NCBI GenBank assembly: GCA_020161775.1
Contig: JAIUOW010000007.1
Coordinates: forward strand, 148,633-212,632
From: Pseudomonadota bacterium
GTDB taxonomy: Bacteria; Pseudomonadota; Gammaproteobacteria; Burkholderiales; Burkholderiaceae_C
Direction of reading: 5' to 3'
Length of the DNA stretch: 64,000 nucleotides
The notes beneath the pieces were generated by a model that saw only the letters and a program-made list of their open reading frames with translations, was not told the origin of the DNA and ran no database searches. The position numbers were made by a program, and so were the translations under genes. Positions 1 to 64,000 of the stretch are shown piece after piece (within the stretch, counting starts at the first letter, position 1; every line of letters begins with the position of its first letter).

Positions 1-536
1 CCACCATTTACGTGCTGCACCGCGTGGGCCCGGCCGATCCGGCCGTGCAGCACATCATGACCACCACACTGGGCGCAGCCCTGCTGCTCACCGCCGCGGC
101 CACGCTGTACAAGGCCGTCAAGGGCAAGGCCACGCCCCGCCACATCGACGCGGCCCAGCTGGCGCTGGCGGCCCGCCCGCGCCACCGGGCGCTGCCGGTG
201 CTGTTTGGCGCAGCCATCGGCACGCTGGTGTCGCTCACCTCCGTGGGTGCGGGCGCCATTGGCGTGACGGCGCTCATGCTGCTTTACCCCGCGCTGCCGC
301 TGCCGCGCATCGTGGCTGCCGACATCGCCTACGCCGTGCCGCTGACGCTGGTGGCCGGCCTGGGCCATGCGTCCATCGGCTCGGTGGACTGGCAACTGCT
401 GGGCCTGCTGCTGGCGGGCTCGCTGCCCGGCATCTGGCTGGGCTCGCGCCTGGTGGCGCGCACGCCTGACCGGGTCATCCGCTCATTGCTTTCCGTCCTG
501 CTGGCCTACGCCGGCGCCAAGTTGATCTCCATCTGA
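1..536 (+). CDS. TSUP (TauE/SafE) family membrane permease, C-terminal part
   Basis: The reading frame is open from the left edge (first full codon at base 3) to the stop at 534-536, so the N-terminus lies outside the window and 177 residues are visible. They are very hydrophobic, with several predicted membrane spans and short Gly-rich turns (SVGAGAIGVTALMLL, LLAGSLPGIWLGSRL) typical of TSUP permeases. This family moves sulfite, sulfonates or other small organic anions across the inner membrane. The gene ends 13 bp before cysI and faces the same way, so a role in sulfur oxyanion transport for the assimilation pathway is a fair inference. The substrate cannot be read from the sequence. Confidence 0.8.
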   Translation, partial: TIYVLHRVGPADPAVQHIMTTTLGAALLLTAAATLYKAVKGKATPRHIDAAQLALAARPRHRALPVLFGAAIGTLVSLTSVGAGAIGVTALMLLYPALPLPRIVAADIAYAVPLTLVAGLGHASIGSVDWQLLGLLLAGSLPGIWLGSRLVARTPDRVIRSLLSVLLAYAGAKLISI

Positions 537-549
537 AGGAGACCCCACG

Positions 550-2370
550 ATGTACCAATACACCGATTTCGACAAGAACTTCATCAAGCTGCGCGCCGCG
601 CAATACCGTGAACAGCTGGGCCGCCACCTGGGCGGCACGCTCAGCAACGAGGAATTCCTGCCGCTGCGCCTGCAAAACGGCTGGTATGTGCAGCGCTACG
701 CCCCCATGCTGCGCATTGCCGTGCCGTATGGCGAGATCTCCAGCGCCCAGCTGCGCGTGCTGGCCAAAATTGCCCGCGAATACGACCAGCCATCCGATGA
801 ACTCTTTGCCCAGGCACGTGCCACGCAGGACGCGCTGGGCCCCGTCGCCCTGCCCGGCGGCGGCTCGGCGCACTCGAAGCTGACCACGGGCTACGGCCAC
901 TTCACCACCCGCCAGAACGTGCAGTTCAACTGGATTCCGCTGAGCAGGAGCGCCGACGTGATGGACCTGCTGGCCAGCGTGAACATGCACGGCATCCAGA
1001 CCAGCGGCAACTGCATCCGCAACATCACCAGCGACGAGCGCGCCGGCATTGCCATTGACGAAATCGCCGACCCCCGGCCGTTTGCCGAGATCCTGCGCCA
1101 GTGGAGCACGCTGCACCCTGAATTCGCCTTCCTGCCGCGCAAGTTCAAGATCGCCATCACGGGCGCCATCGAAGACCGCGCCGCGGTCGCCTGGCACGAC
1201 GTGGGTCTGCATGTCATCCGATCCAGCGATGGAGAGGTGGGTTTTCGCGTCCTCGTTGGCGGCGGCATGGGCCGCACGCCGGTCATTGCCACGACCATCC
1301 GCGAGTTTTTGCCCTGGCACCAGATCCTGAACTACCTGGAAGCCGTGGTCCGCGTGTACAACCGCTGGGGCCGGCGCGACAACAAGTACAAGGCGCGCAT
1401 CAAGATCCTGGTCAAGGCCGAAGGCCAGCGCTACATCGACGAGGTGGAAGCCGAGTACCGCAGCATCCTTGATCACGATGGCGCCCCCCACACCATCAGC
1501 CAGGCCGAACTGAACCGCGTGAGCGCGTCGTTTGTGCCGCCCGCGCTGCAATGTGACCGCAAGACGGCTGACGCCAAGATCGCCCACATCCTGCGCGCAG
1601 CCGCCGAGGACGACGTGGAATTCGGCCGCTGGCTGCACCAGAACGTGGCCCCGCACAAGAACCCCGACCTGCGCGCGGTCACGCTGTCGTTCAAGCGCCT
1701 GGGCCAGGCCCCCGGCGATGCCACGGCCGACCAGTTGGACAAAGCCGCCGAGCTGGCCGACCTGTTCAGCGCCGGCGAGGCCCGCGTCACGCACGACCAG
1801 AACCTGCTCTTGCCCTGGGTGCGCTGCGACGCCCTGCCCGAGCTGTGGCGCGCCGCGCGCAAGGCCGGCTTTGCCCGCCCCAACATCCGGCTTCTGACCG
1901 ACATGATCGCCTGCCCGGGCGGTGATTTCTGCTCGCTGGCCAATGCACGCTCGCTGCCGCTGGCCGAAGCCATTACCGCGCGTTACCAGGACCTGGACGA
2001 ACTGCATGACCTGGGCGAGATCGACCTGCACATCAGCGGCTGCATCAACAGCTGCGGTCACCACCACAGCGGCCACATCGGCATCCTGGGCGTGGACAAG
2101 GACGGCAAGGAGTGGTACCAGATCACGCTGGGCGGCTCCGACGGTTCAGCCCTGAGCGGCGAGCCCGTGCCCGGCAAGGTCGTGGGCCCGTCGTTCAGTG
2201 CCGCCGAGGTGCCCGAGGTGATCGAGGCCGTACTGGACACCTACCGCGAGCACCGCGAGACCCGCGGCGACAAGGCAGAGACCTTCATCGACACGCTGCG
2301 CCGCGTGGGGATGGAGCCGTTCAAGGCCGCCGCCAATGCCGCGCGCTTTGCCAACCTGCAAGCCGCCTGA
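550..2370 (+). CDS. cysI: Assimilatory sulfite reductase hemoprotein (siroheme/4Fe-4S)
   Basis: A 606-residue protein of the nitrite/sulfite reductase family, which reduces sulfite to sulfide with six electrons in the cytoplasm. The four cysteines that hold the siroheme-linked 4Fe-4S cluster are at residues 455 and 461 (CPGGDFC) and 498 and 502 (CINSC), followed by GHHH. Two ferredoxin-like half-domains precede each catalytic half. The start has a good ribosome site (AAGGAG at 537-542). No flavoprotein subunit (cysJ) lies nearby; the ferredoxin and ferredoxin reductase downstream may supply electrons instead. A nitrite reductase is the main alternative, but the cysH-cysD-cysN neighbours argue for sulfite. 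Confidence 0.93.
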   Translation: MYQYTDFDKNFIKLRAAQYREQLGRHLGGTLSNEEFLPLRLQNGWYVQRYAPMLRIAVPYGEISSAQLRVLAKIAREYDQPSDELFAQARATQDALGPVALPGGGSAHSKLTTGYGHFTTRQNVQFNWIPLSRSADVMDLLASVNMHGIQTSGNCIRNITSDERAGIAIDEIADPRPFAEILRQWSTLHPEFAFLPRKFKIAITGAIEDRAAVAWHDVGLHVIRSSDGEVGFRVLVGGGMGRTPVIATTIREFLPWHQILNYLEAVVRVYNRWGRRDNKYKARIKILVKAEGQRYIDEVEAEYRSILDHDGAPHTISQAELNRVSASFVPPALQCDRKTADAKIAHILRAAAEDDVEFGRWLHQNVAPHKNPDLRAVTLSFKRLGQAPGDATADQLDKAAELADLFSAGEARVTHDQNLLLPWVRCDALPELWRAARKAGFARPNIRLLTDMIACPGGDFCSLANARSLPLAEAITARYQDLDELHDLGEIDLHISGCINSCGHHHSGHIGILGVDKDGKEWYQITLGGSDGSALSGEPVPGKVVGPSFSAAEVPEVIEAVLDTYREHRETRGDKAETFIDTLRRVGMEPFKAAANAARFANLQAA

Positions 2371-2380
2371 GGACCGCACC

Positions 2381-2755
2381 ATGAAACTGATCAAATCCGC
2401 TGAACAGGCCGGCACCGCCGGCAAGGTGATCACGCTGGCCAATGACGCCAGCCCGCTGGAGCTGCTGCTGGACGGCGTGGACTGCATCGAGTTGCAGTTT
2501 CCCAAATTCACCGACGGCCGGGCGTACAGCCAGGCTTTCCTGCTGCGCCGCCGCCTTGGCTTTGCCGGCGACATCCGCGCCACCGGCGACGTGCTGGTGG
2601 ACCAGCTGGCACAGATGCAGCGCTCGGGCTTTTCCAGCGCCGTGCTGCGTGAGGACCAGGACGCGGTGCTGGGCGAGCAGCTGCTGCGGCACTACCCGGC
2701 GTTCTACCAGGGCGATGCGGTCCATACCGCGCCCCATTTTGCGAAGGTGGCGTGA
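2381..2755 (+). CDS. DUF934 family protein of the sulfite reduction operon
   Basis: A 124-residue cytoplasmic protein matching the DUF934 family, which is typically found directly after cysI in beta- and alphaproteobacteria and is described as a probable accessory factor for sulfite reduction. Its biochemical role is not established. The ATG at 2381 lies 10 bp after the cysI stop and is preferred to upstream in-frame starts inside cysI. Visible motifs include FTDGRAYSQAFLLRRRLGF, typical of the family, and no cofactor-binding cysteine cluster. Its position between cysI and cysH indicates translation from one polycistronic mRNA. Confidence 0.88.
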   Translation: MKLIKSAEQAGTAGKVITLANDASPLELLLDGVDCIELQFPKFTDGRAYSQAFLLRRRLGFAGDIRATGDVLVDQLAQMQRSGFSSAVLREDQDAVLGEQLLRHYPAFYQGDAVHTAPHFAKVA

Positions 2756-2757
2756 AC

Positions 2758-3519
2758 ATGGGCAATGCGATTGAACTGAACGCCCGGCCATCGGCAGATT
2801 TCGACCTGAAGCTGGCCGAAACCAGGGCCCTGCTGCGCCGCGCCGCTGCCGCCTATGCGCCGGTCAAGCAGGCGTCCAGCCTGGGCGCCGAGGACGTGGT
2901 GATCACCCACCTGATCAACAGCCTCGAACTGGACATCCCCGTTTTCGTGCTGGAAACCGGCATGCTGCACCCGCAGACGCTGGCGCTGCTGGAGCGCACC
3001 CGCGCCACCTCGCGCGCGCCGGTGCAGGTGTACCAGCCGGTCAATGAAACCGTCATCCAGTTCGTGGGCCGCGAAGGCAAGGACGCGATGTACAAGAGCA
3101 TTGAGCTGCGCAAGGCCTGCTGCCACATCCGCAAGATGGAGCCGCTGGAGCGCGCGCTGGCCGGCCAGCGCGCCTGGATCACCGGCCTGCGCAAGGAGCA
3201 ATCTCAAGCCCGCGCCGACGTGCCGCTGATCGACACCAGCGACGAAGGCAAGACCGGGCGGGTCAAGCTCAACCCGCTCGCAGCCTGGACCTGGGGTGAC
3301 GTGTGGCACTACATCAGCACCAACGGCGTGGACTACAACCCGCTGCACGACGAGTTCTTCCCCAGCATCGGCTGCGCGCCGTGCACCCGTGCCATCAGCC
3401 TGGGCGAGGACTTCCGCGCCGGGCGCTGGTGGTGGGAGGCGGATATGGAAGGTGGAGCGGCCAAGGAATGCGGCCTGCACGTGAAGAACAACGAACCGCA
3501 AGAAAAGGTGGCCGCATGA
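2758..3519 (+). CDS. cysH: Phosphoadenylyl/adenylyl-sulfate reductase, APS-type with 4Fe-4S cluster
   Basis: A 253-residue thioredoxin-dependent reductase making sulfite from adenylyl sulfate. Cys121-Cys122 (KACCHIRK) and Cys206/Cys209 (GCAPC) form the CC...CxxC set that binds a 4Fe-4S cluster; this marks enzymes that use APS directly rather than PAPS. The catalytic cysteine is Cys238 in ECGLH. The ATG at 2758 sits 8 nt after an AAGGTGG ribosome site; a GTG at 2752 overlapping the preceding stop is also possible. The direct use of APS fits the lack of a CysC kinase gene or CysC domain in this cluster. Confidence 0.93.
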   Translation: MGNAIELNARPSADFDLKLAETRALLRRAAAAYAPVKQASSLGAEDVVITHLINSLELDIPVFVLETGMLHPQTLALLERTRATSRAPVQVYQPVNETVIQFVGREGKDAMYKSIELRKACCHIRKMEPLERALAGQRAWITGLRKEQSQARADVPLIDTSDEGKTGRVKLNPLAAWTWGDVWHYISTNGVDYNPLHDEFFPSIGCAPCTRAISLGEDFRAGRWWWEADMEGGAAKECGLHVKNNEPQEKVAA

Positions 3520-4448
3520 ACGCCCGCACCGAACCCCAGCTGCTCACGCACCTGAGCAACCGCCACCTGGACGCGCTGGAAGAAGAAACCATCTTCATCC
3601 TGCGCGAAGTGGCCGCCACGTTCGAGCGGCCCACGCTGCTGTTCTCCGGCGGCAAGGATTCGCTGGTGCTGCTCAAGTGCGCCGAAAAGGCCTTTGGCAA
3701 AGGCCGCATCCCCTACCCGCTGCTGATGATCGACACGGGCCACAATTTCCAGGAGGTCACGGATTTCCGCGACTTCCGCGCGAAGGAGCTGGGCGCCGAG
3801 CTGATCGTGCGCAGCGTGGAAGATTCCATGAAGCGCGGCACCGTGCGCCTGGCGCACCCCGGTGAAAGCCGCAACGTGCACCAGTCGGTGACGCTGCTGG
3901 AGGCGATTGATGAATTCCGCTTTGACGCGCTGATCGGCGGTGCCCGCCGCGACGAGGAGAAGGCCCGCGCCAAGGAGCGCATCTTCAGCCACCGCGACAG
4001 CTTTGGCCAATGGCAGCCCAAGGCCCAGCGGCCCGAGCTGTGGACATTGTTCAACACGCGGCTGCAGCCGGGTGAGCACTTTCGCGTGTTCCCGATTTCC
4101 AACTGGACCGAACTGGACGTGTGGCAGTACATCGAGCGCGAGCACGTCGCGCTGCCATCCATTTACTACGCGCACCAGCGCCAGGTGGTGGAACGCAAGG
4201 GCCTGCTGGTCCCGGTGACGGAGCTGACGCCGCCGCGCGAGGGTGAAACCGTGCAGACGCGCACCGTGCGCTTTCGCACCGTGGGCGACATCACCTGCAC
4301 CTGCCCGGTGGACAGCCCCGCGGCGTCCGCCGCCGAGGTCGTGATTGAAACCCTGGCCGCCGACGTGAGCGAGCGCGGCGCCACCCGCATGGACGACAAA
4401 ACCTCAGATGCTTCAATGGAGAAGCGCAAGAAAGATGGGTACTTCTGA
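3516..4448 (+). CDS. cysD: Sulfate adenylyltransferase subunit 2
   Basis: A 310-residue PP-loop ATP pyrophosphatase-type enzyme; with CysN it makes APS from ATP and sulfate. The PP-loop motif FSGGKDS is near residue 46, followed by the family signatures MIDTGHNF and GGARRDEEKARAKER, and the conserved C-terminus ends in KRKKDGYF. The ATG overlaps the cysH stop by 4 bp (ATGA), which fixes the start. An in-frame open stretch upstream lies inside cysH and is not used. The stop overlaps the first base of the cysN start, consistent with translational coupling of the two subunits. Confidence 0.96.
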   Translation: MNARTEPQLLTHLSNRHLDALEEETIFILREVAATFERPTLLFSGGKDSLVLLKCAEKAFGKGRIPYPLLMIDTGHNFQEVTDFRDFRAKELGAELIVRSVEDSMKRGTVRLAHPGESRNVHQSVTLLEAIDEFRFDALIGGARRDEEKARAKERIFSHRDSFGQWQPKAQRPELWTLFNTRLQPGEHFRVFPISNWTELDVWQYIEREHVALPSIYYAHQRQVVERKGLLVPVTELTPPREGETVQTRTVRFRTVGDITCTCPVDSPAASAAEVVIETLAADVSERGATRMDDKTSDASMEKRKKDGYF

Positions 4449-5752
4449 TGGGCGCCGCACACATGGAACACCTGAGCACTGACACCAGCACGGCCCTGCG
4501 CTTCATCACCTGCGGGTCGGTGGACGACGGCAAGAGCACGCTGATTGGCCGCCTGCTGGTGGACAGCAAATCCGTCCTGCAGGACCAGCTGGCTGGCGTG
4601 CAACGCGCGGGTGAGACCGACCTGGCGCTGCTGACGGACGGCCTGAGCGCCGAGCGCGAGCAGGGCATCACCATTGACGTGGCCTACCGCTATTTCGCCA
4701 CGCCAGTACGCAAGTTCATCATCGGCGACACGCCGGGCCATGAGCAGTACACGCGCAACATGGTCACGGCGGCGTCCAGCGCCGACGCCGCCGTGGTGCT
4801 GGTGGACGCCACCAAGCTGGACTGGCAGAACCCTCGGCTGGAGCTGCTGCCGCAAACCCGGCGCCATTCGCTGCTGGTCAACCTGCTGCGCGTGCCGTCC
4901 ATCGTGTTCACGGTGAACAAGCTGGACGCCGTGGCCGACCCGGCATTGGCCTTCGGGCACATCAGCGCCGCGCTGCAGGCCTTTGCCGCCGCCGCCGGCA
5001 TTGCCGTGCGCGCCATCGTGCCGGTTTCAGCCCTCAAGGGCTTCAACGTGGTGGACGCAGAGCCTGGCTGGGCCGGCTACCACGGCCCCACCCTGCTGGC
5101 GCTGCTGGAGCAATTGCCCGCCACGCCCGCCGATACGACCGAGGCCTTTGCGTTCCCGGTGCAGTGGGTGGAGAAATTTTCCTCGTCGTCGGACACCTCG
5201 CAGGGCCGCCGCGTGTTCTGGGGCCGTGTGGCCACCGGCGGCGTGCAGCCCGGCCAGGCCGTGAAGGTCATGCCCGGCGGGCAGACCGCGCACGTGGCCC
5301 AGGTGCTGGACCATGTGCGCGAGCCGCGCCCCGTGCTGGCCGGCCACAGCGCCGGCATCGTGCTGGACCGCGAGGTGGACGTATCGCGCGGCGACTGGTT
5401 GCTGGCCGATGCCGGCGAACAGGGCGAAGCGGCAGTGACGCCCCTGCGCGACATCCAGGCCACCGTTGCATGGATGGACGACGAGCCGCTCGTCGCCGGG
5501 CGTGTGTACTGGGCGCTGCATGGCCACCGCTGGGTCAAGGCCAAGGTGCGCCGCGTCGTGCACCGGCTGGACGTGAACACACTGGCCGAGGAAGACGCCT
5601 CCCAGTTACCGCCCAACGCCATTGGCCATGTGGAGCTGGCCTTGCAGGAGCCGCTGGCGGCCCTGCCCTATGCCCGCTCGCGCGTGCTGGGCGCCCTGGT
5701 GCTGGTGGACACCGCCACCCACAAAACCTCGGCCGCCGCGCTAATCCGTTGA
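4448..5752 (+). CDS. cysN: Sulfate adenylyltransferase subunit 1 (GTPase)
   Basis: A 434-residue EF-Tu-like GTPase that drives APS formation by CysD. The G1 loop GSVDDGKST is at the N-terminus, the G3 motif DTPGHEQ and the G4 motif NKLD follow, then two beta-barrel domains. The length is that of a stand-alone CysN: there is no C-terminal APS kinase (CysC) domain, matching the APS-type CysH in the operon. The first ATG (4448) shares a base with the cysD stop; Met6 is a second possible start. This looks like the last gene of the sulfate block, as a 102-bp gap follows. Confidence 0.95.
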   Translation: MGAAHMEHLSTDTSTALRFITCGSVDDGKSTLIGRLLVDSKSVLQDQLAGVQRAGETDLALLTDGLSAEREQGITIDVAYRYFATPVRKFIIGDTPGHEQYTRNMVTAASSADAAVVLVDATKLDWQNPRLELLPQTRRHSLLVNLLRVPSIVFTVNKLDAVADPALAFGHISAALQAFAAAAGIAVRAIVPVSALKGFNVVDAEPGWAGYHGPTLLALLEQLPATPADTTEAFAFPVQWVEKFSSSSDTSQGRRVFWGRVATGGVQPGQAVKVMPGGQTAHVAQVLDHVREPRPVLAGHSAGIVLDREVDVSRGDWLLADAGEQGEAAVTPLRDIQATVAWMDDEPLVAGRVYWALHGHRWVKAKVRRVVHRLDVNTLAEEDASQLPPNAIGHVELALQEPLAALPYARSRVLGALVLVDTATHKTSAAALIR

Positions 5753-5854
5753 CCCGCATCAATCGACCCTTTGACCCACGTGGCTACGATGGCAGCCGCA
5801 TAGACGGAAACCCAATAAAATCAAGGGTTTGTACCGATCACACGAAAAATCCCA

Positions 5855-6184
5855 ATGACTCACGTTGTCACCGAAGCCTGTATCCGCTGCAAATACACCG
5901 ACTGCGTGGATGTCTGCCCCGTGGATTGTTTCCGCGAAGGCCCCAACTTCCTCACGATCGACCCGGACGAATGCATTGACTGCGCCGTGTGCATTCCGGA
6001 ATGCCCGGTCAACGCCATCTATGCCGAGGAAGACGTGCCGTCCGACCAGATCGCCTTCATCCAGCTGAATGCCGACCTGGCCAAGCTGCCCGGCTGGAAG
6101 AGCATCACCAAGCGCAAGGAGCCCCTGCCCGACGCCGACGACTGGAAAGACAAGGCCGGCAAGCTGCCCGAGCTGCTGCGCTGA
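5855..6184 (+). CDS. fdxA: Seven-iron ferredoxin (3Fe-4S/4Fe-4S)
   Basis: A 109-residue bacterial ferredoxin of the Azotobacter FdI type. The N-terminal half carries two cysteine sets: [17 protein letters not shown], where spacing fits a 3Fe-4S cluster, and [12 protein letters not shown] for a 4Fe-4S cluster; an acidic C-terminal extension follows. It is a soluble one-electron carrier. The gene sits 6 bp before a ferredoxin-NADP reductase, so the two probably form a pair that passes electrons from NADPH, possibly to the sulfite reductase upstream. That link is inferred from position only. Confidence 0.93.
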
Positions 6185-6190
6185 GAACCC

Positions 6191-7291
6191 ATGAACCTCC
6201 AGCCCGGCCAGGAAGTGATCAGCACCGCCGCCATCCATGACGGCCCGATCGAGACCGACGCGGTCATCATTGGCGCGGGCCCGGTGGGCCTGTTCCAGGT
6301 GTTTGAGCTGGGCCTGCTGGAAATCAAGGCCCATGTGATCGATTCGCTGGCCTACCCAGGCGGCCAGCCGGTGGAGCTTTACCCCGACAAGCCCATCTAT
6401 GACATCCCGGCCATCCCCGTGTGCACCGGCCAGGAACTGACCGACGCGCTGCTCAAGCAGATTGAGCCCTTTGGGGCGACCTTCCATCTGGGCCAGACCG
6501 TCACGCAGGTCCAAAAGCAGGACGACGGCCGCTTTGCGCTGCAGACCTCGCGGGGCACGCGCTTTCTCACCCGCACCGTATTCATTGCGGCGGGCGTGGG
6601 CGCCTTCGAGCCGCGCACGCTCAAGGTGGACGGCCTGGACAAATTCGACGGCTCCCAGCTCTTCTACCGGGTCAGGAATCCAGCCGACTTTGCCGGCCGC
6701 AACCTGGTCATCGTGGGCGGCGGCGACTCCGCGCTGGACTGGACCCTGAACTTCGCGGCCGATGGCCCCCACAAGGCCGAAAGCGTCATCCTGGTCCACC
6801 GCCGCGACGGCTTCCAGGCCGCGCCGGCCAGCGTGGCCAAGATGCGCGCGCTGTGCGAAGCCCTTGAAATGCAGTTCATCGTGGGCCAGGTCACGGGCTA
6901 CGACGAAAAGGACGGCAAGCTCACCGGCGTGAAGGTCACCGGCGCCGACGCGGTCACCCGCGTGGTGCCGCTGGACATGCTGCTGGTGTTTTTTGGTCTC
7001 TCACCCAAGCTCGGGCCCATCGCCGAATGGGGCCTGGACATCGAGCGCAAGCAGTTGGTGGTGGACACCGAAAAGTTTTCGACCAGCGTGCCCGGCATTT
7101 TTGCCGTAGGCGACATCAACACCTATCCGGGCAAGAAAAAGCTCATCCTGAGCGGCTTTCATGAGTGCGCGCTGGCGGCCTTTGGTGCGGCGCCCTTCAT
7201 CTTCCCGGACAAGAAAATCCACCTGCAGTACACCACCACCTCGCCCAAGCTGCACAAGGTGCTGGGCGTGGAATCCCCCGTCTTCGATTAA
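6191..7291 (+). CDS. Ferredoxin-NADP reductase, thioredoxin reductase-like type
   Basis: A 366-residue FAD/NAD(P)-binding protein. An FAD dinucleotide fold opens at about residue 25 ([10 protein letters not shown]) and a second, NADPH-binding fold lies in the middle ([11 protein letters not shown], then HRRDGF). The CxxC redox motif of true thioredoxin reductases is missing, which assigns it to the TrxB-like ferredoxin/flavodoxin-NADP reductases. The C-terminal FAD motif [11 protein letters not shown] is clear, and the tail continues beyond it as in this reductase group. It follows fdxA by 6 bp. The redox partner is probably FdxA. Confidence 0.9.
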
Positions 7292-7310
7292 ACTTCGCAC
7301 CGCGTTCGCA

Positions 7311-7419
7311 AGAGCGCACATCCGCTAGGGGTGTTGCCCGGCTGCCATCGGCAACCGGGCGACTGAGAAAGTCCCTTTGAACCTGATTGAGGTAATCCTC
7401 GCGCAGGGAAGCAAGCTCT
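7311..7419 (+). promoter_or_regulatory. TPP (thiamine pyrophosphate) riboswitch
   Basis: The RNA carries the THI-element signatures in order: CTAGGGGTG at 7325-7333, CTGAGA at 7363-7368, and GAACCTGATTGAGGTAATCC with GCGCAGGGAAGC up to 7412. A GC-rich helix (TTGCCCGGCTGC...GGCAACCGGGC) fills the P3 arm. The closing stem may be AGAGC (7311-7315) with GCTCT (7415-7419). Downstream, GGTGGC (7422-7427) can pair with GCCACC (7450-7455) as a possible expression platform; there is no T-run, so control at translation is more likely than termination. It precedes the TonB-dependent receptor by about 80 nt. Confidence 0.93.
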
Positions 7420-7496
7420 CCGGTGGCGCCCTTTTCTCCCGGGCAACCTGCCACCCAGGCAAGCCGACCTGCCATTACGTTGGAAGACAAGACGTC

Positions 7497-9668
7497 ATGG
7501 CACACCACACGCCAAACCACCCGCCAGCCCGCCGGGGCCGCTGGCCCTTGAACCGCCTCACAGCCGCGCTCGCCACAGGCATGCTGGCCTGCAACCCTCT
7601 ATGGGCGCAGGACGCCACGCTCAAGCCAGTGACCGTGAACGACAGCACCGCCGCGCCCCAGGCCGATGTGACGGGCTTTAGCGACGTGCCCCTCAGGGAG
7701 GTGCCCATCTCGGCCACGGTGGTCAGCCGCGAACAGCTGCAGCAAAGCGGCGCGCGCCGCCTGGCCGACCTGACGCAGTTTGACGCTTCGGTCACCGACG
7801 CCTACAACTCGCCAGGCTACTGGGACTACCTGAGCATTCGCGGCTTCACGCTGGACAACCGCTTCAATTACCGGCGCGAGGGCCTGCCCATCAGCGCCGA
7901 AACATCCATACCGCTGGACAACAAGGAACGCATTGAAATCCTCAAGGGCACCAGCGGCATCCAGGCCGGCACCAGTGCCCCAGGCGGGCTGGTGAACTAC
8001 GTGGTCAAGCGGCCCACGCAACGCGACCTGCGCGAGGTGCGGCTCGAAGCCACCAGCCGCGCCAGCGTGCTGGCCGCCGCCGACCTGGGCGGGCGCTTTG
8101 GCACAGACCGCGCATTCGGCTACCGGCTGAACATGGCCGCGGAACAATTGCGCCCCGTGACGCGCGCACTGGATGGCGAACGACAGCTGCTGGCCCTGGC
8201 CGCCGACTGGCGCATCAACCGCGACAGCGTGCTGGAAGCCGAAATTGAATGGAGCCACAAGCGCCAGCCCAGCCAGGCCGGCTACAGCCTGCTGGGCAGC
8301 CAGCTGCCGGCGCCGGTGGACCCGCGCATCAACCTGAACAACCAGCCCTGGTCGCTGCCCTCGGTGTTTGATGCCTTCACGGGCACCCTGCGGTTCGAAC
8401 AGGCCATCAACAGCCAGTGGCGCTGGTCGGCCCAGCTGGGCAGCCAGACGCTCAAGACCGACGACCGGCTGGCCTATGCGTTTGGCTGCGGCGCCGAAGG
8501 CAACTTCGACCGGTATTGCACGGACGGCACGTTTGACCTCTACGACTTCCGCAGCGACGGTGAACGGCGCCGCCAGCAGGCGGCCAGCGTGCAGCTCAAG
8601 GGCAGACTGTCCACCGGCACCGTGGCGCACGACCTGTCGTTGGGCCTGCTGACCAGTCAGGTGCGCAACCGTTTCAACCGCCAGGCCTTCAACTATGTGG
8701 GCACGGGCAACGTGCAGGGCACGGCCGTCGTGCCTGCCGATCCGGCACTGACCGACGAAAGCACCAACCGCGACGAAAAATCCGTGGAGCTGTCCGTGCA
8801 GGACGCCATCCGCTGGAACGACCGCTTCACCACGTGGCTGGGCCTGCGCCACACGCGGCTGGAGCGCGACAGCGTGCGCACCAATGGCACGCGCCCCACC
8901 GCCTACAGCGATGGCCTGACCACGCCGTGGCTGGCGGCCAGCTACAAGCTGCAAGGCGACACCACCGTCTACGCCAGCTGGGGCGAAGGCGTGGAATCGC
9001 AGGTGGTACCCAACCGCGCGGCGCAGTACACGAACGCCGGGGTGGCGCTGCCCGCCCTGAAATCAAGGCAGCTGGAAGTCGGACTCAAAGGCGGTCAAGG
9101 CGGCTGGGGCTGGCAACTGGCGGCTTTCCAGATCAAGCGCCCCATGAGCAACCTGGACGCCTGCAGCCGGCTGGGCATCACGCCCTGCCTGGGCCGGTAT
9201 GACGGCGAGGCCGTGCACCGTGGCCTGGAGGCCAGCACGCAATGGGCCGGCGGACCGTGGCGCCTGGGCGCTGGCGTGACGCTGATCGACGCCAAACGCC
9301 AGGGCAGCACGGCCGAGCCCGCCATCAACGGCAAGCGCCCCACCAACGTGCCCGACAACGTGCTGCGGGCCATGGCGGCCTGGAAGGTGCCCGCCGTGCA
9401 GGGGCTGGAATGGCAGGCACAGCTGTCGCGCGAAGGCCAGCGCAATGTGCTGCCCGACGGGTCAATCACCCTGCCCGCCTGGACACGGCTGGACACCGCA
9501 TTGCACTACGACACGCGCCTGGGCGGCACCGCGACCCGCTGGACGCTGGGCATCGAGAACCTCACAGACAAGCGCTACTGGAAAGAATCGCCTTACCAGT
9601 TCGGCCATGTGTACCTGTATCCGGGGGCCGCACGCACATTGCGCCTGTCATTCACCGCGAGCCTGTGA
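7497..9668 (+). CDS. TonB-dependent outer-membrane receptor under TPP control
   Basis: A 723-residue outer-membrane receptor. Residues 1-38 form a signal peptide with a twin-Arg-containing start and an AQD cleavage region; TLKPVTVN just after may be the TonB box. A plug domain follows (IRGFTLDNRFNYRREGLP, IEILKGTSGIQAGTSAPGGLVNYVVKRP) and then a 22-strand-type barrel ending in the aromatic-rich LRLSFTASL. By sequence it resembles the siderophore-receptor subgroup, but the TPP riboswitch argues for uptake of thiamine or a thiamine precursor. ATG 7497 has GGAAG 11 nt upstream; the longer reading frame from TTG 7377 starts inside the riboswitch and is not used. Confidence 0.9.
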   Translation: MAHHTPNHPPARRGRWPLNRLTAALATGMLACNPLWAQDATLKPVTVNDSTAAPQADVTGFSDVPLREVPISATVVSREQLQQSGARRLADLTQFDASVTDAYNSPGYWDYLSIRGFTLDNRFNYRREGLPISAETSIPLDNKERIEILKGTSGIQAGTSAPGGLVNYVVKRPTQRDLREVRLEATSRASVLAAADLGGRFGTDRAFGYRLNMAAEQLRPVTRALDGERQLLALAADWRINRDSVLEAEIEWSHKRQPSQAGYSLLGSQLPAPVDPRINLNNQPWSLPSVFDAFTGTLRFEQAINSQWRWSAQLGSQTLKTDDRLAYAFGCGAEGNFDRYCTDGTFDLYDFRSDGERRRQQAASVQLKGRLSTGTVAHDLSLGLLTSQVRNRFNRQAFNYVGTGNVQGTAVVPADPALTDESTNRDEKSVELSVQDAIRWNDRFTTWLGLRHTRLERDSVRTNGTRPTAYSDGLTTPWLAASYKLQGDTTVYASWGEGVESQVVPNRAAQYTNAGVALPALKSRQLEVGLKGGQGGWGWQLAAFQIKRPMSNLDACSRLGITPCLGRYDGEAVHRGLEASTQWAGGPWRLGAGVTLIDAKRQGSTAEPAINGKRPTNVPDNVLRAMAAWKVPAVQGLEWQAQLSREGQRNVLPDGSITLPAWTRLDTALHYDTRLGGTATRWTLGIENLTDKRYWKESPYQFGHVYLYPGAARTLRLSFTASL

Positions 9669-9693
9669 AAACGCCAGAATTTGACGCTATAAT
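9665..9693 (+). promoter_or_regulatory. Predicted sigma-70 promoter of tRNA-Asn
   Basis: A perfect TATAAT lies at 9688-9693, 10 nt before the tRNA 5' end. The -35 position with a 17-bp spacer reads GTGAAA (9665-9670), a weak match. The promoter overlaps the last codons of the receptor gene. Confidence 0.6.
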
Positions 9694-9703
9694 CTGAGGC
9701 TGT

Positions 9704-9779
9704 TCCTCGATAGCTCAGTCGGTAGAGCGCCGGACTGTTAATCCGTAGGTCCCTGGTTCGAGCCCAGGTCGAGGAGCCA
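9704..9779 (+). tRNA. tRNA-Asn (anticodon GTT)
   Basis: A 76-nt cloverleaf. The acceptor arm pairs TCCTCGA (9704-9710) with TCGAGGA (9769-9775); the discriminator is G9776 and the CCA end is encoded at 9777-9779. The D-arm AGCTCAGTCGGTAGAGC and the T-loop GGTTCGAGCCC are standard. The anticodon loop CTGTTAATC gives GTT, which reads Asn codons AAC and AAU. Confidence 0.97.
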
Positions 9780-9792
9780 GAGAAAACCTGAA

Positions 9793-9820
9793 GGCCCCGC
9801 ACGCAAGTGCGGGGCCTTTT
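9793..9820 (+). terminator. Rho-independent terminator after tRNA-Asn
   Basis: A perfect 10-bp stem GGCCCCGCAC / GTGCGGGGCC with a GCAA loop, followed by TTTT. It starts 13 bp after the tRNA end. Confidence 0.92.
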
Positions 9821-9903
9821 GTCATTTGCGGCTCGTCATTGGGCCGGTGTTCCGGCGTCTGCTATAAACCCTTTTGATACAAAAGCCAGCCAGAGGAGCG
9901 GGT

Positions 9904-10281
9904 ATGCCCATTGAAGACATGGTCCAGGTCAGTGAAGCCCTGGGCAAAGTGACGATCATCACGCGCGCCAGCAGCAAGATCGTCATCGACGATCCCAACA
10001 AGACACTGTGCCTGCACGACATCAACGGCAACAAGATCGAAATGGGACCCGAGGGCATCACGATCACCAGCGTGAAGGACCTGACCTTTGTGGCGGCAGG
10101 TCACATGCAGTTGCAGGCCACGGGCAACATCACCACCGCGGCGCGCGCCGATGTAGTCCACACCGGCCTCAACATCAGCCAGACCGCCCAGGTTGGTTAC
10201 GTGGCCAAGGGCAACGCTTCGGCCGAGCTGTCGGCGGCAGGCACCACGACCGTCAAAGGTGCGATGGTCATGATCAACTGA
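9904..10281 (+). CDS. Stand-alone VgrG/gp5-like spike C-terminal domain protein
   Basis: A 125-residue protein with the repeating pattern of the gp5/VgrG C-terminal beta-helix: short beta strands with alternating hydrophobic residues and Gly/Asn turns (KIEMGPEGITITSVKDLTFVAAG, LQATGNITTAARADV). In full VgrG proteins this part follows a large gp27/gp5 body, which is absent here. ATG 9904 has a GAGGAG ribosome site at 9893-9898. A PAAR gene follows after 14 bp, so the two probably form a needle tip and its cap. No sheath, tube or baseplate gene is in the window, so the injection machine it serves is unknown. Confidence 0.72.
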   Translation: MPIEDMVQVSEALGKVTIITRASSKIVIDDPNKTLCLHDINGNKIEMGPEGITITSVKDLTFVAAGHMQLQATGNITTAARADVVHTGLNISQTAQVGYVAKGNASAELSAAGTTTVKGAMVMIN

Positions 10282-10295
10282 CCGGAGCAGACACC

Positions 10296-10598
10296 ATGCC
10301 GCCTGCCGCCAGAATCACCGACATGCACGTCTGCCCCATGCAGACGCCAGCCATCCCCTCGCCCATTCCCCATGTGGGCGGCCCCATCACCGGACCGTGC
10401 ACGCCCAATGTGCTGGTCGGCGGCCTGCCCGCCGCGGTGCTGGGTGACATGTGCGTGTGCGTCGGTCCGCCGGACAGCATCGTGAAGGGATCGGCCACCG
10501 TCATGATCGGCGGCAAGCCCGCCGCCCGCATGGGCGATTCCACCGCCCACGGCGGCTCGATCGCGCTGGGCGCCTTTACCGTCATGATCGGCGGCTGA
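10296..10598 (+). CDS. PAAR domain protein (spike tip)
   Basis: A 100-residue PAAR protein made almost only of the domain: PAARITDMHVCP at the N-terminus, a central VLVGGLPAAVLGDMCVC, and the repeat VMIGGKPAARMGDSTAHGG, ending IALGAFTVMIGG. PAAR proteins form a small metal-bound cone that sharpens the spike of type VI secretion systems, tailocins and related contractile injection systems. There is no C-terminal toxin extension. It is co-oriented with the spike-like gene 14 bp upstream. The conserved His and Cys residues (His11, Cys13, His85) could bind the metal. Confidence 0.9.
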   Translation: MPPAARITDMHVCPMQTPAIPSPIPHVGGPITGPCTPNVLVGGLPAAVLGDMCVCVGPPDSIVKGSATVMIGGKPAARMGDSTAHGGSIALGAFTVMIGG

Positions 10599-10641
10599 AT
10601 GCCCGCTGCGCACCGGGTCGCCCCCGCGTAGCCCTGTGCCC

Positions 10642-11385
10642 ATGAAGCTTCCCTGGCTGGAACCTGGCGAGCCTTTTCCCGACGTGGCCCGCGCCTGGGG
10701 CGCTTCGGATCCCGCCCCCGGCCTGCTGGCCGCCGGTGGGGCGCTGGATGTCGCAACCCTGACCAGCGCGTATGGCCGCGGCGTGTTCCCCTGGTTCAGC
10801 GAAGGCCAGCCCATCCTGTGGTGGAGCCCCGACCCGCGCATGGTGCTGCATGTGGACGAGTTCAGGCTGCACCGCTCGCTGCGCAGGACGCTGATGCAAT
10901 TCCGGCTGGACACCCGCTGCGAAATCCGCATCGACAGCGCCTTTGACGATGTGATCCGCGCCTGCGCCGGCAGCCCGCGGCCCGGGCAGTCAGGCACCTG
11001 GATCGTGCCGCAGATGGTGGCGGCCTACCAGACACTGGCCCGCGCGGGGCAGGCCCACAGCGTGGAGACCTGGATCAACGGCGAGCTTGTGGGCGGCCTG
11101 TACTGCGTGGCGCTCGGCCGGGCCGTGTTTGGCGAGTCGATGTTCACCCGTGTGCCTGATGCATCCAAGATCGCGCTGGCAGCGCTGGTGGCGCTGTGCC
11201 GCCAGCACCAGGTGCGCCTGATCGATTGCCAGCAGAATACCCGCCACCTGGCGTCGCTGGGCGCGCGTGAAATCGAAAGGGCAGCGTTCGTGAACCATGT
11301 CGCACAAGCCGCCACTGAACCCGGACCCTCCTGGCATTTCGAGCCCGTATACTGGCAGCAACTCCTGCCCGCCGCCACAGCGTGA
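10642..11385 (+). CDS. aat: Leucyl/phenylalanyl-tRNA-protein transferase
   Basis: A 247-residue enzyme that adds Leu or Phe from aminoacyl-tRNA to proteins with N-terminal Lys or Arg, creating N-degrons for ClpS/ClpAP. Family motifs are present: the N-terminal [45 protein letters not shown], then [25 protein letters not shown] and the C-terminal [18 protein letters not shown] 10642 is chosen; a GTG at 10636 is in frame two codons upstream. The stop overlaps the bpt start by 4 bp (GTGA). Confidence 0.96.
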
Positions 11386-12143
11386 CCCATCTCAAGGATC
11401 TTCCGCTTCAGGCCTTGCAGTTTTATGCAACGGCGCCCTACCCGTGCAGCTACCTGACCGGCAAGCAGGCGCGCTCACAGGTGGCCACCCCCAGCCACCT
11501 GATCCACAACGACACTTATTCCGACCTGGTCACCAGCGGCTTTCGCCGCAGCGGCATGTTCACCTACCGGCCGTATTGCGACGGTTGCCGGGCTTGCATC
11601 CCGCTACGCGTGCGGGCCGATGAATTCACGCCCGACCGCAGCCAGCGCCGTGCCCGCAACCGCCATCAGGGCCTGCAGGCGCGGGTGCTCAAGCTGTGCT
11701 TTGTACCCGAGCACTACCACCTGTACCTGCGCTACCAGACCGGGCGCCACGCCGGTGGCGGCATGGACCACGACAGCATCGACCAGTACACCCAGTTCCT
11801 GCTGCAAAGCCGCGTGAATTCCAGGCTGGTGGAATTCCGTGAGCCCACAGATGATGGCTCGCCAGGCGCACTGCGCATGGTGTCCATCCTCGATGTGCTG
11901 AATGACGGCTTATCGGCGGTGTATACCTTTTACGAGCCCGACGCTGCCGCCAGCTACGGCACCTACAGCGTGCTGTGGCAGATTGAGCAGGCCCGCCGGC
12001 TGGGGTTGCCACACGTCTACCTGGGCTACTGGATCAGCGAAAGCCCCAAGATGAATTACAAGGCACGCTTTGCGCCCCACGAGGTCCTGATCGACGGCCA
12101 ATGGCTGCCCGGCGATTCCGTGTCGCCTACCACGATTTCATAA
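11382..12143 (+). CDS. bpt: Aspartate/glutamate leucyltransferase
   Basis: A 253-residue member of the arginyltransferase-like family; the bacterial Bpt branch adds Leu to N-terminal Asp or Glu, feeding the same degradation route as Aat. Signatures are the N-terminal [12 protein letters not shown], the cysteine-rich [16 protein letters not shown], and the C-terminal [18 protein letters not shown]. It starts with GTG at 11382 inside the aat stop, so the two transferases are translationally coupled. Length is normal for the family. The name ate is sometimes used for the same family. Confidence 0.95.
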
Positions 12144-12178
12144 GATAAAATTTGGCTGTCCAAGCGATTGGGGAGCCC

Positions 12179-12970
12179 ATGAAAAAATCCAACCAGAGCG
12201 TTCCCGCGACACCGACCATCCAGGTCATTGAGCGGATGTTTTCGCTCATCGACGTGCTGGCTTCGCGCGAAGAAGCGATTTCCCTCAAGGAAATCAGCGA
12301 AAAAACCGGCCTGCACCCGTCCACCACCCACCGCATCCTGAATGACCTGGCCACGGGCCGGTTCGTGGACCGCCCCGAGGCCGGCAGCTACCGGCTGGGC
12401 ATGCGCCTGCTGGAGCTGGGCAACCTGGTCAAGGGCCGGCTGAGCGTGCGAGACGCAGCGTTGGCGCCCATGCGCGAGCTGCACAAGCTGATCCAGCAAC
12501 CCGTGAACCTGAGCATGCGCCAAGGTGACGAGATCGTCTATATCGAGCGCGCCTACAGCGAGCGCTCCGGCATGCAAGTGGTACGCGCCATTGGCGGCCG
12601 CGCGCCGCTGCACTTGACCTCCACCGGCAAGCTGTTCCTGGCCGTGGACGACCCGCAACGCATCCGCGCCTATGCAACCCGCACCGGCCTGGCGGGCCAC
12701 ACGCGCAACAGCATCACCCAGCTGCCGGTGCTGGAGCGGGAACTGGCCAAGGCGCGGCAATATGGCATTGCGCGTGACAACGAAGAACTGGAACTGGGGG
12801 TGCGTTGCATGGCCGCCGGGATTTACGACGACCAGAACAAGCTGGTCGCGGGCCTGTCAATCTCGGCCCCGGCCGACCGGCTGGACGAAAACTGGCTGCC
12901 CAAGCTGCAGTCAACGGCCAGCGAAATTTCAACCGCGCTGGGCTACAAGCCGAACGGCGTCAGCCGTTGA
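12179..12970 (+). CDS. IclR family transcriptional regulator
   Basis: A 263-residue regulator with an N-terminal winged helix-turn-helix (about residues 15-75: IQVIERMFSLIDVLASREE, LKEISEKTGLHPSTTHRILNDL) and a GAF-like C-terminal ligand domain (from about residue 90; GGRAPLHLTSTGKLFLA, GVRCMAAGIYDDQNKLVAGLSIS). ATG 12179 has GGGGAG upstream; in-frame starts from 12152 lack one. Its effector and targets cannot be told: the downstream gene is convergent and bpt precedes it on the same strand. The last 11 bp overlap the 3' end of the convergent endopeptidase gene. Confidence 0.9.
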   Translation: MKKSNQSVPATPTIQVIERMFSLIDVLASREEAISLKEISEKTGLHPSTTHRILNDLATGRFVDRPEAGSYRLGMRLLELGNLVKGRLSVRDAALAPMRELHKLIQQPVNLSMRQGDEIVYIERAYSERSGMQVVRAIGGRAPLHLTSTGKLFLAVDDPQRIRAYATRTGLAGHTRNSITQLPVLERELAKARQYGIARDNEELELGVRCMAAGIYDDQNKLVAGLSISAPADRLDENWLPKLQSTASEISTALGYKPNGVSR

Positions 12971-14009
12971 CCTGGCGGATGACGATGTTGCCTGGCGATT
13001 GAGGCGCTGCCGGGGTCGACTCTACCCAGCGCCGCACACGCTCGGCGTCTCCCAGGCGGCTCAGCTTGCCCGCCGAGTCCAGGAACACCATGATGAGCTT
13101 GCGCCCGGCAATTTTTGCCTGCATGACCAGGCACTGCCCGGCCTCGGAGATATAGCCGGTCTTTTGCAGGCCGATCTCCCATTCGGGGTTCTTCACCAGC
13201 CGGTTGGTGTTGTTGTACTGGAGGGTGCGGTTGCCCACGGCCACCTGATGGCCCGGCGAGGTGGACAGCTCGCGCAGCACGGGGTCGTTGTAGGCCACCG
13301 TCACCAGGGTGGCGAGGTCCTTGGCGCTGGACTGGTTGCGGCTGGACAGCCCGGTAGGCTCCACATAACGGGTATCGCCCATGCCGAGCGCGCGGGCGCG
13401 CGCATTCATCAGCTTGACAAACGCATCCAGGCCACCGGGATACGTCCGGCCCAGCGCATGGGCGGCACGGTTCTCGCTGGACATCAACGCCAGGTGAAGC
13501 AGCTCGCCGCGGCTCAGCTCGGTGCCCACGCGCAGGCGCGAGGTGCTGCCCTTTTCGGTATCCACGTCGTCCTGCGTGATGGCAATCATCTCGTCCATCG
13601 GTAGCCGGGCTTCGCTGATCAGCAGGCCCGTCATGAGCTTGGTCAGCGACGCGATCGGCAGCACGGCGGAATCGTTCTTGCTGAACAGCACTTCGCGGGT
13701 TTCCTGGTCGATCACCAGCGCCACGCTGGATTTCAGGTCCAGCAGATCCTGCGTTCCGTGCAGGCCGGCGAGCTGCCCATACGAGGGACGGGGCGCTGCG
13801 GCGCGGATCACGGACCGTCGCTTGGCGACCGGCTTGGCGGCCTTGCGGCTGACCACCAGCGAGCTCTTGCTCTTCTTGGCAGTGGTCTTGTTGCGGCTTT
13901 GTGCCTGGGCTGCGGGAATGGCAAGCACCGTGGAGATCACGGCAATTGCAAAAATTTGTAGGAAACGGTTCAAAGCATTGCTCGGCAAAAAGGATGTACC
14001 AAGGACCAT
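12960..14009 (-). CDS. pbpG: D-alanyl-D-alanine endopeptidase, PBP7/8 type
   Basis: A 349-residue low-molecular-mass penicillin-binding protein that cuts peptide cross-links in the periplasm. A signal peptide covers residues 1-36 (ending AQAQ), then a basic linker (KKSKSS, RKAAKPVAKRR), then a peptidase S11 domain with all three active-site motifs: Ser121-Leu-Thr-Lys124, Ser178-Glu-Asn180 and Lys283-Thr-Gly285. The start at 14009 has AGGAG 8 nt upstream and places the signal peptide at the N-terminus; the reading frame is open 90 bp further up, but without such support. Confidence 0.92.
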   Translation of the reverse strand: MVLGTSFLPSNALNRFLQIFAIAVISTVLAIPAAQAQSRNKTTAKKSKSSLVVSRKAAKPVAKRRSVIRAAAPRPSYGQLAGLHGTQDLLDLKSSVALVIDQETREVLFSKNDSAVLPIASLTKLMTGLLISEARLPMDEMIAITQDDVDTEKGSTSRLRVGTELSRGELLHLALMSSENRAAHALGRTYPGGLDAFVKLMNARARALGMGDTRYVEPTGLSSRNQSSAKDLATLVTVAYNDPVLRELSTSPGHQVAVGNRTLQYNNTNRLVKNPEWEIGLQKTGYISEAGQCLVMQAKIAGRKLIMVFLDSAGKLSRLGDAERVRRWVESTPAAPQSPGNIVIRQVNG

Positions 14010-14126
14010 GAGTGAACTCCTGTACAAGGCGGCGACCGGCGCAGTGTACAAGCTCATAAAAAATCGCGCAAGATCAAAGACTTGCGCGATTTTCCTCAAC
14101 CAGAGCAGGAATTATAAAAATAAACC

Positions 14127-15665
14127 TCAGCCTTGAGCCGCCACACGGTCAGCTTTACTTTGTAACTTGTTGAGCGCACTGAGATAGGCTTTTGCAGAGG
14201 CCACCACGATATCCGGGTCGGCGCCCACGCCATTGACCACGCGGCCGGAGTTCTGCAGGCGCACCGTCACCTCGCCCTGGCTCTCGGTGGAGCCGCTGAT
14301 GGCATTGACGGAATACAGCACCATTTCGGCGCCGCTCTGGACGTGCGTTTCAATGGCCTTGAGCGACGCGTCCACCGGGCCATTGCCATCGGACTCGCCC
14401 CGGACTTCCTTGCCATCCACCGTGAACACCACACGGGCATGGGGCCGCTCGCCGGTTTCGCTGTGTTGCGACAGCGAGACAAAGCCATACTGCTCCTTCT
14501 CGTGCGTCACACTTTCATCGCTGACCAGCGCCAGGATGTCCTCGTCGAAGATCTCGCTCTTGCGGTCAGCCAATTCCTTGAACTTCATGAAGGCCGTGTT
14601 GATGTCGGCCTCGCTTTCCAGTGCCACGCCCAGTTCCTGCAGGCGCGCCTTGAAGGCGTTGCGCCCGCTCAGCTTGCCCAGCACGATCTTGTTGGCCGAC
14701 CAGCCCACGTCCTCGGCGCGCATGATTTCATAGGTGTCACGCGCCTTGAGCACACCGTCCTGGTGAATGCCTGACGCATGGGCAAACGCGTTGGCTCCCA
14801 CCACGGCCTTGTTGGGCTGCACCACGAAACCGGTCGTCTGGCTGACCATGCGGCTGGCGGCAACGATATGGATGGGGTCGATGTTCATCGACAGCCCGAA
14901 GTAGTCCTTGCGGGTCTTCACGGCCATCACGATTTCTTCAAGCGAGCAATTGCCCGCGCGCTCACCCAGGCCGTTGATGGTGCATTCCACCTGGCGCGCA
15001 CCGCCAATCTTCACACCCGCCAATGAATTGGCCACGGCCATGCCCAGGTCGTTGTGGCAGTGCACAGACCAGATGGCCTTGTCGCTGTTGGGAATGCGCT
15101 CGCGCAGCGTCTTGATGAAATTGCCGTACAGCTCGGGCACGGCATAACCCACGGTATCCGGCACGTTGATGGTGGTGGCCCCCTCGGCAATCACCGCTTC
15201 CAGCACCTTGCACAGGAAGTCCATCTCGCTGCGGTAGCCATCCTCGGGCGAGAACTCGATGTCACCGCACAGGTTGCGGGCAAAGCGAACGGACTGTTTG
15301 GCCTGCTCCAGCACCTGGTCGGGCGTCATGCGCAGCTTTTTCTCCATGTGCAGCGGGGATGTGGCAATGAAGGTATGGATGCGGGCACGGGCCGCCCCCT
15401 TCAGCGCCTCCGCCGCGCGCGAGATGTCGCGGTCGTTGGCGCGCGACAGCGAGCAGATCGTGGATTCCCGGATCGTGTTGGCGATGGCCTGCACGGCTTC
15501 AAAGTCGCCATTGGAACTGGCGGCAAAGCCGGCCTCGATCACGTCCACCTTGAGCCGTTCGAGTTGGCGCGCAATGCGCACTTTCTCTTCACGCGTCATG
15601 GACGCGCCGGGCGACTGTTCGCCATCACGCAGGGTGGTGTCAAAAATGATGAGTTTGTCGGTCAT
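14127..15665 (-). CDS. leuA: 2-isopropylmalate synthase, type 1 (LeuA)
   Basis: A 512-residue enzyme condensing acetyl-CoA with 2-ketoisovalerate, the first step of leucine synthesis. The HMGL-like catalytic barrel opens with [17 protein letters not shown], where Arg and Asp bind the metal and substrate; [13 protein letters not shown] carries the metal-binding His pair. The C-terminal regulatory domain ([11 protein letters not shown] to the end) binds leucine for feedback inhibition. It overlaps the preceding synthase gene by 4 bp (ATGA), so both are made from one mRNA under the leader described at 17.4-17.5 kb. Confidence 0.95.
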
Positions 15666-17359
15666 TGCAATGCTCCTTGTTCTGTACGGTCCTCGGACGC
15701 GGCCGAAGTGCTGGATTGTGCCCGTTGCAGGCCGGACATGATGGCCTTCAATGAGGCGGAAACGATGTTGGCGTCCATGCCAACGCCAAACAGGGTCTGG
15801 CCGTTGACGCGCAGCTCCAGATAGGCCACGGCCCGCGCGTTGGCGCCTGCGCCCACGGCATGCTCGTGGTAGTCCAGCACCCGGATGGACTGACCGGTGG
15901 CGTCATTGAGCCCACGCACGAAAGCATCAATGGGGCCAGTGCCCTCACCGGCCACCACATGATGCTGGCCATTCACCTGGACATCCGCCGTCAGGCGTAC
16001 GCCCCCGGCGGCGGCATCGCTGACCCGATGCGCCGGCGCGGGCACCGCCTGCAAGCCGTATTCGCGTTCAAACAGCTGCCACAGGTCCTGCGCGGTCAAC
16101 TCCTTGCCTTCGGTGTCCATCACCGCCTGGACCACCTGGCTGAACTCGATCTGCAGGCGCCTGGGCAATTCCAGCCCGTACTCACTTTCAAGCAGGTAGG
16201 AAATGCCCCCCTTGCCAGACTGGCTGTTGACGCGGATCACGGCTTCATACGAGCGGCCTACGTCCTTGGGGTCGATGGGCAGGTACGGAATGTCCCAGGC
16301 GTCGCCGTCTTTGCGCGCGGCGAACGCTTTCTTGATGGCGTCCTGGTGCGAGCCCGAAAACGAGGTGTAGACCAGATCGCCCGCATACGGGTGGCGCGGA
16401 TGCACGGGCAATTGGTTGCAATGCTCGACCGTGCGGCGTATTTCGTCGATCGCCGAAAAATCCAGCCCCGGCGATACACCCTGTGTGTAGAGGTTCAGCG
16501 CCACATTCACGATATCCAGGTTGCCGGTGCGCTCGCCATTGCCAAACAGGCAACCCTCAATCCGGTCCGCGCCGGCCATCAGCGCAAATTCGCCGGCGGC
16601 GGTGCCCGTGCCCCGGTCGTTGTGGGGATGCACGGACAGCACGATCGCGTCACGCCGCGCCAGGTTGCGGTGCATCCATTCGATCATGTCGGCAAAGACG
16701 TTGGGCGTGGAATGCTCCACCGTGGACGGCAGGTTGATGATGCACTTGCGTTGCGGTGTGGGCTGCCAGACCTGCGTCACGGCATCCACCACCCGCTTGG
16801 AAAACGCCAGCTCGGTGCCCGAGAACATTTCCGGCGAATACTGGAAGGTCCATTGCGTCCGCGGCTGTTGTGCAGCCATTTCCACAAAGAGTCTTGCCTG
16901 GCGGGTCGCCAGCTCGACGATACCGTCCTCATCCAGTCCCAACACGACCTTGCGCATCACGGGCGCGACGGCGTTGTACAGGTGCACGATCGCGCGCCGG
17001 GCGCCTTGCAGGGATTCAAACGTGCGACGGATCAATGGCTCGCGCGCCTGGGTCAGCACCTGGATCGTGACGTCCTCGGGGATCAGGTCTTCATCAATCA
17101 GGCGCCGCAGGAAATCAAACTCAGTCTGGGATGCCGAGGGAAAGCCCACCTCGATTTCCTTGAAGCCGATCCTGACCAGCATCTGGAACATCTGCAGCTT
17201 GCGTTCGACGTCCATGGGCTCGATCAACGCCTGGTTGCCGTCGCGCAGGTCCGTGCTCAACCAGATCGGGGCAGCGCTCAGGACGGCATCAGGCCAGGTG
17301 CGGTCACGAAGACCGATGGGCTTGAAGGCAGGGTACTTGCTGGCGGGTTGTTTCAACAT
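15662..17359 (-). CDS. leuA: 2-isopropylmalate synthase, second (long, type 2-like) enzyme
   Basis: A 565-residue protein of the longer LeuA group (the fungal/actinobacterial-like form): it begins [17 protein letters not shown], then [18 protein letters not shown] in place of the type 1 DTTLRDGEQ motif, and has HPHNDRGTG as the metal-binding segment. The C-terminal LeuA dimerization/regulatory domain runs from about residue 435. It shows little similarity to the neighbouring LeuA beyond the barrel motifs, so it is not a recent duplicate. Same reaction is expected; the two may differ in leucine sensitivity. Called from family motifs; a related condensing enzyme is possible. Confidence 0.9.
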
Positions 17360-17380
17360 GATGGTTCAAGGGTTGTATCA

Positions 17381-17431
17381 ACCAGCAGCCCCAAAAGGAA
17401 AACGGCCCGCTGCTGGTGCAAACGGGCCGTT
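17381..17431 (-). terminator. Attenuator terminator of the leuA operon with competing pairing
   Basis: On the minus strand, AACGGCCCG (17431-17423) pairs perfectly with CGGGCCGTT (17409-17401) around a 13-nt loop and is followed by TTCCTTTT. It lies between a leucine-rich leader peptide and the first leuA gene. The loop/stem segment at 17417-17410 (ACCAGCAG) is also complementary to CTGCTGGT at 17388-17381, which offers an alternative fold that could break the terminator. Together this is the layout of a ribosome-mediated attenuator. Confidence 0.8.
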
Positions 17432-17450
17432 GATCAGGGATGCGCGTGCG

Positions 17451-17504
17451 CTACCGTCTCCGCCCGTCGGGGGATAGCAGTAGTGCCAGCGAAATCGTGT
17501 TCAT
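17451..17504 (-). CDS. leu operon leader peptide
   Basis: A 17-codon reading frame, MNTISLALLLSPDGRRR, between pssA and the leuA genes. Four of its residues 6-10 are leucine (codons CTG, GCA, CTA, CTG, CTA). CTA is rare in this GC-rich genome, as expected for a leader that senses charged leucine tRNA. The stop (17451-17453) is 19 nt before the terminator hairpin. Its ribosome site is weak. When leucyl-tRNA is scarce, ribosomes would stall at the Leu codons and favour read-through into leuA. Function is inferred from layout. Confidence 0.8.
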   Translation of the reverse strand: MNTISLALLLSPDGRRR

Positions 17505-17527
17505 GCCAATGACTTTAGCACAGTTCT

Positions 17528-18337
17528 TTATTTGTGGAGGCCGCGTTCTTCGGGCTCGTCGGTGGACGTGCTGATCACGCTGGTCTGCTGGCCCTTGAAG
17601 CGGCGCCAGCCATACAGCGCATAGCCGCTCAGGCCATACAACACGAACAGGCCAAACAACACAGTGGGCGGATGGATGTTGATGACGGCAATGCCCAAGG
17701 CAATCAGCACGATTGCAGCAAAGGGCACGCTCTTTTTCATCTGGATGTCCTTGAAGCTGTAGAACGGCACGTTGGTCACCATCGTGAGGCCCGCGTACAG
17801 CGCAAAGGCAAACATGACCCATGCCACGTCATAGCCCTTGACGCCTGTTTCGGTCATGAGCCAGATGAACCCCGCCACCAGGGCCGCCGCCGCAGGTGAT
17901 GGCAAACCCTGGAAATAGCGCTTGTCCACCACCCCGGTGTTCACGTTAAAACGCGCCAGGCGCAATGCCGCGCATGCGCAATACACAAACGCGGCGATCC
18001 AGCCCCAGCGGCCCAGACCCTTGAGTGACCATTCATACGCAATCAGCGCCGGCGCCGCGCCGAAAGACACCATGTCAGCGAGCGAATCCATCTGCTCGCC
18101 AAACGCACTTTGCGTGTTGGTCATTCGGGCCACGCGGCCGTCCAGGCTGTCCAGCACCATGGCGCAGAAAATACCGGCTGCCGCCATGTCAAAGCGGCCG
18201 TTCATGGCCATGACGACAGCATAAAAGCCACCGAACAGCCCCCCGAGCGTGAAGAGGTTGGGCAGGATGTAGATGCCCTTGCGGCGCTTGCGCACCACAA
18301 CGCCTTCGGCTGCCGGATGCTGGGGTTCGTGATTCAT
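17528..18337 (-). CDS. pssA: CDP-diacylglycerol-serine O-phosphatidyltransferase
   Basis: A 269-residue integral membrane enzyme making phosphatidylserine, the precursor of phosphatidylethanolamine. The CDP-alcohol phosphotransferase motif is complete: DSLDGRVARMTNTQSAFGEQMDSLAD (Asp-Gly-x2-Ala-Arg-x8-Gly-x3-Asp-x3-Asp), near residue 63. Several membrane spans follow. It lies between the ilv genes and the leu genes on the same strand, separated from ilvC by a terminator. The leader peptide of the leu operon starts 23 bp after its stop, so the leu promoter probably lies within its 3' end. Confidence 0.93.
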   Translation of the reverse strand: MNHEPQHPAAEGVVVRKRRKGIYILPNLFTLGGLFGGFYAVVMAMNGRFDMAAAGIFCAMVLDSLDGRVARMTNTQSAFGEQMDSLADMVSFGAAPALIAYEWSLKGLGRWGWIAAFVYCACAALRLARFNVNTGVVDKRYFQGLPSPAAAALVAGFIWLMTETGVKGYDVAWVMFAFALYAGLTMVTNVPFYSFKDIQMKKSVPFAAIVLIALGIAVINIHPPTVLFGLFVLYGLSGYALYGWRRFKGQQTSVISTSTDEPEERGLHK

Positions 18338-18371
18338 GGTTTGAGTTTAAGTCAGTGCCGCCCAAAAATGT

Positions 18372-18395
18372 AAAAAGGCCACCAGGGTGGCCTTT
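18372..18395 (-). terminator. Terminator after ilvC
   Basis: AAAGGCCACC (18374-18383) and GGTGGCCTTT (18386-18395) form a perfect stem with a very short loop. On the minus strand the stem is followed by TTTTTACATTTTT, ending the ilvI-ilvH-ilvC transcript 22 bp after the ilvC stop. Confidence 0.88.
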
Positions 18396-18416
18396 GCTTT
18401 GAGGAAAACCGCCGCT

Positions 18417-19963
<1,547 letters not shown>

Positions 19964-20049
19964 GTGTCTGCGGCCTGGCATTTCGCTGCCCTCCCCCACC
20001 GCCGGTAAGCGATGGGCTCGGCACGCGATAGCTTCGCCGTCCTTACGAG

Positions 20050-21825
20050 TTAGAGGTCTTCGCTGCCCAGCAGCATTTCGGTAATGCCCTTGCCGGCCTG
20101 CACCATCGGGAACACGTTCTCGGTGGGGTCGGTACGGAAGTCCATGAACACCGTGCGGTCCTTGAGCTTGCGCGCCTCGCGCAGCGCCGGCTCGACGTCC
20201 TGCGGGCGTTCGATCAGCATGCCCACATGGCCATAGGCCTCGGCCAGCTTGACGAAATTGGGCAACGCATCCATGTAGCTGTGGCTGTAGCGGCCTTCGT
20301 AGTCCAGCTCCTGCCACTGGCGCACCATGCCGAGGTACCGGTTGTTCAGGGACACGATCTTGATCGGCGTGTTGTACTGCAGGCAGGTGGACAGTTCCTG
20401 GATGCACATCTGGACCGAGCCCTCGCCGGTGATGCAGAACACCTCGCTGTCGGGCCTGGCCAGCTTGATGCCCATGGCGTAGGGAATGCCCACGCCCATG
20501 GTGCCCAGGCCGCCGGAATTGATCCAGCGCCGCGGCTCGTCAAAGCGGTAGTACTGCGCGGCCCACATCTGGTGCTGGCCGACATCGGAGGTGATGTAGG
20601 TGTCAGCGTCCTTGGTCATGTTCCACAGGGTCTCGACCACGTACTGCGGCTTGATCACCTCGGTGTTCTTGCGGTCGTACTTGAGGCAGTCGCGCTTGCG
20701 CCAGCCTTCGATCGCGTCCCACCAGGAACCCAGGGCGCTGGCATCGGGCTTGAGGCCCGACTCACGCACCATGGCGATGAGTTCGGTGAGCACGTCCTTG
20801 ACGTCACCCACGATGGGGATATCGACCTTGACCCGTTTGGAAATGCTGGACGGGTCGATGTCGATGTGGATGATCTTGCGTTCGTTCTGGGCGAAATGCT
20901 TGGGGTTGCCGATCACGCGGTCGTCAAAGCGAGCCCCCACGGCCAGCAGAACGTCGCAGTTCTGCATGGCATTGTTGGCTTCAATCGTGCCATGCATGCC
21001 CAGCATGCCCAGGAATTTACGATCGCTGGCCGGATAGGCACCCAGGCCCATCAGCGTGTTGGTGCAGGGGTATCCCAGCATGTCCACCAGGGTGCGCAAC
21101 TCCTGCGTGGCATTGCCCAGCAGCACGCCACCGCCGGTGTAGATGTAGGGGCGCTTGGCCGCCAGCAGCAGTTGCAGCGCCTTGCGGATCTGTCCGCCAT
21201 GGCCCTTGCGCACCGGGTTGTAGGAACGCATCTCGACACTGTCGGGATAGCCCATGTACGCCGTCTTGTTGAACGACACGTCCTTGGGGATGTCCACCAC
21301 CACCGGACCAGGCCGGCCACTGCGTGCGATGTGGAAGGCCTTTTTCATGGTGGCGGCCATGTCGCGCACGTCCTTGACCAGGAAGTTGTGCTTGACGATG
21401 GGCCGGGTGATGCCGACCGTGTCGCATTCCTGGAAGGCGTCCAGCCCGATGGCATGGGTGGGCACCTGGCCGGTGATGATCACCATGGGGATGCTGTCCA
21501 TGTAGGCCGTGGCAATGCCGGTCACGGCATTGGTAACGCCAGGCCCCGAGGTCACCAGCGCCACGCCCACGTCTCCCGTGGCGCGCGCGTAGCCGTCAGC
21601 CGCATGCACTGCGGCCTGCTCGTGGCGCACCAGGATGTGCTGGATGGTGTCCTGCTTGTAAAAAGCGTCGTAGATGTGCAGAACCGCGCCGCCGGGGTAG
21701 CCCCAGACGTATTTGACGCCCTCGGCCTGAAGGGTCTTGACGAGGATTTCTGAACCGCGCAGCTCCTGCGAGCCGGATGCGGCGGATGCCGCTGCTGCCG
21801 AGATTTCGGCTTTTGAGATTTCCAT
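20050..21825 (-). CDS. ilvI: Acetolactate synthase large (catalytic) subunit
   Basis: A 591-residue ThDP- and FAD-dependent enzyme, the committed step of branched-chain amino acid synthesis. The N-terminal PYR domain has GYPGGAVLHIYD and the catalytic-loop region VRHEQAAVHAADGYAR (Glu activates ThDP); the C-terminal PP domain has the ThDP motif beginning ITGEGSVQMCIQEL and ending in NN. The ATG at 21823-21825 has AAGG upstream. The same frame continues upstream to an ATG at 21918 (MVWVLSPGPAP...), which would add 31 residues unlike the family; I treat that stretch as leader. Confidence 0.95.
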   Translation of the reverse strand: MEISKAEISAAAASAASGSQELRGSEILVKTLQAEGVKYVWGYPGGAVLHIYDAFYKQDTIQHILVRHEQAAVHAADGYARATGDVGVALVTSGPGVTNAVTGIATAYMDSIPMVIITGQVPTHAIGLDAFQECDTVGITRPIVKHNFLVKDVRDMAATMKKAFHIARSGRPGPVVVDIPKDVSFNKTAYMGYPDSVEMRSYNPVRKGHGGQIRKALQLLLAAKRPYIYTGGGVLLGNATQELRTLVDMLGYPCTNTLMGLGAYPASDRKFLGMLGMHGTIEANNAMQNCDVLLAVGARFDDRVIGNPKHFAQNERKIIHIDIDPSSISKRVKVDIPIVGDVKDVLTELIAMVRESGLKPDASALGSWWDAIEGWRKRDCLKYDRKNTEVIKPQYVVETLWNMTKDADTYITSDVGQHQMWAAQYYRFDEPRRWINSGGLGTMGVGIPYAMGIKLARPDSEVFCITGEGSVQMCIQELSTCLQYNTPIKIVSLNNRYLGMVRQWQELDYEGRYSHSYMDALPNFVKLAEAYGHVGMLIERPQDVEPALREARKLKDRTVFMDFRTDPTENVFPMVQAGKGITEMLLGSEDL

Positions 21826-22117
21826 GTTCAACCTTTGTGAATTTCTCTGACGAAAAACCTTGGGTGCCCCTTCAACGGTCTCTTGTGGAGCCGGACCGGG
21901 ACTTAGAACCCAAACCATGGGCGGGCTGCTTGCACCGCCGGATCAGGGTTCGTTTGCCTTTTGACTTGCAGCGCAGATTATCGCATTGCAGCAACACCTT
22001 GGCGACTGGCGGGGCGGGCCGGTGCCATAATTTCCCGCTTCAAATGGCCGCTTTCCTGCGAAAACCGCCTCCAAAAAGAGACATTCCCCTTTTGCGCCCC
22101 GTCGTGGCACCCCTCCT
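21826..22117. promoter_or_regulatory. Divergent control region between ilvI and the sigma factor gene
   Basis: A 292-bp gap. On the minus strand a GATAAT (21982-21977) could be the -10 box of the ilv operon, giving a leader of about 145 nt. This leader holds the in-frame extension of ilvI noted in that entry. I see no clear terminator hairpin or branched-chain-codon-rich leader peptide like the one before leuA. No promoter with a good -35 is visible toward the sigma factor gene. Confidence 0.35.
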
Positions 22118-22684
22118 TTGGCTACAGAACAAGAACTTTCGGATCTCCTGAAGGGCGTTGAGAAGCGGGCTTTCAAGCGCGCGCTGTACCACGTTCGCGA
22201 CGAGGAGGCGGCGCTGGACATCGTCCAGGACAGCATGATGAAGCTGTCGGAACACTACGGCGACAAGCCCGTCGCCGAGCTGCCCATGCTGTTCCAGCGC
22301 ATCCTGTCCAACTGCATGCTGGACTGGTTCCGCAGGCAAAAGTCGCGCAACGCCCTGTTCTCCAACATGGGCGACTTCGAATCGGCGTCGGAAGAAGGCG
22401 ATTTCGATCTTCTGGAAACTTATCAGGCACAGGATGGCTCTCAAGGCACAGAAAGTACCGAGGACTCCACCAGTCGGGCCCAGATATTGCGTGAGATTGA
22501 AGACTCGGTCAGCCAGTTGCCGGCGCGTCAACGTGAAGCCTTCCTGATGCGTTACTGGGAAGACATGGACGTGGCCGAAACGGCTGCGGCCATGGGCTGT
22601 TCCGAAGGCAGTGTCAAAACGCACTGTTCCCGGGCAGTCCAGGCCCTCAGCAAAGCACTGAAGGCAAAGGGAATCCAGCCATGA
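22118..22684 (+). CDS. RNA polymerase sigma factor, ECF type
   Basis: A 188-residue sigma-70 family factor with region 2 (AFKRALYHVRDEEAALDIVQDSMMKL, LDWFRRQKSRN) and region 4 (LPARQREAFLMRYWEDMDVAETAAAMGCSEGSVKTHCSRAVQAL). A Ser/Glu-rich linker separates them. No region 1 or 3 is present. The start is a TTG (22118), supported by the family-like N-terminus; the ribosome site is poor. The stop overlaps the next gene by 4 bp. That neighbour (DUF3619) has a membrane segment and may be its anti-sigma factor. Confidence 0.9.
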   Translation: MATEQELSDLLKGVEKRAFKRALYHVRDEEAALDIVQDSMMKLSEHYGDKPVAELPMLFQRILSNCMLDWFRRQKSRNALFSNMGDFESASEEGDFDLLETYQAQDGSQGTESTEDSTSRAQILREIEDSVSQLPARQREAFLMRYWEDMDVAETAAAMGCSEGSVKTHCSRAVQALSKALKAKGIQP

Positions 22685-23106
22685 ACACCAAAGACCAACA
22701 ACAAAACCAGCTCCTGCAGGACCGATTGGGCCGGCAGATAGCCGCCCGCCTGTCGGCCGATTCCGGCCTGTCCCATGAAGTTTCCGAGCGCCTGCGGGCG
22801 GCACGGGTGCGCGCCCTGGCCCGGCGCAAGGTCGTTTCCACGCCCGTACTGGGTGTGACCGGCGGAGTTGCAACCCTGGGCTTTGACGCAGGGCAGCCCG
22901 GGTTTTGGGGCCGCCTGGCCTCGGCCCTGCCGCTGGTGGCGCTGGCCGCCGGCCTGGTTGCCATCAACGTGATCCAGAACGAGAACCGGGCGGAGGAAGT
23001 CGCAGAGGTCGACGCAGCACTGCTCACCGACGACCTGCCGCCAGCGGCCTACGCCGATCCGGGCTTCATGCAGTTCCTCAACAGCGCTGGCGACCGCGCG
23101 CCCTGA
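22681..23106 (+). CDS. DUF3619 family membrane protein, candidate anti-sigma factor
   Basis: A 141-residue protein with a helical N-terminal cytoplasmic part, one membrane segment near residues 82-99 (ASALPLVALAAGLVAINVIQ), and an acidic C-terminal tail. It matches the DUF3619 family, which in Burkholderiales follows a sigma factor gene. The overlap with that gene (ATGA) and the topology suggest an anti-sigma factor, but no zinc-binding HxxxCxxC motif of classical ZAS anti-sigma factors is present. This role is inference. Confidence 0.75.
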   Translation: MNTKDQQQNQLLQDRLGRQIAARLSADSGLSHEVSERLRAARVRALARRKVVSTPVLGVTGGVATLGFDAGQPGFWGRLASALPLVALAAGLVAINVIQNENRAEEVAEVDAALLTDDLPPAAYADPGFMQFLNSAGDRAP

Positions 23107-23109
23107 CCC

Positions 23110-23766
23110 ATGCGCACCCCCTGCCTGGTCGTTGCTGCATGGGTGCTTGGCACGGCGTTGGCCGGCGCGGCTGTGGCGCAACAGGCCGCCCCGGCCAAAG
23201 CCGCACCAGCTGCCAGCCCGGCAGTCAAGGCCGCCAAGGCCGCGGGCGGGCCCGCCTGGGCCGAACTTTCGCCGGCGCAACAGCAGTCGCTGGCGCCCCT
23301 GGCGGCGCAATGGGGCACCATCAGCGAAGCCCAGAAGCGCAAATGGATCGCGCTGTCGCAAAACTACCCCAAGCTGTCCGCTGGCGAACAGGCCAAGCTG
23401 CACAGCCGCATGACCGAATGGGTTGCGCTGAGCCCCCAGCAGCGCACCCAGGCCCGGCTGAATTTCGCCGACACGCGCAAGATCCCGCCCGACGACAAGA
23501 AAGCCAAGTGGGAGGCCTACCAGTCGCTCACGCCCGAAGAAAAGGCGAGGCTGGCCGCCAAGGCCAAGCCCAAGGCCGCAGGCGCCGCCACCGCCGTCAA
23601 GCCCGTGCCACCGCAAAAGCTCGCCAAGGTGCCACCAAAGACCACCCCCGACCAGAAGGAACGCACGCGCATTGCCGCGCCGCCCCACCAGGTGGATCAC
23701 AATACGCTCCTGCCGCAAAAGCGGGTCGCGGCCACGCCAGCGCCCGCTTCCCCGCCGTCCAACTGA
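23110..23766 (+). CDS. Exported DUF3106 domain protein
   Basis: A 218-residue secreted protein. Residues 1-24 are a signal peptide ending AVAQQ; an Ala/Lys/Pro-rich linker follows. The core (about residues 48-145) has repeating short helices with the pattern WxxLSPxQQxxLxPLxxxW: AWAELSPAQQQSLAPLAAQW, KWIALSQNYPKLSAGEQAKL, EWVALSPQQRTQARLNF, WEAYQSLTPEEKARL. This is the DUF3106 pattern. The C-terminal part is Pro/Lys-rich and probably disordered. It lies 3 bp after the DUF3619 gene, so it may be part of an envelope response run by the sigma factor. Confidence 0.82.
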   Translation: MRTPCLVVAAWVLGTALAGAAVAQQAAPAKAAPAASPAVKAAKAAGGPAWAELSPAQQQSLAPLAAQWGTISEAQKRKWIALSQNYPKLSAGEQAKLHSRMTEWVALSPQQRTQARLNFADTRKIPPDDKKAKWEAYQSLTPEEKARLAAKAKPKAAGAATAVKPVPPQKLAKVPPKTTPDQKERTRIAAPPHQVDHNTLLPQKRVAATPAPASPPSN

Positions 23767-23782
23767 GCTTTCCTGACCGCTG

Positions 23783-24334
23783 ATGACTGTTTCAACCGAG
23801 GCGCGGCCCGATGCGCCAGGGCCCGCCGCGCCCGCTGCGCCATCCCTGTCCACCACGCCCGGCCTGCGCCGCCGCATGGCCTGCTGGCTGTACGAGGGCA
23901 TGCTGTTGTTTGCCGTGGTGTTCGTCGCCGGCTGGCTGTTCAGCACGCTCGGCCAGATGCGCAACGCCATGGACGACCGCCGCCACCTGCTGCAGGCGTT
24001 CCTGTTCGTGGTGTTCGGCATCTATTTTTCGTGGTTCTGGGCGCGCGGCCAAACCCTGGCCATGAAGACCTGGAACATCCGGGTGGTGGACGTCATGGGG
24101 CGTCCGTTGACCCAACTGCGCGCCCTGGGGCGCTACGTGCTGAGCTGGCTGTGGTTCCTGCCGCCGCTGGCGGCCATCGCCCCGTTCAGGCTGTCCGGCG
24201 GCGAGTCAGCCGTGCTGGTGCTGGGCTGGGTCGTGGTCTGGGCTCTGCTCAGCCGGTTTCACCCGCAGCGACAGTTCTGGCATGACGCTCTGGCCGGCAC
24301 GCGTCTGATCACGTCCGCGCCCCTGTCGCGCTAG
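23783..24334 (+). CDS. RDD family membrane protein
   Basis: A 183-residue inner-membrane protein with an Ala/Pro-rich cytoplasmic N-terminus and four predicted membrane spans. The RDD family features are LRRRMACWLYEG at the first span, then TLAMKTWNIRVVDVMGRPLTQLRALGRYVLSWLWFLP, and the C-terminal FWHDALAGTRLI. The exact function of the family is unknown; some members help in ion transport or stress resistance. It is the last gene of the sigma factor cluster, 16 bp after the DUF3106 gene and 7 bp before dgkA. Confidence 0.85.
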   Translation: MTVSTEARPDAPGPAAPAAPSLSTTPGLRRRMACWLYEGMLLFAVVFVAGWLFSTLGQMRNAMDDRRHLLQAFLFVVFGIYFSWFWARGQTLAMKTWNIRVVDVMGRPLTQLRALGRYVLSWLWFLPPLAAIAPFRLSGGESAVLVLGWVVVWALLSRFHPQRQFWHDALAGTRLITSAPLSR

Positions 24335-24341
24335 CACCGTC

Positions 24342-24745
24342 ATGTTGCGCGGCGACAATCCGGCCATGGGCCAAGTCAACCTCCAGAAAACCCGCACCGG
24401 GCTCAACCGCGTCTGGCATGCGCTGGGCTACTCCCTTGAAGGCCTGCGCGCCGGCTGGGGCGAAACCGCCTTCCGCCAGGAGGCCATCGCCGCCGTGGTG
24501 TTGCTGCCGCTGTCGTTCTGGCTGGGCCGCAGCTGGGTAGAGACCGCGCTGCTTGCCGGCTCGGTGCTGATCCTCATGATCGTAGAGCTGCTGAACACCG
24601 GCATCGAAACCGCCATCGACCGCATCGGCCCCGAATGGCATGACCTGTCCAAGCGCGCCAAGGACATGGGCAGCGCCGCCGTGCTGCTTAGCCTGGTGCT
24701 GTGCGCCGGCATCTGGACGGCGGCCCTGTGGCAAAGGTTTGTCGC

Positions 24746-24749
<4 letters not shown>
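24342..24749 (+). CDS. dgkA: Diacylglycerol kinase
   Basis: A 135-residue small membrane kinase that phosphorylates diacylglycerol to phosphatidic acid for lipid recycling. The family core is clear: RTGLNRVWHALGYSLEGLRAGWGETAFRQE, then three membrane spans, with the catalytic segment IVELLNTGIETAIDRIG and HDLSKRAKDMGSAAVLLSL. Met9 (ATG 24366, MGQVNLQKTRTG) is as likely a start as 24342. Its stop overlaps the next gene by 4 bp. Confidence 0.94.
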
Positions 24750-25680
<931 letters not shown>

Positions 25681-27342
25681 CTAAAGAAATTTGCTGGTAA
25701 TAGGATAGCGCCAATCCTTGCCGAAGCTGCGGTGGCTGACCCTAATCCCCACCGGCGCCTGGCGGCGCTTGTATTCGTTGATCTTCACCAGGCGCGTCAC
25801 GCGCTCGACGTCGGCACGGTCAAAACCGGCGGCCACGATCTCGTCGGCCGATTGGTCGTTTTCCATGTAGCGCTCCAGGATCGCGTCCAGCACCTCGTAC
25901 GGCGGCAGGCTGTCCTGGTCTTTCTGGTCGGGGCGCAACTCGGCGCTGGGCGGGCGGGTGATGATGCGCTCTGGAATGGGGTTGGCGCCGGTGCCATAGG
26001 GGTCGTTGGCATTGCGCCAGCGCGCCAGGCGGAACACGGCTGTCTTGAACACATCCTTGATCACCGCAAAGCCGCCAGCCATGTCGCCATACAGCGTGCA
26101 ATAGCCCGTGGCCATCTCGCTCTTGTTGCCCGTGGTCAGCACGATGCTGCCGAACTTGTTGGACAGCGCCATCAACATCACGCCACGGATGCGGGCCTGG
26201 ATGTTTTCCTCCGTCGTGTCCTCGGGGCGGCCCGCGAATTCACGGGCCAGCGAAGCCTTGAACGCCTCGAACTCGGGCACGATGGAAATCTCGTCATAGC
26301 GCACACCCAGGCGCGCTGCCATGTCGCGCGCATCGATCCAGCTGATGTCGGCCGTGTACGGCGAAGGCATCATCACCGCGCGCACCTTGTCCGCGCCCAG
26401 CGCGTCCACCGCCACCGCCAGCACCAGCGCGGAATCAATGCCCCCCGACAGGCCCAGGAGCACGCCGGGAAAGCCGTTCTTGCCGATGTAGTCGCGCACG
26501 CCCAGCACCAGCGCGTCCCACAGGTCGGCCTCGGGACTGCGTCCGGGCGCCAGCGCGGCGCGCAGCACGGGCCCGCCCGTGCCCTCCTCGACCTGCACCA
26601 TGAACAGGTCCGTGACAAAGCTGGGGGCACGCCCCGCGATGGCGCCATCGGCATTGACGGCAAACGAATGCCCCTCAAAAACCACCTCGTCCTGCCCGCC
26701 CACCAGATGGGCGTACACCAGCGGCAGGCCGCAATCGGCCACGCGCTCGCGCATCATCTGCTCGCGCTCGCCGCCCTTGCCCACATGAAAGGGCGACGCA
26801 TTGATGACCGCGAGCAACTGCGCACCGGCGTCACGCGCCAGCCGGGCAGGCTCTTCAAACCAGGCGTCCTCGCAGATCAGCAGGCCCACCTTCACGCCGC
26901 CGGCATCAAACACGCAGGTGCCCTGCCCCGGCGTGAAGTAGCGGCGCTCGTCAAAGACCTGGTAGTTGGGCAGCTCGCGCTTGGCATAGGTGGCGATCAC
27001 CTCGCCAGCGCGCAGCACGCTGGCCGCGTTGTGGCGCTGCTGCACGGCCACGCTGCGCGTGCGCCGGTCGCCCCCTCTCGGATGGCCCACCACCACCGTC
27101 ATGTCCTTTAACCCGGCCAGTTCGCGGGCCACCGTTTTCACGGCATCATCACAGGCGGCGATGAAGGCCGGGCGCAGGAACAGGTCCTCGGCCGCATAGC
27201 CGCAGATGGACAGCTCGGGGGTCAGGAGCAGCCGGGCGCCGTCTGCATGGGCCGCGCGGGCGGCATCCACGATTTTTTTGGCGTTGCCCGGCATGTCGCC
27301 CACGACGAAATTGAGTTGGGCGACACAGAGTTTGAGAGTCAT
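25681..27342 (-). CDS. nadE: Glutamine-dependent NAD+ synthetase
   Basis: A 553-residue two-domain enzyme, last step of NAD synthesis. The N-terminal nitrilase-like glutaminase has the catalytic triad segments LTPELSICGYAAEDL (Glu), AKRELPNY (Lys) and LICEDAWFEEPA (Cys). The C-terminal synthetase has the PP-loop GLSGGIDSALVLAVAVDALG and TTGNKSEMATGYCTLYGD. Start ATG at 27340-27342. It sits in front of a PII gene, an arrangement that links nitrogen status to NAD supply. The start is only 7 bp from the divergent GNAT-like gene. Confidence 0.96.
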   Translation of the reverse strand: MTLKLCVAQLNFVVGDMPGNAKKIVDAARAAHADGARLLLTPELSICGYAAEDLFLRPAFIAACDDAVKTVARELAGLKDMTVVVGHPRGGDRRTRSVAVQQRHNAASVLRAGEVIATYAKRELPNYQVFDERRYFTPGQGTCVFDAGGVKVGLLICEDAWFEEPARLARDAGAQLLAVINASPFHVGKGGEREQMMRERVADCGLPLVYAHLVGGQDEVVFEGHSFAVNADGAIAGRAPSFVTDLFMVQVEEGTGGPVLRAALAPGRSPEADLWDALVLGVRDYIGKNGFPGVLLGLSGGIDSALVLAVAVDALGADKVRAVMMPSPYTADISWIDARDMAARLGVRYDEISIVPEFEAFKASLAREFAGRPEDTTEENIQARIRGVMLMALSNKFGSIVLTTGNKSEMATGYCTLYGDMAGGFAVIKDVFKTAVFRLARWRNANDPYGTGANPIPERIITRPPSAELRPDQKDQDSLPPYEVLDAILERYMENDQSADEIVAAGFDRADVERVTRLVKINEYKRRQAPVGIRVSHRSFGKDWRYPITSKFL

Positions 27343-27349
27343 ACCAGCA

Positions 27350-28519
27350 GTGCAAATCAGTTCAAACGATTATGTCATCCGGGTGCTGGCCTCACCGCTT
27401 GAGGTGACCGCGACCGACTGGAACGCCCTGCTGGCGCTGCAGCCCCACGCGGGGCCGTTCATGCGCCACGAGTACCTGGCCGCGCTGCACGAAAGCGGCA
27501 GCGCCACGCCGGCCACGGGCTGGACCCCGCGTTTCATGACGCTGTGGCGCGGCAATGAATTGCATGCCGCCTGTCCGCTGTACCTCAAGGACCACTCCTA
27601 CGGCGAGTATGTGTTTGACTGGGCCTGGGCCAACGCCTACGAACAGCATGGCCTGGCCTACTACCCCAAGGCGCTGGTGGCCGTGCCGTTCACCCCGGTG
27701 CCCGGCGCGCGGCTGCTGGCGCGCGACGCGCAGGCGCGCCAGGCGCTGGTGCGGGCGCTGGTTGCCTACTGCGGCACGGAGAGCCTGTCGTCATTGCACC
27801 TGCTCTTTGCAGCAGAAGAAGACATTGCAGCTTGTGATGCTGAAAACCTGATGCAGCGGCACACCGTGCAGTTCCACTGGAAAAATGCAGGCTATGCCGA
27901 TTTCGACGCCTTCCTGGCCAGCCTGAGCTAGGACAAGCGCAAGAAAATCCGCCAGGAGCGGCGCAAGGTGGCCGAGGCCGGCGTGACCTTCCGCCACGCG
28001 CTGGGCACGGCCATTACGGCGCAGGACTGGGATTTTTTCTACCGCTGCTACGAGCGCACCTACCTGGAGCACGGCAACGCGCCTTACCTCACGCGCGATT
28101 TCTTTGACCGCATGGCAGCCCACATGCCGCAGCACTGGCTGATGTTCATCGCCGTGCGCGATGGCCAGCCGATCGCCGCCAGCCTGATCGCGCTGGACGG
28201 CAGCGACACAGCCGGTACGGCGTATGGCCGCTACTGGGGCGCGCTGCAGCGCGTGGACTGCCTGCACTTCGAGGCCTGCTACTACCAGCCGCTGCAATGG
28301 TGCATGGACAACGGGTACGCCTGCTTTGAAGGCGGGGCCCAGGGCGAGCACAAGATGGCCCGCGCACTGATGCCGGTGCGCACCACCAGTGCGCACTGGC
28401 TGGCCCACCCCGCTTTTGCCGACGCGGTGCAGCGCTTTCTGGAACGCGAAGGCCAGGGCATTGACAGCTACGTGGACCACCTGGCGCAACGCAGCCCCTT
28501 CAGGGCAGACAAACCCTAG
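27350..28519 (+). pseudogene. GNAT-superfamily (DUF482-like) gene interrupted by an amber codon
   Basis: Two open stretches in the same frame, 27350-27931 and 27932-28519, are parted only by TAG at 27929-27931. Together they form a 388-residue protein of the peptidogalycan biosynthesis/DUF482 GNAT-like family: the first part has GPFMRHEYLAALHESGSATP and ACPLYLKDHSYGEYVFDWAWANAY, the second FYRCYERTYLEHGNAPYLTRDFF and FEGGAQGEHKMARALMP. The codon context is LASLS-TAG-DKRKKIRQERRKV, so TAG probably replaced CAG (Gln) or another single-step codon. Start is GTG 27350. A recent mutation or sequencing error is likely, since the reading frame is otherwise intact. Confidence 0.85.
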
Positions 28520-28569
28520 TTCGCGGCCCGCATGAGGTCGGGTAACGTGGTTCCAGAACCGGAGACACC

Positions 28570-30255
28570 ATGAAATCACTGAGCGGGCTGGACGCGACCT
28601 TCCTGTACCTGGAAACACCCGAGACGCCGATGCACGTGGGCTCGCTGAACCTGTACGAGCTGCCTGAAGGCTTCAAGGGCAGCTTTCACAAGGCGCTGCA
28701 AGCCCACATTGCCAAACGCATGCACCTGGCGCCGGTGTTCAGCCGCAAGCTGGCCTTCATGCCGTTCGACCTGGGCCATCCGCTGTGGGTGGAGGCCGAC
28801 GAGGTGGACCTGGACTTTCACATCCGCAAGGTCAAGGGCGCCACCATGACCGTGAAGCAGGCCGAGGCCATGGCGGCCAAACTGCATGGCAAGCTGATCG
28901 ACCGCGAGCACCCGCTGTGGGAGTTCTATGTGTTTGACAGCATCAAGCCGCCGCCGGGCCTGACCGTCAGGGGCAAGCTGGTGGGTTTTTATTCCAAGAT
29001 CCACCATGCCGCGCTGGACGGCAAGGGCGGCACCGTGCTGGCCAACGCGGTGCTGGACCTCGGCCCGGTGCCGCGCGACGTGCCCCCGCCCGACCCGGCC
29101 CGCCAGCGCCGCACGGCCGGCGACCTGAAGATCGGCGAGATGATCGGCGCGGTGTTTTCAAACTCGCTCACGCAGTACGCCAAGCTGGCCAGATCGCTGC
29201 CGTCAGCGGCATCTTCGCTGGGTGGCGCAGTGGCACGCCAGGCGGTCAAGGGCGGTGACAAGGGAATCACCAGCCTGCGGCCCAAGTCACCCATCCAGCT
29301 CGCGCCCAAGACGGTGTTCAACACGGGCATCACCACGCAGCGCGTGTTTGCCACCGCCAGCCTGCCGTTCAGCGAATGCCGCGCCATGGCCAAGGCCGTG
29401 GGCGGCTCGTTCAACGACATCGTGCTGTGGATCTGCTCGACCGCCCTGCGCAGCTATCTGGTCAAGCACGCCACGCTGCCCAAAAAGCCCTTGATCGCCG
29501 CGATGCCCGTGAGCCTGCGCGAGGAAAACAACAAGGAACTCAACAACCAGGCCTCCATGAGCCTGGTGGACCTGGGCACGCACCTGGCCCACCCGATGAA
29601 GCGCATGAACGCCATCATGGCGTCCACGGGCAAGGTCAAGCAGGCGCTGGTCAGCCTCAAGAGCGTGCTGCCCACTGACTACCCGTCGTTCCTGGCGCCG
29701 TGGATCGTGGGCGGGGCGGCGCGCGCCGCGCTCAAGACCTATGGCCGGTCGGGCTTTGCCGACCGGCTGCCCATGGTGGCTAACCTGGCCATCAGCAATG
29801 TGCCCGGCCCTCAGGTGCCGCTGTACCTGGCCGGCGCGCGCATGCTCACGTTTCACCCGCTGTCCATCGTGATGCACGGCCTGGCGCTGAACATCACGAT
29901 CCAGACGTATGCGGGCAGCGTGGACTTCGGCATCATTGCCGACAAAAAGGCCGTGCCCCATGTGCAGGATCTGGCCGATGCACTGCAGGCCGCGTTCGAG
30001 GAAGCCCAAAAGTTGTACGCGCTGGGGCAAGCGTCAGTAGTAACCACTACGGCCCCGGTCGCCAAGGAGACGAAATCCAGGGTGCGCACCTCTAAAGCCG
30101 CAGCCCCTGCCCCTGCAAAAACCGCCAAAGCTGCTACCGTGAAGCCACGCAAGACAACCGCGGCAAAGCAGACAACCGATGCTCATGGCAACCAAACGAC
30201 CCCACGAACCCCTGGACGACCTGCGCGCACCCAGCCTCGCACTGCTCGCGCTTGA
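28570..30255 (+). CDS. Wax ester synthase/diacylglycerol acyltransferase (WS/DGAT)
   Basis: A 561-residue bifunctional acyltransferase that makes wax esters or triacylglycerol from acyl-CoA at the membrane surface. The catalytic HHxxxDG motif is HHAALDG at residues 145-151. The second conserved block is SFNDIVLWICSTALRSYL, followed by PLIAAMPVSLR and LAISNVPGPQVPLYLAG. The last 70 residues are an Ala/Lys/Pro/Thr-rich basic tail that is not part of the enzyme fold. ATG 28570 has GGAG upstream. The 3' end overlaps the hydrolase gene by 77 bp. Confidence 0.92.
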   Translation: MKSLSGLDATFLYLETPETPMHVGSLNLYELPEGFKGSFHKALQAHIAKRMHLAPVFSRKLAFMPFDLGHPLWVEADEVDLDFHIRKVKGATMTVKQAEAMAAKLHGKLIDREHPLWEFYVFDSIKPPPGLTVRGKLVGFYSKIHHAALDGKGGTVLANAVLDLGPVPRDVPPPDPARQRRTAGDLKIGEMIGAVFSNSLTQYAKLARSLPSAASSLGGAVARQAVKGGDKGITSLRPKSPIQLAPKTVFNTGITTQRVFATASLPFSECRAMAKAVGGSFNDIVLWICSTALRSYLVKHATLPKKPLIAAMPVSLREENNKELNNQASMSLVDLGTHLAHPMKRMNAIMASTGKVKQALVSLKSVLPTDYPSFLAPWIVGGAARAALKTYGRSGFADRLPMVANLAISNVPGPQVPLYLAGARMLTFHPLSIVMHGLALNITIQTYAGSVDFGIIADKKAVPHVQDLADALQAAFEEAQKLYALGQASVVTTTAPVAKETKSRVRTSKAAAPAPAKTAKAATVKPRKTTAAKQTTDAHGNQTTPRTPGRPARTQPRTARA

Positions 30256-30982
30256 GTTTCGCGCACCCTGGGAGTTCGGCTCGCTGCTGCCGGCCTGGCC
30301 AGCGCTGCAACGCGCGCCGGCAGGCGACGGCCATGAAGTCATCGTCTTTCCCGGCCTGAGCGCCAGCGACGCCAGCACCATTCCGCTGCGCCGCTACATC
30401 GGCTCGCTGGGCTACCAGACGCAGGGCTGGAGCCAGGGCTTCAACTTCGGCCCGCGCGCGGGCGTGCTGGAGGCAGCCAAGCGGCAGGTTCAGGAGGCCT
30501 GCGACGCCAGCGGCCGCAAGGTGAGCCTGCTGGGCTGGAGCCTGGGTGGCGTGTATGCGCGTGAGCTGGCCAAGGAAATGCCGGACTGTGTGCGCGGCGT
30601 CATCACGCTGGGCACGCCGTTTGCCGGCCCGCCCCGATCCACCAACGCCTGGCGCATCTACGAGCTGACCAGCGGGCGCAACATCGAGCGCGAAACAGCA
30701 CAGTACAACCTGCCCGAAGCGCCGCCGGTGCCCACCACCAGCATCTGGTCACGCAGCGACGGCATCGTGGCCTGGCAAGGCAGCTTCCAGCATCCAGCGG
30801 ACCACAACCCGCACACCGAAAACATCGAAGTGGTGGCCAGCCACATCGGCATCGGCCTGAACCCCAGCGCCTGGTGGGCCGTGGCCGACCGGCTGGCGCA
30901 ACCCGAGGGGGGATGGGCGCCGTTTGACCGGTCAGGCCTGTTCGGCCTGAAGGGGCTGCTCTACCCTGACCCGCATCGGTAA
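30179..30982 (+). CDS. Alpha/beta hydrolase (lipase/esterase-like)
   Basis: A 267-residue alpha/beta hydrolase. The nucleophile elbow is LLGWSLGGVYA; probable acid and His are in IWSRSDGIVAWQGS and VVASHIGIG. It has no signal peptide. Starts at ATG 30179 or 30185, both inside the end of the WS/DGAT gene in a different frame, a 77-bp overlap that means the two genes are coupled. The substrate is unknown; a lipid ester connected to the storage lipids made by the upstream enzyme is a reasonable guess. Confidence 0.85.
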   Translation: MLMATKRPHEPLDDLRAPSLALLALEFRAPWEFGSLLPAWPALQRAPAGDGHEVIVFPGLSASDASTIPLRRYIGSLGYQTQGWSQGFNFGPRAGVLEAAKRQVQEACDASGRKVSLLGWSLGGVYARELAKEMPDCVRGVITLGTPFAGPPRSTNAWRIYELTSGRNIERETAQYNLPEAPPVPTTSIWSRSDGIVAWQGSFQHPADHNPHTENIEVVASHIGIGLNPSAWWAVADRLAQPEGGWAPFDRSGLFGLKGLLYPDPHR

Positions 30983-30987
30983 GCCGC

Positions 30988-31524
30988 TCAGCCGTTCGCC
31001 TTCTGGTAGTTGGCGATGCCGTCCAGGATTTCCTGCCGGGCGGCTTCGGGGCCTTCCCAGCCCAGGATCTTGACCCACTTGCCTGGCTCCAGGTCCTTGT
31101 AGTGCTCGAAGAAATGGGCGATCGTCTTCAGGCGCAGCGGGTTCAGGTCTTCGGGCTTTTGCCACTGGGTGTAGATCGACAGGATCTTGTCGGTGGGCAC
31201 GGCCAGCACCTTGCCGTCTTCGCCGGCCTCGTCCTGCATCTTGAGGATGCCGATGGGCCGGCAGGTCACCACCACGCCGGGGATCAGCGGCACGGGGGTG
31301 ATCACCAGCACGTCCACCGGGTCACCGTCGCCGCTGATGGTCTTGGGCACGTAGCCGTAGTTGGTGGGGTAGTGCATGGACGTGCTCATGAAGCGGTCCA
31401 CGAAAATCGCGCCCGATTCCTTGTCCACCTCGTACTTCACGGGATCGGCGTTCATCGGAATTTCGATGATCACGTTGAACGCATCGGGAACATTCTTGCC
31501 GGGGGAGACTTTGTCGAGGGACAT
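30988..31524 (-). CDS. ppa: Inorganic pyrophosphatase (soluble, family I)
   Basis: A 178-residue cytoplasmic enzyme that hydrolyses pyrophosphate with Mg2+. The family signature DGDPVDVLV holds the three metal-binding aspartates; other active-site parts are [19 protein letters not shown] and [16 protein letters not shown]. It is divergent from a membrane pyrophosphatase gene across a 216-bp gap, and convergent with the hydrolase gene, 5 bp apart. Confidence 0.96.
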
Positions 31525-31740
31525 GGTTCTTGTGAAGGGAAAGTAGGAAAAAGGGAGATCGGGATTAACCCTTATTTTACTTTCATGGGCCTTGCGCGTC
31601 GCGGAACCGTCACTTTTTCACGCTACAGTCCGCCCGTTGGCCAATCGTCTCCGCCAGTGGGGAGCGACGAGGAAGCAACGCAGCGGGGGTACCGCTAGCG
31701 TGGCACCCCCTCCAAGCGAAACAACGAAGGAGATTGACAA

Positions 31741-33828
31741 ATGACAGGCAACTCGGCGCTGATTCTGGCGCTCGTCTGCGGGTTCGTGGCCGTGGCATAC
31801 GGCTTCTGGGCACGCGGCTGGATCCTTTCACAAGACGCGGGCAACGCCCGCATGCAGGAAATCGCGGCGGCCATCCAGGCCGGTGCGGCAGCCTACCTGG
31901 CGCGACAGTACAAGACCATCGGCATCGTGGGCGTGGTGCTGGCCGTGCTCATCGGCATCTTCCTGGACGCCAAGACCGCCATTGGCTTCGTGATCGGCGC
32001 GGTGCTTTCGGGCGCCTGCGGCTTCATCGGCATGAACGTGTCCGTGCGGGCCAACGTGCGCACCGCGCAGGCCGCCACCAAGGGCATCGGCCCGGCGCTG
32101 GACGTGGCCTTCCGCGGCGGCGCCATCACCGGCATGCTGGTGGTGGGCCTGGGCCTGCTGGGCGTGACGGCCTTTTACTGGTACCTCACGGCCGGCGGCA
32201 TCCCGGCGGACGGCAAGGCCTTCGCCGCCCTGCTGAACCCGCTGATCGGTTTTGCCTTCGGCTCGTCGCTGATCTCCATCTTTGCGCGCCTGGGCGGTGG
32301 CATCTTCACCAAGGGCGCCGACGTGGGCGCCGACCTGGTGGGCAAGGTGGAAGCCGGCATCCCCGAGGATGACCCGCGCAACCCGGCCGTGATCGCCGAC
32401 AACGTGGGCGACAACGTGGGCGACTGCGCCGGCATGGCCGCTGACCTGTTCGAGACCTATGCCGTGACGCTGATCGCCACCATGGTGCTGGGCGCGCTGC
32501 TGGTGGCCGCGGCCCCGCTGAACGCGGTGCTGTACCCGCTGGCGCTGGGCGGCGTGTCCATCGTCGCGTCCATCATCGGCTGCTTCTTCGTGAAGGCCTC
32601 GCCCGGCATGAAGAACGTCATGCCGGCGCTGTACAAGGGTCTGGCGATTGCCGGCGTGCTCAGCCTGATTGCCTTCTTCTTCGTGACCAAGCAGCTGATC
32701 CCGGACAACGCCCTGGGCGGCGCCGGCGCGCAGATGAAGCTGTTTGGCGCCTGCGTGGTCGGCCTGGCGCTGACCGGCATCCTGGTGTGGATCACCGAGT
32801 TCTACACCGGCACACAGTACTCGCCGGTGCGCCACATCGCGCAGGCGTCCACCACGGGCCACGGCACCAACATCATTGCCGGCCTGGGCGTGTCCATGCG
32901 CTCCACCGCCTGGCCGGTGGTGTTTGTGTGTATCGCCATCCTGGTGGCCTACAGCCTGGCTGGCCTGTACGGCATTGCCATCGCCGCCACGTCCATGCTG
33001 AGCATGGCCGGCATCGTGGTGGCGCTGGACGCCTACGGCCCCATCACCGACAACGCCGGCGGCATTGCCGAGATGTCCGAGCTGCCCAGCAGCGTGCGCG
33101 ACATCACCGACCCGCTGGACGCCGTGGGCAACACGACCAAGGCCGTGACCAAGGGCTACGCCATCGGCTCCGCCGGCCTGGCCGCGCTGGTGCTGTTTGC
33201 CGACTACACCCACAAGCTGGAAACCTACGGCAAGGCCATCAGCTTCGACCTGAGCGACCCGATGGTGATCGTGGGCCTGTTCATTGGCGGCCTGATCCCC
33301 TACCTGTTCGGCGCCATGGCCATGGAGGCCGTGGGCCGCGCCGCCGGGGCGGTGGTGGTGGAAGTGCGCCGCCAGTTCCGCGACATCAAGGGGATCATGG
33401 AAGGCACCGGCAAGCCCGAGTACGGCAAGGCCGTGGACATGCTGACGACCGCGGCCATCAAGGAAATGATCGTGCCGTCGCTGCTGCCCGTGGTGGTGCC
33501 GATCGTGGTGGGCCTGGTGCTGGGCCCCAAGGCCCTGGGCGGCTTGCTGATGGGCACCATCATCACCGGCCTGTTCGTCGCCATCTCGATGTGTACCGGC
33601 GGCGGCGCCTGGGACAACGCCAAGAAGCTGATCGAGGACGACTTCGTGGACAAGGACGGCGTGACCCACAAGAAGGGTGGCGAAACCCACAAGGCCGCCG
33701 TGACCGGCGACACCGTGGGCGACCCCTACAAGGACACCGCCGGCCCGGCCATCAACCCGCTGATCAAGATCATCAACATCGTGGCGCTGCTGATCGTGCC
33801 GCTGGTGGTGAAATTCCACGCCGGCTGA
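31741..33828 (+). CDS. hppA: Membrane-bound proton-pumping pyrophosphatase
   Basis: A 695-residue integral membrane protein with about 16 spans that pumps protons using pyrophosphate. The substrate-binding signature is [42 protein letters not shown] in the first half, with the matching acidic loops [17 protein letters not shown] and the C-terminal [20 protein letters not shown]. In the segment [16 protein letters not shown] the residue that sets potassium dependence is Lys, not Ala, so a potassium-independent H+-pump is expected. Start ATG has AAGGAG 9 nt upstream. A terminator follows. Confidence 0.95.
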
Positions 33829-33850
33829 TACGGCACTGCCCTTCAGCCAA

Positions 33851-33875
33851 AAGGCCCGCGCTGCGGGCCTTTTTT
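33851..33875 (+). terminator. Terminator after hppA
   Basis: AAGGCCCGC (33851-33859) pairs with GCGGGCCTT (33863-33871) around a 3-nt loop, followed by a T-run. It lies 22 bp after the hppA stop. Confidence 0.93.
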
Positions 33876-33947
33876 CATGGGCGAACGCAACATGGGACCC
33901 GTCCGGAATCGGTGGCCGGCAAGGCCTGGGGCCACCAAGTCAAACGA

Positions 33948-35627
33948 TCAGGCCCAGACCACCGGCCCCTTGGCGCCGTACCACTTCTCGACCTTGTCGC
34001 CCACCGCCGCTTCAATGCGGTTGCGCTTGATCTTCATGGTGGGCGTGAGGCAGCCGTTCTCGATGGACCAGGGCTCGCGCGCCACCACGATCATGCGCAG
34101 TTGCTCGTAGTCCGCCACATTGGCGTTCACGCGCTTGAGCACGGCCGCCATCTCGGCTTCAAACTCCGCCTTGAAGGCAGCGTCGGCCAGCCTGGGGCGC
34201 ACCGCCTCGGCCGGCACCACGATGGCATAGGCCGACTGCTGGCCCACGCCCGAGACCAGCGACAGCTCCACCAGCGGGCATTCGTTGATCATGTTTTCAA
34301 TCGGCGCGGGCGCCACGTATTTGCCCTTGCCGGTCTTGAACAGCTCCTTCTTGCGGCCGGTCAGCTTGAGCTGGCCGCCGGGGCCTTCCTCGCCCAGGTC
34401 GCCGGTGCGGAAAAAGCCGTCCTCGGTGAACGATTCCGCGTCCAGGTCGGGCCGCTTGTAGTAGCCCACCAGCGTGCCTGGCGACTTGATCAGCACCTCG
34501 CCGTCTTCCGCGATGCGCCGCTGCACGCCGGGGAAGGTAATGCCCACGTAGCCCGGGTCCTTGAGCTGGTGCGTGGTGGTGTGCGAGAAGGCGAAGTCCT
34601 CGGTCATGCCGTAGCCCTCCACCAGGTGCAGGCCCAGGCGGCGGTACCAGGAAATCAGCGCGGGCGGAATCGGCGCCGAGCCGCTGCCGGCCTGGATCAC
34701 TTCGTTCAGGCCCAGCTTGGTCAGCACCTTCTTGGCGACGATCTTGCCCAGGATGGGGATGGACAGCAGGCGGTCCAGCTTTTTCTGCGGCATGTTGGCA
34801 AACACGCCCTGCTGGAACTTGAGCCAAAGCCGCGGCACGGAGATGAACACCGTGGGCCGCGCGCGCTGCAGGTCCTGCAGGAAGGTGTCCAGCGATTCGG
34901 CAAAGAAAATATGCCCGCGCCCCAGCACGAAGCCCGCGCATTCCACCCAGGCCCGCTCGAAGATGTGGGCCAGCGGCAGGTACGACAGCACACGGTAGGT
35001 AAAGCCGGCGCCCAGTTCCGCCTCCTGGTAGGCCACGATGCCCTCGCTGGCGCGCGTCACGCGCTCAAAGCTGTGCATCACGCCCTTGGGCGTGCCAGTG
35101 GAACCCGAGGTGTACATCAGCAGCGCCAGGTCCGTGCCCGCGCGCGCAGGCTTGCCGGCAATGGGCTGGGCCTTGGCGACGATGCTGTCCCAGCTCTCAT
35201 AGGGCGTTTTGGGCGCCAGCGGCATCGCGATGCAGGGCAGGCCCGCGGGAATGCCAGCGGCCTGCTGGTCAAAGGTGTCCAGCTTGCCCACGAACAGCAG
35301 GCTGGCTTCGCTGTGCTCCAGCACATAGCGCACGGTCTCGGCCGATTCGGTGGGGAAGATCGCCACCGTGGTACCACCGGCCATCCAGATGGCCAGCTCG
35401 GCCATCATGAAATGCGCGCAGTTCTTGGACAGGATGGCGATGCGCGCGCCGGGCTCGAAACCACGGCCCTGAAGGTGGGTGGCCATGCGGCGCGCCTGGT
35501 CCATCATCTGGGCCCAGGTGTAGTCCACCACCTTGCCGCCCCCCAGCGGCTGCGTCATGTACACCTGGCTGGCACGCGCGGTCTCGTGCTCGTAAACATA
35601 GTCAAGAATCAGTTTCTGGCTCGGCAT
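33948..35627 (-). CDS. AMP-dependent (long-chain) acyl-CoA synthetase
   Basis: A 559-residue ANL superfamily ligase that activates a carboxylic acid as adenylate and transfers it to CoA. Motifs: the P-loop YTSGSTGTPKGVMHS, the adenine-binding VEGYGMTED, the hinge FRTGDLGEEGP with Asp, GRKKELFKTGKGKYVAP in place of the more common GRxKExI, and a C-terminal TPTMKIKRNRIE with the catalytic Lys. Similarity is greatest to long-chain (FadD15/LACS-like) enzymes. The nearby WS/DGAT suggests fatty acid supply for storage lipid, which is inference. It is transcribed towards hppA. Confidence 0.9.
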   Translation of the reverse strand: MPSQKLILDYVYEHETARASQVYMTQPLGGGKVVDYTWAQMMDQARRMATHLQGRGFEPGARIAILSKNCAHFMMAELAIWMAGGTTVAIFPTESAETVRYVLEHSEASLLFVGKLDTFDQQAAGIPAGLPCIAMPLAPKTPYESWDSIVAKAQPIAGKPARAGTDLALLMYTSGSTGTPKGVMHSFERVTRASEGIVAYQEAELGAGFTYRVLSYLPLAHIFERAWVECAGFVLGRGHIFFAESLDTFLQDLQRARPTVFISVPRLWLKFQQGVFANMPQKKLDRLLSIPILGKIVAKKVLTKLGLNEVIQAGSGSAPIPPALISWYRRLGLHLVEGYGMTEDFAFSHTTTHQLKDPGYVGITFPGVQRRIAEDGEVLIKSPGTLVGYYKRPDLDAESFTEDGFFRTGDLGEEGPGGQLKLTGRKKELFKTGKGKYVAPAPIENMINECPLVELSLVSGVGQQSAYAIVVPAEAVRPRLADAAFKAEFEAEMAAVLKRVNANVADYEQLRMIVVAREPWSIENGCLTPTMKIKRNRIEAAVGDKVEKWYGAKGPVVWA

Positions 35628-35900
35628 GGTTCTTTGTTCCTCTGGGGGTGAATCGGACGAACCTGAGCCTAGGGCCTCGCGCGGCTGGCGAACAGCGGGG
35701 AAATGCCCATTCGTTTTTGAGGTGCGCGCCTAGAAACCCGCCCGCACCATGCGGCGGGCCTAGGGTTTTTCCTGAGGCACGCGGCGCAAGGGACCGCAAG
35801 GCCGCGCCGCCGGGCGCAAGTTTGTGACAGACAAGCCCACGTTTGCCGCACACCATGATGGGCTTTGATCCCGTTACCCCCTCCTACTTGAGGCCCCTGA

Positions 35901-36626
35901 ATGCACGACTTTCTGCCGGACGAACCCATGATGACCGTGGCCGAACGCGCCGCCATCAACGCGGGGCCCTGGTTCTCATCACTGTCACCCACGCTGCGCC
36001 ACGACATCCTGCGCCACGCCCGCGCGCGCCGCTACCCTGACGGGCGGCTGATCTGCGCGCGCGGTGACCCGGCCCAGGAATGGAGCGGCGTGGCACGCGG
36101 CGCGGTGCGCGTGAGCGGCGGCAGCGCCGCCGGCAAGCAGGTGATCCTGACCTATGTGGCGCCGGGCGCGTGGATTGGCGACGTGGGCATCCTGGCCGGC
36201 GGCGTGCGCACCCATGACGCCTATGCCCACGGCGACACCACGCTGGTGACCGTGCAAAAGGCCGACTTGCACGCCATCCTGGCGCGCCATATGGAGCTGT
36301 ACGACGCGCTGCTGCGCCTGCAGGCGCGGCGGGTGCAGCACCTGTTCAAGGTGGTGGAGGAAGTCCACACCCTGTCGCTGCGCGAGCGCCTGGCCAAGCA
36401 GCTGGGCCGGCTGATGCGCTCCTACGGCGTGCCCTCGGCCGCCGACGGGCAGGAGGTACGCATCGGCCTGCAACTGGCCCAGGAAGACCTGGCCCAGCTG
36501 CTGGGCGCATCCCGACAGCGCGTCAACCAGCAACTGAAGGTCATGGAACGCGAGGAAGCCATCCGCATCCGCCCGGGCACGCTGGTGGTGCGGGACCCGC
36601 AGGCGTTGACCAGTTTGCCGGGGTAG
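35901..36626 (+). CDS. Crp/Fnr family transcriptional regulator
   Basis: A 241-residue regulator with an N-terminal cyclic-nucleotide-binding-like beta roll (about residues 25-140) and a C-terminal winged helix (VRIGLQLAQEDLAQLLGASRQRVNQQLKVMEREEAI). There are no Fnr-type cysteine cluster residues. A GAGG ribosome site lies 8 nt before the ATG at 35901; Met10 or Met11 is a less likely start. The ligand is unknown. The gene is divergent from the acyl-CoA synthetase gene, across 273 bp that contain a GC-rich bulged hairpin (about 35732-35753) but no recognisable operator. Confidence 0.88.
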   Translation: MHDFLPDEPMMTVAERAAINAGPWFSSLSPTLRHDILRHARARRYPDGRLICARGDPAQEWSGVARGAVRVSGGSAAGKQVILTYVAPGAWIGDVGILAGGVRTHDAYAHGDTTLVTVQKADLHAILARHMELYDALLRLQARRVQHLFKVVEEVHTLSLRERLAKQLGRLMRSYGVPSAADGQEVRIGLQLAQEDLAQLLGASRQRVNQQLKVMEREEAIRIRPGTLVVRDPQALTSLPG

Positions 36627-36661
36627 CTCTCCCGCTCGGCCTCCACACCTGCGCTTCTTCT

Positions 36662-36763
36662 GGATAAGGCGTGCGGGGTACTCTGCTCCGCGAATGTCCT
36701 CCGGCGGGCTGCGCCCGCCTCCCCCTTTATTTCGCTGCGCAGAGCACCCCACCCACCTTATCC
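36662..36763 (+). repeat. Dispersed hairpin element, copy 1
   Basis: A 102-bp element. Outer arms 36662-36686 and 36739-36763 are complementary at 21 of 25 positions. Between them is a core that is nearly the same in three copies of the window: 5' part CGCGAATGTCCTCCGG, a small hairpin CGGGCTGCGCCCG, and 3' part CTCCCCCTTTATTTCGCTGC. The arms share no sequence with those of copies 2 and 3. It stands 35 bp after the Crp/Fnr gene, with copy 2 facing it in opposite orientation 42 bp downstream. Confidence 0.88.
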
Positions 36764-36805
36764 CGCCAACACCGAGGATCGCCACCGGCTGCACGCCGCC
36801 ATGTA

Positions 36806-36913
36806 GCGGGTTGGCGGTGATGGTGCCCGGCGCAGCGAAATAAAGGGGGAGGCCTGTGCGCAGCACAGGCCGGAGGACATTCGCGGAGCCGGGCACCGTC
36901 AGCGCCAACCCGC
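36806..36913 (-). repeat. Dispersed hairpin element, copy 2
   Basis: A 108-bp element, inverted relative to copy 1. Outer arms 36806-36830 and 36889-36913 pair at 23 of 25 positions. Read on the minus strand the core has the same 5' part GCGAATGTCCTCCGG, a longer hairpin CCTGTGCTGCGCACAGG, and the same 3' part CTCCCCCTTTATTTCGCTGCG. The core can also pair with that of copy 1 (20 bp at 36685-36704 with 36870-36889, and 21 bp at 36720-36740 with 36830-36850), giving an even larger palindrome. It ends 20 bp before the stop of the TetR gene. Together the two copies fill the 307-bp convergent gap 36627-36933. Confidence 0.88.
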
Positions 36914-36933
36914 GGACCCGCGACCAAAAAGAC

Positions 36934-37497
36934 TCAAGCCGAAGTAGCAGCCCGAACCAACGCACTGGCCGGCGCAACCAGTTCACCAAGATGCGCCACG
37001 CGGTCCTGCTCGATGTATTGCAGCACCAGCTCATTGATGCCACCCACCACCGCCATGGCCATTTGCGGCGTGATGCCGCCCTGCAGGGTGCCCAGCATGA
37101 AATCGGCGATCTCCTGGTTCACGCGGCGGCGCGCCGCCAGGCCCGGCGCGCCCAGGCCCAGGATTTCAATGAACAGCGTGCGCATCAGGATCGGGTTCCC
37201 GGCCATGCAGCCCAGGTAAGCCGCCAGCGCCTGCTCCACCTGCGTCTGCCAGCCATGCGCCGGGTCAATCGCGCCGCGCAATACCTTCAGCGCGTTGCGG
37301 CTGGACGCCTCGTACAGTGCGATCAGGCAGTCGGCCTTGGTCTGGAAATGCTCGTAGAAAGTGCGCCGCGACACACTGGCCTCGCGAACGATGTCGGCAA
37401 TGGTGGTGTCGGCATAGCCTTTGGCGGCCACGGCATGAGCCATGCCCTCCAGCAGGCGGCTGCGGTGTTCATGCACTGGTGCGGCAGTTTCGGGCAT
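36934..37497 (-). CDS. TetR family transcriptional regulator
   Basis: A 187-residue repressor-type protein. The N-terminal helix-turn-helix is GMAHAVAAKGYADTTIADIVREASVSRRTFYEHFQTKADCLIALYE; the remaining helices form the ligand/dimer domain. It is divergent from the PF10118 gene, and the 90-bp gap holds two matching palindromes that are probable binding sites, so it most likely controls itself and that gene. The inducer is unknown. Confidence 0.92.
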   Translation of the reverse strand: MPETAAPVHEHRSRLLEGMAHAVAAKGYADTTIADIVREASVSRRTFYEHFQTKADCLIALYEASSRNALKVLRGAIDPAHGWQTQVEQALAAYLGCMAGNPILMRTLFIEILGLGAPGLAARRRVNQEIADFMLGTLQGGITPQMAMAVVGGINELVLQYIEQDRVAHLGELVAPASALVRAATSA

Positions 37498-37515
37498 GAA
37501 AGGGATTTTGCAACA

Positions 37516-37531
37516 GGTACTTGACAGTACC
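37516..37531. promoter_or_regulatory. Probable TetR operator, site 1
   Basis: GGTACTTGACAGTACC: the 5-bp arms GGTAC and GTACC are a perfect inverted repeat around 6 bp. It lies 18 bp upstream of the tetR start. The TTGACA-like bases inside it suggest overlap with a -35 box. Confidence 0.75.
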
Positions 37532-37558
37532 AGTCCTGGACCTCATCATGCCGTCATC

Positions 37559-37574
37559 GGTACACAGCAGTACC
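37559..37574. promoter_or_regulatory. Probable TetR operator, site 2
   Basis: GGTACACAGCAGTACC: same arms and spacing as site 1, with its centre 43 bp away, about four helical turns. It lies 13 bp before the start of the PF10118 gene, next to its ribosome site. Confidence 0.75.
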
Positions 37575-37587
37575 AAGAAGGATTTCC

Positions 37588-38406
37588 ATGTCAGACCTCG
37601 TCGTGCGCCGCCTGCTGATTGACCTGGAGGCCCCGTTCGCGCGCCACTGGTGCGGCGGCGACGCCTTTCGCACCGCCTTGTTCAACGCGCTGTCCATGAG
37701 CTTTCCGGTGGGTGAGCAGTTCTTCATCGACTCGGTGCGCAACGGCCTGAAGGCGCTGCCACCCGAGCTGCAGGACAAGTACCGTGCCGAGGTGCAGGGC
37801 TTCGTCGGGCAGGAGGCCACGCACCGGCGCATCCATGCGCTGTTCAACGGCCACCTGGAAAAGCAGGGCCTGGTCAACGACTGGGAGCCCCGCGCCAAAG
37901 AGCGCATGAAGCTGCTGGACGGGCTGGACCCGCGCCACCATCTGGGCATCACCGCCGCCAACGAGCATTTCACCGCCATCCTGGCCGACTGGATGCTGGC
38001 CAACCCTGACCTGCTGGCCAGCAGCGAGGAGCGCCTGCGCACGCTGTGGCTGTGGCACAGCGCCGAAGAATCCGAGCACAAGAGCACCGCGTTCGACCTG
38101 TACCAGGCCCTGGGCGGCAACCATGAATGGCGCATCAAATGGTTCAGGCGCATCACCACGGTGTTTCTGATGGATACCCTGCGCCAGACGCTCAACAACC
38201 TGCGCCGCGACGGCACGCTGTGGAAGTGGAGCACCTGGAAAAGCGCGGCCAGCTACCTGTTTGGCGCGCGCGGGCTGATCCGCCAGACCTACAAGCCCTG
38301 GCGTGAATACAAGCGCGCCGACTTCCACCCGCGCCAGCTGGAAACCAGCCTGTCCGAACGCTGGCTGGCCGACAACGCCAGCCGCTACACGCCCGTGGGC
38401 GCCTGA
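37588..38406 (+). CDS. PF10118 metal-dependent hydrolase family protein
   Basis: A 272-residue, mostly helical protein of the family called predicted metal-dependent hydrolase (PF10118). It has a ferritin-like set of metal ligands: FVGQEATHRRIH, NEHFTA, and WHSAEESEHKSTAFDLY, consistent with a diiron centre bound by Glu and His. The true reaction is not established; an oxidase or oxygenase is as plausible as hydrolysis. AAGAAGGA precedes the ATG. It is divergent from tetR with the operator pair between them. Its last 22 bp overlap the convergent Crp/Fnr gene. Confidence 0.87.
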   Translation: MSDLVVRRLLIDLEAPFARHWCGGDAFRTALFNALSMSFPVGEQFFIDSVRNGLKALPPELQDKYRAEVQGFVGQEATHRRIHALFNGHLEKQGLVNDWEPRAKERMKLLDGLDPRHHLGITAANEHFTAILADWMLANPDLLASSEERLRTLWLWHSAEESEHKSTAFDLYQALGGNHEWRIKWFRRITTVFLMDTLRQTLNNLRRDGTLWKWSTWKSAASYLFGARGLIRQTYKPWREYKRADFHPRQLETSLSERWLADNASRYTPVGA

Positions 38407-39140
38407 GCCGGGCCGTAGCCCGCCAGGCGTTGCAGCGCGGGCAGGTCGGTAATCTCCAGCCCGCCGCGATTCAACCGCAGCACGCCCATCACTTCAAGTT
38501 CCTTGAGGTTCTGGTTGATGGTCTGGCGCGACACCGCCAGCATCATGGACAGCTGCTCCTGCGACACCGCCAGGCTGCGCCGGTGCATACCCTGGTGCGC
38601 GTCGCGCCGCACGCCATAGCCCTCGGCCATCATCACCAGCCGGCGTGCCAGGCGCTGCGCCACCGGCAAGGAAGCCGCCTCTTCCAGCGCCACGAATGCC
38701 AGGCGCAGCTTGTGGCTCATCAACAGGCCCAGCTCGCGCCAGCGCGCGGGCGCATCGGCCAGCAGCCGCGCCAGCGCGGGCTGCGGCACATGCAGCAGCC
38801 GCGTGGCGCCTTCGGCCACGGCGTCGTGCGTGCGCGGCTGCCCGTCAAACAACGACACCTCGCCAAACCAGTGCGGCGGCTCCAGCAGCGTCAGCAGCAC
38901 CTCGCGGCTGTCATCGCTGCGCCCGCTGGTGCCCGAGACGCGCACCGCGCCCTCCAGCACCGCATACAGGCCGCAGGGCGCGTCGCCGCGGCGAAACAGC
39001 GCCTGGCCCGCGGCCAGCGTGCGCACGCGCGCGGCCCCCATGAGCGCATCGCGCAGCGCCGGTGACAGGCGCGCAAACCAGGCGCCTGCATCCAGCAGCG
39101 CAAGCCAGTGGCGGGGGTCATCGGGGGCTGCAGGCGGCAT
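38385..39140 (-). CDS. Crp/Fnr family transcriptional regulator (second)
   Basis: A 251-residue regulator with an N-terminal cNMP-binding-type beta roll (GQALFRRGDAPCGLYAVLEGAVRVSG, HWFGEVSLFDGQPRTHDAVA) and a C-terminal winged helix (SLAVSQEQLSMMLAVSRQTINQNLKELEVMGVLRL). No Fe-S cysteine cluster is seen. It differs widely from the Crp/Fnr protein at 35.9 kb, so it is not a recent copy. The gene overlaps the PF10118 gene tail to tail. The target genes are unknown. Confidence 0.88.
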   Translation of the reverse strand: MPPAAPDDPRHWLALLDAGAWFARLSPALRDALMGAARVRTLAAGQALFRRGDAPCGLYAVLEGAVRVSGTSGRSDDSREVLLTLLEPPHWFGEVSLFDGQPRTHDAVAEGATRLLHVPQPALARLLADAPARWRELGLLMSHKLRLAFVALEEAASLPVAQRLARRLVMMAEGYGVRRDAHQGMHRRSLAVSQEQLSMMLAVSRQTINQNLKELEVMGVLRLNRGGLEITDLPALQRLAGYGPAQAPTGV

Positions 39141-39262
39141 GGAAAAGGTGCAAACTGGCGCTCAGGCCGCCGTGGGGTGTTTGCGGGTTGTGTCGGGTAG
39201 CCGACAGTACCGCGGCGCGGCCAAAGCGAGAATTCTCTCCACTGCACCGGAAGGAGACGCCC

Positions 39263-39808
39263 ATGAAAACCCTGACCGACCAACTGGCCAACTACGCCGC
39301 CTACCACCGCGACCCGCGCAACATCACCACCCACTTCATCGGCATTCCCATGATCGTGCTGGCCATCGCCACGCTGCTGTCGCGCCCGGCCTTCATGCTG
39401 GGCGGCCTGCCGCTCACGCCCGCCTTGGCCCTGACCGGCGCCACCGTCATCTATTACCTGCTGCTGGAGCTGCGACTGGGCGCGCTCATGGCCGTGCTCA
39501 TGGCGCTGAACCTGTACGTTGCCTGGTGGCTGGCTGGCCAGCCCACGGCGCTGTGGCTGGGCGCGGGCATGGGCCTGTTCGTGGTGGGCTGGGTGTTCCA
39601 GTTCGTGGGGCACTACTACGAAGGCAAGAAGCCCGCGTTCGTGGACGACCTGGTGGGCCTGTTCATCGGCCCGCTGTTCGTGGTGGTGGAGGCGCTGTTT
39701 GCCGCCGGCCTGCGCCGCGACCTGCAAGGCGCCATCGACGCGCGCGTGGGCCCGGTGCGCCGGGTCAATCCTCCCAGGGCGGCAGGCTATCGATCACCAC
39801 TTCGCTGA
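39263..39808 (+). CDS. Mpo1-like (DUF962/YGL010w) membrane protein
   Basis: A 181-residue inner-membrane protein with about four spans. The family signatures are the N-terminal YAAYHRDPRNITTHFIGIPMIVLAIATLL and the later FVGHYYEGKKPAFVDDLVGLFIGPLFVV, which hold the conserved His residues. The yeast relative Mpo1 is an iron-dependent dioxygenase that alpha-oxidises 2-hydroxy fatty acids; the bacterial function is not known. ATG 39263 has AAGGAG 9 nt upstream; the longer reading frame from 39062 runs through the divergent regulator's 5' region and is not used. Its last 44 bp overlap the kinase gene. Confidence 0.86.
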   Translation: MKTLTDQLANYAAYHRDPRNITTHFIGIPMIVLAIATLLSRPAFMLGGLPLTPALALTGATVIYYLLLELRLGALMAVLMALNLYVAWWLAGQPTALWLGAGMGLFVVGWVFQFVGHYYEGKKPAFVDDLVGLFIGPLFVVVEALFAAGLRRDLQGAIDARVGPVRRVNPPRAAGYRSPLR

Positions 39809-42437
39809 CTTTCAGGCCCACGGGCCGGGGCTTGGCCTCCAGCGTGAAGATGAAGGTCGCGCCCTGCCCCGGCTGTGACCGCGCATGAATCTCGCCGCCA
39901 TGGCGCGTTACCACCGCGCGCGCCGTGGCCAGGCCCAGGCCGTCCCCCGGAAATTCAGCGCCCGAATGCAGCCGGGCAAAGGGCCTGTACAGCCGATCCT
40001 GCTCGGTGGCGTCAAACCCCACGCCGTTGTCCGACACAAAGAACGCGGGCGCTGCGGAATCGCCGTCGCGCGACGGCTCGCGGCCCATGCGGATCCAGGC
40101 GTTGGGCTGGTTGGCGGTGAACTTCCAGGCGTTATCCAGCAGCGCGTGCACCAGCAACTGGGCCAGCGCAGGGTCGCAGCGGCACCGCAGTCCGGGCTCG
40201 ATTTCCACATGCACCACGCGCTGCGGGTCCCGCCGGCGCAGCACCTTGACATACGCCGTCGCCATCGCGCCCAGATCGGCCAGCACCAGCTCGAACGGCG
40301 CGCGGCCAATTTCGGTCAGGCGCAGCACTTCCTCCAGCATGTGCGCCACCCGCCCCGCCTTGCGCCGCACGCGCTCCAGCTCGGCGCCCGCCTGCGCGTC
40401 CAGCGTCTGCATGCGGCGCAGCGCGGGCAACACATCGGTGCGCAGCATGCGCATGTAGCCGCTGACGATCTGGCGCGATGCCAGCAACGCGGCCGCCGCC
40501 TGTCCGTAGGTGGTGTCCAGCCGCTCCAGCTGGCGGCGCAGGCGCGACTCCGTCGCCAGCCGCGACGTGACATCGGTGGCCATGACCAGCCGCGCCGGGC
40601 GGCCCTCGAACGTGATCGCGTGGTGCACGATGTCCACCAGCATCAGCTCGCCTGATTTCGTCACATGGCGCCAGATGCTGGGCTCGTCCTTCAGCGATGA
40701 CGCGTTGCCCACGCGCTGCACGGACTGCGCAAACTGCTCGCGGTCATCAACCGGGCGGATGTCGGTGGCACGCATGGTCAGGAACTCGGCCTCGGTGTAG
40801 CCGTAGCGGCGCACCGCCGCCGCATTGACCGCCAGGAACTGCAGCGTACGGGTGTCAAAGATCCACATCACGTTGGGGTTGGCTTCAAACAGCTCGCGGT
40901 AGCGGCGCTCGCGCTCGCGCAGCTCGCCGATCACCTCCCAGTGCGGCGTGCTGTCGCGCAGAAACACGCCGATGCCGTCGCCCGCGGCAAAGAGCCGGAT
41001 CTCGAACCAGCGCTGGTAGTGCCCGTGGTACTCCTCGTAGGCAAACGGGTTGCCGTGCCCGATCTCGCGCTCGCAGGCCTCGCGGGCCTCCTGCTGGCGC
41101 TCACCAGGGAACAGCGACCAGAAATCGCAACCGTCCATGTCGTCCAGTTCGCGCAGCACCAGGGCGGCCGCGCGGCGGTTGCAGAACTTGATGGACCAGG
41201 CACGGTCCAGCACCAGGAAGCCGTCATCCATTGCATTGAGCACGGCCTGCAGCTCGGCACTGGCGGCATCAGACGCCGCCAGTGCCGCGTCGCGCTGGCG
41301 GGCGCGGCGGGCCAGGCCGGTCCACATGGTGGTCAGCCCGCGCTGCAGCACCTGGATTTCGCGCACCCCACTGCGGCTGGCCGGATCCGGGCCCTGGTAG
41401 ATACCCAGCTCAATCTGGCGCATGGCCCGGCCCAGCTGCTCCAGCGGGCGCAGCAGCCACAGGCGGCCCAGCCGCCAGATCAGCACCGCATACAGGGCCA
41501 GCAGCGCCAGCAGCGCCGCCATGAACACGCCCAGCTGCTGTGTCAGCGGTCGCACCAGCACTGCCACCGGCGCGCTCACCGCCAGCTGCAGCTTGCCCGT
41601 GCCCACGGTCACGGGCAGGACGTGGTGCATCAGCTCGCGCCGGTCCGCGCCCACGGTGCGCAAGCTGCCCGCGCGGCCCTGCGCCATGGCCAGCGTCACG
41701 CCCTCATCTACGCCCCCACCTACGACCTTGTCCACGCCCGGGGCCCCGGACGCAGCGCCGGCTTGCGGCGTGCTGGCCAGCACCGCGCCGGTGCTGTCGG
41801 CCACCACGGCGGACACACCCGCAGGCATGGGCACGGCGCGCAGGCGCTGGCCCAGCACGTTCAGGTCCATGCCCACGAAGGCCACCGCCTGCAAGGTGCC
41901 CTGGCTGTCGCGCACCGGGTGCGCGAACGGCACTGTTTTGCTGCCGCTCACGCGCCCCACCAGGTAGTCACCCATGGCATAGGGCGCACCGTTCACGATG
42001 GCCTTGAAGTAAGGCCGGTCGCCCAGGTCGATGGCCGCCGTGGACGGCGTGGAGCGGCACACCACGGTGCCGTCCAAAGCGATCACGCCAATGGACACAT
42101 AGTGCGGGAAATGGCCGCCCAGGCGCTGCAGGTAGGCGTTGCAGGCGGGCCAGTCGGCGGCAATGACAGAGCGCGTGTTGCTGACCGCTACCAGAAACTG
42201 GCGCGTGGCCTCCAGCACCTGCTCCTGGCTGGCCACATGCAGGCTGGCCCAGGCCGCCATGTCGTGTTCAGCGCGCTCCACCACGGCGCGCCGCTGCACG
42301 TCCCAGGCCACCAGCAGCAACAGCAGCAGGGGCAACACCGCCAGCACCAGCAAGGCCAGCGCCACGCGCCGTGAACTCACCCCCCGCACACGCGGCGGCG
42401 TATGCGCAAAAACGCTGTCGGCAAAATCCTGGCTCAC
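39765..42437 (-). CDS. Membrane sensor kinase-like protein, phospho-acceptor His missing
   Basis: An 890-residue inner-membrane sensor. In order: a membrane span at about 24-45, a periplasmic dCache-type domain to about 290 (IGVIALDGTVVCRSTP, LGDRPYFKAIVNGAPYAMGDYLVG), a second span, a HAMP-like linker, two PAS domains (about 395-510 and 520-645), a helical DHp-like segment, and a HATPase domain. The ATPase boxes look intact: LLDNAWKFT with Asn769, DNGVGFD, and GDGLGLATARAVVTRHGGEI. The H-box of related kinases reads VSHDLR; here it is VSGYMR at 658-663, with Gly660 in place of His. No receiver gene is adjacent. Confidence 0.87.
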   Translation of the reverse strand: MSQDFADSVFAHTPPRVRGVSSRRVALALLVLAVLPLLLLLLVAWDVQRRAVVERAEHDMAAWASLHVASQEQVLEATRQFLVAVSNTRSVIAADWPACNAYLQRLGGHFPHYVSIGVIALDGTVVCRSTPSTAAIDLGDRPYFKAIVNGAPYAMGDYLVGRVSGSKTVPFAHPVRDSQGTLQAVAFVGMDLNVLGQRLRAVPMPAGVSAVVADSTGAVLASTPQAGAASGAPGVDKVVGGGVDEGVTLAMAQGRAGSLRTVGADRRELMHHVLPVTVGTGKLQLAVSAPVAVLVRPLTQQLGVFMAALLALLALYAVLIWRLGRLWLLRPLEQLGRAMRQIELGIYQGPDPASRSGVREIQVLQRGLTTMWTGLARRARQRDAALAASDAASAELQAVLNAMDDGFLVLDRAWSIKFCNRRAAALVLRELDDMDGCDFWSLFPGERQQEAREACEREIGHGNPFAYEEYHGHYQRWFEIRLFAAGDGIGVFLRDSTPHWEVIGELRERERRYRELFEANPNVMWIFDTRTLQFLAVNAAAVRRYGYTEAEFLTMRATDIRPVDDREQFAQSVQRVGNASSLKDEPSIWRHVTKSGELMLVDIVHHAITFEGRPARLVMATDVTSRLATESRLRRQLERLDTTYGQAAAALLASRQIVSGYMRMLRTDVLPALRRMQTLDAQAGAELERVRRKAGRVAHMLEEVLRLTEIGRAPFELVLADLGAMATAYVKVLRRRDPQRVVHVEIEPGLRCRCDPALAQLLVHALLDNAWKFTANQPNAWIRMGREPSRDGDSAAPAFFVSDNGVGFDATEQDRLYRPFARLHSGAEFPGDGLGLATARAVVTRHGGEIHARSQPGQGATFIFTLEAKPRPVGLKVSEVVIDSLPPWED

Positions 42438-42474
42438 ACGCCCCTCCTGTTTGAGAACTTTTTTATGTTCTTCT

Positions 42475-42491
42475 GCTATAAATTCAATAGC
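42475..42491. repeat. Short AT-rich palindrome GCTAT-N7-ATAGC
   Basis: GCTATAAATTCAATAGC lies in the 138-bp divergent gap between the sensor kinase and aldehyde dehydrogenase genes. The 5-bp arms are perfect. It may be an operator, or one of the short interspersed palindromes common in related genomes; nothing in the sequence decides. Confidence 0.45.
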
Positions 42492-42575
42492 TGATCATGC
42501 AGTATTGGTGAGGCTTTGTCGTGTTAATTGTTGTAACAGGTAGTGCGCCGCGGCGTTTGCGCGAGAATCCTGTGC

Positions 42576-44009
42576 ATGCAACTGAACTACATCGCCAACG
42601 CGTCCGTGCCATCGACATCGGGCCGCACCCTCCCCGTCATCGATCCCTCCGACGGCCAGCCGTTTGACGAGCTGCAGCGCAGCAATGCGCAAGACATCGA
42701 CACCGCCGTGCGCGCCGCGCGCCAGTGCTACGACGCCGTGTGGACCAAGCTGAGCGCAGCCGAGCGTGGCCGCCTGCTCATGAAGCTGTCGGCCAAGGTC
42801 GCCGAACACACCGACGAGCTGGCCGCCATCGAACAGCGCGACTGCGGCAAGCCCACCAAGCAGGCCCGTGCCGATGCGCTGGCGCTGGCGCGCTATTTCG
42901 AGTTCTATGCCGGTGCCTGCGACAAGCTGCACGGCGACACCATTCCCTACCTGGACGGCTACAGCGTGCTGACCTGGCGCGAGCCTTTCGGCGTAGTGGG
43001 CAACATCGTCCCCTGGAACTACCCGATGCAGATCTTCGGGCGCAGCGTGGGCGGCGCGCTGGCTGCGGGCAACGTCTGCGTCGTGAAGCCGGCCGAGGAC
43101 GCCTGCCTGTCGCTGATCCGCGTGGCGCAGCTGGCCGCCGAGGTGGGCTTTCCCGCCGGGGCCATCAACATCGTCACCGGCTACGGCCACGAGGTGGGCG
43201 ATGCGCTGGCGCGCCATCCAGGCATCGACCACATCAGCTTCACCGGCAGCCCCAAGGTGGGCACCCTCATCCAGCAGGTGGCGGCCGAGCGCCACTGCCC
43301 GGTGACGCTGGAGCTGGGCGGCAAGAGCCCGCAGATCATCTTTGCCGATGCCGACCTGGACGCGGCCGTGCCCATGGTGATCAACGCCATCGTGCAGAAC
43401 GCCGGGCAGACCTGCAGCGCGGGCTCACGCGTGCTGATCGAGCAGGCCATCTACGAGCCGCTGCTGGAGCGCCTGGGCACTGCGTTTGAAAACCTGCGCG
43501 TGGGTCCCGCCACCATGGACCTGGACGTGGGCCCGCTGATCCGCGCGAGCCAGCAGCAGCGCGTGTGGGACTTTCTGAGCGATGCGCAGCACGCCAACAT
43601 TCCCATGGTGGCGCAGGGCCGGATCGTGGACGAAGCGCCCGAGACCGGCTACTACCAGGCCCCCACCCTGCTGCGCGACGTGCCGGTCAACCACCGCATC
43701 GCGCAGGAAGAAGTCTTCGGCCCGGTGCTGTCGGCCATGGCCTTCAAGGACGAAGACCACGCCGTCCAGCTGGCCAATGCCACCCAGTTTGGCCTGGTGG
43801 CCGGCATCTGGACGCGCGATGGCGCCCGCCAGCTGCGCATGGCAAAGCGCGTGCAAAGCGGCCAGGTGTTCATCAACAACTACGGCGCCGGCGGCGGCGT
43901 GGAGCTGCCCTTTGGCGGCTACAAGTCCTCCGGCTACGGGCGCGAAAAAGGCTTTGAGGCGCTGTATGGGTTCACCACGGTGAAGACAGTGGCGATCCGC
44001 CACGGCTGA
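42576..44009 (+). CDS. NAD(P)+-dependent aldehyde dehydrogenase
   Basis: A 477-residue member of the aldehyde dehydrogenase superfamily. It has the N-terminal [32 protein letters not shown] cofactor segment, the motif FTGSPKVG, the general base in [12 protein letters not shown] (Glu), and the catalytic Cys in [14 protein letters not shown]. The C-terminal signature is [26 protein letters not shown]. The closest named groups are betaine aldehyde and other amino-aldehyde dehydrogenases, but the substrate cannot be fixed. ATG 42576 matches the domain start; an upstream ATG-like frame from 42543 adds 11 unlikely residues. moaA follows 2 bp later. Confidence 0.9.
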
Positions 44010-44011
44010 CC

Positions 44012-45127
44012 ATGGCAGAACGCGTGATCCCCCTGGTTGACCAGCGCGCGCACACGCTGGCGGCCACCGTGCCGGTGCAGCCCGTGCCTGCCACCGGCCT
44101 GCTGGGGGACGCGCTGGGCCGGCCGCTGCGCGACCTGCGCATCAGCGTGACCGACCGATGCAACTTCCGCTGCAGCTACTGCATGCCCAAGGAAGTCTTC
44201 GACAAGGACTACCCCTATCTGCCGCACGCCTCGCTGCTCACGTTCGAGGAAATCACGCGGGTAGCCCGGCAGTTTGTCGCGCATGGCGTGCGCAAGATCC
44301 GCCTGACCGGCGGCGAGCCGCTTTTGCGCAAGAACATCGAGGTGCTGATGGAACAGCTGGCCGCCCTGCGAACCGTGGACGGCGCGCCGCTGGACATCAC
44401 GCTCACCACCAACGGCTCGCTGCTGGCGCGCAAGGCCAGTGCACTGAAGGCCGCGGGGCTGCAGCGCGTGACGGTCAGCCTGGACGGGCTGGATGACGCC
44501 GTGTTCCGCGGCATGAACGACGTGGATTTCCCGGTGACCGATGTGCTGGCGGGGATCGACGCGGCACGCGCGGCGGGCCTGGGGCCGGTCAAGATCAACA
44601 TGGTCGTCAAGCGCGGCACCAATGACCATGAAATCCTGCCGATGGCGCGCCACTTCAAGGGCACGGGCATGGTGCTGCGCTTCATCGAGTACATGGACGT
44701 GGGCGCCACCAACGGCTGGCGCATGGACGAGGTACTGCCCTCGGCCGAGGTGGTGCAGCGCATCCAGGCCGAGCTGCCTCTGGTGCCGCTGGAACACAAC
44801 GCGCCCGGCGAGACCGCACAACGCTGGGGCTATGCCGATGGCAGTGGGGAAATCGGCGTGATCAGCAGCGTGACGCAGGCCTTCTGTGGCGACTGCAACC
44901 GCGCCCGCCTGTCCACCGAGGGCCAGCTGTACCTGTGCCTGTTTGCCACGCAGGGGCACGACCTGCGCGCGCTGGTACGCGGCGGCGCCAGCGACGCCGA
45001 CCTGGCGTCCGCGATCGGTCACATCTGGCAGGGCCGCAGCGACCGCTATTCGCAGCTGCGCAGCGCGCTGGCGCCCGATACAGGCACCGGCGCCCGCCGC
45101 GTAGAGATGAGCTACATCGGCGGATGA
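44012..45127 (+). CDS. moaA: GTP 3',8-cyclase (molybdenum cofactor synthesis)
   Basis: A 371-residue radical SAM enzyme, first step of molybdopterin synthesis. The N-terminal 4Fe-4S cluster that binds SAM is held by Cys50, Cys54 and Cys57 (CNFRCSYC). The second, substrate-binding cluster uses [18 protein letters not shown] near the C-terminus, and the chain ends in the conserved Gly-Gly. [13 protein letters not shown] is the SAM-binding GGE region. It is followed by mobA with a 4-bp overlap, giving a small molybdenum cofactor unit. Confidence 0.96.
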
Positions 45128-45711
45128 ACCCGGACATCACGGGCCTCGTGTTGGCCGGTGGCCGTGGCCTTCGCATGGGTGGGGTGGACAAAGGCCTGCA
45201 GGAATTCAACGGCACGCCCCTCGCATTGCATGCACTCCAGCGCCTGCGCCCCCAGGTGGGCAGCGTGCTCATCAACGCCAACCGCCACCACGACGCCTAC
45301 CGCGCCTGGGGCGTGCCGGTGCTGGCCGATGCCTCGGCAGACTTTGCCGGCCCCATGGCGGGCGTGCTGGCCGGGCTGCAGCACTGCACCACCCCCTGGC
45401 TGCTGGCCGTGCCCTGCGATGCACCCTGGTTTCCACTGGACCTGGCCAGCCGGCTGGCAGCTGCCGCCGCGCGCGAAGGCGCGCAAGCGGCGGTGGCGCA
45501 GGACCGTGATGCACAAGGCCAGCCCCGCCTGCAGCCGGTGTTCTGCCTGGTGCACGTGTCGCTGCGTGAAAGCCTGCAAGCCTGGCTGGACGGCGGCGGG
45601 CGCCGAGCGCGCGACTGGCTGCAAGGCCAGCACACGGCAACGCAGATGTTTGACGGCCCCGGCGACGCGCAGGCGTTTTTCAACGCCAACACGCCGCAGG
45701 ACCTGGCCTGA
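45124..45711 (+). CDS. mobA: Molybdenum cofactor guanylyltransferase
   Basis: A 195-residue nucleotidyltransferase that joins GMP to molybdopterin to make the bis-MGD cofactor. The GTP-binding N-terminus is [42 protein letters not shown] has the metal-binding Asp, and [10 protein letters not shown] is typical. The ATG overlaps the moaA stop (ATGA); the same frame is open upstream inside moaA but is not used. It converges with the RND pump gene, 4 bp apart. Confidence 0.94.
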
Positions 45712-45715
45712 ACCC

Positions 45716-48700
45716 TTACTTGGCCGGGATGGCCTCGTCCGGTGCCACGTCGTCGCCGTGGTAGCCGGGCTGCTCTTTGGCCTCGGCCTTGTTGGCGCCG
45801 GGCACCTTGTCGCGGGCAAACAGCGAATACATGGTGGGCACCACGAACACGGTCAACAACGTGCCCAGCGACATGCCACCCACGATCACCCAGCCGATCT
45901 GCTGGCGGCTTTCGGCCCCCGCGCCGGACGCCAGCGCCAGCGGCAGCGCGCCCAGCACCATGGCACCGGTGGTCATCAGGATGGGGCGCAGGCGCTGGGC
46001 AGACGCCTTGACCAGCGCGTCCACCATGGCCATGCCTTCTTCGCGCAGCTGGTTGGTGAACTCCACGATCAGGATGCCGTGCTTGGTAATCAACCCCACC
46101 AGCGTGATCAGGCCGATCTGTGAATACACGTTGAGTGAACCGCCCGACCATTTGAGCGCCAGCAACGCGCCGATCATGGACAGCGGCACCGCCAGCATGA
46201 TGACCAGCGGGTCCACAAAGCTCTCGAACTGCGCGGCCAGCACCAGGAAGATGAACACCAGCGCCAGCACGAACACCACGGCCAGCGCGCCCTGCGAATT
46301 GCGGAATTCGCGCGAGGTGCCGTTCAGGTCGGTGGTGTAGCCGGGCTTGAGCACGCGCGCGGCGGCCTGATTCATGAACACCAGCGCCTCGCCCAGCGAA
46401 TACTCCGGCGCCAGGTTGGCGGAAATGGTGGCCGAGCGGCGTTGCCCAAAGTGGTTGAGCTCGCGCGGGCTCACGCTTTCACTGACCTTGACCAGTGCCG
46501 ACAGCGGGATCATCGTGTCGTTGCGCCCGCGCACATAGATGCTGTCAATGTCCTCGGGCGTGGTGCGGCCCGACGACTGGATCTGCACGATCACGTCGTA
46601 CTGCTCGGCGTCGCGCTTGTAGCGCGTGACGTTGCGCCCACCCAGCATGGTTTCAATGGCGCGGGCCACCACGTCCACGCCCACGCCCAGGTCGGCGGCC
46701 TTGGCGCGGTCGATGTCAATGCGCAGCTCGGGCTTGTTCAGCCGCAGGTCCACATCGGGCTGCAGGATGCCGGGCTGCTTGGCGATCTCGTCCAGCATCT
46801 GGCGCACCACCTGGTTGAGGTTCTGGTAGCTGTCGGAAGTCTGGATCACGAAGTTGATGGGCCGGTCACGAAAGCCCTGGCCCAGCGAGGGCGGTGTGAT
46901 CGGAAAGGCCGACACCCCCGGCAGCGCGGCCATCTTCGGGCCCAGCTCGCGCGCCAGCTCGATGGTGCTGCGCTTGCGCTCGTCCCAGTCCACGGTGCGG
47001 TAGGTCACGTTGCCCTGCGACACCGACGGGTTGCCCACGTTGGCGAAGATGCGGTCGAATTCCTTGTAACCCTGGCCCACGCGTTCCAGCTCGCGCGCAT
47101 AGCGGTTGGTGTAGTCCAGCGTGGCACCGTCCGGCGCGGTGATGTTGGATGAGATCACGCCCCGGTCCTCAATGGGCGACAGCTCTGATCGCATGCTGGG
47201 GTACACCAGGGCAATGGCCGCCGCGCTGACCAGCATGACGCCGATCACGATCCAGCGCGCCTGCATGAAGAAGCTGCGCATCCGCGCACCGGCACCACGT
47301 TCGCCCGGCGCACGCTGGTAACCCGTGGTCACGACCCAGCGCAGCGTGCGGGCGTAGGCGTTCGACAGCCGGTTGAGGTTGTTCTCCATGAAGCGGTCAA
47401 ACCGGCCGGGCTTGGGGTTGTGGCGCAGCAGCTTGGAACACATCATGGGCGTGAGCGTCAGCGCCACAAAGCCCGACACCACCACCGCACCGGCCAGCGC
47501 CAGCGCAAACTCGATGAACAGCCGCCCCGTGCGCCCCGGCGTGAAGGCCAGCGGCGCATACACCGCCACCAGCGTCGCCGTCATGGTGACCACCGCAAAA
47601 CCGATTTCGCGCGCGCCCTTGATGGCGGCGGAAAACGGGTCCAGCCCTTCTTCAATGTGGCGAAAGATGTTCTCCAGCATCACGATGGCGTCGTCCACCA
47701 CCAGACCAATGGCCAGCACCAGGGCCAGCAGCGTCAGCGTGTTGATGGAAAAGCCGGCCAGCCCCATCAGCGCAAAAGTGCCCACCAGGCTGACCGGGAT
47801 GGTGATGATGGGAATGATGGACGCGCGAAACGTGCGCAGGAACACGAAGATCACCAGCGCCACCAGCACGATGGCCTCGATGATGGTGCGGTACACGTTC
47901 TTGATGGACCGGTCGATGAACACCGAGTTGTCGTTGGCGATGTCGATCACGATGTCGCCCGGCAGGTCCTGCTTGAGCTTGGGGATCATCTCGCGCACGC
48001 CGCGCGACAGGTCCAGCGGGTTGGCCGTGGCCTGGCGGATCACGCCGGCCGAGATCGCGTCGCGCCCGTTCAGGCGCACGGCGCTGCGCTCGTCAGCGGC
48101 GCCCTCCTCCACCCGCGCGACGTCGCGGATCTTCACGGGAAAGCCGTTGACGTTCTTGATCGTGATGTCGCCAAACTGCGTCGGGCGCAGCAAGTCGGTC
48201 TGCGAGGTCACGCTGAACTCACGCTGCTGCGATTCAATGCGCCCGCCGGGCAGCTCCAGGTTGCTGCGGCGGATGGCGTCCTCCACGTCCTGCGAGGTCA
48301 GGCGGTAGCCGGCCAGCTTCCCGGCGTCCAGCCACACCCGCATGGCGTACTTGCGCTCGCCATAGATGCGCACATCGGCCACGCCGGTCACCGTCTGCAG
48401 GCGCGGCTTGGCAATGCGGTTGACCATGTCGTTGATCTGCAGGCGCGACAGGGTGTCACTGGAGAAGGTCAGGAAGATGACCGGGAAGGCATCGGCTTCC
48501 ACCTTGGCGATGACCGGCTCGTCAATGGCCTGGGGCAGGCGGTTGCGCACGCGCGCGGTGCGATCGCGCACCTCGGCGGCGGCCGCGTCCGGGTCCTTTT
48601 CGAGCCGGAAGCGCACCGAAATCTGGCTTTGCTCGGCGCGGCTGATCGACGTGATGACGTCCACCGCGTCAATGCCGGCAATGGAGTCTTCCAGCGGCTT

Positions 48701-48892
48701 GGAGATCTGCGACTCGATCACCTCGGCCGACGCGCCGGGGTAGCGCACCGTGACGGTCACCACGGGCTCGTCGATCTTCGGGTATTCGCGCACCGTCAGG
48801 CGGTCAAAACTCACGGCACCGACCAGCAGCACCAGCAGGGACAGCACCGTGGCAAAGACCGGGCGGCGGATGGAGATTTCAGCCAGTTGCAT
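45716..48892 (-). CDS. RND efflux pump inner-membrane transporter (HAE1 type)
   Basis: A 1058-residue proton-driven multidrug exporter. It has 12 membrane spans in two halves and two large periplasmic loops. The N-terminal ISIRRPVFATVLSLLVLLVGAVSFDRLTVREYP is typical, and the proton-relay aspartates are in LAIGLVVDDAIVMLENIFRHIEEG. It starts 19 bp after the adaptor gene. No outer-membrane channel gene is adjacent. It resembles the MdtB/MexF-like group; the exported compounds are unknown. Confidence 0.94.
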   Translation of the reverse strand: MQLAEISIRRPVFATVLSLLVLLVGAVSFDRLTVREYPKIDEPVVTVTVRYPGASAEVIESQISKPLEDSIAGIDAVDVITSISRAEQSQISVRFRLEKDPDAAAAEVRDRTARVRNRLPQAIDEPVIAKVEADAFPVIFLTFSSDTLSRLQINDMVNRIAKPRLQTVTGVADVRIYGERKYAMRVWLDAGKLAGYRLTSQDVEDAIRRSNLELPGGRIESQQREFSVTSQTDLLRPTQFGDITIKNVNGFPVKIRDVARVEEGAADERSAVRLNGRDAISAGVIRQATANPLDLSRGVREMIPKLKQDLPGDIVIDIANDNSVFIDRSIKNVYRTIIEAIVLVALVIFVFLRTFRASIIPIITIPVSLVGTFALMGLAGFSINTLTLLALVLAIGLVVDDAIVMLENIFRHIEEGLDPFSAAIKGAREIGFAVVTMTATLVAVYAPLAFTPGRTGRLFIEFALALAGAVVVSGFVALTLTPMMCSKLLRHNPKPGRFDRFMENNLNRLSNAYARTLRWVVTTGYQRAPGERGAGARMRSFFMQARWIVIGVMLVSAAAIALVYPSMRSELSPIEDRGVISSNITAPDGATLDYTNRYARELERVGQGYKEFDRIFANVGNPSVSQGNVTYRTVDWDERKRSTIELARELGPKMAALPGVSAFPITPPSLGQGFRDRPINFVIQTSDSYQNLNQVVRQMLDEIAKQPGILQPDVDLRLNKPELRIDIDRAKAADLGVGVDVVARAIETMLGGRNVTRYKRDAEQYDVIVQIQSSGRTTPEDIDSIYVRGRNDTMIPLSALVKVSESVSPRELNHFGQRRSATISANLAPEYSLGEALVFMNQAAARVLKPGYTTDLNGTSREFRNSQGALAVVFVLALVFIFLVLAAQFESFVDPLVIMLAVPLSMIGALLALKWSGGSLNVYSQIGLITLVGLITKHGILIVEFTNQLREEGMAMVDALVKASAQRLRPILMTTGAMVLGALPLALASGAGAESRQQIGWVIVGGMSLGTLLTVFVVPTMYSLFARDKVPGANKAEAKEQPGYHGDDVAPDEAIPAK

Positions 48893-48911
48893 GAGGCAGG
48901 CTCCTCCAGTG

Positions 48912-50189
48912 TCAGGACTTGCCGCGCGGGCGGGCAGCGGCTTCGGCCGAAGCCATCGCCATGCAGGGGTTGGGGCCGTCCAGGCGCGGCGGCGCGGCGG
49001 CGGCCACGGCCGGCGCGCCTTGCGGGCCAGCCTGGGGCGGGCGGGGCCCGACCGCCGGACGCGCCATCTCGATCACGCGCACCGGCATGCCGTCGCGCTG
49101 CACCCGCTGCTGGCCGGCGGTCACGACCATGTCGCCAGGCTGCAGGCCGTCGGTGATCTCCACGCGGCCCGGGCGGCGGATGCCGACCTTGACTTCCACG
49201 CGCTGCGCGATCTTCGTGTCGCCGTCCGGCCCATCGACAAGCTTGATGACCATCTGGCGGCCACCCTGCGGCACGATGGCCTCCTCCGGGATCACGCGGG
49301 CGTTCTCGCGCTCGCCAAACACCGCGGTGACCCGCGCGAACATGCCGGGGCGCAACTGCAGCGCACGGTTGTCAATGCAGCCGCGGATGCCCACCGAGCG
49401 GCCATTGGCATCCACCAGCGGGTCAATGGCCTGCACCACCGCGGTGAATTTGCGCCCGGGCAGGGCGTCGATGTCCACCATGGCGCGCTGGCCACGCTGC
49501 ACCTTGGTCTGGAACCGCTCGGGCAGGCGGAAGTCCACGAATATCGCGGCAATGTCCTCGATGTTGACGATGTCAGCGCCGTCTTTCAGGTAATCGCCCA
49601 CGTTCACCGTGCGGATGCCAGTGATGCCGTCAAACGGCGCCACGATGCGCAGCCGCGCCGCCGTGGCCTGGGCCAGCGACAGCTTGGCCTGGGCCACCTG
49701 CAGGTTGGCCGCGCTCTCGTCCACCGAACGCTGGCTGATGAAGTTTTGCGCCACCAGCTCCTGGTTGCGCTTGTGGTTGGCCTGGGCAATGGACAGCTCG
49801 GCCTGGGCCTGCTGCACCTGCGCCAGCGGCAGCTGGTCGTCCAGCTGCACCAGCAGCTGACCCTTGCGCACGCGGTCGCCGTCACGGAAGTTCAGCTGGG
49901 TGATGCGGCCGCTGACCTCGGGCCGCACGATCACGCCCTGGCGTGACCGCAGACTGCCCACGGCCTGGGCGTCGTCGGTCAGGCGCATGGTTTCCACCCG
50001 CGCAACCTCCACGCCCGGCGGGCGCCCGGCTGCGCCGCCCGGGCCGCTGGCCGCGCCCCGCGGTGCGGGCGCCGCGGCCACGCTGTCGGTAGCCGGGCTG
50101 GACAGCTTGTTCTGATACCACCAGGCCGCGCCGGAGGCGGCAGCGATGCCAACGACGGCCACCACTGTATAGAGAGCTTTCGATGCCAT
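48912..50189 (-). CDS. RND efflux periplasmic adaptor (membrane fusion protein)
   Basis: A 425-residue membrane-anchored periplasmic protein that links the pump to an outer-membrane channel. One N-terminal span (residues 5-25) is followed by an Ala/Pro/Gly-rich linker, the first lipoyl half (VIVRPEVSGRITQLNFRDGDRVRKGQLLVQLDD), a coiled-coil hairpin with AQ repeats, the second lipoyl half (IVAPFDGITGIRTVNVGDYLKDG), a beta barrel and a Pro/Ala-rich tail. The start at 50189 gives a typical signal-anchor; an ATG at 50225 would add 12 residues. Neither has a strong ribosome site. Confidence 0.92.
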   Translation of the reverse strand: MASKALYTVVAVVGIAAASGAAWWYQNKLSSPATDSVAAAPAPRGAASGPGGAAGRPPGVEVARVETMRLTDDAQAVGSLRSRQGVIVRPEVSGRITQLNFRDGDRVRKGQLLVQLDDQLPLAQVQQAQAELSIAQANHKRNQELVAQNFISQRSVDESAANLQVAQAKLSLAQATAARLRIVAPFDGITGIRTVNVGDYLKDGADIVNIEDIAAIFVDFRLPERFQTKVQRGQRAMVDIDALPGRKFTAVVQAIDPLVDANGRSVGIRGCIDNRALQLRPGMFARVTAVFGERENARVIPEEAIVPQGGRQMVIKLVDGPDGDTKIAQRVEVKVGIRRPGRVEITDGLQPGDMVVTAGQQRVQRDGMPVRVIEMARPAVGPRPPQAGPQGAPAVAAAAPPRLDGPNPCMAMASAEAAARPRGKS

Positions 50190-50338
50190 GAAGGAACTGC
50201 AGGAATGGTTTGGGAACGACGTCACCGTTGGCGTGCCAACAAGTCTCGGAATGTATCAGGGCCACGCCTTCCGCGCTGCCCAAAGACCCCGGCACAACCC
50301 ATGCGAAGAGCCGCCTGGGCCATGCATTTACCGTGCCT

Positions 50339-50794
50339 TTACATTGAGCGGCGGCCCAGCGCCTGCTCCACGCCCTTGTTGGCCAGCTCATCGGCGCGCT
50401 CGTTGCCGGGGTCGCCGTTGTGCCCGCGCACCCAGCGCCAGTCGATCCTGTGGCCGCCACCGGCCACCAGCGCGTCCAGCTTCTGCCACAGGTCCACGTT
50501 CTTGACGGGCTGCTTGGCCGCCGTGCGCCAGCCCCTGGCCTTCCAGCCGGGCAGCCATTCGGTGATGCCCTTGAGCACATACTGGCTGTCCACATGCAGC
50601 GTCACCGCGCAGGGCCGCTTGAGCGCGCCCAGGGCCTCGATCACGGCCTGCATCTCCATGCGGTTGTTGGTGGTGACGGCCTCGCCGCCAAACAGCTCTT
50701 TTTCGGTGCCGCCCGATTTGAGCAGCACGCCCCAGCCGCCGGGGCCGGGGTTGCCCTTGCAGGCGCCGTCGGTGTAGATGTCAATCGCGTTCAA
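50339..50794 (-). CDS. rnhA: Ribonuclease HI
   Basis: A 151-residue enzyme that cuts RNA in RNA-DNA hybrids. All active-site residues are visible: Asp9 ([17 protein letters not shown]), Glu47 (NNRMEMQAV), Asp69 (HVDSQYV), His125 and Asp135 ([16 protein letters not shown]). The gene overlaps the 3' end of the methyltransferase gene by 14 bp, so both are on one transcript. Confidence 0.97.
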
Positions 50795-51569
50795 AAGTCA
50801 TGTCCTGTGTTGCAGCCTGATGGGCCTTGTTGGCCAGCGGCACGGGCGCCGTGGCCAGGGGGTTCGCATTCTTCCATGCCGGGCCCAGGAGGCGCATGCC
50901 GCGCACGCGCTTGACGGCCACCACGGTGTAGGCCGCGCCAAAGATCGGCCACCAGCGTTCGCCCGCACGGTCCATCCACTGCCAGCGGTTGAGCCAGGCC
51001 TCGCTGAAAAGCGCGGGCCGGTAGCAGCCAAACTGCGACGACTCCACCTCGAAGCCCAGCAGGCGCAGCCAGTCACGCAGGCGCCAGTAGCCGATGAAAT
51101 CGCCCCCGTCGGGCAGGAACAGCCGGCCGAACCCGAGCCGGCGGTACAGGCGGGCGCGCCGCTGACGCAGGCCCCAGAGGCTGGCCGGGTTCAGGCAGCA
51201 GATCACCACCCGGCCCTCGGGCACCAGCACCCGGCCCACCTCGCGCAGCGTGGCGTGCGGGTCCACATGCATCTCCAGCGTATGGGGCAGGGTCACCAAG
51301 TCCAGGCTGTTCTCGGCAAACGGCAACGCGGAAAAGTCCGTGGCAAAAGCCGCGCGGCCATCGTCCGGCGGCGGCGCGGCGATGGCCTGCCATTTGTGCG
51401 GCATGCGGTTGGCCCGCAGGGTGTCCAGCTCGGGCAGGCCGAGCTGCAGCGCGTGATAGCCAAAGACATCGGCCACCAGTTCATCAAAGCGCGCACGCTC
51501 CCAATCGAGCAGATACCTGCCCGGCGGCGTTTCAAACCATTGACGCAAACCTATAATTTCCGCACTCAT
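50781..51569 (-). CDS. SAM-dependent methyltransferase domain protein
   Basis: A 262-residue class I methyltransferase-like protein. The usual glycine-rich SAM loop is not obvious; the later motifs are clear: [47 protein letters not shown], then [21 protein letters not shown]. It lies between gloB and rnhA, a common order in beta- and gammaproteobacteria. The ATG (51567-51569) shares bases with the divergent gloB start; a TTG at 51602 in frame is the alternative. The substrate is unknown. Confidence 0.86.
51552..51557 (+). promoter_or_regulatory. -10 box of gloB
   Basis: A perfect TATAAT, 10 bp before the gloB ATG. A transcript starting 6-9 bp downstream would have a 5' leader of at most a few nucleotides, so the mRNA would be nearly leaderless. 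The -35 candidate TTTCAA at 51530-51535 (16-bp spacer) is weak. Confidence 0.55.
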
Positions 51570-52344
51570 GACCTTGATTCCGCTGCCCGCCTTCACTGAC
51601 AACTACATCTGGATGTTGCACGACGGCAGCCAGGCCGTGGTGGTGGACCCCGGTGACGCACAGCCCGTGCTGGACGCGCTACGCACGCACAACCTGCGGC
51701 TGTCCGCGATTCTAGTCACGCACCATCACCCCGACCATGTGGGCGGCGTGGACACCTTGCGCGACGCCACCGGCGCCATGGTGTACGGCCCCGCGCGCGA
51801 ACGCATCCCCGAGCCGCTGACGCGGCTGAACGGCGGCGATGCCTGCACCGTGCTGGGGCTGCACTTTGACGTGATCGACGTGCCCGGCCACACGGCGGGC
51901 CACATCGCTTATTACTGCAAGGATTACGAAGGCGCCCCGCTGCTGTTTTGCGGCGACACCTTGTTCTCCGGCGGCTGCGGGCGCCTGTTTGAAGGCACGC
52001 CCGCGCAGATGCTGGCCTCGCTGGATGCGCTGGCCGCCCTGCCCGGCAACACGCGCGTATGCTGCGCGCATGAGTACACCTTGAGCAACCTGCGCTTTGC
52101 GCGTGCCGTGGAGCCCGCCAACACCGCGCTGGCCGACTACGAGGCGCATTGCAAGGCGCTGCGCGCCGCCGGGCAGCCCACCCTGCCCTCCACCCTGGCG
52201 CTGGAGCGCCGGATCAACCCCTTTTTGCGCACGCGCGAGGCCAGCGTGGTCAGCGCCGCGCAGGCCTTTGACGCCAGCGCGGGCGCCAGCGGAGAAACCG
52301 GCGTGTTTGCCGCCATCCGCCAATGGAAGAACGAATTCAAATGA
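51568..52344 (+). CDS. gloB: Hydroxyacylglutathione hydrolase (glyoxalase II)
   Basis: A 258-residue metallo-beta-lactamase-fold enzyme, second step of methylglyoxal detoxification: it hydrolyses S-lactoylglutathione to lactate and glutathione. Metal ligands are in THHHPDH (51-57), VPGHTAGH, FCGDTLFSGGCGRLFEG and CCAHEYT. The C-terminal glutathione-binding domain is present. The start codon overlaps that of the divergent methyltransferase within CATG (51567-51570). Its stop overlaps the mltD start (ATGA). Confidence 0.96.
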   Translation: MTLIPLPAFTDNYIWMLHDGSQAVVVDPGDAQPVLDALRTHNLRLSAILVTHHHPDHVGGVDTLRDATGAMVYGPARERIPEPLTRLNGGDACTVLGLHFDVIDVPGHTAGHIAYYCKDYEGAPLLFCGDTLFSGGCGRLFEGTPAQMLASLDALAALPGNTRVCCAHEYTLSNLRFARAVEPANTALADYEAHCKALRAAGQPTLPSTLALERRINPFLRTREASVVSAAQAFDASAGASGETGVFAAIRQWKNEFK

Positions 52345-53846
52345 AGCTCATCACCACCGCCGCGCTGGCCAGCCTGATCTGGCTGGCCGGTTGCGCCACG
52401 CAGGGCACGGCCACCAGCCCGCAAACCGCCTCCACAGCCACGCCGGCGCCCGCGGCGGCCACCCCGCCCGCGGCGCCCGCGCCCCATGTGGCGCTTATTC
52501 CGCGCGGCCCGCTGCAGCCCATCACGGCGGCCGAAGCCGCGTCCCGCGGCGTGGCCCATGCCGCGCCCCCGCCCGACCTGTGGGAACGCATCCGCCGCGG
52601 CTACGCCATGCCCAACCTGGACACCGACCTGGTACGCCAGCAGGAACAGTGGTACGCCAGCCGGCCCGATTACATCCAGCGCATGACCGAGCGCTCGCGC
52701 AAATACCTGTTCCACATCGTCGAGGAACTGGAGCGGCGCAACATGCCCAGCGAGCTGGCCCTGCTGCCCTTCATTGAAAGCGCGTTCAACCCGCAGGCCG
52801 TGTCCAGCGCGCGCGCCGCCGGCATGTGGCAGTTCATGCCGGCCACGGGCACCTATTTCGAGCTCAAGCAAAACGTATTCCGCGACGACCGGCGCGACGT
52901 GCTGGCGTCCACCCGCGCGGCGCTGGATTACCTGCAGAAGCTGTACGGCATGTTTGGCGACTGGCACCTGGCGCTGGCCGCCTACAACTGGGGCGAAGGC
53001 AGCGTGGGCCGGGCCATTGCCGCCAACCAGCGGCGCGGCCTGGGCACGGCCTATACCGACCTGAACATGCCCAACGAAACGCGCAACTACGTGCCCAAAC
53101 TGCAGGCCGTGAAAAACATCGTGGCCAACCCCGACGCATTCCGCGCCGAGCTGCCGCTGATTGAAAACCACCCCTACTTCCAGAGCGTGGACATCACGCG
53201 CGACATCGACGTGGAGCTGGCCGCGCGGCTGGCCGACGTCAAGCTGGAAGACTTCAAGGCGCTGAACCCTTCGGCCAACCGCCCGGTGATCCTGGCGGCC
53301 GGCACGCCGCAGATCCTGCTGCCCTGGGACAACGCCACGGTGTTCAAGCGCAACTTCGAGGCCTACACCCATGGCCAGTACGCCAGCTGGACGGCCTGGA
53401 CCGCGCCCGCCACCATGAGCGCCGCCGAGGCCGCGCGCCGCGTTGGCATGAGCGAGGCCGACTTCCGCTCGGTCAACAACATCCCGCCGCGCATGCTGAT
53501 CCGCGCCGGCTCGGTGGTGCTGGCGCCGCGCACGGCCAAGACCGAGAACGACGTGGCCCCGCATGTGGCCGACAACGGCCAGCTGAGCCTGGCGCCCGAG
53601 GTGGTCACGCGGCGCACCGTTATCAAGGCCCGCAAGGGCGACAGCGTGGCCAGCATTGCCCGGCGCTACAAGCTGAGCGCCGCGCAGGTGGCCGACTGGA
53701 ACGACGTGGGGGCGTCCGCCGCCTTCAAGCTGGGCCAGCAGATCGTGGTGTATCTGCCGGTGCGCGCCACCGCCAAAAGCCAGCACCGCGCCACGCGCCC
53801 GGCGGCACGCGGCAAGGCCGTCATCCAGAAAAAGCCCAGGCGCTAG
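52341..53846 (+). CDS. mltD: Membrane-bound lytic murein transglycosylase D
   Basis: A 501-residue lipoprotein that cleaves peptidoglycan glycan strands with formation of 1,6-anhydro-MurNAc. The signal peptide ends at the lipobox LAGC with Cys18. The SLT domain has the catalytic Glu in LPFIESAFNPQAVSSARAAGMWQFMPATG and AAYNWGEGSVGRAI. Two LysM-like repeats follow in the C-terminal third (MSAAEAARRVGMSEADFRSVN and VIKARKGDSVASIARRYKLSAAQVADWN). ATG 52341 overlaps gloB, and the lipobox fixes the start. The tail is basic. Confidence 0.94.
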   Translation: MKLITTAALASLIWLAGCATQGTATSPQTASTATPAPAAATPPAAPAPHVALIPRGPLQPITAAEAASRGVAHAAPPPDLWERIRRGYAMPNLDTDLVRQQEQWYASRPDYIQRMTERSRKYLFHIVEELERRNMPSELALLPFIESAFNPQAVSSARAAGMWQFMPATGTYFELKQNVFRDDRRDVLASTRAALDYLQKLYGMFGDWHLALAAYNWGEGSVGRAIAANQRRGLGTAYTDLNMPNETRNYVPKLQAVKNIVANPDAFRAELPLIENHPYFQSVDITRDIDVELAARLADVKLEDFKALNPSANRPVILAAGTPQILLPWDNATVFKRNFEAYTHGQYASWTAWTAPATMSAAEAARRVGMSEADFRSVNNIPPRMLIRAGSVVLAPRTAKTENDVAPHVADNGQLSLAPEVVTRRTVIKARKGDSVASIARRYKLSAAQVADWNDVGASAAFKLGQQIVVYLPVRATAKSQHRATRPAARGKAVIQKKPRR

Positions 53847-53873
53847 GCTGGAACGCCCGGCGGCCGGAGCGGG

Positions 53874-54713
53874 TCAGAGTTTTTCGGTCTCGCCCTGGCG
53901 CGGCTGCCACTTCATGAGTCGCCGCTCGATGCGGCCCACCAGGCCGTCCAGCACCAGCGCAAACGCGGTCAGCACGGCAATGCCGGCAAACACGGTGTTC
54001 ACGTCAAACGTGCCTTCGGCCTGCAGGATCAGGTAGCCCACACCGCGCGCCGAGCCCAGGTATTCGCCCACCACCGCCCCCACGAACGCCAGGCCCACCG
54101 AAGTGTGCAGGCTGGAGAACACCCAGCTGGTGGCGCTGGGCAGGTACACGGTGCGCAGCAGCTGCTTCTGGCTGGCGCCCAGCATGCGCGCATTGGCCAG
54201 CACCACGGGGCTGACTTCCTTGACGCCCTGGTACACGTTGAAGAACACGATGAAGAACACCAGCGTCACGGCCAGCGCCACCTTGCTCCAGATGCCCAGA
54301 CCAAACCACATGGCAAAGATGGGCGCCAGGATCACGCGCGGCATGGAATTGGCAGCCTTGATGTAAGGGTCCAGGATGGCGCTGGCCGTGGGCGCCAGCG
54401 CCAGCCACAGGCCAAACACCAGGCCCAGCGCCGTGCCAATGGCAAAGGCGAGCAAAGTCTCCAGAAGCGTCACGCCCAGGTGCAGGTAGATGTCGGCCCG
54501 GCCGGGCAGGCCGTCAGGAAACAGCACGCTGGGGCCAAAGCCAAACGGCATGAACCAGGACCAGATGCGGCCCAGCACCTTGATGGGCTCGCCCAGGAAG
54601 AACGCGTATTGCGCATCGCGCGAGGCCAGCTGCCACATTCCCAGAAAAACAAACAGCACGCCCAGCTGCCACCAGCGCAGGTTTTTGTCAGAGGGCTTGA
54701 GGGCGGCGAACAT
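53874..54713 (-). CDS. ABC importer permease, SsuC/TauC/NrtB type
   Basis: A 279-residue inner-membrane permease with about six spans. The EAA-loop region is the stretch NARMLGASQKQLLRTVYLPSATSWVFSSLHTSVGLAFVGAVVGEYLG, which contacts the ATPase. The start at 54713 is one base after the ATPase stop; a longer in-frame start at 54764 lies inside that gene and is less likely. The family imports taurine, alkanesulfonates, nitrate or thiamine precursors; the substrate here is not known. Confidence 0.9.
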   Translation of the reverse strand: MFAALKPSDKNLRWWQLGVLFVFLGMWQLASRDAQYAFFLGEPIKVLGRIWSWFMPFGFGPSVLFPDGLPGRADIYLHLGVTLLETLLAFAIGTALGLVFGLWLALAPTASAILDPYIKAANSMPRVILAPIFAMWFGLGIWSKVALAVTLVFFIVFFNVYQGVKEVSPVVLANARMLGASQKQLLRTVYLPSATSWVFSSLHTSVGLAFVGAVVGEYLGSARGVGYLILQAEGTFDVNTVFAGIAVLTAFALVLDGLVGRIERRLMKWQPRQGETEKL

Positions 54714-54714
54714 T

Positions 54715-55530
54715 TCAAGCGGCTTTCTTGAGCTGTTGGGCATAGCCCTTGAGCACCTCTTCACGCATCACCGCCCAGATCTGCGTGTGCAGTTCCACGA
54801 AACGCGGCTGGGTGCGCACCTCGGACACATCGCGCGGGCGCGGCAGATCGATGGCGAACTCGCCCATGGGCCGGGTGGCCGGCCCGGCGGACAGCACCAC
54901 CACACGGTCGCTCATGGCGATGGCTTCGTCTAGGTCATGGGTGATGAACAGCACGGCCTTCTTTTTGGACGCCCACAGGTCCAGCACCTCGTTTTCCATC
55001 AGCTGGCGCGTCTGGATGTCCAGCGCGGAGAACGGCTCGTCCATGAGGATGATGTCCGGGTCCAGCGCCAGCACCTGGGCCAGCGCGGTGCGCTTGCGCA
55101 TGCCGCCCGACAGCTGGTGCGGGTAGCGGTCGCCAAACCCGCCCAGGCCCACACGCTCCAGCCAGGCCTGCGCCTGGGCGCGCGCCTCGGCATCGGGCAC
55201 GCCGCGGTACTGCAGGCCCACCATGACGTTGTCGATGGCGCTGCGCCAGGGCATGAGCGCCTCGGTCTGGAACATGTAGCCCGCGCGGCGGTTGATGCCC
55301 GCCAGCGGCTGGCCAAACACCCGCACCTGCCCCGACGAAGCCTCCAGCAGCCCGGCGGCGATGTTCAGCAGCGTGGACTTGCCGCAGCCCGTGGGGCCCA
55401 CCACCGACACGAACTCGCCCGCGCGGATGCGCAGCGTGGTGTCGGCCACGGCGGTGTAGCGCTGTGCGGCGTCTTCCCTTGAGCGGAAAGTCACCGAGAT
55501 GTCGATCAGCTCAAGCGCGAATTCAGACAT
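54715..55530 (-). CDS. ABC importer ATPase, SsuB/TauB type
   Basis: A 271-residue ATPase with Walker A VGPTGCGKST, Q-loop MFQTEALMPW, signature LSGGMRKRTALAQ, Walker B IILMDEPFSALD, and H-loop FITHDLDEA. LMPW and the general pattern match the nitrate/sulfonate/taurine group. It is 9 bp after the binding-protein gene and 1 bp before the permease gene, so all three form one operon. Its C-terminal part is longer than the core domain but has no recognisable regulatory fold. Confidence 0.93.
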   Translation of the reverse strand: MSEFALELIDISVTFRSREDAAQRYTAVADTTLRIRAGEFVSVVGPTGCGKSTLLNIAAGLLEASSGQVRVFGQPLAGINRRAGYMFQTEALMPWRSAIDNVMVGLQYRGVPDAEARAQAQAWLERVGLGGFGDRYPHQLSGGMRKRTALAQVLALDPDIILMDEPFSALDIQTRQLMENEVLDLWASKKKAVLFITHDLDEAIAMSDRVVVLSAGPATRPMGEFAIDLPRPRDVSEVRTQPRFVELHTQIWAVMREEVLKGYAQQLKKAA

Positions 55531-55539
55531 TCGCGAAAC

Positions 55540-56598
55540 TCAGGCTTTGTATTTTTCTTTCGCCCGGCGCGCAAACTCGTTGGTGTAGGTCTTGCCCAGG
55601 TCGATCTTGTCGGCCTTGATGGCCGTGTCAAAGCTGGCCAGCGCGCGCAGCGCCGTCTTGGCGCCCTCTTCGGGCAACAGGCCGTCCAGCGAGATGGCTT
55701 CACGCACCTTGTTGAACGACGCCAGGTACAGCGCACGGTCGCCCAGCAGGTAAGCCTCGGGCACGGTCTTGATGATGTCGCTGGGGCCGGCCGTCTGCAG
55801 CCACTTGAGGCCGTGCACGATGGCGTTGGCCATGGCCTGGCAGGTGTTGGGGTGCTTCTGCACGAATTCGAGCGGCGCATACAGGCAACCCGCGGGCATG
55901 GGCCCGCCAAACACATCGGTCGTGCCCTTGAGCGTGCGCGTGTCGCTGATGATGCGGACCTCGCCCTTTTGCTCCAGCATGGTCATGACCGGGTCGGTGT
56001 TGCTCATGGCGTCGATCTGGCCCGAGCGCAGCGCGGCCAGCGCGCCGGCCGACGTGCCCACGCCCACGAAGCTCACGTCGCTGGCCTTCAGGCCGGCGCG
56101 CGACAGCACCAGGTTGGCCACCATGTTGGTGGACGAGCCGGGAGCGGACACGCCGATTTTCTTGCCCTTGAGGTCAGCCACGGTCTTGTAGGTGGGAATG
56201 GCCTTGGTGGACACGCCCATGGCGATCTGCGGCGCGCGGCCCTGCAGCACGAAGGCCTGGAACATCTGGCCCTTGCTTTGCAGGTTGATGGTGTGCTCGT
56301 AGGCGCCGCTCACCACGTCGGCCGAGCCACCCACCACCGCCTGCAGCGCGCGCGAGCCGCCGGCGAAGTCGGAAATCTCCACGTCCAGGCCTTCGGACTT
56401 GAAGTAGCCCAGCTGCTCGGCCAGCGTGAGCGGCAGGTAGTAGAACGCGGCCTTGCCGCCCACGGCGATGGAGACCTTGGTCTTCTCAAGCTTGCCCTGC
56501 GCGCGCAACGAGGGCACGGCCACGGCGGCGGCCGTCAGCGCGGCCAGCGAGGTAAAGGTGCGCCGGCGCAGCGGCGTGCCGAATGTATTTGTTGTCAT
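55540..56598 (-). CDS. ABC importer substrate-binding protein, SsuA/TauA-like
   Basis: A 352-residue periplasmic protein of the NMT1/SsuA-like class. Residues 1-34 are a signal peptide with an Arg-Arg-Arg start (LRRRTFTSLAALTAAAVAVPSLRAQ), possibly Tat type. The mature part has the fold markers FYYLPLTLAEQLGYFKSEGLDVEI, FAGGSRALQAVVGGSADVV and KIGVSAPGSSTNMV. It is the first gene of the importer operon. The nearby genes (a lipase-like protein upstream) give no hint of the substrate. No riboswitch is visible upstream. Confidence 0.9.
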   Translation of the reverse strand: MTTNTFGTPLRRRTFTSLAALTAAAVAVPSLRAQGKLEKTKVSIAVGGKAAFYYLPLTLAEQLGYFKSEGLDVEISDFAGGSRALQAVVGGSADVVSGAYEHTINLQSKGQMFQAFVLQGRAPQIAMGVSTKAIPTYKTVADLKGKKIGVSAPGSSTNMVANLVLSRAGLKASDVSFVGVGTSAGALAALRSGQIDAMSNTDPVMTMLEQKGEVRIISDTRTLKGTTDVFGGPMPAGCLYAPLEFVQKHPNTCQAMANAIVHGLKWLQTAGPSDIIKTVPEAYLLGDRALYLASFNKVREAISLDGLLPEEGAKTALRALASFDTAIKADKIDLGKTYTNEFARRAKEKYKA

Positions 56599-56648
56599 GT
56601 TGGAAACCTCTCTTTTTTGCTTTGCTGGAGGTTATGCGCGCACGCAAG

Positions 56649-56678
56649 AACCCGCATCGGGAACATCCCGTGCGGGTT
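56649..56678. repeat. Inverted repeat between the lipase-like gene and the importer operon
   Basis: AACCCGCATCGGG (56649-56661) and CCCGTGCGGGTT (56667-56678) form a strong stem with one unpaired base and an AACAT loop. It lies between the lipase-like gene stop and the binding-protein gene start, both on the minus strand. No T-run follows on either strand; a terminator or an operator are possible. Confidence 0.45.
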
Positions 56679-56700
56679 TGTACGTAATGTAAAAAAGCGG

Positions 56701-57969
56701 TTACACCGGGCCGGTCTTGCGCCCCGTGCGGCGGTAGGTCAGCAGCACGTTCCAGGTGTGCGGCGCCAGCGTGGTGTGCAGCGTGCCGGTGGGCGGCGTG
56801 GCGCTCTGGCCCATGAGGTAGCGCCAGGCCGCTGCGCACTGCTGGCGAAACAGCGCGCGGTGGTGCCAGTTGACGAACAGGCAATCGGGCTTGAGCTGCT
56901 GCACCTGGGCAAACTTCGTGCTCGTCCAGTCCTGGCCCAGCCCCACGTCGCGGTCATCGCCCTGGCCCGTCTGCGTGGTGTACACCGTGCTGCGCAGCGC
57001 CTGGTACTGCGCATGCTGGGCAATCATGCCGTCATAGCAGCGCAGCATTTCTGCTTCTGAATACGCGAGCCGCTTGGCCCATGCCGTGCCCCAGCCGGCC
57101 AGGTGATCCTCGGCCAGCATGCGCACCACCGTGCCGGGGCCAAAGAAGGTGTTGGTGCCGTTGCCGCCGATGTAGTTGCCGGGGTTGCCCACCAGCGTGG
57201 CATGGCGCCCCGGCATGGGGTAATAGGTGGCCTGGGTGGCCGCGCTGTTGGCCAGCGTGGCCAGCGTGGCCGCAAAGCCCATGGAGCGTTCGTCGCGCGC
57301 ATAGAACGCCACGTAGTTGCGCACATTGGCCGGGATGTGCGTGCGGTGCTTCTGGAAATTGCCCGTGCCCGGCACCGGGTCCACCGCAATGATGTTCAGC
57401 GGCAGCTGGCACAGCTGCGGGTCCGCCGCCATGGCGTTGGCAAACATGTGGGTGGTGACGGCGCCGCGGCTCCAGCCGATGGCATTGACCTGCGTGACCG
57501 GCCGGTTGCGGCGAAACATCTTGATCTTCTGCATCTGCAGCGCCTGCTGGGTCACCTTGCGGTCGGGGCGGATGCGCTCCTTTTCGCGGCCCAGGAAGTT
57601 GTAGGTGATCTTTTCGTCGGCGATGGGAATGCCGGCCTCCTTGAGCACGCGGTAGTTCAGCTCGGTCAGCTTCGTGCGGCTCCAGGTGGCCTCGCCGCGG
57701 ATCATGGCCAGCGCATGGGCCACGTTCTCTTCCCAGCCGCGGCCAAAGGCCACGCCGGTGGTGGTGGAGTAGTTGCCGGGGGTGACGAACTTCTCGTCCT
57801 CCTGCCAGTTGCCGCTGCCGGGGCCGTCGGCAATGATCCAGTCCACAAACTCCATGCCGGCGCAATGGCGTGCCAGGGTGGAAATCAGTTCGCCGCCGGG
57901 GTAGTCGGGGTTGGCAAAGTCAAAGCTGTTGGAGCCCGTGCCGCAGAAAAATACCGTGAATGCCGCCAT
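56701..57969 (-). CDS. Putative Tle-like alpha/beta hydrolase, no close name
   Basis: A 422-residue protein without a signal peptide. It begins AAFTVFFCGTGSNSFDF, similar in shape to the FxDGTxN start of DUF2235-type lipases, and has a nucleophile elbow NAIGWSRGAVTTHMFANAM with Ser167; the GxSRGA form is typical of DUF2235/Tle1 phospholipases. A likely Asp is Asp197 (AVDPVPGTGNF) and a likely His is in PMPGRHATLVGNPGNYIGG. Such proteins are often type VI secretion effectors, but no immunity protein or vgrG gene is adjacent. The function is therefore open; I call it lipase-like only. Confidence 0.6.
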   Translation of the reverse strand: MAAFTVFFCGTGSNSFDFANPDYPGGELISTLARHCAGMEFVDWIIADGPGSGNWQEDEKFVTPGNYSTTTGVAFGRGWEENVAHALAMIRGEATWSRTKLTELNYRVLKEAGIPIADEKITYNFLGREKERIRPDRKVTQQALQMQKIKMFRRNRPVTQVNAIGWSRGAVTTHMFANAMAADPQLCQLPLNIIAVDPVPGTGNFQKHRTHIPANVRNYVAFYARDERSMGFAATLATLANSAATQATYYPMPGRHATLVGNPGNYIGGNGTNTFFGPGTVVRMLAEDHLAGWGTAWAKRLAYSEAEMLRCYDGMIAQHAQYQALRSTVYTTQTGQGDDRDVGLGQDWTSTKFAQVQQLKPDCLFVNWHHRALFRQQCAAAWRYLMGQSATPPTGTLHTTLAPHTWNVLLTYRRTGRKTGPV

Positions 57970-58008
57970 TCAACCCCCCTTCCTGTATAGGCCGGGAGTA
58001 TTACCCAA

Positions 58009-58422
58009 CTAGCGGTAGCCGACAAACAGGATGCCGATGTTCACCAGCAGCGCCAGCGTCCACACCGCCGAACGCATGGCCGGCAGGCCGGCCACATACA
58101 TCACCACATAGATCACGCGCAGCACGATCCACACAAAGGCCAGGATGTCCAGGCGCGCCTGCGCCGCGCCCAGCTGGTGCGCCACGATGACCGCCCCCAT
58201 GAAAAACGGCAGCGCCTCGAAGCTGTTGGCCTGGGCCGCATTGGCGCGGGCGCGCCAGTCGGTTTGCCGGGCCATCCAGGCGCGCGGGTCGTGGTTGTCG
58301 TAGCCGCCTTCCTTGCGCGGCTTGCCAAAGGTGCCCGACTTGGCCAGCCATGCACAGCCCAGGGGCAGCAGCGCCGCGATCAGCAGGCACCAGTAGGCAA
58401 AGGTGAATTTGGCGTAGCCCAT
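58009..58422 (-). CDS. MAPEG family membrane protein
   Basis: A 137-residue protein with four predicted spans. The family block is ARANAAQANSFEALPFFMGAVIVAHQLGAAQARLDILAFVWIVLRVIYVVMYVAGLPAMRSAVW, with the conserved Asn/Glu and Arg that form the glutathione site in some members. Bacterial MAPEG proteins are mostly of unknown function. The start at 58422 is chosen because the family N-terminus begins there; the frame is open further up but only across the recR end. It follows recR by 34 bp. Confidence 0.86.
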   Translation of the reverse strand: MGYAKFTFAYWCLLIAALLPLGCAWLAKSGTFGKPRKEGGYDNHDPRAWMARQTDWRARANAAQANSFEALPFFMGAVIVAHQLGAAQARLDILAFVWIVLRVIYVVMYVAGLPAMRSAVWTLALLVNIGILFVGYR

Positions 58423-58456
58423 CTCGTGTTGTCCTTGGTTTTTCTTGGGGGGAAGG

Positions 58457-59047
58457 TCAGCGCCGGTCCACCAGCGCATGGGCAATGGTGCCCAGGTCCA
58501 CGTATTCCAGCTCGCTGCCCGCGGGCACGCCCCGCGCCAGCCGCGTGACCTGCAGGCCGCGCGCCTTGAGCGCCTCGCCAATCACATGGGCCGTGGCCTC
58601 GCCCTCGGCGGTGAAATTGGTGGCCAGGATCACCTCCTGCACCGTGCCGCCGGTGGCGCGGTCAAACAGCTTTTGCAGGCCGATGTCGCGCGGGCCGATG
58701 CCGTCCAGCGGGCTCAACTTGCCCATCAGCACGAAATACAGGCCGCGGTAGGCGCTGGTGCGCTCCACGGCCGATTGATCCGCCGGGGTTTCCACCACGC
58801 ACAGCTTGGTGCCGTCGCGCTGCGGGTCCAGGCAGGTGGCGCAGACCTCGCTGTCGGTGAAGGTGTGGCACTGGCTGCAATGGCGCACCGTGCCGGCGGC
58901 CTGGTGCAGCGCCCGCGACAGCATCTGCGCGCCCTCGCGGTCGTGCTGCAGCAGGTGAAATGCCATGCGCGAGGCCGATTTGACCCCCACGCCCGGCAGG
59001 CGGCGCAGCGCCTGCACCAGCGCCTCCAGCGAGTTGGAGTCAGCCAC
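58457..59047 (-). CDS. recR: Recombination protein RecR
   Basis: A 196-residue protein of the RecFOR pathway that helps load RecA at gaps. The helix-hairpin-helix start is [17 protein letters not shown], the zinc finger is [16 protein letters not shown] near residues 57-72, and the Toprim domain has [14 protein letters not shown] and Walker-like [14 protein letters not shown]. It follows ybaB by 17 bp in the standard dnaX-ybaB-recR operon. Confidence 0.96.
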
Positions 59048-59064
59048 GGAAGGGGTTAATCAGA

Positions 59065-59397
59065 CTAGAAGGGGAATTTCATGCCACCCGGGAGCCCAGG
59101 CATGCCCGCTGTCAGCTTGCCCATTTTTTCCTGGCTGGTTTCCTCCGCCTTGCGCACGGCGGCATTGAAGGCGGCGGCCACCAGGTCTTCCAGCATGTCC
59201 TTGTCGTCGGTCAGCACGGAGGGGTCGATGGTGATGCGCTTGACCTCGTGCTTGCAGGTCATCACGACCTTGACCAGGCCCGAGCCCGATTCGCCCGAGA
59301 CTTCGACGAAGGCCAGTTCGTCCTGCGCCTTCTTGAGGTTGTCCTGCATCGCCTGAGCCTGCTTCATGAGGCCTGCGAGTTGTCCTTTGTTGAACAT
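59065..59397 (-). CDS. ybaB: YbaB/EbfC nucleoid-associated protein
   Basis: A 110-residue DNA-binding protein: [29 protein letters not shown], then [21 protein letters not shown] and the C-terminal [36 protein letters not shown]. This is the full family length. The start at 59397 matches the family; the frame runs upstream into dnaX's end but is not used. It is part of the dnaX-ybaB-recR operon. Confidence 0.95.
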
Positions 59398-59419
59398 GGT
59401 GTGTCCTGGTTGCTTGGAT

Positions 59420-61306
59420 TCAGATAACGGGCTTGATGCTGCCCGGCACGATTTTCGCGCCAAAGTCCCGCATCATCGCCTGAACGAAGGGGTCGTTGAG
59501 GATGATGTCCTCGGCCGCGCGCTGGCGCTCGGCCGCCGCCGCCTGGTTGCGCCGCGCCGGGCTGTCGGTCACCTGCCCCACCTCCACGGCCAGCTGCACC
59601 GCATGGCCTGCGGCAGCCAGCGCGTTCTGCAGGCGCTCGCGGCTGGTGGGCTGGTTCAGTGATTCGCGCTCCACGCGCAGGATCCAGTGGCCGGTGTCGC
59701 GCGCCACCAGCTGCGACTGCAACGCCAGCTCGCGCACCAGCGCGCTGATGCTTTCAGCCTCCACCAGCGCACGCACGGTGGCGTGCCAGAAATCACCCTC
59801 TTCCGTGGGCACCAGGGGCGCGGCGGCGCGGGGCGTGGACTCCTCGCGCGACTCGGGCTGCACGCGCACCGGCACGCCCACCACGGGGCTGCCGGGCTGG
59901 CCGGGGCCGGCGCTGGTGCGCTGCAGGGGTGGCCGCGGCACGGCGGGCTCCACCACGGGCAGCACCTGGCCGGGCGGCGCACCGACAGCGGGCACAGCCA
60001 GACGGGCCGGAGCAGGTACCTGCAGCGGCGCGGCGGGCGGGCGCGCGGGGGCGGCTACCGGTGCTGGTTCTGGTTCTGGTTCTGGTTCTGGTGCTGGTGC
60101 TGGTGCTGGGGCCGCGGCTCGCGCCAGCGCCTCCGGGGCTGCGGCTCGCGCCGCAGCGGGCTCACTCAGAGTTTTTTTTTCAGCCGCGCCTGACAAGGCA
60201 CCGGGCTTGAAAGCCAGCAAACGCAGCAGCACCATGGTCAGCGCGGCGTATTCGTCCGGCGCCAGGCCCAGCTCGCCCCGGCCGTGCAGGCACAGGCTGT
60301 ACAGCAGCTGGGTCTCGTCGGCCGGCAGGGCGGCGGCCAGGCGGGCGATTTCGGCGGCCTCGGGGTCGTTGGCGTCGGCCGTGTCGGCCATGGACGGCAC
60401 GGCCTGCAGCACCGCCATGCGCTGCAGCACGGCGCTCATTTCTTCCAGGGTGGACGCCGCGCTCAGGCCGTTGACGCGCAGCGCCTCCGACGTTTCCACC
60501 ACGGTGCGGCCGTCGCCACGCGCCAGCGCGTCGATCAGGCGGAACACATGGCCGCGGTCGGCGCTGCCCAGCATCAGGCGCACCGTGGCCTCTTCCAGCT
60601 TGCCGCTGCCAAAGGCAATGGCCTGGTCGGTCAGGCTCAGGGCGTCGCGCATGGAGCCGCGCGCCGCGCGCGCCAGCAGGCGCAGCGCGCCGGTATCGGC
60701 GGGGATGCTTTCCGCCTGCAGCACATGAACCAGGTGCTCCAGCACCGTCTCGGGCGCCATGGGGCGCAGGTTGAACTGCAGGCAGCGCGACAGCACGGTG
60801 ACCGGCACCTTCTGCGGATCGGTCGTGGCCAGCACGAATTTGAGGTACTCGGGTGGCTCTTCCAGCGTCTTCAGCATCGCGTTGAACGCGGTGTTGGTCA
60901 GCATGTGCACTTCGTCGATCATGAAGACCTTGAAGCGGCCCTGCACCGGCTTGTACACCGCCTGCTCCAGCAGGCTTTGCACCTCGTCCACCCCGCGGTT
61001 GGACGCGGCGTCCAGCTCGGTGTAGTCCACAAACCGGCCCGAATCAATGTCGGTACAGGCCTGGCACACGCCGCAGGGCGTGGCGGTGATGCCGCCCTGC
61101 CCGTCCGGCCCCTGGCAGTTCAGCGACTTGGCCAGGATGCGCGACACCGTCGTCTTGCCCACGCCGCGGGTGCCGGTGAACAGGTAGGCATGGTGCAGCC
61201 GCTGCTGCGTCAATGCATTGGTCAGCGCCTGCACCACATGGGCCTGCCCCACCATTTCCAGGAAGTTCCGGGGGCGGTATTTGCGGGCAAGCACGAGGTA
61301 GGACAT
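59420..61306 (-). CDS. dnaX: DNA polymerase III subunits tau and gamma
   Basis: A 628-residue clamp-loader ATPase. AAA+ domain: Walker [12 protein letters not shown] (from residue 43), zinc finger cysteines in LNCQGPDG and CGVCQAC (Cys64-Cys83), Walker [10 protein letters not shown] (128-136), sensor LSRCLQFN. Residues 360-380 end domain III at an A9 run (see the frameshift site). After it comes an Ala/Pro/Glu-rich linker with tandem repeats, and then the C-terminal tau domains that bind polymerase and helicase. ATG 61306 fits the family start ([15 protein letters not shown]). It is divergent from ffs and first in the operon with ybaB and recR. Confidence 0.95.
60064..60112 (-). repeat. Tandem hexamer repeat in the dnaX linker
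   Basis: The plus strand carries four GGTTCT units and then three GGTGCT units (60064-60108) with the neighbouring GGGGCC. They encode an alternating Ala-Pro and Glu-Pro stretch of about 16 residues in the tau linker. The linker is likely flexible and its length may vary between strains by slippage. Confidence 0.8.
60138..60181 (-). promoter_or_regulatory. dnaX: Predicted frameshift/slippage site producing the gamma subunit
   Basis: On the minus strand nine A residues (60180-60172) read GAA AAA AAA ACT in frame (residues 376-379). A -1 shift gives AAC TCT GAG TGA: three codons and a stop, so a product of about 381 residues ending at domain III. A +1 shift stops even sooner (CTC TGA). A GCTGCGGC-GCGA-GCCGCAGC hairpin lies at 60157-60138, 14 nt after the A-run. 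This is the layout of dnaX recoding known from E. coli (A AAA AAG with hairpin) and Thermus (A9 transcriptional slippage). Confidence 0.8.
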
Positions 61307-61356
61307 CCGGGCGATTCTAGATGGCCTGAGCCACCCAACGGGCTTGCGCCGTCGCC

Positions 61357-61362
61357 TACAAT
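61357..61362 (+). promoter_or_regulatory. -10 box of ffs
   Basis: TACAAT, one mismatch from consensus, 6 bp before the predicted 5' end of the 4.5S RNA. The -35 region is poor (CCCAAC at 61334-61339 for a 17-bp spacer). Confidence 0.6.
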
Positions 61363-61368
61363 GCAACC

Positions 61369-61464
61369 TGACGGGCCTCCCCGCATGGTGAAGCGGCCAA
61401 CCGGGTCAGGTGGGGAACCAAGCAGCCCTAACTGTGGAGCCAGTGCCGGGGGTAAGGCTCGTCA
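61369..61464 (+). ncRNA. ffs: Signal recognition particle 4.5S RNA
   Basis: The ends pair perfectly: TGACGGGCCT (61369-61378) with AGGCTCGTCA (61455-61464), one G-T pair included. The hairpin tip has the universally conserved SRP domain IV: GGGTCAGGTGGGGAACCAAGCAGCCC, with the GGAA-type tetraloop region and the AAGCAGCC symmetric and asymmetric bulges that bind Ffh. Length is about 96 nt. A T/C-rich tract follows. The gene is divergent from dnaX, as in related genomes. Confidence 0.93.
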
Positions 61465-61516
61465 ACTTCCCCTCTTCTTCTTTGTTGTGGTCCGCCGACT
61501 TGCACTGCGGTGGCCC

Positions 61517-61626
61517 GCGGATTTCCGCCACGGGGTGGCCGCTTCCGCTCATGTCCCCCGGACCGGGCTGCGCCCGGCCCTCCTCCTTTACTTCGCTACA
61601 GCGGCCACCCCGTGGCGGAAATCCGC
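61517..61626 (+). repeat. Dispersed hairpin element, copy 3
   Basis: A 110-bp element with perfect 26-bp arms at 61517-61542 and 61601-61626. The core 61543-61600 matches copies 1 and 2: CATGTCCCCCGG, hairpin CCGGGCTGCGCCCGG, then CCTCCTCCTTTACTTCGCT. The arms are unlike those of the other copies. It lies in the 314-bp gap between ffs and the exported hypothetical gene; the remaining bases of this gap show nothing recognisable. Confidence 0.88.
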
Positions 61627-61778
61627 TGCGTTGCTGGTTGCCATTGCCGTTGCGCACGTTCCGAGCATCATCAAAGCAACGTCAGCCCCCGATTTCCCCC
61701 TCTTTTCCCCTGTTCGTACAGGGTGCCAAAACCGCGCCGCGCGAGTACCATGAGTTCGCAACCATGGAGGTGCGTGTC

Positions 61779-62372
61779 ATGAACAACGGTGTCGCTTCCC
61801 TGAACCTGTCTGTCCTGCGGATCAACCCCTTGCATGCGGCGCTGGCGCTGCTGCTGCCGCTGGCCTGTGCCGGCGCGCTGGCACAGGGTGCCGACCCGGC
61901 GCCCCAGCGATGGCAGTTCCAGCTGTCGCCCTCGGCCATGCCGCGCTACGAGCCGTCGCTGGGTGCCTCCGCCCAGTCCACCCAGCGCGCCGCGGTCACC
62001 GGCTGGGCCTTCACCTCACCGCGCTCGGCCCTGGGCCTGAGCTTTGATGTGTCCAGCCCCTCGGGCACCGGGCTGCTGCCGTCGCTGCGCGCGCCGGTGG
62101 TGAGCAGCGTGGACCTGGGCCTGCGCTGGCAGACGGCGCTCAGCCGCACCTCGCGGCTGGACCTGGCGGCCTGGCGTCGCAGCGCCACGCGGCCCGACCC
62201 ATTGGGCCTGGCCAGCGACCCGGTCTATGGCACGAATGTGGAGATGCAGTTTGACTCGCTGAACACCTTTGGCTTTGCGCCGAAGCAAAGCGCTATTGGC
62301 CTGCAGATCAACAGCGGCGGCACCTCGCTCAAGGGCAATCAGTCCACGCTGTATTACCGCGCGCGGTTTTAA
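61779..62372 (+). CDS. Exported hypothetical protein
   Basis: A 197-residue protein with a signal peptide of about 40 residues (hydrophobic run LHAALALLLPLACAGALAQG) and a mature part rich in Ser, Leu, Ala and Gly without cysteine. Several stretches alternate hydrophobic and polar residues (AVTGWAFTSPRSALGLSFDVSS, SSVDLGLRWQTALSRTSRLDLAAW, TLYYRARF) and it ends in a Phe, as outer-membrane beta-barrel proteins often do. I do not recognise a family. ATG 61779 has GGAGG 8 nt upstream; the frame upstream runs through the hairpin element and ffs and is not coding. Confidence 0.7.
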   Translation: MNNGVASLNLSVLRINPLHAALALLLPLACAGALAQGADPAPQRWQFQLSPSAMPRYEPSLGASAQSTQRAAVTGWAFTSPRSALGLSFDVSSPSGTGLLPSLRAPVVSSVDLGLRWQTALSRTSRLDLAAWRRSATRPDPLGLASDPVYGTNVEMQFDSLNTFGFAPKQSAIGLQINSGGTSLKGNQSTLYYRARF

Positions 62373-62428
62373 CGCTAAGCCCCTTGCGTGGCATTTCCCT
62401 GCTCACGGTTCCGCTTCAAACTCGAACG

Positions 62429-63457
62429 CTACTCCCATGGAAGGCGCAGATCTTCTGAAGGCGATGGATTCGATACACCAGTCGAGTTGGTAACTCTTGA
62501 AGAGAACGATTCAATCGGTAGTCCCAAACGAACAGCTTTGACCCGCCCCTTAAGGCGAGCAGCTTGCGTTGGGTGGAAGCGTCCCAGTTGACCAACCTTC
62601 TGCGCAGCCTGCTCCGCGAGCACGCGAACCATTTCTGAATCGAGACCAGAAGACTGCGCCATCTCCAACTGCCTTACTTGTGCCCTCACTTGAGATCTTT
62701 TTTTCTGGCTTAACGACGGCTTGCTATTAACGATCAATTTCGTTGCAATCATTGGCTCAGACGCTGAAAAAATCTCATGCTTTGATCGCCCGGCCGTGAG
62801 TCCATTCTTTCTCAACATGCCGTAGACCTGCGCGATCACCCAAGTCTGCGTTTCCTTGGACGGACGGATCGAAAACGACATGGCTATATCGTCAACGTAG
62901 CGTGAGTAAGTGATGCCACGTGCAGCGAGCTTTGCGTGAAGAAGTGGCTCATCCCGCCAAAGTACGAGATTGGCGAGATACGAACTGGTAACCGCCCCTT
63001 GAGGCAGTGCGCCTTGCTTCGTCGTCAGGCTTGCTAGTAAATGAGCGACTTCGGGTGCGAAGCCGAAGAAGGCGCACCAAACATCCTCAACTTTCTCAGA
63101 AGTCACTGATGGGAAGAACTTCTTCACATCCTCACAAATAAGCAATTGCTTTTTCGTGTGTAGCTGCGCATTTGTGACGTAATCGCAACCCTTCAGACTC
63201 CCGTGCAAATAGTCTGGAAATTTGACGCGATCAAAAAATGTCGTCTTGATGCGACGATGAATTTCCTTGAGTTGACCCAATGCGTCAAAAGTTTGGCGGC
63301 TAGAACCTGGGGGTGGGGCGACAGTACGATAACGCTGGTCTGCGTTCTCAGCCACTACGCGCAAAGCCTGCTCTTCGAAATTCAGAGCACGTGCCAAGGC
63401 AGCGATCGATCTGACTGGCTTACAGCGATAACTCGGCTTGCTCAGGTACAGGGCCAT
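62429..63457 (-). CDS. Retron-type reverse transcriptase
   Basis: A 342-residue reverse transcriptase without extra domains. Motifs in order: LHGSLKGCDYVTNAQLHTKKQ with the retron NAxxH motif (96-100), LICEDVKKFFPSVT (catalytic Asp110), ALPQGAVTSSYLANLV (150-165), the catalytic YVDD at 187-190 followed by IAMS, and IATKLIVN (237-244) where retron RTs usually have VTGLVVN. This makes it retron-like but with a changed VTG motif. GC content is clearly lower than in the core genes. The start overlaps the XRE gene by 38 bp. No msr/msd RNA is apparent in the window. It lacks group II intron maturase parts. Confidence 0.87.
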   Translation of the reverse strand: MALYLSKPSYRCKPVRSIAALARALNFEEQALRVVAENADQRYRTVAPPPGSSRQTFDALGQLKEIHRRIKTTFFDRVKFPDYLHGSLKGCDYVTNAQLHTKKQLLICEDVKKFFPSVTSEKVEDVWCAFFGFAPEVAHLLASLTTKQGALPQGAVTSSYLANLVLWRDEPLLHAKLAARGITYSRYVDDIAMSFSIRPSKETQTWVIAQVYGMLRKNGLTAGRSKHEIFSASEPMIATKLIVNSKPSLSQKKRSQVRAQVRQLEMAQSSGLDSEMVRVLAEQAAQKVGQLGRFHPTQAARLKGRVKAVRLGLPIESFSSRVTNSTGVSNPSPSEDLRLPWE

Positions 63458-63728
63458 TGAGGAGTTCCAATGCAGTAATCGCGAGTTGTCCAGCAAGATC
63501 CCGATTCAAATGCCCCAACTCACCGTCTTCAGCGCCTAGAAAAAAAAGAATCTCTAGCGGCATCGCAAGAGCAGAAGCAATACGGCGCAAAGTAGAAAGC
63601 GGTGGATCGCGTCTCGACCGCTCTAGAAGAGATAGATACGACACGGAAATTCCTGCGCGCTTCGCAAGCGCCGCCTGCGACAGCTTTCGCTTAGATCTCG
63701 CAAGTTGAATTGCCTGTCCGATGTTCAT
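63420..63728 (-). CDS. XRE family helix-turn-helix protein
   Basis: A 102-residue protein: an N-terminal Cro/C1-type helix-turn-helix (MNIGQAIQLARSKRKLSQAALAKRAGISVSYLSLLERSRRDPPLSTLRRIASALAMPLEILFFLG) and an acidic, Leu-rich tail of about 35 residues. ATG 63728 is chosen; a TTG at 63740 is the alternative. The 3' end overlaps the reverse transcriptase gene by 38 bp in another frame, so the two are translated as a unit. In retron systems small HTH proteins occur as partners of the RT; here it may be a repressor of the cassette, an effector, or both. Confidence 0.88.
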   Translation of the reverse strand: MNIGQAIQLARSKRKLSQAALAKRAGISVSYLSLLERSRRDPPLSTLRRIASALAMPLEILFFLGAEDGELGHLNRDLAGQLAITALELLNGPVPEQAELSL

Positions 63729-63779
63729 CAAGAAATCCAAAAGAAAACTAAGAATGGGCTTGGGGTGCCCATGACAGCT

Positions 63780-64000
63780 TCATAACCAGTCCCGGAAATT
63801 CGTCGTAATGCTGACGATCGCCGCTATGGCCTGAAGGGCACGCAGCATAAGCTTTTCAGCTTCTGCCGTGCTCTGGTGATGATCCTGAAGCTCTTCGAGC
63901 GACGCGATCGCACCATCCAGTTCGGGGCTGTCTGAATTTTTGTGTTCGAGGCGCTGAGAGACTTGTCCACGGCGGCGGTCGGCGCTTGCGACGAACCGAC
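63780..64000 (-). CDS. C-terminal end of an unidentified protein (runs off the right edge)
   Basis: On the minus strand one frame is open from the window edge (first full codon at 63998) to TGA at 63782-63780, giving 72 residues, which contain RRRGQVSQRLEHKN and SLEELQDHHQSTAEAEKLML. The sequence is hydrophilic and helical, with possible coiled-coil heptads, and ends ITTNFRDWL. I do not recognise it. It is 51 bp upstream of the XRE gene on the same strand and has similar moderate GC, so it may be the third gene of that cassette. Other frames here are shorter or closed. Confidence 0.6.
   Translation of the reverse strand, partial: RFVASADRRRGQVSQRLEHKNSDSPELDGAIASLEELQDHHQSTAEAEKLMLRALQAIAAIVSITTNFRDWL

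Follow-up and report, generated by a model that had tools for sequence, protein, structure and literature searches.

In integron attC sites it is the folded single strand that matters, and the stems, which carry conserved boxes, vary in sequence. The REP sequences of bacterial genomes are described (PMC3116915, PMC2817692 and PMC3733652) as measuring 20-40 bp and carrying a tag, GTAG or CGTC, next to the hairpin, and REPINs are proposed to fold in single-stranded DNA (ssDNA) or mRNA. A term search of PMC3733652 for six genus or family names found none of them. The window analysed here, a stretch of 64,000 nucleotides, carries three hairpins with a common core that the initial annotation could assign to no described repeat family, an assessment that holds for Rfam 15 and for the literature searched. 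At the gathering cut-off, Rfam 15 gave no match to the element in the window and ten loci, the sub-threshold matches on 36600-36960 were all to microRNA models, and no published description of the element was recognised in a literature search conducted mostly outside subscription journals. Elsewhere in the window, Rfam matched a TPP riboswitch (7317-7426), an ilvH RNA (19971-20038) and a tRNA (9704-9776).

The coordinates and sequences of the three hairpins agree with those first reported (Table 1). They had been taken for three separate elements; a covariance model finds at least 22 copies in the source genome, 18 of them in nine inverted pairs, and the first two hairpins are therefore the halves of a single composite, an inverted pair about a short spacer. 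This spacer has diverged from that of a paralogous composite on contig C8. Composites measure approximately 250 bp and hairpins approximately 105 nt. Arm pairing in the first two hairpins is 21/25 and 23/25, as described, and in the third it is 25/25 with pairing that continues outside the 25, where 26/26 had been given. The third hairpin starts 50 nt past an SRP RNA gene (61370-61466, Rfam match). The right-hand core motif occurs three times in the window with up to three mismatches (0.00 expected from shuffles); the left core motif alone, at three mismatches, is also found three times, which is non-significant (shuffle mean 1.28; 14 of 100 shuffles reach three).

Table 1 Coordinates of the hairpins, the spacer and the neighbouring genes in the window
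Feature	Position	Strand	Details
Hairpin A of composite	36662-36763	-	Covariance-model match, 96.4 bits; arms 36662-36686 and 36739-36763; core 36694-36735; selected fold on minus strand
Composite spacer	36764-36806		43 nt; gap between both covariance-model matches
Hairpin B of composite	36807-36912	+	Covariance-model match, 110.7 bits; arms 36807-36831 and 36888-36912; core 36835-36880; selected fold on plus strand
Single hairpin, partner not detected	61517-61626	-	Covariance-model match, 109.9 bits, at 61519-61624; core 61551-61596
Left neighbour, Crp/Fnr-type regulator	35901-36626	+	cNMP_binding and HTH_Crp_2 domains; context only
Right neighbour, TetR-family regulator	36934-37497	-	Convergent with the Crp/Fnr-type gene; context only

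Inward from its 25-bp arms, each hairpin has a small internal loop, then helix 2, which is short, then a purine-rich internal loop that is unpaired, and finally an inner hairpin whose length varies. The core is nearly invariant, and the arms vary from copy to copy yet stay paired, which bears out what the three copies of the window had suggested. Pairing is confined to a single register, with a mean of 21.5 of 25 Watson-Crick pairs the other registers tried giving 6.9 to 8.4 (36 distinct copies from the source genome and family relatives), and it drops off past 25 bp. Read in the forward orientation, that of the initial annotation, covariation is above that of every one of 500 shuffles by four measures out of five, and on the fifth, the number of further pair types, 221 of 500 shuffles reach the observed value. 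In the opposite reading it exceeds every one of 500 shuffles on all five measures, and standard pairs make up 91.5% of cells, compared with 86.1% in the forward reading.

The mismatches within the arms show on which strand the fold is selected. The sample comprised 373 distinct arm pairs, all from strict-core copies, a strand-blind filter having kept those with at least 13 Watson-Crick matches among the 25 positions. At arm positions 1-23, the forward strand shows A.C 865 times versus G.T 47 times, C.T 158 versus A.G 12, and C.C 96 versus G.G 14, which on the complementary, selected strand read as G.U 865 versus A.C 47, G.A 158 versus C.U 12, and G.G 96 versus C.C 14. The corresponding ratios are 18.4, 13.2 and 6.9, compared with 1.78, 0.90 and 1.61 for randomly re-partnered arms. 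Over all 25 positions, the selected strand carries 894 G.U and 88 A.C mismatches, with the outermost position mixed. The bias is present in four of four subsets (the source genome, the loci of genomes G262 and G252, the loci of the broader search of named carriers, and the rest) and is reversed outside the arms, at positions -33 to -39 (forward A.C 195 and G.T 367, summed). The fold is thus selected on the complement of the strand originally written out; the proposal that selection maintains it stands, and the strand is the opposite of the one described. Each hairpin appears to be selected to fold on one strand only, as RNA or as ssDNA. A strand-specific mismatch test of this kind separates selection on a folded strand from the mere formation of palindromes, and it gives the strand as well.

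Features of the core can be read on the same strand. Helix 2 takes the form GCGAA/TTCGC in 219 of the 373, GCTCA/TTCGC in 83, GCGGC/GCCGC in 16 and GCGAC/GTCGC in 9, with rarer others, and on the selected strand the GCTCA form would produce G.A pairs in tandem. The forward core has two Y positions, which are anticorrelated (CT 292, TC 74, TT 6, CC 1; n = 373), as would be expected of an A.G/G.A pair on the selected strand. In the window, the folding z-score of hairpin A is -8.07 on the minus strand versus -7.04 on the plus strand, and that of 36806-36913, containing hairpin B, is -10.89 on the plus strand versus -9.83 on the minus strand. The arms of the single hairpin are themselves fully paired, so that no strand bias is visible in it; by analogy with the family, its selected fold would be that of the minus strand.

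The REP/BIME-like arrangement envisaged at the outset is supported in the wider set, in which 61 of 62 neighbouring matches are inverted in the order plus then minus; in 47 of these the spacer measures 16-58 nt. This count enters one site twice (L089/L201) and omits 15 of 133 and 3 of 41 matches, which are cuts at contig ends, weak partial matches and reverse-strand shadows. In the plus-then-minus order the selected strands point outward, with the 3' end toward the edge of the element; G075 and G179 each contain a pair in the opposite order. In the single-contig genomes G262 and G252, 48 composites were aligned, and they share the ends GTTCRGGGCG...CGCCCYGAAC, and the outer ends viewed in other genera differ from these. 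Among 55 composites no target duplication was found, no length or offset tried being clearly above shuffled flanks. Single hairpins keep 22.9 of 25 selected-strand pairs and paired hairpins 23.6 (11 versus 64 hairpins), and the single ones are not clearly decayed relative to the paired ones. At one locus of a Comamonadaceae MAG (L181, 5969-6500), three hairpins rather than two lie between carboxylase genes, followed by short tandem repeats.

The covariance model places the core well beyond the three sites of the window, in a family dispersed over many genomes. The exact core pattern occurs five times in the source genome and in 23 of 200 genomes of its family, the source genome included, and the backwards control gave none across the 200. 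Twenty of the 22 remaining pattern-positive genomes were searched with the model and all 20 gave matches, at least 2 to 47 each; two single-contig genomes, probably of Variovorax, contain at least 57 and at least 73. Named carriers among the matches listed, from a search that gave at least 119 stretches, 80 of them listed, include Variovorax, Hydrogenophaga, Rhodoferax, Acidovorax, Ramlibacter, Rubrivivax and Sulfurisoma. In surveys that included the source genome, the element occurred in at least 11 of the 250 genomes sampled from the order, which represent three families, and in at least 11 of 397 sampled from the phylum; of the latter, four belong to a family, f57, that falls in a different order of the same class. 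At six loci viewed in f57, the core is kept and the arms pair well near it, several losing the simple register further out. Similar copies sit on named Variovorax replicons, and G262 and G252 (the genus of G122) are for this reason probably Variovorax. Matches on plasmids were confined to three Variovorax replicons of approximately 1.2 Mb, no element was found in phages, and among viral contigs the strict core pattern was absent and a looser pattern occurred in one.

Comparison of relatives reveals both occupied and empty sites. A site that carries the element in G122, G262 and G252 lacks it in G222, G216 and G275, where the longest inverted repeats are 9 bp (G216) and 7 bp (G275), with none of 7 bp or more in G222; the 9-bp repeat may be a remnant of the element. 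Of 32 sites in G262, 26 match the flanks of an element in G252, four of them on one flank only. Twenty unshared sites were compared with fetched regions and both flanks were recovered at nine, which divide into clean absence (L354, L375 and L382), a deletion remnant (L372, L391 and L393) and other content (L336, L341 and L390). At L375 and L382 the flanks beside the gap differ as well, and the element-less site of L341 holds a terminator-like repeat, which has a similar counterpart next to the element in the other genome. At some orthologous sites, the arms in G262 and G252 are of different subfamilies (for example L338 and L373), which suggests that copies are homogenised within genomes.

The genic context was determined with a simple gene finder, against background gaps of at least 30 nt taken from the same loci. 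Of the 136 composites of clear context, 72 have tandem genes on either side, 40 convergent and 24 divergent ones, a further 14 that overlapped gene calls being left out, and the 366 background gaps are tandem (220), convergent (63) and divergent (83); convergent pairs thus look over-represented (40/136 versus 63/366). Among single copies in tandem context, the selected strand runs along the genes in 24 and against them in 23, a split that favours a role in DNA. Six genomes, belonging to five genera, have a composite with diverged arms 22-65 nt before hpaD, between hpaE and hpaD (gene identities established in the source genome), and an acyl-CoA carboxylase operon carries the element at seven loci, whose genera are partly known. 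A few other positions recur in a pair of genomes from separate genera (L049/L098 and L137/L190 are examples); at such shared positions the arms differ between genera and still pair. Most compared sites are unmatched across genera, with partial sampling of each genome. The window composite has no promoter-like site and no terminator-like site inside it, and the sole terminator-like site in 36400-37200 lies beyond the element, where the TetR gene ends.

The linked RAYT that had been proposed as a possible partner was not found. The RAYT domain, Y1_Tnp, is encoded by one or two genes in 16 of 20 element-bearing genomes, and no element lay beside it at any of 22 loci (21 Y1_Tnp genes, approximately 1.5 kb on each side, searched with the model at E up to 1). 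The remaining four of the 20 carriers gave no Y1_Tnp match, among them G020 with 24 copies and G096 with 11. A RAYT as the mobiliser is therefore unsupported by the flanks of the Y1_Tnp genes. In the source genome, a single RAYT-like gene (L093, contig C1, approximately 278-280 kb) is bounded by inverted GGGGTCAGATTCCAATT, ends that by eye are unrelated to the element. Five long-spacer pairs (L089, L090, L102, L195 and L091) were examined as candidate autonomous copies with a transposase between the hairpins, and open reading frames selected from them gave no Pfam transposase match. Between the two hairpins of L195 (6754-7397, a Brachymonas MAG) lies a TumE-type toxin-antitoxin pair (PF20126 and HVO_A0114), but the locus looks like a composite one of whose hairpins is truncated. 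A gene for a DUF2306 membrane protein lies between both hairpins of the composite at L089 (1385-1798, G020), whose contig is apparently the same as that of Xylophilus sp. Leaf220 (L201). No recurring neighbour gene stood out as a possible mobiliser when the largest clusters were inspected by eye, a minority of all clusters being annotated.

The explanation that we favour, tentatively and at something close to even probability, is an old, non-autonomous, high-copy intergenic repeat of REPIN/MITE-like kind, the folded single strand of which would be recognised by some enzyme. What this mobilising enzyme would recognise is the folded strand, most likely in the form of ssDNA, as proposed for REPINs, together with the purine-rich internal loop that it contains (GCGAARTAAAGGRGGAG / CCGGRGGACAT), and the arms would be free in sequence because only helix and loop would be read. 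Against mobility count the three deletion remnants among the nine two-flank sites, which are not insertions, the differing flanks at two of the three clean absences, and the fact that neither a transposition event nor an intermediate or enzyme was seen. Against a mobile repeat count also the differing outer ends in other genera, the opposite-order pairs, and the single hairpins that are not clearly decayed, since REPIN logic predicts that singles decay. The position kept between hpaE and hpaD suggests a host function. It is possible, although we are more doubtful of it, that the family represents an undescribed class of mobile element, with a structured purine-rich loop read on the folded strand by a new or unrecognised enzyme, copies that are homogenised and some that have been captured in catabolic operons. 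Helices free in sequence would then account for copies of different genera sharing almost nothing outside the core, and some copies would be lasting intercistronic elements in such operons. The main rival to a mobile repeat is a cis-acting RNA element, whose hairpin in the transcript would affect stability, processing or translation of the neighbours, with dispersal secondary and with the inverted pair giving one correctly folded hairpin for either direction of transcription. The selected strand tolerates wobble as an RNA would be expected to, and the hpaE-hpaD composites with their diverged arms, the seven carboxylase loci and the apparent excess between convergent genes agree with such a role; the even orientation of single copies, the composites between divergent genes, the window composite with neither a promoter-like site nor an internal terminator-like site, and the many sites unmatched across genera do not, and we consider it rather unlikely.

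An RNA intermediate, in which a reverse transcriptase would act on a transcript read from either side by recognising the hairpin close to its 3' end, would accommodate the outward-pointing hairpins, because a transcript of either strand would end with one, as well as the RNA-like wobble and the absence of target duplication; the reversed pairs of G075 and G179 run against it, and we hold it to be very unlikely. The strand bias disfavours strand-blind readings in general, including arm-to-arm copying, cruciforms and double-stranded palindromic binding sites. Copying between arms by template switching would keep palindromes with the fold unselected, and the paralogous composites on C7 and C8 do differ by neighbouring double changes within one arm pair, but copying is strand-blind and mismatches biased approximately 18:1, 13:1 and 7:1 make it highly improbable. 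Equally improbable are intrinsic or bidirectional terminators. The hairpins are GC-rich and over-represented between convergent genes, and the window's single copy lies after the SRP RNA gene, but a U-run is absent after the window and source-genome copies read, single copies show no orientation preference and composites also occur within operon-like gene runs; termination at the copies, which the initial annotation had raised, is thus not borne out. The same annotation had also considered insertion into existing palindromes such as terminator hairpins, with arms that belong to the target. Arms that differ from copy to copy would fit, as would the repeat at the empty site of G216 if it is not a remnant. 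Of seven element-less sites checked, however, only G216 and L341 have an inverted repeat that exceeds 7 bp, the other five having none, and the terminator-like repeat of L341 is not the element's arms. With most such sites free of an arm-like palindrome, insertion of this kind is not supported, and since the arms also pair over 25 bp in one register and are similar among copies of one genome, we regard it as the least probable account.

The repeat that we favour, whose folded single strand would be recognised, can be set beside the known systems. REPIN, REP and BIME sequences share with the element inverted hairpin pairs, an intergenic position, many copies and compensatory changes, whereas the element is built of hairpins of approximately 105 nt, with 25-bp arms free in sequence and a nearly invariant internal loop. 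Unlike in REP-RAYT systems, no RAYT was found beside it. Among 373 copies, the 8 nt on the 5' side of the arm contain a GTAG in 14 and a CGTC in 20, and in the source genome GTAG precedes 8 of 21 arms, those of the B hairpins. With bacterial MITEs it has in common a length of approximately 250 bp, dispersal, no recognised coding content and terminal inverted repeats within one genus; it differs from them in that the composites are without target duplication, what is conserved is a structured core in the interior, and the outer ends differ in the other genera read. As in attC sites, the folded single strand matters and the stem sequence varies, but the conserved part is the internal loop rather than stem boxes. 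With the RAYT, tag and target-duplication tests having failed, the element is not filed as a REPIN or as a typical MITE. Ordinary repeat finders see families poorly when their arms have little common sequence, and such repeats may be widespread and missed. The present family, with at least 57 and 73 matches in two genomes and with shared and unshared sites, offers a test system for both the mobiliser and a possible regulatory role of the operon copies. It is a real, selected structure on a dispersed inverted-pair repeat, and it is most like a REPIN or a MITE.
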